35,656 bases of DNA from Promethearchaeota archaeon (GTDB lineage Archaea > Asgardarchaeota > Lokiarchaeia > Sigyniarchaeales > SOKP01): positions 1 through 35,656 of the forward strand of contig JAFGOA010000106.1 of assembly GCA_016926735.1 (NCBI GenBank), written 5' to 3'. Position numbers and translations under genes: made by a program. The notes under the pieces are model-generated. The model was given only the letters and a program-made list of their open reading frames with translations, did no database searches and was not told where the DNA came from. Below, in pieces: positions 1 through 35,656 of the stretch. Position 1 is the first letter of the stretch. Every line of letters starts with the position of its first letter.

Positions 1-26
1 AATAAAATTTAATATATAGCTTTAAT

Positions 27-2195
27 ATGGTTATGCGTAAAATACAATATTTTAATGATTCTTTCCTAAAAAAAAATAAAATTGAATATCGACATTATCA
101 AAATAATATTCTCAATGATTATAAAAATAAAAATTCTTTAATTGTTTTAGCAACAGGTTTAGGAAAAACAATAATTGGTATTTTATTAATAATAGAGAGG
201 CTAAAAAAATATAATAAAAATGGAAAAATCATTATTTTAGCTCCAACAAGACCATTAGTAATACAACATTATAATGCATGTAAAAAATTTATTGATATTG
301 AGGATAAAAAAATATCATATTTAACTGGTAAAATATCTCCAATTCAACGAATAAATATTATACGTAATTCTAGAATAGTAATATCTACTCCTCAGGTTAT
401 AAAAAATGATTTGTTGAGAAATAGATATAATTTATCTCATGTTCCTATGATTATATTCGATGAAGCTCATAGGGCAAAAGGAAATTATGCTTATTGTTTT
501 ATCGCTGAAGAATATATAAATTCTTGTAGCGACCCTCTTATTATTGGTCTTACAGCATCTCCTGGAAAAGATTATTCCAACATTCAAGAATTATGTAATA
601 ATTTATTAATTGAAAATATAATATTTAAAAATTATAATGACGATGATGTTAAGCAATATCTCCATGATATAGAAATAATTGTTGAAAAAATCGATTTACC
701 CATAAAAATCTTGGAATTGGCAAAAATCTTAGAAGATCTCTTTAGTAAATTCCTTAGTTTTTTTATTGAAAGAACTCTTTTAGAACCACAAAAAAGATAC
801 TATTCAAAACTTGACTTTTTAAAAATTGCTGAAGATTTAACTTTTTCTTTGAAATACCAAGATTTAACAAATAATGGATATTTTGATGAAATAGAATTTG
901 AAGAACATCTCTATTTTAAAGAACCAAGGATAATTGATATCGTAAAAGAAAAAAAATTAAACATCCATTCTATATATTCATATTGTTCAAGTTGTATCTC
1001 AATTCTTCATCTAAAAGATATTTTAGAAACTCAAGAAATATCTATGTTCAAGAATTATATTGAAAAAATAAAATATAGAGCAGAACAAGATAATCTCTCT
1101 GCAAAACGTATTTTAAACTCTGAACATTTAAGTTTAATTCATTCAATTATGAATAGTATAGATACTCGAAAATTAATTCATCCCAAAATAGAAAAGACGA
1201 TCCTCATAATAGAAAATGAAATAAAAGAATACTCCAATACCCAAATTATAATATTTACACAATATAGAGAAATAGCTGAAATATTAAAAAATAAAATTAA
1301 CTCCCATTTTCGAAATCAATTGATTGCAGAAAAATTCATAGGTCAATCATCAAAAATTGATGATATTGGATATTCCCAAAAAGAGCAAATACGAACATTA
1401 AATGATTTTCGAGAGGATAAAATAAATATATTAACAGCAACTTCAATTGCAGAAGAAGGATTAGACATTCCAAATGTAAAAGCAATTATTTTTTATGAAC
1501 CTGTAGCATCTGAAATAAGATATATTCAAAGGAGAGGAAGAACAGGTCGACATTCCGATGGTAGGTGTTATATATTAATAGCTGATAATACAATTGATGT
1601 TCCTTTTTTTAAAGTTGCTCAAAAAAAAGAAGATACAATGAATTCTATTCTAATTAATTCAGATCAATTGAATTTAATTGATAATATTGGAAGAAATACT
1701 ATTTCTTTTAAAAATGTAGAACCAGAGATAATTAGTTCAGATTTTATGCAAGCATATAATATAAATAGAAAAAAGGAAAATCAATTTCTTTTAAAAAGAT
1801 CAGTTGATATAATTATAGATAAAATTGATAAATTCTCTGAAAGTGAACAATATAAGACGCTAAAAAAACATAATATTACTTTTCTCTCAGATCTTTGTAA
1901 TTTAAATAAAAAAACTCTTGAAAATAAAATAGTTAAGATAAAAAATCAAAATTCTGCCCAAAATAACCAAGATAAGAAAAAATTATACCTAAATAAACAT
2001 TTAAAAACAATTATTAAATTAGTTGAAAATTATAGCAAAGAGGGTAAAATAAATTTGTTGGAACTTAGAAAACTTGCTGAATTTGAAGATATAATTGATA
2101 AAACATTTGACATTCATTTTAATCACGCTTGCAATTTAGGATATATTGAAAAAAAAAAACATCATGTATATCTAAAAAAAAAGCTTATTTTATGA
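27..2195 (+). CDS. hef: Hef/FANCM-like superfamily 2 DNA helicase, nuclease domain absent
   Basis: An ATP-dependent DNA helicase or translocase of the archaeal Hef/eukaryotic FANCM group, which remodels stalled forks and branched DNA. All SF2 motifs are visible: Walker A ATGLGKT (42-48), motif Ia APTRPLV (72-78), DEAH (145-148), TASPG (176-180), motif V with SIAEEGLDIP (473-482) and motif VI QRRGRTGR (501-508). The stretch between the RecA lobes (about 200-390) fits the helical insertion of Hef. Known euryarchaeal Hef proteins carry a C-terminal XPF nuclease and HhH domain; here residues 600-722 are Lys-rich, helical, possibly winged-helix, and I see no ERKxxxD nuclease motif. An in-frame TAA at 3-5 shows the gene starts inside the window; the ATG at 33 is an alternative start. 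The family call is strong; the absence of nuclease is read from the sequence. Confidence 0.92.
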   Translation: MVMRKIQYFNDSFLKKNKIEYRHYQNNILNDYKNKNSLIVLATGLGKTIIGILLIIERLKKYNKNGKIIILAPTRPLVIQHYNACKKFIDIEDKKISYLTGKISPIQRINIIRNSRIVISTPQVIKNDLLRNRYNLSHVPMIIFDEAHRAKGNYAYCFIAEEYINSCSDPLIIGLTASPGKDYSNIQELCNNLLIENIIFKNYNDDDVKQYLHDIEIIVEKIDLPIKILELAKILEDLFSKFLSFFIERTLLEPQKRYYSKLDFLKIAEDLTFSLKYQDLTNNGYFDEIEFEEHLYFKEPRIIDIVKEKKLNIHSIYSYCSSCISILHLKDILETQEISMFKNYIEKIKYRAEQDNLSAKRILNSEHLSLIHSIMNSIDTRKLIHPKIEKTILIIENEIKEYSNTQIIIFTQYREIAEILKNKINSHFRNQLIAEKFIGQSSKIDDIGYSQKEQIRTLNDFREDKINILTATSIAEEGLDIPNVKAIIFYEPVASEIRYIQRRGRTGRHSDGRCYILIADNTIDVPFFKVAQKKEDTMNSILINSDQLNLIDNIGRNTISFKNVEPEIISSDFMQAYNINRKKENQFLLKRSVDIIIDKIDKFSESEQYKTLKKHNITFLSDLCNLNKKTLENKIVKIKNQNSAQNNQDKKKLYLNKHLKTIIKLVENYSKEGKINLLELRKLAEFEDIIDKTFDIHFNHACNLGYIEKKKHHVYLKKKLIL

Positions 2196-2220
2196 AAAAA
2201 AAAAATTATTTTTTCTTATT
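2194..2220. terminator. Bidirectional A-tract/T-tract terminator between convergent genes
   Basis: An 11-A run at the helicase stop is followed at once by a T-rich run (2206-2220). Each strand therefore ends its gene with a poly-T stretch, the usual archaeal termination signal, and the A and T runs can also pair as a weak hairpin. It sits between the convergent helicase and the small membrane-protein gene. Confidence 0.4.
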
Positions 2221-2234
2221 ATTAGTAAATATGG

Positions 2235-2708
2235 TTAAGATCCCATTAAGCATATATTTCTTAATAAACAATTAGGACAATGTTTTTTTTTTGCTCTAAT
2301 CATGAAAAAGATCAATAAAAAGATCTGAGTTCCTATTAAAGGTATTATAATTAAAAGATTAATTGTGTTATGATCTAAAATGGAATAAATTAATCCTGAA
2401 ATTATGGGAAAAAACCATTGCAATATCATTAGTGGTATCATTTTTTTAAAGCAATTTAAGAAAATTTTTCCATATTTATTTGAATACTCTTCAATAGAGT
2501 CTACTTTAGATCCTATCTTATAGATACAATTTTTGCAGACATATTTATCAAGAAATATAAAAATAAAGAATATCCAATAAACAATATAAATTAATGATAA
2601 ACTCCAATGAATGAAAAAAACAATGATACAAGATAATCCTAACTGAATATAATTTATAATAGCAGATAAAGGATCTCTATGAGCAGGGCATTTATTTGGT
2701 ACTTTCAT
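2235..2708 (-). CDS. Small membrane protein with Cys-containing ends (unknown function)
   Basis: Not recognised. The product, about 157 residues from the ATG at 2708, has a short cytosolic N-terminus with a CPAH motif, two hydrophobic helices, a loop with CKNC, a second helical pair, and a C-terminal tail with CPNC and one more Cys. The CxxC pairs at loop and tail resemble paired metal-binding (zinc ribbon-like) ligands on one membrane face, but no known family fits. A TTG at 2723 gives an N-terminal extension of five residues; the ATG is preferred. It converges on the helicase and lies downstream of the giant coiled-coil gene on the same strand, 129 bases away, so it probably has its own promoter. 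Confidence 0.7.
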   Translation of the reverse strand: MKVPNKCPAHRDPLSAIINYIQLGLSCIIVFFIHWSLSLIYIVYWIFFIFIFLDKYVCKNCIYKIGSKVDSIEEYSNKYGKIFLNCFKKMIPLMILQWFFPIISGLIYSILDHNTINLLIIIPLIGTQIFLLIFFMIRAKKKHCPNCLLRNICLMGS

Positions 2709-2852
2709 AATAATAATCTTCAATTGATTTAAGTCATCAAAAATTCATTTAATATAAAATAAATTGAAAATTCTATTGAATTATACAATAAATATAATAT
2801 TATACCATTTTATTTGTAAGAATAATAAAAAAAGAAAAAGATAGTTTTATTT

Positions 2853-5800
2853 CTAAATGTCCATCTTATTTTCTTTTCTTCTTGAAAAAAGAAAATACAA
2901 TAATATTATTACTATAATTGAAGGAATAATTAACACTGCAGGATTCCAATTACTAAATAATAATAAATAATAGCTAAATGTTAGCATACTTGCAAAAAAG
3001 CCTATAATGGAATAATAATGGCTTGTGAAATTTTTTAATCTATTGAGGAACATATATACTTTAAAATTCATTTTCTTCATAACTTCTAATTCTGTTTCAT
3101 TTAGGTTAGCTATAATCTCAGGATTTTCATAATATATACCAAGTCGAGGATCATATTTTCCATTTAATTTATCTTGACTTATTAACGCTAGAAGATGATC
3201 TTGAATATTTTGCTTTTTAATACCCAATTCCTTATTCATAAAACTTAAAGTTAAATATTCATTAGAAACTGCTTTTATTGCCATATCGATGAAAGATTTT
3301 AATATATACCCTTCAAGGGTTTTAGTTTTTTCAGTTATTATTGCATAATATTCTGCAAAATATTGATTATAGTCATCAAGAATATATTTATTCTTAGTTT
3401 CAAAATCTTTTGATTCTCTATTTAGAATTCTTATAAGATCTTTAAGATCTTTTTTATTTTGCCTCATTTTAACTTTAATATTATCAATTCTTTTATCAAT
3501 ATTGGATATTGCTCTTTTGAATTCTTTTATTTCTATGTCATCTTCTACTCTTGTTTGTAAAACCCCTAATAATTGATTTAATTGTATTTTACTATTATTA
3601 ATAAAATTAAGGAGCTCCCCTTGAAGAATTTCATTCTTTTTAAAGTTTATTTTATTCTCAATGTTTTTAATTTTCTCATTATATTCATATGTGAAAGCAT
3701 TTTTTATTTTAACATAAAATTCTCTTAGTTCTGGTTCTAAATTAGAGATCATCACATCTTTATCAATTGTACTTTTTAATTTATCTTCTATTTTTTGTTG
3801 CTTTTCTTCTATCTTTTCGTCTAATTTATTTCTTGCATTATCAAAATAGGATTTCATTTTTTCATAAGTTTCTAGTTTTTCTATTTCCTCTCCTATCTTT
3901 AAAAATTTTTGACTAAATTCAATATTTATATTTCCAAATTCAATATTTATAAAATGTTGTAATGATTTATATTGCTCTAAACTATAAGCTATATTTTGAA
4001 TTGCTGTTTTTGAATCATCTACAATGTTTCTAAAATAATCTTTTGTTTCTTTATACTCTTGTCTATCCTCAATATCAATCCCTAACTCTTTTATTTTATT
4101 TTCAAACCGTTCTTCGATTTCAGTATCAAAATTTTTTAAATCTTTAACTCTATTAGATAGTTCAAACATATTTATTCCTAACGTTCTATTTTTAATACAA
4201 GAATCATAAAGAGATAGGGTTTTACCAATCGTTTCATTATTATATTTAATTATTTGATTATAAATGAAATTCCTTAGTTCCTTATTTTTATAATAGTAAT
4301 TAGTATAGACTAATACAAATTTCTCATCTTCATTGATCTCTCCACTGATTTGAGATATATCGATCATTTCTTTAATTCTATCTGTTGCTTCTTTACATTT
4401 TATGTTTAATTTCTTTGCAAGATCTTTTATACTTACATAATTCGTTCCCTTCTTTTCAGCAAACATTAGAATTTTATCATTTAGAATTTGATTTATATAT
4501 TCCTCTTTTGATGTTTTAACCTCATTATGAATATATTCTACAAATCTATTCCATTGCATTATTGTAAGATCTGATTCATCTTCAAAATCTTTAACTATAT
4601 TCTTATACTTATTTAATTTTTTATTATATTCTGCATTAAAGGTTTCAAATTCTTCTAAAATACTATTAAAATCATTTATAACCTCTTGAATATCAACGTT
4701 TGATTCTTTAATCTTGTGTTCTAACGATGTTTTGTAATTATTTATTTTGTTTCTAGTATAACTTATTTTATCTGATACGAAATTATCAAATTTTTCATGC
4801 TTAGATCGATTTCTTTCCTCACTTACTTTTTCTTGTATAGAATAATTTTCTTTTGCAATAGTCTTTATAATGTTATCTTCTAATTTTTCAAGTTTTTGCT
4901 GTAAATATTTAAAAAGAACATTTAATTTCTGCTTTGTCTTAATTTCTTTTTTTACATTTTTCTGTAAGCTTTTAATTTCATCCAAATTCTTTTGTAAAAT
5001 TAGACCTGATTCTCTTTTAATCATTTCAAAAGCATTTTGAAAATCACTCTCTTTAACCTTTTGGTGTGCTCTCTCATTTATTAATAATAATTGACTTTCG
5101 ACTTCTTTATAAATTTCTTGGATTACCTTTGTATTTTCTTTAAAGAAATTTAATCCCCCAGAATAATAATCGATAATTTTATCCAGCTCTTCTTTAATTT
5201 TAATCCAATAGTTTATCAGTTCTTTATGTTTTTTTATTAAACCTTCATCTTTACGCGTTATTTGTTGAGAAACATTATAAATTGCTTTATCAAATTTTTC
5301 CATACTTTTGATTATTTTATTAAATTCATTAACAATCAAATTAAATTTTTGAGAACTGTATCCATCCTCTAAGGTTTCATTTAGAGTATGTCGAAATTTA
5401 TCTATTTCTTTATTAAAATAATTCTCTAAATTGCTTAATTTATTATCTAACTCATCTAAAATATTATCAAATTTATGTATTTCTTCCTTTTCAAGGATCT
5501 TTTCTTTTAATTGTGATTCTACGTCTTTTATTTTTTTACTCAATACTGCATATGATCTATGCCAATCTGTAATTTCTGATCTTAGTATTGCTTGAATATT
5601 AACATAATATAAATCCTCGTTGAAGGAATTTTCAATATTTTCATTTAGAAAGTCCGCTTCCATAAGAGCGTTTCTTGTAATGAATTTTAATCGTTCTTTA
5701 GCAATCCGTATTTCGTTTATATAGAGATAGCTTTCAATTTCCTCTTTTATTTGAGATGATGCATTTCTTAGTTTCAATGTCATGTTATAGATATCATTTT

Positions 5801-7280
5801 TAATATCTTGAACTCTTTTTTTTTCATCAAATAATTGTGAATAGGTGATCTTTGTATCTGAGGTTATTATTTTCTCTAACAGATATTCCAAATAAAAATA
5901 ATATTTTGTTATAAATAGATATTTTTTTTTTGTTTTTATTTCACCTCTCAAAAAGTTATTCTTTATCATTTTAGTGATTATTGCGATAAAATCTTTAATC
6001 TTAATTTGATCTTTTGAATAACTCATATTGTATTTTTTAAGTATATCTGTTAATGAAATAATAGTTTTATTGGATGTTTCTTTATAAAGTTCCGTAGCTA
6101 AAATCTTCTCGCTTGGATTCAATCTTCTTATATAGTTCTTAAATTCAATTTTATTGTCCAATATTTTTAATTTAAAGGAATAATTCAAATTTATATAAGA
6201 AATAACCTCATTAATAACTTCATTTAATCCAAATAAGCTTTTCAATTGTTTTACATCAATATATTTTAGGTCTTCAATCTGCTTAAAAATAACTCTTTCA
6301 ATTTCTTCAATAAATTTATCCCATATAATAGAAAAAATAATAATTAATTTTGATGCTTCTATTAATTTCTTTGAAGACCAGGAGGTTCTATCATCCAATA
6401 TATATCCTAATTTTATATTGATAAAAGAATAAATTCCTGAAGGATTATAATCCATTAACCATGTATAATTATCTAATGCATATGTGATCCAAAATGTTGT
6501 ATTTGCTTTTCCATTCTCGGTTTTAAAACTATATCCTCCATTCTCTTTCTGAAAACTGTGAAGATATTGAAGACTTTTTTCTTCAACATTAAGTTCCAAT
6601 CCCAGAAATTTTAAACTTAATAATTTGAAGACTAATGATGGATCTTTCTTAAGATCTCCAATATATGAAGAAAATTTGGATTTATGTTCTCTTACTTCAA
6701 TATTAAGAATAGTAAATAATTCTAAAATAAAATATAGTGTTTTATCAAATTGACCTTTTTTACAAACTTCGCAATCTTTTTTTAAACAATGTCTAAATCT
6801 ATCTCCTTTATCGAGTGAATTTATAAAATCCTTAATTTGGGAGCGTGCAATTGCCTCACCTTTGATTTTCATAAATTCCTTTAAATCTCCCATTAAATAA
6901 AAACTCACTATGGCAAAATAAGTTGACCATATATCAGGTTTTTTTTGATTTGATTGAGGATGGGATTTAAATCCTAATTTTCCATCCTTATCTATTTCAC
7001 AACTTCGGATATAACTAAAAATCTTTTCCTTGACTTTATGATGAATTTCTTCTTTCAGATATTTAGACATCAGAACATACCAATAAATATCTTCAATACT
7101 AAGAGATGTAATATTAAAAAGATTTTTCGTAAAAAGTTGGAAAAATTCTGTAATTCTATCATATTTACTAAAATAAAAAGAACCTATATCTTGGGGTTTT
7201 AAAAGGACAAAAGAGCGAAACGGTTCCTTCTTAAAGACTGTAATATATGGATAAGCATATTTCCCTTCTATTATTGTCAA
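2853..7280 (-). CDS. Giant toroid/coiled-coil/winged-helix membrane-anchored protein
   Basis: A 1475-residue protein without a known function. Residues 1-300 are helical with prenyltransferase/terpene-cyclase-like toroid repeats (around 100-125 and 246-272, the latter with an ENGGYSF core) and a tight H164-C165-C170-C173 cluster that could bind zinc. Residues about 460-930 and 1000-1350 are long Lys/Glu-rich coiled coils. Winged-helix-like modules are seen near 405-455, 943-990 (SIKDLAKKLNIK) and 1360-1410, so helical rods alternate with small domains. The last 55 residues form two membrane helices separated by a short Trp-Asn-Pro turn and end in a basic tail, which would leave the whole body in the cytosol. 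The start is TTG: no ATG or GTG occurs in frame between it and the upstream TAA. A cytoskeleton-like or membrane-scaffold role is only inference. Confidence 0.85.
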   Translation of the reverse strand: MTIIEGKYAYPYITVFKKEPFRSFVLLKPQDIGSFYFSKYDRITEFFQLFTKNLFNITSLSIEDIYWYVLMSKYLKEEIHHKVKEKIFSYIRSCEIDKDGKLGFKSHPQSNQKKPDIWSTYFAIVSFYLMGDLKEFMKIKGEAIARSQIKDFINSLDKGDRFRHCLKKDCEVCKKGQFDKTLYFILELFTILNIEVREHKSKFSSYIGDLKKDPSLVFKLLSLKFLGLELNVEEKSLQYLHSFQKENGGYSFKTENGKANTTFWITYALDNYTWLMDYNPSGIYSFINIKLGYILDDRTSWSSKKLIEASKLIIIFSIIWDKFIEEIERVIFKQIEDLKYIDVKQLKSLFGLNEVINEVISYINLNYSFKLKILDNKIEFKNYIRRLNPSEKILATELYKETSNKTIISLTDILKKYNMSYSKDQIKIKDFIAIITKMIKNNFLRGEIKTKKKYLFITKYYFYLEYLLEKIITSDTKITYSQLFDEKKRVQDIKNDIYNMTLKLRNASSQIKEEIESYLYINEIRIAKERLKFITRNALMEADFLNENIENSFNEDLYYVNIQAILRSEITDWHRSYAVLSKKIKDVESQLKEKILEKEEIHKFDNILDELDNKLSNLENYFNKEIDKFRHTLNETLEDGYSSQKFNLIVNEFNKIIKSMEKFDKAIYNVSQQITRKDEGLIKKHKELINYWIKIKEELDKIIDYYSGGLNFFKENTKVIQEIYKEVESQLLLINERAHQKVKESDFQNAFEMIKRESGLILQKNLDEIKSLQKNVKKEIKTKQKLNVLFKYLQQKLEKLEDNIIKTIAKENYSIQEKVSEERNRSKHEKFDNFVSDKISYTRNKINNYKTSLEHKIKESNVDIQEVINDFNSILEEFETFNAEYNKKLNKYKNIVKDFEDESDLTIMQWNRFVEYIHNEVKTSKEEYINQILNDKILMFAEKKGTNYVSIKDLAKKLNIKCKEATDRIKEMIDISQISGEINEDEKFVLVYTNYYYKNKELRNFIYNQIIKYNNETIGKTLSLYDSCIKNRTLGINMFELSNRVKDLKNFDTEIEERFENKIKELGIDIEDRQEYKETKDYFRNIVDDSKTAIQNIAYSLEQYKSLQHFINIEFGNINIEFSQKFLKIGEEIEKLETYEKMKSYFDNARNKLDEKIEEKQQKIEDKLKSTIDKDVMISNLEPELREFYVKIKNAFTYEYNEKIKNIENKINFKKNEILQGELLNFINNSKIQLNQLLGVLQTRVEDDIEIKEFKRAISNIDKRIDNIKVKMRQNKKDLKDLIRILNRESKDFETKNKYILDDYNQYFAEYYAIITEKTKTLEGYILKSFIDMAIKAVSNEYLTLSFMNKELGIKKQNIQDHLLALISQDKLNGKYDPRLGIYYENPEIIANLNETELEVMKKMNFKVYMFLNRLKNFTSHYYSIIGFFASMLTFSYYLLLFSNWNPAVLIIPSIIVIILLYFLFSRRKENKMDI

Positions 7281-7585
7281 GACTAGTTTAACACCGAATT
7301 TACTTTTGATAATAATAAAAATTAAAGTTTATATTTTTGTGTATAACATTTGTTATTGAAAAAATTTTGATCAATAATAACTTATTATTTTTAATTATCT
7401 CAAATGCTATCATTCATCTTAGAAATATAGATTCAATTCTATTCTCATTATCCATATAAGTTATAGATTAATGAAACAGATTTTTTTTTAATCTTTAAGA
7501 TAAACTAAATAAAAATATTCTTTAATTTTTCATAATTTTTATGCATAATAATTAGATCTGAAGATTTTGAACATAACTGATTTTT
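7281..7585. promoter_or_regulatory. Divergent intergenic region with AT palindrome
   Basis: This 305-base gap separates the leftward giant gene from the rightward aminotransferase gene and should hold both promoters. A near-perfect palindrome (AATAATAA, one base, TTATTATT) lies at 7373-7389; in such AT-rich DNA this may be chance. A TATA-like stretch around 7536-7548 is suitably placed for the aminotransferase, which shows no clear Shine-Dalgarno site and may have a short or absent leader. No RNA gene or further ORF is visible. Confidence 0.3.
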
Positions 7586-8770
7586 ATGGTCACGGAGAGA
7601 CTTAAAGATATCTCTTATGCTATTAGAGATATTGCTATCATTGCTGATGAAGTAATGAAGACCGGGAAAGAAATATATAATTTAAATATTGGGGACCCCG
7701 TAAAATATGATTTTTCAACACCTCACTATATATCCCAAGCTTTAGCAGAAGCAACATTTTCAGGGCAAAACTTTTATGTAGATTCACTCGGAGTTCCTGA
7801 ACTAAGATATGAGGTATGTAAATATGAACAAAATAAAAATTCAATTAATATTACTCCTAATGATATTCTAATAACTTCAGGAGTTACAGAAGGCTTATTC
7901 TTCCTTTTTGCTGCATTATTAGAAAAAAAAAATGAAATCTTAGTTCCTGGGCCTTCCTATCCAATATATATCACATATTCAAAATTTTTTGATGGTGTAC
8001 CAGTAGAATATGAACTTAATGAATTAAATAATTGGGAACCTGATATTGATGATTTAAGAAAAAAAATATCAGATAAAACAAAAGCAATTCTAATTAATTC
8101 TCCTAATAATCCAACAGGTGTATTATATAATTCAAAAAATATAAAACAGATAATTGAATTAGCAGGAGAATATACTATTCCAATTATTTCAGATGAGATA
8201 TATGATCAAATTGTTTTTGAAAAAAAATATTCATGCCCAGCAACTTTTACTAATGATATACCGATTATAGGTTTAAATGGATTTTCAAAAGCGCATCTTG
8301 CAACAGGATGGAGACTTGGATATGTCTATTATTATGATCGGAATAAACAACTAGTAGAATTGAAGCAATCAATTGAAAAAATGGCCAGAGCAAGACTCTG
8401 TGCAAATTCAATCGCACAATATGCTGCGATTGAAGCCTTAAAAAACCCAGGATCACATACTGATGAAATGGTAAAGAAACTAAAAGAAAGGCGTGATTAT
8501 TCTTATAAAAGATTAGTTGAAATCGAAGGAATCTCATGCAATAGACCTGATGGTGCTTTTTATTTATTTCCTAAATTAGATTTCAATATTCTTAATAAAT
8601 GGAAAAATGATAAAGATTTTGTAATTAATTTACTAAAAGAAACAGGGATTTGTACTGTTTATGGAAGTGGATTTGGTAATTATGGAATAAATCATTTAAG
8701 AATGACATTTTTACCAAATCTTGAAAAACTAGAGATTATATATGATCTTCTGGTAAAATTTGTCAAATAA
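7586..8770 (+). CDS. PLP-dependent aminotransferase, class I/II (AlaAT/AspAT-like)
   Basis: Fold-type I aminotransferase that moves amino groups between an amino acid and 2-oxoglutarate or a related keto acid. The hallmarks are SPNNPTG (172-178, cofactor Asn), DEIYD (203-207, Asp binding the pyridine nitrogen), the Schiff-base lysine K235 in the motif FSKAHLATGWRLGY, and the substrate-carboxylate arginine R372 in HLRMTF. Length (394) is normal for archaeal alanine/aspartate aminotransferases, and the GWRLGY form after the lysine is common in the archaeal alanine-type branch. Substrate cannot be fixed from sequence: alanine, aspartate and branched-chain activities occur in close relatives. It is a single-gene unit, divergent from the giant coiled-coil gene and convergent with the peptidase gene. 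Confidence 0.93.
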   Translation: MVTERLKDISYAIRDIAIIADEVMKTGKEIYNLNIGDPVKYDFSTPHYISQALAEATFSGQNFYVDSLGVPELRYEVCKYEQNKNSINITPNDILITSGVTEGLFFLFAALLEKKNEILVPGPSYPIYITYSKFFDGVPVEYELNELNNWEPDIDDLRKKISDKTKAILINSPNNPTGVLYNSKNIKQIIELAGEYTIPIISDEIYDQIVFEKKYSCPATFTNDIPIIGLNGFSKAHLATGWRLGYVYYYDRNKQLVELKQSIEKMARARLCANSIAQYAAIEALKNPGSHTDEMVKKLKERRDYSYKRLVEIEGISCNRPDGAFYLFPKLDFNILNKWKNDKDFVINLLKETGICTVYGSGFGNYGINHLRMTFLPNLEKLEIIYDLLVKFVK

Positions 8771-8813
8771 TCTCTTAAATATATTTAAAAAAAAATAAAT
8801 TATAAAAAAAAGA

Positions 8814-10271
8814 TTATAGGTATATTGGTCCATTAAAACTCCATGTATTATTTATTCCCATATTATCGTAGATCAATGGAGATTGCAAAATACCTATTGG
8901 TTGAGTTAGACCAGAAGGTATATAATTCATTGCATAGTTAAATGCTTCTTCTATTGATGCACTCTGATTTAATTTATACCAAAATTGATGAAAAAACCAT
9001 GACCCAGCAAATCCATCTACATTTGTATTATCACGCCAATACCATGATAAATTATCAGATGATGATGAAATTAAAATAGAATTAGTAATATCATACCAAC
9101 TATTACCTATGTTTTGATTTTCATTTAAAAAATTACCACTATAACAAAAATCGGCATTAATTATCATTCTTTTAACACTAATTTCTTTAACTAGAGTATA
9201 AAACTCTAATTCAGAGATATAACTACCATCTGCTTCGAAATGAAAAGTAGCATTATTATCTGGAAGTATAGAATTCGATCCATGATCTACCATATAGATT
9301 ATTAATTGATCTTTTGAATTAAGCTTGGAAGCAAATGATCCAGAATTTGATATATTTAATTCTTGTTTAAATCTAGTAGCATTAACATTATCATTTTCTA
9401 CATCAACAATCGCATTAGTAAGATCATTCGAAATACCATCGAGAGCATTAATATCAATAGTAGAATCTCCAGTATGATATAACATAAAAAAGATATTATC
9501 GTCTATATATCCGTGATATTTAAGCGTCCAATATACTTGTAATGCTTGAGCGGGAAATCCATCTGAATCTATACTAGTAGGAGGCGATGAAGATATAGGA
9601 GGAGGTGCTGTTTTTTCAATATTAACATCATCAAAGTATATCTGATCTCCAGCATTCATTAATCCTTCTATAGATAATACTAAAATTAGTTGAGTTATTT
9701 CATTTGTTGGTGACTGATATGCTATTCCTGTCGTATTCATGAGAATCCATATTCCTAAAGGATCAAATCGATATGATGACCAATCTGTTCGTACAATATC
9801 ATTAGTAGAATTTAACCATCGTAATCCAAGACGAACTCCTGGTGGTCCAAGTGCTGATGAAAAATGTACCCATGCAGACATGTTATATTCTGCATATTTA
9901 ATTATTGAATAAAATTTTGTCCAATTATATGTAATATCAACATTAACTACTCCATTAATTAAAGATTGGAAAATTAAGATTCCATTATTTCCATCAGGGC
10001 CTGGAATTGGTGTTAAACTCTGAAATATATTTCCGTCTGAAGGAGGATCTCTTTCCCAATTAATTTCATCATCATTAAACTTTCCATCATTTCCTTTATT
10101 AAATCCAGGTTCATCATCTTTTCTATAAAAATCATTAGCACTACAAACAATAAATGCTTTTCTTTCTCCAACTGTTTCATTTGGAGGAAATAAGATTAAT
10201 ATAATTGGAATCGGAATTGAAGCAATAATCAGAATAAAAATAATAAGAATAGTTTTCTTTTTTTTTTCCAT
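8814..10271 (-). CDS. Exported C13-like (legumain/caspase-fold) cysteine peptidase with inserted beta domain
   Basis: A secreted or membrane-anchored protein. With the ATG at 10271 (Met 4 of the longer GTG-started frame from 10280) the N-terminus is a classical KKKK plus hydrophobic signal anchor. Numbering from the GTG, a first core strand (KAFIVCSAND, 41-50) is followed by about 190 residues with an Asn/Gly-rich jelly-roll look, ending in a DQIYFDDVNI motif typical of carbohydrate-binding-like modules, then a Pro/Ser linker. The caspase-fold core resumes at about 240 (QALQVYWTLKYHGY). The dyad is H333 in MVDHGS and C379 in NADFCYSGNF, matching legumain-type HG and C-x-SG sites. Several N-x-S/T sequons agree with an extracellular location. 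The peptidase fold is well supported; the insert's ligand is unknown. Confidence 0.8.
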   Translation of the reverse strand: MEKKKKTILIIFILIIASIPIPIILILFPPNETVGERKAFIVCSANDFYRKDDEPGFNKGNDGKFNDDEINWERDPPSDGNIFQSLTPIPGPDGNNGILIFQSLINGVVNVDITYNWTKFYSIIKYAEYNMSAWVHFSSALGPPGVRLGLRWLNSTNDIVRTDWSSYRFDPLGIWILMNTTGIAYQSPTNEITQLILVLSIEGLMNAGDQIYFDDVNIEKTAPPPISSSPPTSIDSDGFPAQALQVYWTLKYHGYIDDNIFFMLYHTGDSTIDINALDGISNDLTNAIVDVENDNVNATRFKQELNISNSGSFASKLNSKDQLIIYMVDHGSNSILPDNNATFHFEADGSYISELEFYTLVKEISVKRMIINADFCYSGNFLNENQNIGNSWYDITNSILISSSSDNLSWYWRDNTNVDGFAGSWFFHQFWYKLNQSASIEEAFNYAMNYIPSGLTQPIGILQSPLIYDNMGINNTWSFNGPIYL

Positions 10272-10274
10272 GAA

Positions 10275-10317
10275 TTTCACTTCATAATTTTTATGTATTA
10301 CAAAACAATAAGTGAAA
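10275..10317. promoter_or_regulatory. Inverted repeat at the peptidase gene start
   Basis: Perfect 8-bp arms (TTTCACTT at 10275-10282 and AAGTGAAA at 10310-10317) are separated by 27 bases and flank an AT-rich core just upstream of the peptidase ATG. This arrangement could be an operator over the promoter. It also overlaps the GTG codon that would otherwise be the start, which favours the ATG at 10271. Confidence 0.3.
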
Positions 10318-10413
10318 CTGCTTTTTAAATTCTAAAGAATAATTTGCATTTTTTTTTTATAAATTGATTCAATTTATTGACAAAATGATTATTTAAAAAA
10401 AAGAGAATAAAAA

Positions 10414-12027
10414 TTAATTATTTTTTTGTTTCATAATTTTATTTAGACCATTTAGAAGAGCTAATACCGAACTCATTACTATATCTTCATGAGTTGCACT
10501 TGTTTTAACAATTTGATTTGAATCAAGATCCATAAGTTCTATTGTTACATGGCCTAAAGCTTCAGTTCCACCAGTAACTGCATCAATATTATATTCAAGT
10601 AGTTTTACTTTACTCATAGGAGCAAAACATTTGACTATTGCTTTAATAGATGCATCAACAGAACCAACTCCTACTGAAGAAGCTGTTTTTCGAATAAATG
10701 AACCATTATTTTTAATTTTTAATCTTACTGTTGAGGTTGGCGTTACAGAACCAGTTAAAACAGTTAGTTCTTCAAGTATAACATATTGTTCTTGTTTAGG
10801 AATCTCACCCATTACATCTTTAACAATTGCGAGAAAATCTTCTTCTGATACTTCATGACCTTTATCTCCAAACCTTTTGACATGATCAAATATATTTTTA
10901 AATTGCTCCTCAGTTGGTTTTAATCCAAGATCCTCTAATTTTGCTTTAAGTGCATGACCTCCTGTATGTTTTCCAAGTTTAATAGATTGCTTTACAATTT
11001 CTTCAACATTATCCGTTCTTTTAATTCCAATTAATTCTGGTGTAATAGGTTCAAAAGATCTTGCATGTTGTATCATAGCATGGGCATGTATTCCTGATTC
11101 ATGAGCAAAAGCATTTTGCCCTATTAATGGTTGAAGTCGACCAATTTTAATCTTTCCACCACAATAACTCTCAACTAATTTTGCTGTAGGAAATATTAGT
11201 CTTGTATTGATATTCATTGGTAATCCATAAAGAGCATATAAAGACATAGCAGTTTCTTCAAAAGATGCATTTCCTGCACGTTCTCCTAGCCCCATTATTG
11301 CTGTTTGAGCTTCAGATGCACCATTTTCAAATCCTGCGATTGTATTTGCTACTGCTAATCCAAAATCATTATGACAATGGACAGCTATTCTAATGTTTTT
11401 CGGTAATGCTTCATAATTTTTTTTAATAATATGACCAAAAGCCGTAGGTGTTATTGTTCCTACTGTATCGGGAATATTAACTCTTGTAGCACCACATTCT
11501 ACTGCTAAAAGATTTGCTTTTAAAAGATAATCTAAATCTGTTCTTGTTGCATCCATCGCTGAAAATAAAACTGTACTGTAATGTTCTTTAGCATAAGTAA
11601 CTTGTTCTGTAATACTGTTAAGGACATCTTCTCTTGTGCATTTCATTTGTTCTTTTATATGTAAATCTGATGTTGAAATAAAAACATGTATACTATCCAT
11701 ATCTGCCTCTATAACTTTATCTATATCAATTTTCATCATTCGAGCCAGTCCTATTATCTCAGAATTTAATCCTAATTTTGCAATATCTTTACATGCAGCA
11801 AAATCACCATCTGATGTAATAGGAAATCCCGCTTCAATAATATCTATTCCTAAATTACTAAGTGCCTGTGCAATAGAAAGCTTCTCTTCATGAGTAAAAC
11901 TAATCCCTGGTGTTTGTTCACCATCTCTTAGCGTTGTATCAAAAAAATATGCTTTTTTAGGAAGACAAAGAGTATTTCTTATCTTATCCATCATTCCTGA
12001 GACACTTATTTCATCCATTTCCACCAT
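10414..12027 (-). CDS. leuA: LeuA-family acyltransferase (2-isopropylmalate synthase or citramalate synthase)
   Basis: Condenses acetyl-CoA with a 2-oxo acid as the entry to leucine (2-oxoisovalerate) or, in the citramalate branch, isoleucine synthesis (pyruvate). Seen: the TIM-barrel start FDTTLRDGEQTPG with R34/D35, the metal-binding HCHND (217-221), GLGERAGNAS (246-255) and FAHESGIH (307-314). The C-terminal quarter is a LeuA dimerisation/allosteric domain containing AVTGGTEALGHV, which in relatives binds the feedback amino acid. Length (537) is usual. HAHAMI after the SGIH site differs from the more familiar HVDG or HQDG, so LeuA and CimA (or a homocitrate-type relative) cannot be separated by eye. 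The ATG at 12027 is followed by a second ATG four codons on, preceded by GGTGGAA, so the shorter start is possible. No other leu gene is adjacent. Confidence 0.9.
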   Translation of the reverse strand: MVEMDEISVSGMMDKIRNTLCLPKKAYFFDTTLRDGEQTPGISFTHEEKLSIAQALSNLGIDIIEAGFPITSDGDFAACKDIAKLGLNSEIIGLARMMKIDIDKVIEADMDSIHVFISTSDLHIKEQMKCTREDVLNSITEQVTYAKEHYSTVLFSAMDATRTDLDYLLKANLLAVECGATRVNIPDTVGTITPTAFGHIIKKNYEALPKNIRIAVHCHNDFGLAVANTIAGFENGASEAQTAIMGLGERAGNASFEETAMSLYALYGLPMNINTRLIFPTAKLVESYCGGKIKIGRLQPLIGQNAFAHESGIHAHAMIQHARSFEPITPELIGIKRTDNVEEIVKQSIKLGKHTGGHALKAKLEDLGLKPTEEQFKNIFDHVKRFGDKGHEVSEEDFLAIVKDVMGEIPKQEQYVILEELTVLTGSVTPTSTVRLKIKNNGSFIRKTASSVGVGSVDASIKAIVKCFAPMSKVKLLEYNIDAVTGGTEALGHVTIELMDLDSNQIVKTSATHEDIVMSSVLALLNGLNKIMKQKNN

Positions 12028-12077
12028 TTTTTTTAACCTATTGTAAATTGTTTATTTATTCAATAACCTTTTAATAC

Positions 12078-12128
12078 CTATAAGAAAAAATTTGTTTTCT
12101 TATAAGGCATTATAAGGCGCCTTATAAT
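12078..12128 (-). promoter_or_regulatory. Palindromic operator cluster upstream of leuA
   Basis: The 314-base gap 12028-12341 holds a perfect 20-bp palindrome at 12109-12128 (ATTATAAGGCGCCTTATAAT) and a neighbouring copy of the same half-site, CTTATAAGG (12099-12107). A weaker related motif, CCTATAAG, is at 12078-12085. The CTTATAAG elements can also serve as TATA boxes read toward leuA, whose start is about 75 bases away, so a repressor bound here would block transcription. A GC-cored palindrome in such AT-rich DNA is unlikely by chance. The remainder of the gap (12129-12341), downstream of the dehydrogenase gene, shows only AT-rich sequence with a short AAAAGTAA direct repeat. Confidence 0.55.
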
Positions 12129-12341
12129 AATAAAAGTAAACTTAAAAGTAAGCTCAAGGATAAAACGTGCTCCAAATTGAATATACTATAACGATTTTTT
12201 ATATTTTGAAGCATCTTCATTTTTTTATTCCTTAAGTTTTGATAAATTATATTAATTATATACTGAAATAAATTAAAATTTTACTGAAAAGAAAAAAATA
12301 AAATTTTTAGTAATTATTTTAGTACTATTTTAAATTCTTTC

Positions 12342-13532
12342 TTAAAGTCTACTTAATAAAATTTTTCTTATATTTTCAGTACCTAATTCAATTGGATTGT
12401 TTTTCATACTTGTTTTTTCAATTATTCTGTTAAGATCCTTTTCCTTAATACTATAATTCCTTAATCGGTTAATGTTTAATTTATTAGTCCAATTTTTTAA
12501 TTTATCTAATAAAGAATTAAGATTAGTCTCTAACTTATCGTTACTAATCTCAAGAGTAGAGTCTAGGAATAAAGACCCAACTTTTGCATATTTTTTCAAA
12601 TATTTTATTCCTTCTGATTTATTATGCTTCAATTTTTCTATATTCATTTTTGTTGCTTCGTATAAAAGCGTTCCACATACAACTCCATGAGGTATTTCAA
12701 AAAATCCTCCAATTGAGGATGCTAAACCATGTATTATACCTAATCCCGCATTTGCTAATGTTATTCCTGATATTAAAGACCCATATGCCATATATGTTCT
12801 CACATTGATATCACTGGCTCCATTAGTACACGCTAATAAAATATTATCTTTCATATATGTCATTCCATTAAATGCTAGAGCATCTGTAATTGGACTTGAT
12901 ATTGATGATACATATGATTCAAGTAATTGTGTAAAAGCATCCATACCACATGCAGCTGTTACCGAAGATGGACATGATAACATCAATTCTGGATCTATAA
13001 TTGCAATATTTGGTATAAAATTATCATGTCTCAATGATTTTTTAAATCCATTTGGCCCAGTTTCACTTATTACAGCATTTTTTGTTGTTTCACTACCCGT
13101 TCCTGATGTTGTAGGAATTGCGATATATGGAATTTTTCTACCATCATGTAATTTTGTACCTACTCCTTCAAGATAATTTCTTATTGAGTCTTCTTTTGTT
13201 AACATTGCTGAAATAGCCTTTCCTCCATCAATTACACTTCCTCCTCCAATTCCTACAATAAGGTTTAGTGATGATTTCTTAAACTCCACTACAATATTAT
13301 CAATAATCTCAGGAGTTGGTTCTTTTGAAATAGAAATATATGAATAATTTAATTGTTTTTTCTCAAGATTCTTTATAATTTCTCCTAATTTTCCTGATTT
13401 GATAAGAGAATTTTTACCAATAACTAATAATAGCCTATTTCCAAATTTTGGAATAATATTCCAAAGATTTCGAAGTGTACCTGCTCCAAATTCTATATAT
13501 GGTGTACTTACAAATTTAAATCCTTTAATCAT
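12342..13532 (-). CDS. Iron-containing (group III) alcohol dehydrogenase
   Basis: NAD(P)-dependent dehydrogenase of the Fe-ADH superfamily. The nucleotide-binding GIGGGSVIDGGKA motif is at 94-105 and TTSGTGSE at 141-148. Metal-site residues by family comparison are D198 in GMDAFTQ, H268 in IHGLAS and H282 in PHGVVCG. The ligand that is His in FucO-type enzymes (D-x3-H) is Gln202 here; a GMDALTQ form recurs in a branch of this superfamily, so this looks like a subfamily trait rather than damage. Length (396) is normal. The substrate is not predictable: alcohol, hydroxy-acid and maleylacetate enzymes all share the fold. The start ATG has an AAGTGAT Shine-Dalgarno-like site. The gene stands alone, divergent from the RNA-ligase gene. 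Confidence 0.92.
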   Translation of the reverse strand: MIKGFKFVSTPYIEFGAGTLRNLWNIIPKFGNRLLLVIGKNSLIKSGKLGEIIKNLEKKQLNYSYISISKEPTPEIIDNIVVEFKKSSLNLIVGIGGGSVIDGGKAISAMLTKEDSIRNYLEGVGTKLHDGRKIPYIAIPTTSGTGSETTKNAVISETGPNGFKKSLRHDNFIPNIAIIDPELMLSCPSSVTAACGMDAFTQLLESYVSSISSPITDALAFNGMTYMKDNILLACTNGASDINVRTYMAYGSLISGITLANAGLGIIHGLASSIGGFFEIPHGVVCGTLLYEATKMNIEKLKHNKSEGIKYLKKYAKVGSLFLDSTLEISNDKLETNLNSLLDKLKNWTNKLNINRLRNYSIKEKDLNRIIEKTSMKNNPIELGTENIRKILLSRL

Positions 13533-13727
13533 AAAATCACTTTGAAAGTATTAGTGAGAATAAAGATTAATATATTTTGAATTTTTATCTATATAATCTA
13601 TATCGAGCTGATTCAAATATCATTATTTTAATATTATAAATAAAATTTTTTCTGAGTAGGTAAAATCTATATTAGTTATGAATCTTCAAAAATAAAAATT
13701 CTGATAAAATATTTAATTGAGTATAAC

Positions 13728-14369
13728 ATGAAAAAATATGTAAGCATTCCATACTTTGATGGAAAAATCTTATTAGGTGAAGATATTGTAGCTTTTGATA
13801 AGCTAGATGGCAATAATATGCGATTTGAATGGTCTAGAAAAAAAGGATGGTATATATTTGGTACAAGGAATATGATTATTACTGAGGCCCATAAAGAATT
13901 CGGGACTGCAATCTCGTTATTTAAATTAAAATATGCTAAAGAATTAATATATATTTTTAAAAACAATCCTAAATATAACAAATATAAAAAAGCGATAGTC
14001 TTTTGTGAATATGTGGGACCAAGGTCTTTTGCAGGAAAACATCATCCAGATGATGAACTAGATTTGATATTATTTGATGTTAATCCAATAGGAAAGGGAA
14101 TTATTCCTCCAAAAAGATTTATAAAAGATTTTGGTCATCTTGGAATCCCTCGTGTTATTTTTGAAGGAACATTATCATTAAAATTCGTAAATTCTGTAAA
14201 AAAGAATAAATATAACCTTAATGAAGGAGTTGTGTGTAAGACTATAAAAAAAATAGATGGAAATAGAATTTCAATGACTAAGATTAAAACAGATGAATGG
14301 ATTGAAAAATTAAGACAGAATTTTGGAGATCAATATGTTAAAGATGAATTAGCTGGGAAAAACATGTAA
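13728..14369 (+). CDS. Compact RNA-ligase-like nucleotidyltransferase
   Basis: Adenylation domain of the ATP-dependent polynucleotide ligase/capping superfamily. Motif I is FDKLDGNN with K25 as the AMP-accepting lysine. FGTRN near 44-48 fits motif Ia, FCEYVG (92-97) motif III, LILFDV motif IIIa, EGVVCK (166-171) motif IV and TKIKT (184-188) motif V. All are present in the right order, so the domain is probably active. At 213 residues it lacks an OB-fold or other C-terminal domain, so it resembles small Rnl2-like RNA ligases more than DNA ligases. It sits alone between two leftward units. An RNA-repair or tRNA-ligation role is inferred from the family; a DNA substrate is not excluded. Confidence 0.85.
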   Translation: MKKYVSIPYFDGKILLGEDIVAFDKLDGNNMRFEWSRKKGWYIFGTRNMIITEAHKEFGTAISLFKLKYAKELIYIFKNNPKYNKYKKAIVFCEYVGPRSFAGKHHPDDELDLILFDVNPIGKGIIPPKRFIKDFGHLGIPRVIFEGTLSLKFVNSVKKNKYNLNEGVVCKTIKKIDGNRISMTKIKTDEWIEKLRQNFGDQYVKDELAGKNM

Positions 14370-14422
14370 AAAATTAATAATTCATATTTTTTATCAAATA
14401 TTTTTAATTCTAATGTGAAGTT

Positions 14423-15205
14423 TTAGTCTTTATCTTTTTGACCACCAATTAAACACCAAAGATGATATTTAATAAAGAGATCTACATTTACATAACCTAT
14501 TTCATTCAACCAATTTATTTGCTCTGTAAATGTTTCGTGTATATCATCTCCCTTAGTCTTTGGTACGTTAATATTATCCAGATTTCGTACTTTCCAATTA
14601 TCAAGTTGCATTTTCAATGAATGATAATATTCTTTTTTATCGTTTGAGATTTTTTCTTTAATCTCTTCTCCATGTTTATACCATCTTTTCAGACTATTGA
14701 CATATGCCTCATAATTGAGAGTTTTCATTTCATCTATATTGAAAAACCACCCTAATGGTTCTAATAGGTTATAGCAATTTTTATACAGAGCTATCTTCTC
14801 ATTTGATTCCAAATGATGAATGGCTGACATTGATGTGATTATATGTATTTTTTTGTTAATTTTAGACATCCAATCCCCCTCAAGGAAAGTCTTTATGAAC
14901 TCTATTCTAGTGCTTAATTTTTCTAATCTTTTCTTAGCAACTTTTAAAAAATCATCAGAATAATCTATCCAATAACCTGATGCGTTTGGATAACAAGATA
15001 AAATCTTTTCTAAAAGAATTCCACTTCCCGCTCCTAAATCTATTATATTAATCTGATCATCTTTCTTAAATGGGAAAAGTTTGATTAATTCATCATGAAG
15101 AAAATTATAATTAGGTACAAGATATTCAACTAATTTATCATAAACATCTGCCATCTTAAAGAATCGATCTTTATTTTGATCAAAATTATTATTTTTACTA
15201 TTCAT
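14423..15205 (-). CDS. Class I SAM-dependent methyltransferase
   Basis: Rossmann-fold methyltransferase. Motif I is DLGAGSG (56-62), followed by an acidic strand end (YWIDYSDD) and a motif IV-like SMSAIHHL, all in the usual spacing. Length (260) fits a small-molecule methyltransferase of the UbiE/type-11 group; the long Lys/Glu-rich insert near 165-205 may form a substrate lid. No DNA-methyltransferase NPPY/DPPY motif is seen, so it does not look like a restriction-modification enzyme. The start is backed by a strong GAGGT site 4 bases upstream. The preceding SIR2-TPR gene ends 42 bases away on the same strand, so the two are likely co-transcribed, although the strong own ribosome site also fits independent translation. 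Confidence 0.85.
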   Translation of the reverse strand: MNSKNNNFDQNKDRFFKMADVYDKLVEYLVPNYNFLHDELIKLFPFKKDDQINIIDLGAGSGILLEKILSCYPNASGYWIDYSDDFLKVAKKRLEKLSTRIEFIKTFLEGDWMSKINKKIHIITSMSAIHHLESNEKIALYKNCYNLLEPLGWFFNIDEMKTLNYEAYVNSLKRWYKHGEEIKEKISNDKKEYYHSLKMQLDNWKVRNLDNINVPKTKGDDIHETFTEQINWLNEIGYVNVDLFIKYHLWCLIGGQKDKD

Positions 15206-15209
15206 TTCG

Positions 15210-15214
15210 ACCTC
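15210..15214 (-). promoter_or_regulatory. Strong Shine-Dalgarno site for the methyltransferase
   Basis: GAGGT lies 4 bases before the ATG at 15205. It fixes that start and shows that SD-led translation is used for genes downstream in operons in this genome. Confidence 0.6.
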
Positions 15215-15247
15215 ATGTTAAAAAGACAATTTCTTTCTATATTTTAA

Positions 15248-17050
15248 TTATTTTTTATATAATTTTTTTAAAAGTTCTTTTACTTCTTGAACAGCTGAAT
15301 TTTGTCCTAATTTTTCTAATACCTTTGAACTATCCATGAAATGATTATATGCATCATCATTATCTCCTTTTTCCATATAACATTTTCCAATATTAGCCAA
15401 CTGCATACCCATTCCTTGCAAATGTCCAAAAGACTGATTTATCGTATATGCTCCTTTAAATTGATCTAATGCTTTGTCTAATTCCCTTTTTTTAAAATAT
15501 ATCTGCCCAAGATTACTGGTAATTGTTGCTTTTAAAGTTGATTTATGCCAATCAATAATACCTCGTGAATGATTTTTATCAACCTTTTTGTTTTGAGTTA
15601 TAACCCTAGCTCTCATTGAAGGTTGAAACTTAGGATTATAATCTTTTTTTAATTCTATCATTTCAAGCTTTTCAAGAGCATTTTTAAAAGAAATTTCAGC
15701 ACTATCAAGATTTCCATTCATCATATGTACTGTTCCAATATTATTATATATTACAACAAGATCTTCATAATTTTCATCCATAGTATTACAATTTTTACTT
15801 ATATTTACATTATTTAAAGCTAATTGGAAATAATCAAGTGCTTTTTGTGTCTTATTTTGTTTAAAATAAGATAAACCTAATAAATTATAGAATTGAAAGG
15901 AATATTTTATTTTATTAGATTTTTTTATTAATTCAATTCCTTTTAAAATACAATATTCTAAATATTGAAATTTAGATAAATTATAATAAATCTGCCCAGC
16001 ACATCTATATTTTAGAATATCTGAAAAATTATTGTAATAAGTTTTTATCCAATCTGAAAATTGAGTTATATTTGATTTTTTTGAAATAAAATCATAGATG
16101 TCATTTAATTTATAGCTAAGAATACTATTCCATAAATATTCTTTAACAAAATTAGCTGTGTGTGTTTTAATATAAAAGATTTCACAATCAGTATTGTTCA
16201 AAAATTCTACTAATACAAAAGGTATATGTTTCAATTTCTCTTTTCTTTTTGTAGCTCCTCCGATATATTCTTCGATTACTAACTTTCTCTTATGTGTATG
16301 TTCAATCCAAATGATTCTATTAATATCTTTCATTTCTGATATCATTGGACCCAAATCAAAATCATCTCCACCTGAATACCCAAGTATCATAAGAGTACGA
16401 TTTTTAATTAGATTATCAATTACTATTTTTTTATAAGATTCAATTGCAAATATCTTACCTTCTTGTTTATTCCTTCCTAAAGAACTGATAGTAGTTATTA
16501 ATGATTCTCTTGTATCAACATTATCAATAAAATTCTTTTTTGAACCATGAATTTTCCAAAGAGGGTATAAATCTTTTAAGAATAATTCTTCTGGATTTTG
16601 ATATTTTGTAAAATCCTCATATGTTATTATTGGTTTTATTTTTGAGATCTTTTCATTATCTATAATTTTAACAAGAGCTTTTTCAATCATAGGGTCAAAA
16701 TTTGTAGTTAGTACATAATTACCTTGCAAGATTGAATATGCCAAAAAATAATGAATTAAATTTGGGTATGAATTTATCTCAAAATAATCTAAAAATTTTA
16801 AATCTTTATCAAAAATATCTTCGATATATTCAATTATAATTTCATATCTAAGCTTATCAAGAGCCTTTAATTTCAAAATTTTCTTTCTTTCATCTTTTGG
16901 AATAATATATTTTAGTAAAATTTCCACAATATTGCGAGCTGAAGGAAAATTAGTAGGAAAATCCATTGATATTCCAGCGCCAACTAAGTAAGTTAAATTT
17001 TCTTTTTGATTAATTAATTTCGTGCAAAATGATTTCAAATCTATTTGCAT
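15248..17050 (-). CDS. SIR2-like domain protein with C-terminal TPR repeats (candidate NADase)
   Basis: The N-terminal ~290 residues form a SIR2-like Rossmann domain: VGAGIS (23-28, NAD-binding loop), TTNFD (115-119, N117), IHGS (167-170, H168) and GYSGGDDFD (224-232). N117 and H168 match the Asn/His pair needed for NAD hydrolysis in defence SIR2 proteins such as ThsA. The zinc-binding Cys tetrad of deacetylase sirtuins is not seen. Residues about 350-600 carry around four TPR-like helical hairpins (for example 388-412, 434-457, 513-537 and 550-577), a usual sensor or protein-binding module. The arrangement resembles standalone SIR2 antiphage effectors that deplete NAD on infection; this role is inference. 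The methyltransferase gene follows by 42 bases. The start ATG has a GTGAT-type SD. Confidence 0.85.
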   Translation of the reverse strand: MQIDLKSFCTKLINQKENLTYLVGAGISMDFPTNFPSARNIVEILLKYIIPKDERKKILKLKALDKLRYEIIIEYIEDIFDKDLKFLDYFEINSYPNLIHYFLAYSILQGNYVLTTNFDPMIEKALVKIIDNEKISKIKPIITYEDFTKYQNPEELFLKDLYPLWKIHGSKKNFIDNVDTRESLITTISSLGRNKQEGKIFAIESYKKIVIDNLIKNRTLMILGYSGGDDFDLGPMISEMKDINRIIWIEHTHKRKLVIEEYIGGATKRKEKLKHIPFVLVEFLNNTDCEIFYIKTHTANFVKEYLWNSILSYKLNDIYDFISKKSNITQFSDWIKTYYNNFSDILKYRCAGQIYYNLSKFQYLEYCILKGIELIKKSNKIKYSFQFYNLLGLSYFKQNKTQKALDYFQLALNNVNISKNCNTMDENYEDLVVIYNNIGTVHMMNGNLDSAEISFKNALEKLEMIELKKDYNPKFQPSMRARVITQNKKVDKNHSRGIIDWHKSTLKATITSNLGQIYFKKRELDKALDQFKGAYTINQSFGHLQGMGMQLANIGKCYMEKGDNDDAYNHFMDSSKVLEKLGQNSAVQEVKELLKKLYKK

Positions 17051-17242
17051 TTAGAAGGATCACTTTAAAGAATTATATATATTAATTGTGTATCATTCAT
17101 CATAGCAAATATATTTTGTTTAAAAAAAAGAGTAGTGAATAAACGTTTTTTATACATTGAATAAATAAATTAAATATTATATTTCAAAATAAGAGTGAAT
17201 ATTAATATAAAATATTAAAATTAGAAAAAAGAAAAAGAAGTC

Positions 17243-18088
17243 TTATATATTTTTCTTTTGTCTTAATAACCACAAATACAAGCTCCAAACTAAAATGCTT
17301 ATTTTTATGAATAAAAAAAAAGTACCAATTGATGCATTTGGATCTCCTTTTACAAACTCAGCTATACCCATGAATAAAACTGCTGAGATATAATAGGAGC
17401 CAAAACTCATAAAAATTAATACAGTATTATAGCAAGTTTTTGGTCTAGTAATTAACAAGTATGCGGAATAAAACATAATAGGTATTGACCATACTAAATC
17501 AAAACTTCTAATTGTCCAATATCCATTTGGTGCATCTTTATACATACCAGGATAATTTATTACATCTCCTGTAATTAGTACTTCTATAACCTCAGAAATC
17601 CAAAGAAAACCAAAAACTATTCCAAGAATTAATATTATTAATGCAATTATCTTTGATTTTTTGGGATCAAGAGAAGATATTGTTTCTTTTTTAATCTCCT
17701 TTATTCCCATAATTGTATTTAAATATCCTGTTATAACCAAAAAAATAAATATAAAAAAACAAAATTCATTATTGCCTGAATATAATGCATATTCTGCACC
17801 AAGAATGTATGATAAATAAGTATATACTTGATATGTTCCTGTTCCAACCAGAAAATATTTTGGAAACTTCTTTTTATAAATAAAACCAATTCCACTTATA
17901 AGAATCAATGGAGCAATTCCAATTAAAGTCCATAAATCTTGTCCCATTACTTGAAATTTATTGCTATCTGATGTTCGATAAATAATTACATTCAGGAACA
18001 TAGGTCCTAAGATGCTTACAATTATAATTAAAAATCCTGTTAAAAAAAGTTGTATTAAAAATAACTTCATTTCCCATTTTTTGAGCAT
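17243..18088 (-). CDS. Polytopic membrane protein, about eight TM helices
   Basis: Unrecognised integral membrane protein of 281 residues with about eight hydrophobic helices (near 8-31, 50-67, 76-100, 107-125, 144-170, 199-215, 221-244 and 252-275), short loops and a Lys-rich end. Several helices carry Tyr/Ser/Gly faces, but no transport or enzyme motif is evident. It follows the winged-helix regulator gene on the same strand but is separated by 178 bases containing its own BRE/TATA-like element and a direct-repeat array. It may therefore be the regulator's target rather than a co-transcribed gene. Function is unknown. Confidence 0.75.
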   Translation of the reverse strand: MLKKWEMKLFLIQLFLTGFLIIIVSILGPMFLNVIIYRTSDSNKFQVMGQDLWTLIGIAPLILISGIGFIYKKKFPKYFLVGTGTYQVYTYLSYILGAEYALYSGNNEFCFFIFIFLVITGYLNTIMGIKEIKKETISSLDPKKSKIIALIILILGIVFGFLWISEVIEVLITGDVINYPGMYKDAPNGYWTIRSFDLVWSIPIMFYSAYLLITRPKTCYNTVLIFMSFGSYYISAVLFMGIAEFVKGDPNASIGTFFLFIKISILVWSLYLWLLRQKKNI

Positions 18089-18146
18089 ATTTTCTCTATT
18101 ACCTTAATAAATTTAATAATTTATGTATAACTAATTCTAAAAATGA

Positions 18147-18157
18147 GATATAAAACC
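18147..18157 (-). promoter_or_regulatory. TATA/BRE-like promoter element of the 8-TM gene
   Basis: On the minus strand the motif GGTTTTATATC, preceded by an A/G-rich BRE-like AAAAG, lies about 60 bases upstream of the ATG at 18088. This predicts a transcript start near 18125 and a short leader. Confidence 0.4.
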
Positions 18158-18170
18158 TTTTCAAGCCTTC

Positions 18171-18218
18171 TCAAAATAATTTAGATTTTTCAAAATAATT
18201 TAGATTATTCAAAATAAT
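18171..18218. repeat. 19-bp direct repeat array upstream of TATA element
   Basis: Two full 19-bp units beginning TCAAAATAATTTAGAT (18171-18189 and 18190-18208, one base different) and a third half unit (18209-18218) stand head to tail. They lie directly upstream of the TATA element of the 8-TM gene, at roughly two helical turns per unit. This is the layout of an activator or repressor binding array; the regulator encoded next to it is a natural candidate. Confidence 0.5.
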
Positions 18219-18266
18219 GATAATAATTCTTATTATCTTTCTATTGAAGGATATTAAGAAAAAAAG

Positions 18267-19028
18267 CTACATAAATATCTTTCCCTTATTCCAAAAATAA
18301 TCCCAGAGTGATTTTAGAAAATTAATACCTTTTTTATCAAAAATATAAAATGCTTCATTGTAATCTGGAGATTTTTCTCCCACCTTAGAAAAAGCTAAAG
18401 CTCCATTCCCTAAATTAGTAATTAAAATCAAAATAGGAATATTAGATAATACCCTAACTCGATATTGAATATTCTCTGTATCTATTTCCCCTTTTAATTC
18501 TAGCATATGAGGGGGAACAATGAAATTAATCTTTTTAACATTCATATCTATTGGATAAGGATTATCAATCATCATCCAAATTTCTTCTAAAGGAATATTA
18601 AATATCTCTTTTGCTTTATACATAACTTTTCCTATACCTAATATACATTCTGCTTTTTCTAAAGCATTAATACTTTTCATTAAAATCGGAGGAATGTAGT
18701 CTAAACTATGATTTTGAAAATAATTTTTATTTTTAAATATAAATAGAATAGGTTCAAATACAGTTATTACTAACTTTCCAAATGAAGAAATTTCATATTC
18801 TCTACCTGAAGTAATATCTTTTTGAATTAAAGCTACTTCTGCTAATTTTGTTAAATGACGTGAAATTTCTGATTTTGAAATTGTATTGATTAATTCAGAA
18901 ATTTTAGTCATAGATAATTTCTTTTCATTCAATAAGAGTAGAATTTTAATCCTAATAAAATTTGAAAAAGTAGAAATGAGATCCATATAATAAATATAGA
19001 TATCAAATTTAAAAAATTTGCATCTCAT
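18267..19028 (-). CDS. ArsR-type winged-helix regulator with FilR1-like sensor domain
   Basis: Archaeal transcription regulator. Residues about 15-85 form a winged helix: helices over ISTFSNFIRIKILLLL and SMTKISELIN, a recognition helix in SEISRHLTKLAEVALI, and a wing over ITSGREYEIS. Residues 110-250 match the C-terminal layout of the methanogen FilR1/DUF1724 family (GIGKVMYKA, then VRVLSNIPILILITN, then ALAFSKVG), which is thought to sense a small ligand. The gene follows gluconokinase by 9 bases, so it is probably the last gene of the gluconate operon and may regulate that operon or the 8-TM gene downstream. The ATG at 18986 (Met 15) is a likely alternative start, since the first 14 residues lie outside the HTH fold. 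No strong SD precedes either start. Confidence 0.82.
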   Translation of the reverse strand: MRCKFFKFDIYIYYMDLISTFSNFIRIKILLLLNEKKLSMTKISELINTISKSEISRHLTKLAEVALIQKDITSGREYEISSFGKLVITVFEPILFIFKNKNYFQNHSLDYIPPILMKSINALEKAECILGIGKVMYKAKEIFNIPLEEIWMMIDNPYPIDMNVKKINFIVPPHMLELKGEIDTENIQYRVRVLSNIPILILITNLGNGALAFSKVGEKSPDYNEAFYIFDKKGINFLKSLWDYFWNKGKIFM

Positions 19029-19037
19029 AAGTGCTAT

Positions 19038-19523
19038 TCATGATCTATTCTGAATTTCATTTACTATTGTTAAGACAATTTTTTCAATGGATTGATCAAT
19101 GGGAATTTTTATAGCATATTCAGGAATTTCCAAAATATCAAATTGGGAATCTAATAATTCTACTGGCATATAGTGATCCTCTCGCATTAGCATTCTTTCT
19201 GTGATTAAACTCTTTTTTCCATGTAATAAAATAAAAAGAACATTATTATTTTTATTTAAGATCTTCCTATAAGATTCTTTTAAAGCAGAACAAGCCAATA
19301 TTGCTCCTCCTTTGTCGTCCCACTCCTTTATCTTTTTTGATAATAAATCTAACCAAGGTTTTCTGTCAGAATCTTCTAATGGAATGCATTTTTTCATTTT
19401 TCCTATATTATCTTTACTATGAAAATCATCAGCATCATAGCAGGGAATGTCTAATGCTTTAGATAATTCTCTACTAATTGTAGTCTTTCCGCAACTGCAA
19501 ACACCCATAATAATATAGATCAT
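19038..19523 (-). CDS. gntK: Gluconokinase (thermoresistant GntK type)
   Basis: Phosphorylates D-gluconate to 6-phosphogluconate with ATP. The P-loop is GVCSCGKTT (7-15), followed by DADDFHS (30-36), GKMKKCIPLEDSDRKPWL (41-58), CSALKESYR and MPVELLDSQFDILE. This is the full conserved pattern of the bacterial GntK family, at normal length (161). The P-loop has Cys at positions that are usually Ser/Gly, while the essential GKT is kept. The gene lies 69 bases downstream of 6-phosphogluconate dehydrogenase on the same strand, so product and substrate match directly. Shikimate-kinase relatives lack the DDFH and LLDSQF motifs, so the specific call is secure. Bacterial origin by transfer is likely but needs a tree. 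Confidence 0.93.
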   Translation of the reverse strand: MIYIIMGVCSCGKTTISRELSKALDIPCYDADDFHSKDNIGKMKKCIPLEDSDRKPWLDLLSKKIKEWDDKGGAILACSALKESYRKILNKNNNVLFILLHGKKSLITERMLMREDHYMPVELLDSQFDILEIPEYAIKIPIDQSIEKIVLTIVNEIQNRS

Positions 19524-19592
19524 AGTTAAATTTCAATCTCTCTCTTAAATCATATAATTTTCAAGAGTATTACTATTATGCTTCTCTAATAT

Positions 19593-21044
19593 CTATTCTT
19601 TATAATCTGTGCTATTTGTATCTCGATCATAATTTGTCCAATTAGTATGAAATGATTTGTTTGTAGATTCATCTATTCTTCGATATGTATGGGCTCCAAA
19701 ATAATCTCTCTGAGCTTGTATTAAGTTAGCTGGAAGTAATTCTGATCGATATCCATCAAAGTAATTTAATGCACTCCCCATTGCTGGAATAGGAATCCCA
19801 TAATTAATTGCTCTTTTTATCGTCTTCCTCAATCCAAATTGATTTTTATTCAATACCTCTTTAAAATATGGTTCAACAATAAGATTGTCTAATTCTGGAT
19901 TATTATCATACGCTTTTTTTATTTTATTTAAAAAATTACTTCTAATGATGCATCCATTTCTCCAGATTAACGCAATATTACCAAAATTCAAATTCCAGTT
20001 ATTTAAATTACTTGCTTTTTTCATAAGTGCAAAACCCTGAGCATAAGAAATGATTTTTGCCATATAGATCGCATTCTTAAGATCATCAATTATTTGTAAT
20101 CTTTTAGTTTTAATTTTTCTTTCTGGTCCTTTTAAAACCTTGCTTGCTTTAATTCTCTCTTTTTTTTTATTAGAAAGATTTCTTGCAAAAACACTTTCTG
20201 TTATTAATGATAAAGGAACATCTATATCAAGAGCATTGATTGCAGTCCACTTTCCGGTTCCCTTTTGTCCTGCTTTATCTAAAATTTTTTTGATTAAATA
20301 ATCACCATCGCTATCCTTGTATATTAAAATTTCATAAGTAATCTTAATTAAGTAACTATTTAATTCCTCTTTATCCCATTTTTTGAAAATATTATGCATT
20401 TCTTCATAATTTAATCCAATAAAATCTCTCATTATATGGAATGCTTCACTGATAATTTGCATATCTCCATATTCTATTCCATTATGAACCATTTTAACAA
20501 AATGTCCCGCCCCATTATCTCCAATCCAATTACAACATGGATTGTTAGTATTATCTTTGGCAGATATTTTTTGAAAAATTTCCTTTACTTCTGTCCATGC
20601 TTTATAAGATCCCCCTGGCATCAAACTTGGACCATTTAGAGCTCCTTCTTCTCCTCCAGAAATACCCATTCCAATATAAAGAAACCCTTTTTCTTCAGTC
20701 TGCTTAGTTCTTCTTATTGTATCTTTATAATTTGAATTTCCGCCATCAATAATTATATCTCCTTTTTCTAAAAATGGAATTAATTTTTCAATAAGTGAAT
20801 CAATAGCTTCTCCAGCCTTAACCATTATCAATATTTTTCTTGGTTTTTTTAATTGTTTTGTTAAATCTTCGATATCTTTAGATGCTATAATATTTTTATT
20901 CTTTCCTCTTGAATTAATAAAATCATTGATTTTTTTAATCGTTCGGTTATATACTGCTACTCGATAACCTTTACTTTCTATATTTAGTGCTAGATTTTCA
21001 CCCATAACACCTAATCCTATTAATCCAATATCTGCATTTCTCAA
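19593..21044 (-). CDS. gnd: 6-phosphogluconate dehydrogenase, decarboxylating
   Basis: Oxidises and decarboxylates 6-phosphogluconate to ribulose 5-phosphate, giving NADPH. The Rossmann motif GLIGLGVMGENLALN (7-21) is followed by NRT (33-35), typical of NADP use. Also seen: SGGEEGALNGPSLMPGG (129-145), the catalytic HFVKMVHNGIEYGDM (K184, H187, N188, E191), a GQKGTGKWT loop, and a C-terminal RRID...FHTNW that closes the active site across the dimer. At 483 residues it is the long, bacterial/eukaryal form, not the short GndA type found in some haloarchaea. The TTG start has a GAGTGA SD overlapping the stop of the upstream CCG gene 7 bases away, so the two are translationally close. Together with gntK it makes a complete gluconate shunt to pentose phosphate. 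Confidence 0.95.
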   Translation of the reverse strand: MRNADIGLIGLGVMGENLALNIESKGYRVAVYNRTIKKINDFINSRGKNKNIIASKDIEDLTKQLKKPRKILIMVKAGEAIDSLIEKLIPFLEKGDIIIDGGNSNYKDTIRRTKQTEEKGFLYIGMGISGGEEGALNGPSLMPGGSYKAWTEVKEIFQKISAKDNTNNPCCNWIGDNGAGHFVKMVHNGIEYGDMQIISEAFHIMRDFIGLNYEEMHNIFKKWDKEELNSYLIKITYEILIYKDSDGDYLIKKILDKAGQKGTGKWTAINALDIDVPLSLITESVFARNLSNKKKERIKASKVLKGPERKIKTKRLQIIDDLKNAIYMAKIISYAQGFALMKKASNLNNWNLNFGNIALIWRNGCIIRSNFLNKIKKAYDNNPELDNLIVEPYFKEVLNKNQFGLRKTIKRAINYGIPIPAMGSALNYFDGYRSELLPANLIQAQRDYFGAHTYRRIDESTNKSFHTNWTNYDRDTNSTDYKE

Positions 21045-21051
21045 TTTGTAT

Positions 21052-22143
21052 TCACTCTTTTAACCCTTTTAAATTTATGATATAATTATCATCTGGTTTT
21101 TCTAATATTTCTAATAAATTATACTTATCAATCATTTCTAATAGACCAAGAATAGTAAGTCTATGATTATATTTTTTATTTGCATCATAAAAATTTCGGA
21201 AGCAAAAAGGACATTCAGTTGTAAGTATATCTGCACCTATTGTATTTGATTCAATACATCTTAAACTTGCAGCTTTTAATGAAAAACCTGGATATGCTGC
21301 TCTCACACCTCCTCCTGCACCACAACATATAGAGTCCATTTTTATATTATTCATTTCTTTAAATTGAATTTTTGTATCATGTTTAAGTTGATTAAGAATA
21401 ATTCTTGGTTTTTCAAACCAATTCTTAATTTTCTTATCAAGTTTGTTTATATCAAAGGATAAATTATCGTTTTGTTCTCTAAGTTCTTGTTCAAATTCAA
21501 TCCCAAAATGTCTCCCTAAATGACAAGGATCATGATAAGTGATAATTTTTCCCTCTAGTTCTTGGTTGTGTTTAAATCTAATTTTATTATCATTAATTAA
21601 TAAAGCAATTAGGTCAATAATGTGCAATGTATCATATTTAAGTGGTAAACCATTATTCCATTTAGGATAATCAATGGTAAAGGTTCTATAACAACCGGCA
21701 CAAGAGAAAATTATTTTTTTTATATTTTTGATACTTTCTAAATTTTTATTCATTAATTTCTGAGCTGTTTTTATAGCACCAATTCTAAAAAAGGGACTTC
21801 CACAACAGACTTCTTCTGAAATTAATGTAAAATTAATCCCTAATTGTTCTAATATTCTACACGTAGAGATGGCATTATTAACTTGCCTAAAATTTGCTGT
21901 ACAACCCACATAATAGACAATTTTATTTTTATTATTATTGAGATGTTTTTCAAAACCTGCTTCTTTTACCCACCTAAATCGATAATCTGAAGATTCTCCA
22001 TAAGGATTATCCAATTCTTCTACAAACTTTTTAATTAGTTCAAGGGAGCTATTTAGAGGAACTCTCTCTTTAGCAAAAGCTTTTTTCAGTGCTTCAATAA
22101 TATCTACCATAGGATATTTATTGTCATTTTGAATTGAACACAT
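21052..22143 (-). CDS. CCG-domain Fe-S oxidoreductase subunit (HdrB/GlpC/GlcF-like)
   Basis: Two CCG (cysteine-rich) domains. The first has C81, C113-C114, C148 and C151; the second has C207, C273-C274, C311 and C314. Each can bind a non-cubane or [4Fe-4S]-type cluster, as in HdrB and the C-terminal half of GlpC, GlcF and HdrD. The N-terminal NPYGE...RFRW linker is the one that in GlcF/GlpC/HdrD joins a 2x[4Fe-4S] ferredoxin domain, but no CxxCxxC ferredoxin motif precedes it here. The subunit therefore seems to have lost that domain or to receive electrons from a separate ferredoxin. It is the first gene of the operon with gnd, gntK and the regulator, which suggests a role in hydroxy-acid oxidation or in electron transfer linked to sugar-acid use. 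The partner flavoprotein is not in the window. Confidence 0.85.
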   Translation of the reverse strand: MCSIQNDNKYPMVDIIEALKKAFAKERVPLNSSLELIKKFVEELDNPYGESSDYRFRWVKEAGFEKHLNNNKNKIVYYVGCTANFRQVNNAISTCRILEQLGINFTLISEEVCCGSPFFRIGAIKTAQKLMNKNLESIKNIKKIIFSCAGCYRTFTIDYPKWNNGLPLKYDTLHIIDLIALLINDNKIRFKHNQELEGKIITYHDPCHLGRHFGIEFEQELREQNDNLSFDINKLDKKIKNWFEKPRIILNQLKHDTKIQFKEMNNIKMDSICCGAGGGVRAAYPGFSLKAASLRCIESNTIGADILTTECPFCFRNFYDANKKYNHRLTILGLLEMIDKYNLLEILEKPDDNYIINLKGLKE

Positions 22144-22362
22144 ATCAGATTTTACAGAAGATAATTTGCTTTTATAAGTTAATATAATATAAGATTTGTA
22201 ACCTATTTTAATAATAACTTATATAGAATTAAAAGAGTTCTAATTTGATTAATTTGTTTGACAAACTTATGAACAAAATTCAATAATGAGATTTTTTCCT
22301 TTATTATTAAAATAAATCTATTTATCCAATTAAAAATGGTTTTTACTTTATACATTTTTTTT

Positions 22363-23163
22363 TTATTTCAACATTTTTCTTTGAAGAGCTAACATATTAC
22401 CAACATAGAAAGCTACTAATGAAGCAACTATAATAAATGGAAAAAATGTAATTATTATCAATGCTAAAACGGGTTTTACATAGATAAAATATGATGTTAG
22501 AATATATATGAAGTATAAAGTCGAGTTAATAGCTGATAATTTTAAATTTAAAGAAAAATATCCTGCAATAAGATTGGCAATACCAAATACTAAAATAAGT
22601 TCTGCTAAAGATATAAGTACTACTTGTGGTATAATACTTATTAATATCTCATCCATAGAGAAAAATCTAAAATATAAAGAAGATGCAAAATATTCTGTTG
22701 CCATAATATTCAAGTATGTAAGCAAGATTCCTAAAGGTACAAGAACTAACCATGTTTCAAACAATCTAATTTTCAAGGAAGGGGCTATTTTCCTCCTTAG
22801 ATTTATTTCTATGATGGTATCAACATGATTTACATTTTTTGCTGTTATATTATAATCAGGAGAAAAATCATCGATAAAATCCTCCAGGATATTATTAAGT
22901 ATTTTACTTACCAAAGCAGTATTATCTCGAGCGCTTACAATTGCAGCTCCAAAAATTTCTTCTTCTGGTTTTGTTTCGAGTATTAATTTATTTCCTTCCC
23001 CAAGATCTACAAATTTTATTATGCTTTCAAGTGCTTCTCTACTAAAATTAACAATAGATGTAAAAAATCCAATTAATAGATTATCATCCTGTTCTTGTTG
23101 GACAAAATTCTTAGAATATATCAATCTACCATTTGAATTTAATATATATATTTTTTTAATCAT
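22363..23163 (-). CDS. Longin-like domain protein with C-terminal membrane helices
   Basis: Residues 1-115 look like a longin/roadblock-type sheet-helix domain: KKIYILNSNGRLIYSKNF opening strands, then GFFTSIVNFSREAL as the first helix, a strand over NKLILET, and a last long helix (DNTALVSKILNNILEDFIDDF). This pattern (strand, GRxIYS, then GFF..I..FS) is that of longin domains in SNARE, adaptin and TRAPP proteins and of Asgard longins. After a charged linker (118-130) come about four hydrophobic helices (near 133-155, 170-198, 206-228 and 231-258), so the longin domain is tethered to the membrane on the cytosolic side. It has a strong GGAGG ribosome site, 7 bases before ATG. It follows the RWD/pseudo-ABC gene by 21 bases in one operon. 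The fold call is by eye and moderately strong. Confidence 0.65.
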   Translation of the reverse strand: MIKKIYILNSNGRLIYSKNFVQQEQDDNLLIGFFTSIVNFSREALESIIKFVDLGEGNKLILETKPEEEIFGAAIVSARDNTALVSKILNNILEDFIDDFSPDYNITAKNVNHVDTIIEINLRRKIAPSLKIRLFETWLVLVPLGILLTYLNIMATEYFASSLYFRFFSMDEILISIIPQVVLISLAELILVFGIANLIAGYFSLNLKLSAINSTLYFIYILTSYFIYVKPVLALIIITFFPFIIVASLVAFYVGNMLALQRKMLK

Positions 23164-23170
23164 TAATTTT

Positions 23171-23175
23171 CCTCC
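23171..23175 (-). promoter_or_regulatory. Consensus Shine-Dalgarno for the longin-TM gene
   Basis: GGAGG stands 7 bases before the ATG at 23163, in the 21-base gap after the RWD/pseudo-ABC gene. It supports the start and tight translation within a two-gene operon. Confidence 0.6.
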
Positions 23176-23184
23176 ATATTATCG

Positions 23185-24897
23185 TTAAGTTATCTCCAAG
23201 AATTCTACAAATTCATGAAGTGATGCTCTATATCTCTTAAAACTTTGTAGTTGTTTTCCAAAAATATGTATAATTTTTTTTATTATATTATTTGGATCTT
23301 CCTTTGGAAATAATTTATATTTTTCAAATTTTCTTTCTTCAATCACTATTGCAGTTTCTAATTCAAATAATTTTTTAATATCTTGTTGATCAGGATAATT
23401 TAGTTCAATTGATATTAATTCTGCTGATTGCGGAATTTTTTTAAGAAGCTGTTTCATAGTTCCAGAATCGACTTTTTTACCCGTTATAGTAACAATTTTT
23501 TCACATTCAGCTACTATTTTCTCTGGACCGTGAATTAAAATGGCAACATGAAATTTCATTTTAATTAATTCTAAATATCTATTTAATCGCTCTTGCTCCA
23601 ATTTAGTTATCTTTCCTTTCGGAATGGATAACATAATAATTTTAGGATTTTGGAATAGAGCTTGTGCTATTAAAAACAAATAGATTTCTAAGTGAGTAAA
23701 TTTATTTAATCTTATTTTTTTCTTTCCCAATAGACCTAATGATTCTAAGATTTTATCAATATATTCTTTTTTTCTTTTAATTCTCCTAAAAAATGAAAAT
23801 CCTTTGAATAAATGGATAATATAATAGATAATATTCTTTAATTTTTTATAGTTATATTCAGATTGTTTATTATCAATATCATTCTTTAGATTTTTTAAGT
23901 TTGATATGTTTTTGGTGATATATCTTATCGCTTTTTTCAATTTCACATTTTTTAGTTTAGGATCAATTCTATATTGTATATGAATTAAGTCTTCTAAGTC
24001 GTTTTTACTTGTTAATTGTATAAACTTACCAAAAATAGATATTACTCCTGAAAAATCAATTCTTTTACCACTGATTATATTAAAGAGTTTTTTGATGCTT
24101 AATGTTTCAATACTATCCTCAGAATTCCCTTTATATAAAAATCCAATAGATTGTCCTCTATGTACTCTAAAAGATAACTTTTCAATATTTTTTCCAATAA
24201 TAATATTATCACATAATAAATGTTGGGAATTTTTATAATAATCTTGAATTTTCTCATATTGGACTATTAAATTAATTAGGTTATTGAGTACATCAATAAT
24301 ATGAGGTGGGTTAAATTCATCCCAATTAATCAATATTTCTGAATTTATAAAATCTTCTACTCTTATAATTTTACTTAATTCCTTGGAAAAATAAAAAATT
24401 GGTCTTAGTGGATACAATTCAAAATTGATTTTAAGTTCTAAGGTTAGATTTGGAAAAGATATAAAAACTTCCCTAAAATAAGTAATATCATTTATTGAAT
24501 AATTTTCAAATTCTTCATCTAGAAGTTCTATCTCATTTTTTAATACATTTATATGATATTCTAATTCTTTAAAAATCAAATCATCAATTCTGTTTATGAT
24601 CTTTCTTGGGCTTATTAAACCATCATCATCAAAATCGGGATCAACAATTATTTGATTAAAATCAAACTCAGTTTCGATTGGAGTGTTTACTTGAACTAAA
24701 GGAAAAGCTTTTTTTAAAACGTCTTGGCTGGGGAATAATAAAACCTCAATATAACTTTTTTTATAATTTAAATCTAAAATCGTAGAAAAGCCAAATGTAT
24801 TCTTTTGATAAATCATCCAATAATGTTTAGAAAATCTAATTGCTTCTAATATCTTTTCTCTAATATGTTCTAGCTCTTCTTTTCTAGATCTAAACAA
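23185..24897 (-). CDS. Tandem UBC/RWD-like module fused to degenerate ABC ATPase
   Basis: A 570-residue two-part protein. Residues about 25-215 contain two stretches resembling UBC/RWD (E2) folds. The clearer one (140-212) has a strand pair, LYPLRPIFYF in the place of the E2 YPxxPP turn, a Trp (W192), then PPHIIDVL leading the final helix; no catalytic Cys is present. Residues 228-480 follow an ABC nucleotide-binding domain in outline, but every catalytic motif is altered: GFLYKGNSEDSIETL (252-266) at Walker A lacks GKT/S, LNKFTHLE replaces LSGGQ, and IMLSIPKG (421-428) replaces LDEP. A His at the H-loop position (H456) remains. The C-terminal 90 residues resemble the tail of drug-exporter ATPases. 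ATP hydrolysis is therefore unlikely; a scaffold or regulatory role is inferred. TTG start with an adjacent GAGAG. Confidence 0.6.
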   Translation of the reverse strand: MFRSRKEELEHIREKILEAIRFSKHYWMIYQKNTFGFSTILDLNYKKSYIEVLLFPSQDVLKKAFPLVQVNTPIETEFDFNQIIVDPDFDDDGLISPRKIINRIDDLIFKELEYHINVLKNEIELLDEEFENYSINDITYFREVFISFPNLTLELKINFELYPLRPIFYFSKELSKIIRVEDFINSEILINWDEFNPPHIIDVLNNLINLIVQYEKIQDYYKNSQHLLCDNIIIGKNIEKLSFRVHRGQSIGFLYKGNSEDSIETLSIKKLFNIISGKRIDFSGVISIFGKFIQLTSKNDLEDLIHIQYRIDPKLKNVKLKKAIRYITKNISNLKNLKNDIDNKQSEYNYKKLKNIIYYIIHLFKGFSFFRRIKRKKEYIDKILESLGLLGKKKIRLNKFTHLEIYLFLIAQALFQNPKIIMLSIPKGKITKLEQERLNRYLELIKMKFHVAILIHGPEKIVAECEKIVTITGKKVDSGTMKQLLKKIPQSAELISIELNYPDQQDIKKLFELETAIVIEERKFEKYKLFPKEDPNNIIKKIIHIFGKQLQSFKRYRASLHEFVEFLEIT

Positions 24898-25019
24898 CTC
24901 TCTTAACTCTTTGAAGTAATAATTTCTGAATGATTATTAATTCATCAAAACTATTTATATTGGTATTGTTTTAAAAGCTTTTATTTCTTTTTGAATGGTA
25001 TTCAAATTAATTGATTTTA

Positions 25020-25280
25020 GAATTAGACTACTAACATTTAAAGAAGTTGGATTCTTGCTTCTATGGCCATAAAACCTGAGAGATCTTTTACATAATCTCC
25101 ACTAGATTAACTTCCCGTAGGCTCTATGATAGATGGATGATAAATAATTGATTTTCTTGTTTATTAATATCTTTAATTGAACTTCCTTTGATTTGAAAAA
25201 TGTGGAGTATTATAATCTGGTGAATCCTATACATATTCATCCATATCATAAAAATTTGGTTTTCTACTACAATATAGTAA
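25020..25280 (-). pseudogene. Possible decayed coding remnant
   Basis: The 578-base gap 24898-25475 lies between divergent genes. On the minus strand one single frame reads protein-like segments broken only by stop codons: RKPNFYDMDEYV, then DSPDYNTPHFSNQRKFN, then IIYHPSIIEPTGS, then SGDYVKDLSGFMAIEARIQLL. The segment is less AT-rich than its surroundings and has normal-looking codons, as expected of an old gene in decay. I do not recognise the family. It may also be chance. The rest of the gap should contain the promoters of the RWD/pseudo-ABC gene (left) and the longin-like gene (right, with a TATA-like stretch near 25462-25472). Confidence 0.3.
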
Positions 25281-25475
25281 TAATTTTTAATCCTAAAAAA
25301 TAAAAAAGAGAATTAAACTTTAATTATAATGCTTATTTTAGTATTATTCTTTCTTCTAATCCTTGATTTATTATCGATATGGTATTAAAAAAAAAAATTA
25401 AATATAAAAAATTCTACTATTTATTTGGTTAAGGTTTTTTATTTTTAGATTCAAAATTAAATTATTTATATAAAA

Positions 25476-25925
25476 ATGCAAATTTATGAGGCAGGAATAA
25501 TAATTGGAGGAATTCCAATTATAAGCGAAAATTTTATTAATCCTAATGAAAAAGATGAGGATTTAATTCATAAATGTGCATTATTATCATGTTTACTAAA
25601 TTTTGCCGAAACTTTAATTTCCCCCATAGAATCTTTTGAAAGTAATAAATATAATTTTGCATTTAGAAAAAGTGAAATAGAAACAGTAAACTCAGAAATT
25701 ATTGATATTTTTGTCTATTTAGTTCTCAACAATGATGTAAAATTTAATAAATATTTAAATAAAAAGATCAAACCCATTTTAAACGATATTCTTGATCAAT
25801 TTAAATTAAAATATTATGGTAGGGATTTCTCATATTGTACACAATTTATTCAGTTTAAAGATATTATTAAACAAATTCTGATTAAAAATAAGAAAAAGTT
25901 AGGATTCGAAAATTTAGGTATCTAA
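25476..25925 (+). CDS. Small soluble longin-like protein
   Basis: A 149-residue protein with the look of a free longin/roadblock-like domain. The first strand pair IYEAGIIIGGIPIISENF is followed by an acidic turn, a helix CALLSCLLNFAETLI at the place of the longin first helix, strands (KYNFAFRKSEI and IIDIFVYLVLN), and a long final helix (KYLNKKIKPILNDILDQFKLKYY). The C-terminal 35 residues are Lys-rich. There is no membrane helix. Several Asgard genomes encode many such longins, which are homologues of eukaryotic trafficking-protein modules. It is divergent from the operon containing the longin-TM protein and could partner with it, since longin domains often dimerise. Fold assignment is by pattern only. 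Confidence 0.55.
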   Translation: MQIYEAGIIIGGIPIISENFINPNEKDEDLIHKCALLSCLLNFAETLISPIESFESNKYNFAFRKSEIETVNSEIIDIFVYLVLNNDVKFNKYLNKKIKPILNDILDQFKLKYYGRDFSYCTQFIQFKDIIKQILIKNKKKLGFENLGI

Positions 25926-26204
25926 TATTATAAAAAATAATTCTTAATATATTATTTTTCAAAATTATATAAATAATAATAAGGTTAATTCTTTGAATAT
26001 CAGAAATAAAGATTTTTTTTAAATTCATAAAAAATATAAAATTTCTATTTTAATTTATGAATATAAAGAAATTAGAGCTAAAACATAGATATATAAAATA
26101 TAAGAACGATAGTAAGAATTATATTAAAATTAATTACTTTTATTCATATTTTTTAACTATTGAAGCCCCTTTAAAAAATAGATAAGAATAAAATTTATTG
26201 AAAT

Positions 26205-26942
26205 ATGTTATTATTGGGTATTAATTTGGAAAATATATTGGTCATTTTTTCAATAGAAATAATCATAGTCATATTTTTCATTATATTAGGGTTTAATCTC
26301 TTAATACCAAAAGAGGATAATCTAAATATATATTTTATTCGCTTTTTTAGACTTTTTGCTCTAGGTAATCTTTTTCTAATTGTATATTTAATTTTTATCG
26401 GGATTAACTTAAATAAAATAATTGAACTTCCACTTTATTGTATTTCAATATTTTTTCTTTGTATTGCTCTCTATCATCTTAATATTGTAAATCATTTAAT
26501 TTTAAAGTCAGATATTACTTATCAAAACTCTCAAATCAGTATATCTCTTAAGATATATTATATCTTATTATTATCAGGAATAATCTTAATTGGAGTTATT
26601 TTCAACAATTTACTATTAAATTTAGATATTATTATCATAAATTCTAATTTCTTTATTTTATTATATTCTTTTATTTTTCTTGTTATTTTTTCCATAATTC
26701 CATTATGTAAAAAAAAAAAGATTATATTTGAAAATATAAAGAATAGTGACTTAAAATTTTATTTTAGTTTATTCTATCGAGGAGTTTTTGGATTATATAC
26801 TATTTTATTTCTTGAATATTTCTCAATCTTTTTATATTTTTCAATTTTTAAGATTTTATTATATCTTCTGATGATGACTTTTTTATATTGGATAAATAAA
26901 ATACATAAAGCATTAATTAAACGAATTAAAAAAAAAAAATAA
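26205..26942 (+). CDS. Polytopic membrane protein, about seven TM helices
   Basis: Unrecognised. The 245 residues are almost entirely hydrophobic, with about seven helices (near 8-31, 43-67, 70-90, 106-125, 129-153, 180-205 and 207-228), a His-containing fourth-loop region (ALYHLNIVNHL) and a strongly basic C-terminus (KRIKKKK), which places the tail in the cytosol. No enzyme or transporter signature is visible. It follows the soluble longin-like gene by 279 bases on the same strand and ends only 9 bases from the stop of the convergent toroid-ABC gene, so the terminators must overlap. The 279-base gap before it shows nothing beyond AT-rich sequence. Confidence 0.65.
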   Translation: MLLLGINLENILVIFSIEIIIVIFFIILGFNLLIPKEDNLNIYFIRFFRLFALGNLFLIVYLIFIGINLNKIIELPLYCISIFFLCIALYHLNIVNHLILKSDITYQNSQISISLKIYYILLLSGIILIGVIFNNLLLNLDIIIINSNFFILLYSFIFLVIFSIIPLCKKKKIIFENIKNSDLKFYFSLFYRGVFGLYTILFLEYFSIFLYFSIFKILLYLLMMTFLYWINKIHKALIKRIKKKK

Positions 26943-26951
26943 AAGGTTAAT

Positions 26952-29900
26952 TTATTCCATTTCCTTTATTTTCAAAGCCTTATATCTAAAATATTCCTCC
27001 ATTTTCACATCTGATTGTTTTAATTCTGAGATTGAGTCAGTTCCAAATTCATTTTCTATTTTAATTTTGATTTCACGTAAATTAAGATCTGTTAATAATA
27101 CATAGGAAAACCCTACTTTATTTTCAAGAGCTTTTTCAACACCTTCAATCGATTCCAATTTTTGAATACTATTCTCATGAACATCTTTAAATATTAATTC
27201 AATTACTCTCCCGCTTCCAGGTAATTGAGACAATAATTCATTGGGAGATCCAAAATCAATCATACCTCTTTGTCTACCAAAAACAACGATCTTATCACAG
27301 AATCTTGATTCTTCTGGATAATGTGATATTACTAATAATGTTGTTGATAATAATTCGTTTATTCTTGTTAAAGCAAGCCATAAATTTTCTCTAACAACTG
27401 GATCTAATCCTGAGGTTGGCTCATCTAAAATACAAAAAATGGGATTATGAATCAATGCCATAGCTATACTAACCCTTCGTTTCTGACCTCCAGAAAGAGT
27501 TTTTACATGAGAATGCATTTTATCTTCAATTTCTAATCCTCTCAACAACCGTTTTGCTCTGCTTGCTATTTGTTTTTCTGTTAATCCATATTGGAACCCA
27601 AAATAGATTAAATTTTGTAAAGTGGTAAAATTATTATATATTTTACCAAGATCTTGGGGGACATAACCAAAAATTGGTCTAAATCTCTTTTTATTTTTTC
27701 TAGCATCCAATCCATAAATTTCACATTTTCCTTTATATTTTCTCATTCCTAAAAGTGCTTTTATAAAAGTAGTTTTACCAGCACCACTCTCACCTAAAAC
27801 TCCTAAAATCTTTCCATGCTCTAATTCTAAAGAGACGCCATCTACAATTATTTTTTTTCCTGAATATATTTCTAAATTTTCACAATGAATTGCATTAAAT
27901 CTTTTAAGATATTCAATATTTAACCTATCTCTAATACCTAATTTAATTTTTACGAATTTATATAGAGACATATTAAGATAGGAAATAATATTTAACATGG
28001 TAATGAGTATTAAAACTATACCTTCTGCCAATATTAACCATAATATTAATCTTGTCCACGGTATAGGATCAAACGCTTGATCATATCTTACATCTTCTAT
28101 AATAATTAATCCATAAGGAGTATTTCTTAAATCCCCTCCAAATAAAGGATAATCTCCTACACCTCCAGTAGCATTACTAAAGCAAATACGGAACCATTTA
28201 GCTAGGTTTTGAATATTTTGAGGTTGACTCCGGTAATAATATAATCCTTTTGCTCCTAAATAATTTCCCATAAAAGAAGAGGGTAAATTAAAAAATAATG
28301 AAAGATATGGTATAAGCTCAAAACTTCCATCACTTCTTTGAGAATTTTTAAGAAATTTTATCGCAGATATTCTTGAAATAGGTTCTATGTTAAAAAAATT
28401 TAAATTCTCTAACCCATAATAGGTAGATATCACATCTGAATGAAATCCTATAAATAATGAAAACCCTCCATCGGCATTTTGACTCGAATATAACCAGTGA
28501 AATAGAGCTGTCTTATTAATTACGTTCAATGAATCTAAACTATTTAAACTGCTAACAGCCCAATATGTGCTTATAATCGTAGATATGTTAGTATTTATCA
28601 AGTTAAACATTGATGTATATGCAGAATTAAAATATGAAATTATTACATCTAAATCTTCTCCTAATTTAAATCCTCCATCTTGATTTTGAAGAGTTGTAAA
28701 ATATAGTTCGGTGTTTGTTTCATTTGGGAGATATGTTATATTATAGGGATGAAAAAGATTATATAGAAATATTGCACAATATGTTGAATATATAGAAGAA
28801 TTTCTGCTTGGTTGAGGTCCAAATCCTCCATCTTCTGAGTTATAACATAATTCTACATAATGTAAAATTTTATCCATTTTTAAGAAGGTTGTGTAGTTAC
28901 TGATATCGTATTGGTAAAGTGATAAAACACCATTATAATTTGATTGAAGATTTACTTGTCCTATCAATCCATTCATTGCCTGCCTTTCATATATCCAATT
29001 ATAATACAATATCTTTTGATTTTGATAGTCCGTTGTTGCATTCTCTAGCAAAGTTATACATTTCATTGCTGCCCACCCTGATTTTGAATCTGTATTATTT
29101 ACCTCTGAAAGAGAAGAAGAACTGAATCCTCCATTTGGTTCTTGACGATCTAATATATAATTTAAACTATAAGTTTCATTAAATGGATCAATTGTGATAT
29201 TTAAGATAGTTTGAGAAGCAATTGCATAATAGGTTGACCCTACATTAGGGACTCCTAATATCGTATCGGAATACCCTCCGGTGATATTCCTTCTACCAGT
29301 AAAATAAGATTCAAATACTATCATTTCAGAAGGGGTATAGGTATAATTTATTCCTAAATGGGCTTGAATACCAAAATGAGTGGTTTCTTGTGTAACAATT
29401 GTACTGTAGCTTGTTAAAGCATATCCTCCTTGTGCTAAATATCGTGTAGAATTGATGAAATTTGTAATATTTACATTTTGTATAAGTGAATACGCATTAA
29501 ATCTTTTAGCTATTTCAATAGCGTAATATGTTGAGATAATATCCGATTGCTCTATTAATGGATGATATCTAAAGCCCCATCCATTTTTTTCTAAAGAATT
29601 GTTAACAAAATTAATTATATTATCAATTTTCCCTTTTCTTAAAGGATCGTCTAGATATGATTTATTAAGTAAATCTAATATTTTAATTACTTTATATGTT
29701 GAATATAAACTTCCAATCCCTCCAATATCAGAAAAAGAACCATCAGAATTTTGTTTCTCAGATAAATAGTCTAAAAAAAAAAGCTGATTTTCGGAATTAA
29801 GAAAATTATTATTTATAGGATTTATAAGTTTAGTTAATTCAGATTCATATGAAATACTAGAAAAATTTACTGAATCTATTGCTCGATAACATTCCTCTAT

Positions 29901-30026
29901 TGATGGTTCTATAAAAAGACCATTATCTGGATTTTGATGAGTATATGAAAAATAAAACATGTTATCTTTATATTTTATAACTTCTTCATCTGTAAAGTAT
30001 TGTACAAATGGAAAATTAATGATCAA
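26952..30026 (-). CDS. Extracellular toroid repeat domain fused through a TM helix to an ABC ATPase
   Basis: Residues about 20-645 hold some 11 prenyltransferase/terpene-cyclase-like toroid repeats with cores such as QNSDGSF (92), EPNGGF (296), SEDGGFG (397), QNQDGGF (448), QNADGGF (516) and QRSDGSF (563), each followed by a STYYAI-type helix. Many N-x-S/T sequons fit an outside location. One TM helix (about 658-684) crosses to a complete ABC ATPase: Walker A GESGAGKTT (745-753), signature LSGGQ (844-848), Walker B CILDEP (865-870) and H-loop H902. The tail resembles drug-exporter ATPases. Eleven repeats exceed the usual five or six, so two toroids are possible. It is the last gene of an operon with a second ATPase and two ABC-2 permeases. 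The start shown is TTG, but the true N-terminus probably lies upstream. Confidence 0.85.
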   Translation of the reverse strand: MIINFPFVQYFTDEEVIKYKDNMFYFSYTHQNPDNGLFIEPSIEECYRAIDSVNFSSISYESELTKLINPINNNFLNSENQLFFLDYLSEKQNSDGSFSDIGGIGSLYSTYKVIKILDLLNKSYLDDPLRKGKIDNIINFVNNSLEKNGWGFRYHPLIEQSDIISTYYAIEIAKRFNAYSLIQNVNITNFINSTRYLAQGGYALTSYSTIVTQETTHFGIQAHLGINYTYTPSEMIVFESYFTGRRNITGGYSDTILGVPNVGSTYYAIASQTILNITIDPFNETYSLNYILDRQEPNGGFSSSSLSEVNNTDSKSGWAAMKCITLLENATTDYQNQKILYYNWIYERQAMNGLIGQVNLQSNYNGVLSLYQYDISNYTTFLKMDKILHYVELCYNSEDGGFGPQPSRNSSIYSTYCAIFLYNLFHPYNITYLPNETNTELYFTTLQNQDGGFKLGEDLDVIISYFNSAYTSMFNLINTNISTIISTYWAVSSLNSLDSLNVINKTALFHWLYSSQNADGGFSLFIGFHSDVISTYYGLENLNFFNIEPISRISAIKFLKNSQRSDGSFELIPYLSLFFNLPSSFMGNYLGAKGLYYYRSQPQNIQNLAKWFRICFSNATGGVGDYPLFGGDLRNTPYGLIIIEDVRYDQAFDPIPWTRLILWLILAEGIVLILITMLNIISYLNMSLYKFVKIKLGIRDRLNIEYLKRFNAIHCENLEIYSGKKIIVDGVSLELEHGKILGVLGESGAGKTTFIKALLGMRKYKGKCEIYGLDARKNKKRFRPIFGYVPQDLGKIYNNFTTLQNLIYFGFQYGLTEKQIASRAKRLLRGLEIEDKMHSHVKTLSGGQKRRVSIAMALIHNPIFCILDEPTSGLDPVVRENLWLALTRINELLSTTLLVISHYPEESRFCDKIVVFGRQRGMIDFGSPNELLSQLPGSGRVIELIFKDVHENSIQKLESIEGVEKALENKVGFSYVLLTDLNLREIKIKIENEFGTDSISELKQSDVKMEEYFRYKALKIKEME

Positions 30027-30114
30027 GTCAATAATAATTTCCCCAGAAAAGATTAATAATATTAATGTAGCATATAATACTCTTCTTTTTTTTTTTCGAT
30101 CTATAGTGCCTCAC
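30027..30114 (-). other. In-frame N-terminal signal anchor of the toroid-ABC gene without canonical start
   Basis: Upstream of the TTG the same frame stays open to a TGA at 30111-30113 and encodes a basic stretch (RKKKRR) followed by VLYATLILLIFSG, a classical signal anchor needed to export the toroid. No ATG, GTG or TTG exists in this frame. A GTG at 30112-30114, just after the upstream stop codon, is in another frame and would join if the T11 tract at 30086-30096 (A11 on the coding strand) were one base shorter. Either the assembly has one base too many, the gene uses a rare start such as ATA at 30102-30104 behind GAGG, or slippage on the A tract restores the frame. Confidence 0.6.
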
Positions 30115-30120
30115 TCTTTT

Positions 30121-31119
30121 TTATTTTTCTTTAAATTCTTTTTCTTCTTCTTCTTTAATCCTAAGTTGAAAATATCTTCTAAAATTAGCTATATCTCTAC
30201 TCATTGATATGATTTTAATATTATTATTAATAATATATTCAATAAGATTTGAATAATTTTGCTCTAAATCTTGAATGAATACTTCTATTACGTTATTTCC
30301 TGTTCTGGAAATGTCTTTACATAATGGATATTGTTTAATTTTTTTTATTATTTTTTCATCTAAATTTTCAATAGTAAACCTTACTAATTGGCCATCGCTA
30401 GCTAATGATGATATAAGCTTATATGGCGTATCAAACTCTAATAATTTACCTTCTCTTAAAATCGCCGTTTTATCACAAACAAGAGCAGCCTCCAGATCAT
30501 GAGTTATTATAAACATTGTAGTCCCTAGTTTTCTATTTAGTTTTTTAAGATAATTAAGAATATCATATCTTTTATTTGCATCTACACCTGTAGTAGGTTC
30601 ATCTAAAAAAAGTACACTTGGTTTATGAATTAATCCTATTGCCATTGATACTCTTTTTTTCTCACCTCCACTAAGGTTTTTTAGAGGATTGTTCCATGTA
30701 TCCTCTGGAATATCTAATATTTTAAATAAATCTCTTGCTATTTTTAATGCGTTATCTTTTTTTATACCATAATTTGAAGCAAAAATCTCGACATTTACTA
30801 ATGGACTGAGGTCATAGTATAAATTTAATAATTCTAATTGAGGAACATATCCTATTTTTTCTAATATTTTTGAATTGTTCTGTTTTTTACCTGGAGTTAT
30901 ATTTGTAACGGTTACAATACCTTTCCAATGTTTTTTTTTAATTTGACAAGTTAATACTCTGATAATTGTCGTTTTACCCGCTCCTGATATTCCAAACAAA
31001 CCTATAATTTCCCCTTTATAAACTTGAAATGAAACATTATTGATTATCTGTTTTTTTTTAAAAAAAACTTCTAAATTTTTCACATTTACAACAAGATTTT
31101 TAGGACTTTTATTCTTCAA
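30121..31119 (-). CDS. ABC transporter ATPase (drug/lipid exporter type)
   Basis: A complete nucleotide-binding protein of the ABC-2 exporter (DrrA/CcmA-like) group. Walker A is GISGAGKTT (43-51), the Q-loop is in YVPQ (91-94), the signature is LSGGE (149-153), Walker B is VLFLDEPTTG (169-178) and the H-loop is H207 in ITHD. Residues 230-332 form the extra C-terminal domain found in exporter ATPases. The TTG start is preceded by GAGG at a spacing of 8 and lies 3 bases after the stop of the permease gene. It is the natural partner of the ATPase half of the toroid fusion, so the working transporter may use two different ATPases with two permeases. The substrate is unknown. Confidence 0.93.
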   Translation of the reverse strand: MKNKSPKNLVVNVKNLEVFFKKKQIINNVSFQVYKGEIIGLFGISGAGKTTIIRVLTCQIKKKHWKGIVTVTNITPGKKQNNSKILEKIGYVPQLELLNLYYDLSPLVNVEIFASNYGIKKDNALKIARDLFKILDIPEDTWNNPLKNLSGGEKKRVSMAIGLIHKPSVLFLDEPTTGVDANKRYDILNYLKKLNRKLGTTMFIITHDLEAALVCDKTAILREGKLLEFDTPYKLISSLASDGQLVRFTIENLDEKIIKKIKQYPLCKDISRTGNNVIEVFIQDLEQNYSNLIEYIINNNIKIISMSRDIANFRRYFQLRIKEEEEKEFKEK

Positions 31120-31122
31120 AAA

Positions 31123-32313
31123 TTAAACCTCATATCGTCTTTTATAGAAAACCAGAAATGTAATTATATTAAGAGCTAAACTGACAAACAACAATACATA
31201 AAAGTGATATTCAAATATTGAATTTCCTTTAGATAATACACTATTTACTAATGGATTTGCATGGGATAATGGTAAAATCTGAGCAAATAGATTCAAATAT
31301 ATTGGCATACTCCCTAAAGGAACAAATAATCCACTTAGTAGAATTATTATTATAAAAGAAGCAAAGAATAATTGATTTGCTTCTGTTTTTGATTTGCTTA
31401 AAGAACTTATAAATAATCCCATGCTTATCCCAGAATATCCAATGATATATATTGCTCCAAATAACTCAAAAATAGAACCTCTTATGTATAATCCACTAGC
31501 TAATGCAGCTGATATGATTCCCAAATCTTGGACCAATAAAACTGCTGAATATGTTATATATTTGGATAAGAGAATTTCTGATTTTTTTACAGGTGTTAGC
31601 AAAAGTCTGGATATAGGATTTTCTTTTACAATCACAAGAATAGTTAATACATTTGCTATACCAAAAACCATTAATGGGAGTAATTTTATGAAATTTGCAT
31701 TTAATCCAAGATTATAATTAGAAGGTACTGAAAACTTTTCAAAAACCTTTAATTCAAATTGGGGTGAAAGATTATTATCTCTAACAAAGATTTGAATTGA
31801 ATCATATACAGCATTAATATTATCTTGTATTTTAGAAACTCTTGAAGAATCAATTATACATTCTATTATTCCAGGATATCCTAATTGTAACAATTCTGTG
31901 AATTCTATAGGTATAACTATAATAGTATTTATATTACCTATTAATAATTCTTGTCTTGCCATTTCCATGGAATAAGGTTCGTTTGTAGAATTATAATAAC
32001 CCTTTAGATCCAACAAATTTGATTTATTTACAGCTTTAAGATATGGAATTGTATAATTATCCCATGTTGATGATGTATAATTATTGGGATTTATGAATGT
32101 ATTTGAATCGTTTGATACGACAATAACGGGTAAGGGAGCAGGATCCCCTGCTTCCTCTGTCATAAAAGCAAATAATAAAATAATACCCGGAGGGATTAGC
32201 AGAGCAATAAGTAAATTCCATGGATCGATTTTTATTAGTCTAAATTCTTTTTTTATCATCTTTAATATTCGAAATAACTGGGTCTTCAATTTTTTTCTAA
32301 GATTTTGTTGCAT
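31123..32313 (-). CDS. ABC-2 type permease (second of pair)
   Basis: Integral membrane subunit of an exporter. There is a cytosolic basic N-terminus, one TM helix (about 33-51), a large extracellular domain (about 52-205, with several sequons), then five more helices, including the conserved ABC-2 region GISMGLFISSLSKSKTEANQ and the following FVPLGSMP loop. Length 396 is normal for ABC2_membrane_3 proteins. It is clearly paralogous to the neighbouring 384-residue permease (both share MGLFISS...ANQL and the same topology), so the two probably form a heterodimer. The start ATG has a GGAGG site inside the upstream gene's end; the gap to that gene is only 7 bases. Confidence 0.9.
   Translation of the reverse strand: MQQNLRKKLKTQLFRILKMIKKEFRLIKIDPWNLLIALLIPPGIILLFAFMTEEAGDPAPLPVIVVSNDSNTFINPNNYTSSTWDNYTIPYLKAVNKSNLLDLKGYYNSTNEPYSMEMARQELLIGNINTIIVIPIEFTELLQLGYPGIIECIIDSSRVSKIQDNINAVYDSIQIFVRDNNLSPQFELKVFEKFSVPSNYNLGLNANFIKLLPLMVFGIANVLTILVIVKENPISRLLLTPVKKSEILLSKYITYSAVLLVQDLGIISAALASGLYIRGSIFELFGAIYIIGYSGISMGLFISSLSKSKTEANQLFFASFIIIILLSGLFVPLGSMPIYLNLFAQILPLSHANPLVNSVLSKGNSIFEYHFYVLLFVSLALNIITFLVFYKRRYEV
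31128..31131 (-). promoter_or_regulatory. Shine-Dalgarno site deciding a TTG start
   Basis: GAGG lies 8 bases before the TTG of the ABC ATPase gene and inside the last codons of the permease gene. This supports the TTG start, since no ATG occurs nearby in frame. Confidence 0.55.
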
Positions 32314-32320
32314 AATTAAA

Positions 32321-33475
32321 TTAAACCTCCACTTTTTTAAATAAGTAGGATAAATACGCTAAAATTACATATACAGTAGAGATTATTAATAATCCTGAAA
32401 ATAATCCAAAATGAATCGACACTCCTTTTAATGTTATATCAAGAACTAATGGAATACCATAACCTAAAGGGAATGAATAGATTATTACTTTCATAGATGG
32501 AGGAAGACTTCCAACACTTACAAATTGTCCTGAAAAAAGCAATACTACAATAAAAAATACCATATATAATTGGTTTGCTTGTTGATCTGTTTTACTTATT
32601 GAAGATATAAATAATCCCATTGAAACACCGCATAATCCTATTGCTAGAAATACTAAAAACAATTCAAATAATGATCCTAAACAATAAAGCCCAAAAATAG
32701 CAGTTGCGATAAATATTTCACCTGCTTGAAGAATCATAATTAATGAATTAGCTATTAATTTACTTAATATGATTGATTTTTTTGATGTGGGTGTAATTAA
32801 CATTCTCGGTAATGGCCCTTCAGAAACGATTGATAAACATGAAAGATTCATGGTTGTACCTATTATTATTAAAGGTATTGTTAAAGCAAACGCATAATTT
32901 AATACTTGGGATTCCCAAAAAGGAACCTCAAATTCTAAATAGGGAATTAACATAGAAAAGTTAGCAGTTTTTCCTATTTCTAGTTTAAATAGTGAAATAG
33001 GCTCTAACATTGAAACATTAATTGATTTTATAGCGTCAAAATTACTTGCATCAATGAAATATAATAATTCCGTGTTTACATTATTTTCGATAGTTTCTGA
33101 AAAATTTTCTACTAAAACTATAAAAACATCAATAATTTCATTTTTTAGCATCTGTTCACATTCAATATAAGCATTATTATACGCAAATTCATTAGATACA
33201 TTATAATAAGTCTCTAAACCAAAAGAAGTAAGATTATTTTGAAAAATTGAAATAAAAACATCATCATATTCAGTAGAATTAGAAGGAAAATCACCAAAAC
33301 AATCCATATCGTCTTTAGTTATTATAGCGGCTCTAAAAAATCCCGATGGCCCTCCTCCAGATGTTAATCCGAAAATTATTATTAAAATAAGTGGGATTGT
33401 AAATAATAAAATTAGAGTTCTTTTATCACTTCGTAATCTTCCTAGCTCTTTCCTTACTAAACCACTTATATACAT
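32321..33475 (-). CDS. ABC-2 type permease (first of pair)
   Basis: First gene of the four-gene exporter operon. It has TM1 near 20-40 after a basic N-terminus, an extracellular domain of about 160 residues with sequons and an acidic character, then five TM helices with the ABC-2 motif GVSMGLFISSISKTDQQANQL and a following VSVGSLPP loop. Length (384) and topology match the next gene, pointing to duplication. In related exporters (DrrB/CcmB/YhfE-like) such subunits move drugs, lipids or polysaccharides; nothing here fixes the cargo. The 154-base space upstream should contain the operon promoter; it shows only AT-rich sequence with weak inverted repeats. Confidence 0.9.
   Translation of the reverse strand: MYISGLVRKELGRLRSDKRTLILLFTIPLILIIIFGLTSGGGPSGFFRAAIITKDDMDCFGDFPSNSTEYDDVFISIFQNNLTSFGLETYYNVSNEFAYNNAYIECEQMLKNEIIDVFIVLVENFSETIENNVNTELLYFIDASNFDAIKSINVSMLEPISLFKLEIGKTANFSMLIPYLEFEVPFWESQVLNYAFALTIPLIIIGTTMNLSCLSIVSEGPLPRMLITPTSKKSIILSKLIANSLIMILQAGEIFIATAIFGLYCLGSLFELFLVFLAIGLCGVSMGLFISSISKTDQQANQLYMVFFIVVLLFSGQFVSVGSLPPSMKVIIYSFPLGYGIPLVLDITLKGVSIHFGLFSGLLIISTVYVILAYLSYLFKKVEV
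32326..32330 (-). promoter_or_regulatory. Shine-Dalgarno site within the upstream permease end
   Basis: GGAGG overlaps the last two codons of the first permease gene, 12 bases before the next ATG. This is consistent with translational coupling of the two permeases. Confidence 0.45.
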
Positions 33476-33629
33476 AATTCTTGTTTATCTATTATATCTT
33501 AATATTATACATATCTAATTAATAATAAAATCTCAATCTTAATATTGATAATAGAATTGTTCTAATCCATAATAAATTTTACTCAACAATTGATTTTATA
33601 TTTTTTAAATTTATATTGATTAGTATATT

Positions 33630-34561
33630 ATGGTTTCGATAAGTTCTTCTACAAATATTCGTAATCGAACTGAAAAATTTTGCAGAAAAATCTCCAATTG
33701 GAATATAAATAATAAAACTATTTTATTCAATCAAATATATGAACTCCTTGAATCTGAATTAAATCTTATTCCTGAAAAAGAAAGAATTGGAAAAGGAGTT
33801 GTATATATTTCAAAATATATCGCAAAAGAAATTGTATCTTTTATTAAGAATAGATTAGAGAAAGATAATGATTATTATTTAGAATTTGTATCTAAAGGTT
33901 TTTTTTTGGAGAAACAAAGGAAAATAATCATTTTTGTCTTTTTATATTATCATTTCTTTCTGAATTTATTGCTAATTTTCCGGATTATTTTAAGACGACT
34001 ATAAATCTAATTCTAAAATACGCAGACAATAAAGATTGGGCAATAAGGGAAATTGTATGTTTTTCAATTATATCTGGACTAAAAAAAAGACCAGAAATGA
34101 TATTAAATTATTGTAATAAATGGATAGGTAGTAAAAATGAAAATATACGAAGATTAATCTCTGAGTCTCTGCGACCAAATTCTCAAATTAAATGGCTAAA
34201 AGATCCAAGTAAAAATGACAAAATCTTAAAATTCTTAACTAAATTAAATAAAGATTCTTCTATCTATGTTAGAAAATCAGTTGGAAATAACATTAAAGAC
34301 TTATCAAAATATATGCCTATAAAGATGTTGGAACTCATGAATAATTGGATAAGAAAATCAAATATCATAGTTCATAATGAGCTAGCAAGTGAAAAGGGAC
34401 TTAATACAGAAGAAAAAAGATTAATTTGGACAATAAAACATGGAATGAGGTGGATTAGAAATAGAAATCCTGAATATCATCTCAAACTAGAAGAGATCCT
34501 TGGAAAGAACTATATTTTATATTTTGATGAAAAAAAGAATAAATATGCCAAAGCAACTTAA
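33630..34561 (+). pseudogene. AlkD/AlkC-like HEAT-repeat DNA glycosylase, split by frameshift
   Basis: Two adjacent frames belong to one gene of about 310 codons. The first runs 33630-34004, but after about residue 90 its sequence turns into random hydrophobic residues. The second frame is open from well before its nominal ATG at 34097 and reads SEFIANFPDYFKTTI, then KYADNKDWAIREIVCFSI, then IRRLISESLRP, VRKSVGNNIKDLSK and WTIKHGMRW. These are hallmarks of the DNA alkylation repair family (HEAT-like repeats that excise alkylated bases). One added T in the T9 run at 33899-33907 joins the two parts smoothly (FFFGETKEN). The gene is thus either recently inactivated or intact with a homopolymer sequencing error; the well-preserved rest favours recent or artificial damage. 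Confidence 0.7.
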
Positions 34562-34574
34562 AGTGAATTCTAAT

Positions 34575-34590
34575 CCCCCACCCCCCAACC
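34575..34590. repeat. C-rich tract (G-rich on the minus strand)
   Basis: CCCCCACCCCCCAACC stands just after the glycosylase gene in otherwise AT-rich DNA. The minus strand carries runs of 6, 5 and 2 G and might form a G-quadruplex-like structure. Confidence 0.5.
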
Positions 34591-34592
34591 GC

Positions 34593-34625
34593 ATATGATT
34601 AAAATCGTTTTTTTTTGAATCATAT
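34593..34625 (+). terminator. Inverted repeat with T-rich loop, possible terminator
   Basis: ATATGATT (34593-34600) pairs with AATCATAT (34618-34625) around a loop that includes nine T, and is followed by another T-rich run after 34626. It lies 30 bases after the glycosylase stop and probably ends its transcript. Confidence 0.4.
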
Positions 34626-34731
34626 AATTTATTTTTTTAATCAGAAAATTTATAATTTCAACATTAATGCAAAAGGAATATAAATCTTTATTTGATTCTA
34701 TCATTAATTAAAATTTATATCTTGAATAATT

Positions 34732-35598
34732 ATGACATATCAAAAATACAAGAAAATATTAATCCCTTATATAATAATACTTAGCTCAATATTACTTTTA
34801 TCAGTTTTATCTCAAGATGTATTTAACGAATATTCTAGAGGATTCTCAAAAGTAATTCCCCTTCCTACGCAAGGAACTCAAACTTTATGGATTATCTCAT
34901 TCTCTATAATTAGTGGTATTATAGGTGCTTATATTGGAGGATATGCTATAGGTCCAGTTTTTCTTTTTTTACATAAGAAAATCATTGGTCGTAAGATGAT
35001 ATATGGGTTTCAAAATAAAGAACAGAGTGATCAATTTAAAGGCTATTATATAAAAGCTCTATTTCCCGCTTTATTAGCTGTACATTTTTGTTTATTATTC
35101 AGTGCTAATGTTGATATACAAGAATTAGTTGTATACCACGAAAATAGCTCGGCTGTTACTCAAATGATGACTTTTTCTGTTTTATTGCCTATATTTTTAG
35201 GGATTGGATTAGGAATTTTTGCTCCTACATGGTTCCTGCTCGATGGATCTATTATTTATACAAATAAAAAAAAAGTTGAAAAATTATCTGATCCTATTGA
35301 AATCAGAAGTGTTGGTGGTTGGTATATATATCTTTTAAAAGGTTATGCCGGAATTTCGGTTTTTATCACGTATTATGATTTCTTCTCTCGATTGATAACT
35401 GAAGTAGATATAAATGCTAGTTCTTTAATGCTAATCCTATTATGGCCAATAATGCCTTTGTTTCTTGCTTACTTAATGATATCCGTTATTATCATTTTAG
35501 ATAAAACATTTGATAAACGAAGAAAATATATCAGAAAATGGGCAAATAAATTTGGGATAACCGAACCTTTAGATTTTGATTTAGACCGTGAAAAATAG
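34732..35598 (+). CDS. Polytopic membrane protein, about six TM helices
   Basis: Unrecognised membrane protein of 288 residues. Hydrophobic segments lie near 9-28, 50-78 (a Gly-rich GIIGAYIGGYAIGP helix), 110-126, 145-168, 205-222 and 230-256, with a basic C-terminal tail rich in Arg/Lys and a final acidic patch. The GxxxG-like pattern in the second helix suggests tight helix packing, but no transport, enzyme or signalling motif is evident. A TATA-like AATTTATAT lies about 20 bases upstream of the ATG, so the transcript is probably leaderless or nearly so. It is independent of the broken glycosylase gene. Function unknown. Confidence 0.7.
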   Translation: MTYQKYKKILIPYIIILSSILLLSVLSQDVFNEYSRGFSKVIPLPTQGTQTLWIISFSIISGIIGAYIGGYAIGPVFLFLHKKIIGRKMIYGFQNKEQSDQFKGYYIKALFPALLAVHFCLLFSANVDIQELVVYHENSSAVTQMMTFSVLLPIFLGIGLGIFAPTWFLLDGSIIYTNKKKVEKLSDPIEIRSVGGWYIYLLKGYAGISVFITYYDFFSRLITEVDINASSLMLILLWPIMPLFLAYLMISVIIILDKTFDKRRKYIRKWANKFGITEPLDFDLDREK

Positions 35599-35656
35599 TA
35601 AGAAAAAATTTGGAAAATCTTGGACATTTTATTTATTTTTTTAAAAGAAATTCCAT

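Follow-up and report, generated by a model that had tools for sequence, protein, structure and literature searches.

A conserved, Lokiarchaeia-restricted fusion of an alpha/alpha-toroid to an ABC ATPase on an ABC-2 exporter chassis

In the GldA-GldF-GldG system, an ABC-2 ATPase and permease are accompanied by an extracytoplasmic auxiliary. ABC complexes that cooperate with an extracytoplasmic protein are also represented by NosDFY-NosL and YbbAP-TesA, where YbbAP has been proposed to extract hydrophobic compounds for its outside partner (PMC12646458); in both of these the outside partners are separate chains of other folds, unlike the toroid described below. A survey of Asgard transporters makes no mention of a toroid-ABC architecture (PMC7997004), and no description of a toroid-ABC chain was found in literature searches. 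Here, such a chain is described from a stretch of lokiarchaeial DNA of 35,656 nucleotides (hereafter the window), which belongs to a genome of 3.88 Mb that is 99% complete. The toroid-ABC fusion is a real, conserved and lineage-restricted new architecture on the known ABC-2 exporter chassis, and the coordinates of its features and of related loci are collected in Table 1.

Table 1. Features of the toroid-ATPase operon in the window, and related loci in other genomes.
Feature	Position	Strand	Remarks
ABC-2 permease 1 (PF12698), first operon gene	32321..33475	-	Pfam E 3.3e-20; syntenic in nearly all relatives
ABC-2 permease 2 (PF12698)	31123..32313	-	Pfam E 3.5e-25; syntenic
ATPase 1 (NBD1), separate chain	30121..31119	-	PF00005 E 5.9e-25; motifs intact
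Shine-Dalgarno-like GAGTGAGG ahead of fusion gene	30109..30116	-	weak in the window
Probable non-canonical start codon ATA	30102..30104	-	no ATG/GTG/TTG upstream of TM1; aligned near-cognates in relatives
Toroid-ATPase fusion gene	26952..30104	-	1,050 aa from ATA; coordinates include stop
TM1 (signal anchor)	30018..30074	-	conserved in alignment; model helix 3-30; preceded by DRKKKRR
Predicted extracellular double alpha/alpha-toroid (PF00432)	28092..30002	-	about 12 hairpins; Zn ligands absent; low K+R
TM2	27969..28055	-	model helix 680-721; long predicted helix continues toward ATPase
ABC ATPase domain NBD2 (PF00005)	27231..27890	-	E 9e-28
NBD2 Walker A	27768-27794	-	GESGAGKTT
NBD2 LSGGQ	27483-27497	-	
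NBD2 Walker B	27402-27440	-	ILDEP
NBD2 H-loop	27318-27329	-	ISHY
C-terminal domain after ATPase	26973..27209	-	model strands and helices 966-1044
Degenerate ATPase partner	23185..24897	-	RWD-like N-terminal region (weak) and degenerate ABC domain; operon synteny
Longin-TM partner	22363..23163	-	N-terminal longin-like domain (weak) and 3-4 TM helices; synteny
Sister pseudo-subtilase loci	L163:3174-8033, L164:10803-16088, L165-L169		
Toroid-ATP-grasp loci	L065:3084-9737, L069:7713-14430, L071:11360-15550, L066:7517-15097		

The initial annotation of the window had proposed that one chain joins an intact ABC ATPase to an extracellular toroid, and this was borne out: the frame is open from stop to stop over positions 26955-30110 of the minus strand (1,052 codons, no internal stops), and Pfam finds both PF00432 (E 1.6e-32) and PF00005 in this single frame. 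The ATPase part, NBD2, carries the full motif set, kept invariant as in NBD1, with a Q-loop (VPQD) in addition to the motifs in Table 1, and the C-terminal domain that follows it has aligned counterparts (hhalign) in NBD1 as well as in the degenerate ATPase of the same operon. The chain is predicted to run from a basic cytoplasmic N-terminus through TM1, the extracellular toroid and TM2 to the ATPase. Basic residues lie in the N-terminus before TM1 and in the flank after TM2, and K+R content is 5.5% in the toroid vs 14.4% in the ATPase (mean of 32 homologs); because of this positive-inside pattern and charge contrast the toroid is placed outside and the ATPase inside, as first annotated, and the toroid is not predicted to be cytosolic. 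Instead of the single TM helix reported at first, two were found, since TM1 lies upstream of every ATG, GTG and TTG in the fusion frame and so escaped both the mechanical ORF list and the first description. Sequons, which had been noted in the toroid repeats, are enriched there (484 seen vs 284 expected), but as proof of an outside location they were rejected, the cytoplasmic ATPase part being equally enriched (105 seen vs 51 expected). The AlphaFold prediction of the whole chain, which had been recommended as a check and was run on 24 sequences, has a mean pLDDT of 86, falling below 50 at model residues 712-727, the linker between TM2 and the ATPase.

Translation of the fusion in the window probably starts at ATA, as judged from aligned start sites. 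In most fusion genes of Loki-family relatives, a Shine-Dalgarno core GGTG/GGTGA is present, and ATA, ATC, ATT or ACG stands in frame 4-5 nt past it; this near-cognate site is aligned across loci L014-L044 and L084-L107, with TTG at the aligned site in one locus (L017) and at a nearby position in two, and outgroup fusion genes have ATG at the same spacing from the Shine-Dalgarno. In 20/25 fusion loci, the stretch from the preceding stop to the conserved N-terminus holds no ATG, GTG or TTG. Elsewhere in the operon, the same gap was seen in none of the genes for permease 1 (0/21), the degenerate ATPase (0/25) and the longin-TM protein (0/23), and in 4/24 genes for ATPase 1 and 7/21 for permease 2, the N-termini of both of which are more variable; the rows behind all these counts are related by descent and do not represent independent events. 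The swaps among Ile, Thr and Leu near-cognates at the start site are not predicted from protein conservation alone. The TTG at 30026, given as the start in the ORF list, was rejected, as it drops the conserved TM1 and as relatives have ATA, ATC, ATT, ACG or TTG at the aligned position. In a review, AUG, GUG and UUG are listed as archaeal start codons (PMC7531240), and the fusion gene poses a testable question, namely whether archaea closely related to eukaryotes can use AUA as a conserved start codon.

Family, phylum-wide and class-wide searches, of the kind that had been suggested for Asgard genomes, recovered the fusion in a total of 43 genomes, all of the class Lokiarchaeia, and always as a single frame (1,020-1,230 aa); the architecture was absent outside Lokiarchaeia in the searches made, and among named records only Lokiarchaeota and Helarchaeota carry it. 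In the window's family, the full-length fusion is one frame in 35/61 genomes and 8/9 genera. It is missing in the other 26/61 (~40%), some of which are incomplete, which suggests that it is probably not essential. At 25 other toroid loci checked from a scan of named genomes, no ABC ATPase lay in frame or close by, and no toroid copies were found at the other ABC ATPases of the source genome. It had been cautioned that closely related genomes might reveal two separate genes; they have the same single gene. That two genes were joined by misassembly or frameshift, a reading favoured only by the unusual architecture, is vanishingly improbable and is refuted, since the same single-frame fusion occurs in 43 separately assembled genomes whose toroid parts are about 30-76% identical, which also excludes chance. 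A small separate PF00432 protein (376-aa frame) is encoded elsewhere in the source genome (L009, L080; G000:C100:42204-42710), and similar small PF00432 proteins occur in many Asgard genomes.

A fold search with the whole-chain model gave only ATPases among the matches listed, and the toroid was therefore modelled separately (pTM 0.90). The model has ~24-25 helices, most simply read as two six-hairpin rings, so that the toroid repeats first described stand, while their count of about 11 gives way to ~12 hairpins in two toroids. The closest solved folds are Rab geranylgeranyltransferase (GGTase)-type beta subunits (TMt 0.69-0.71), which cover about half of the toroid over ~293 aligned columns, and the sequence profile of the Rab GGTase beta subunit matches it with an E of about 1e-25; this subunit is cytosolic, single and Zn-dependent, as opposed to the toroid here, which is double, predicted to be extracellular, and has its Zn ligands replaced. 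Squalene-hopene cyclase spans the full length of the toroid (TMq 0.43) with an rmsd of about 12, which suggests that the two rings are probably arranged differently from those of the cyclase.

The toroid has the PF00432 alpha/alpha-toroid fold of protein prenyltransferase beta subunits; it lies between two TM helices in a positive-inside topology rather than in the cytosol, and no prenyltransferase alpha subunit was found among the operon proteins scanned with Pfam. In the HMMER alignment, T511, I513 and S562 occupy the positions of the Zn ligands Asp, Cys and His, and an alternative register, set by eye at the last hairpin, where the PDB alignments end short, gives S611, F613 and an invariant N663. 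DxDD is absent in 30/32 toroid homologs and present in two, QW motifs were not found in any of the 32, and neither was a GCGEQ-type thioester (0/32), so that, with the probably different double-barrel arrangement, the features of squalene/terpene cyclases are lacking. An active extracellular enzyme, a transferase or cyclase acting on the exported product, could be argued from PF00432 membership and from an invariant GD-P-FG-DLRN region that might be an unrecognised active site. Such an enzyme is nevertheless very improbable, given the missing Zn ligands, DxDD and thioester, and given that prenyl diphosphates are cytosolic. With the known toroid catalytic motifs lost, the toroid is rather predicted to bind than to catalyse.

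Most inner helices of the toroid start with a conserved aromatic residue, which appears compatible with a hydrophobic ligand, yet is typical of a generic PF00432 scaffold, and the fold matches of the fused NBD include the lipid exporters ABCA1, ABCA3, ABCA4 and ABCA7. Together with the Rab GGTase-type beta subunits as top fold matches, these features would suit a toroid that retains the GGTase-II prenyl-binding cavity and accepts isoprenoid lipid as the ABC-2 permeases extrude it. A lipid acceptor of this kind is unlikely, however, as the inner-helix aromatics are generic to the family, the ABCA likeness concerns a generic ATPase, and the pseudo-subtilase ectodomain of a sister exporter, described below, points rather to a peptide or protein.

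The operon that had been annotated, with a second ATPase and two permeases beside the fusion, was recovered, the gaps from permease 1 through permease 2 and ATPase 1 to the toroid-ATPase being 7, 3 and 16 nt and the second ATPase being intact (invariant Walker A, LSGGE, DEP and H). In nearly all relatives the operon order is kept, with permease, permease, ATPase 1 and toroid-ATPase 2, and in most of them the genes for the degenerate ATPase-like protein and the longin-TM protein come next. Permeases of PF12698/PF01061 encoded beside two NBDs with complete motifs identify the genes of an ABC-2 exporter, whose subunits would form a physical complex, with NBD1 as the presumed heterodimer partner of NBD2; no recognisable cargo gene was found in the operon. 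DrrA (TIGR01188) is the best subfamily profile for both ATPases, at 164.8 and 178.8 bits, below the curated cut-off of 312, and the permeases are DrrB-like; DrrA has neither TM helices nor an ectodomain, unlike the toroid-ATPase. The GldA profile (TIGR03522) also matches NBD1 and NBD2, at 113.0 and 129.9 bits, below its cut-off of 402.6, and in contrast to GldA-GldF-GldG the toroid system lacks an auxiliary domain and has two different ATPases and two different permeases. NosF also ranks with the top fold matches for the fused ATPase.

Across the tabulated alleles, the degenerate ATPase has lost Walker A, LSGGQ and the Walker B acids, and its C-terminal ~300 residues match the ATPase profile with 99.6% probability over 301 columns (hhalign); its N-terminal part possibly comprises two RWD/UBC-like domains, with one weak Pfam match. 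Some members of the longin-TM family match Sybindin, Intu_longin or Clat_adaptor (best E 0.004-0.2). Two convergent genes, at 25476-25925 and 26205-26942 of the plus strand, stand between the fusion and these two downstream partners in the window's genus only, among the loci compared, and this insertion makes the degenerate ATPase and longin-TM genes a separate unit there. Of the convergent pair, one product is small and soluble and the other has 6 TM helices. Downstream of the operon, at 19593-22143 of the minus strand, a 6-phosphogluconate dehydrogenase gene lies beside a TfrB/HdrB-type gene.

A class-wide search with the ATPase part alone identified a sister exporter in Lokiarchaeia (loci L163-L169), which shares with the toroid system the same two ATPase lineages, the same kind of ABC-2 permease pair and a large outside module. 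In this sister system, full-length copies of ATPase 2 (554-668 aa) lack a TM helix and begin with a cytoplasmic domain, and their NBD2 is 39-46% identical to that of the toroid system. The outside module is carried on its own chain, as opposed to the toroid fused in cis to ATPase 2: it is a secreted protein of 1,278-1,762 aa with a C-terminal TM helix, encoded next to ATPase 2. In the three of these ectoproteins that were scanned, a subtilase (S8) domain and a DUF4350/ABC_transp_aux (GldG-like) region were found, and all seven align; the catalytic Ser is replaced in 7/7 and the His also in 5/7. A weak MBTPS1-like region was noted in the pseudo-subtilase, and in the Helarchaeota sister ATPase 2 (L167:7902-9761) the N-terminal region matches PCI and UFM1-ligase/DDRGK models (E 1e-6 to 1e-9).

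The NBD tree groups the toroid-ATPases into a single clade (98/95), which branches within the sister exporter's ATPase-2 clade; the ATPase 1 sequences of both systems make up another clade. The tree shows a single origin of the fusion, most simply read as a single replacement, where an exporter with a separate outside protein would have given rise to an exporter whose ATPase 2 carries a fused toroid. Among the genera of the window's family, g6 has the sister ATPase and lacks the toroid system, and in some other genomes the two systems occur together, once on the same contig.

These comparisons bear on what the toroid does for the attached motor. It was suggested in the initial annotation that outside ligand binding is coupled directly to the ATPase through a single helix, and in a related reading the toroid is an outside-in receptor: on sensing a ligand outside the cell it would switch the attached ATPase, and the exporter would be active only with ligand. 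While one covalent chain links the outside domain to the ATPase, the GD-P-FG-DLRN region is conserved, and the longin-like and degenerate-ATPase partners suggest regulation, such a receptor is rather unlikely: rigid-rod coupling through a single helix is unsupported, given the low-confidence linker after TM2 and the presence of two helices, and the sister outside module is attached to no ATPase, which argues against in-cis signalling as an ancestral trait of this type of exporter. The outside module would accordingly be part of the work of the exporter itself and not of a signalling circuit made by fusion. The other suggestion made at first, that the toroid is a scaffold on which the cargo matures or binds, lies closer to the evidence than direct coupling insofar as the sister ectomodule fits cargo handling.

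We give about an even chance to the reading that the fusion provides the second of the two different ATPase subunits in a Lokiarchaeia-specific ABC-2 exporter with two different permeases, with a non-catalytic outside cargo-handling module in cis. As we infer the complex, the cargo, the cavity ligand and the direction of coupling, NBD1 and NBD2 would pair beneath permeases 1 and 2 and push cargo outward, and the toroid, set by the fusion at one per transporter, would be seated over the outer mouth of the permeases, where it would receive, hold or pass on cargo as a non-catalytic ring. The cargo would most simply be bound in the conserved aromatic cavity of the toroid, and the degenerate ATPase and the longin-TM protein may be accessory or regulatory subunits at its cytoplasmic face.

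A wider proposal, possible though held tentatively, is that dead-enzyme ectodomains (first a pseudo-subtilase that includes a GldG-like part, later a silent double toroid) have been exchanged on one archaeal ABC-2 chassis, where they would handle cargo or sense. The toroid version, fused to the motor, would be joined by a third, dead ATPase, by a longin-type protein of a sort that in eukaryotes regulates small GTPases, and by a conserved AUA/AUC/ACG initiation that would limit expression. The fusion is a natural test of joining an outside domain to an ABC motor, for which the unjoined sister system is a built-in control, and it raises the testable question of whether, in these close relatives of eukaryotes, longin-like proteins have a role in regulating transporters.

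Predicted extracellular toroids that are tied to the membrane and to ATP-using cytoplasmic modules are also found in other Asgard toroid-7TM-ATP-grasp proteins, where an ATP-grasp ligase takes the place of the ABC ATPase and the partners are unrelated. In three such loci that were scanned from other Asgard lineages, a toroid protein adjoins a ~1,400-aa toroid-7TM_transglut-ATPgrasp_ST fusion, and at L066 a transglutaminase gene follows the toroid-ATP-grasp genes.
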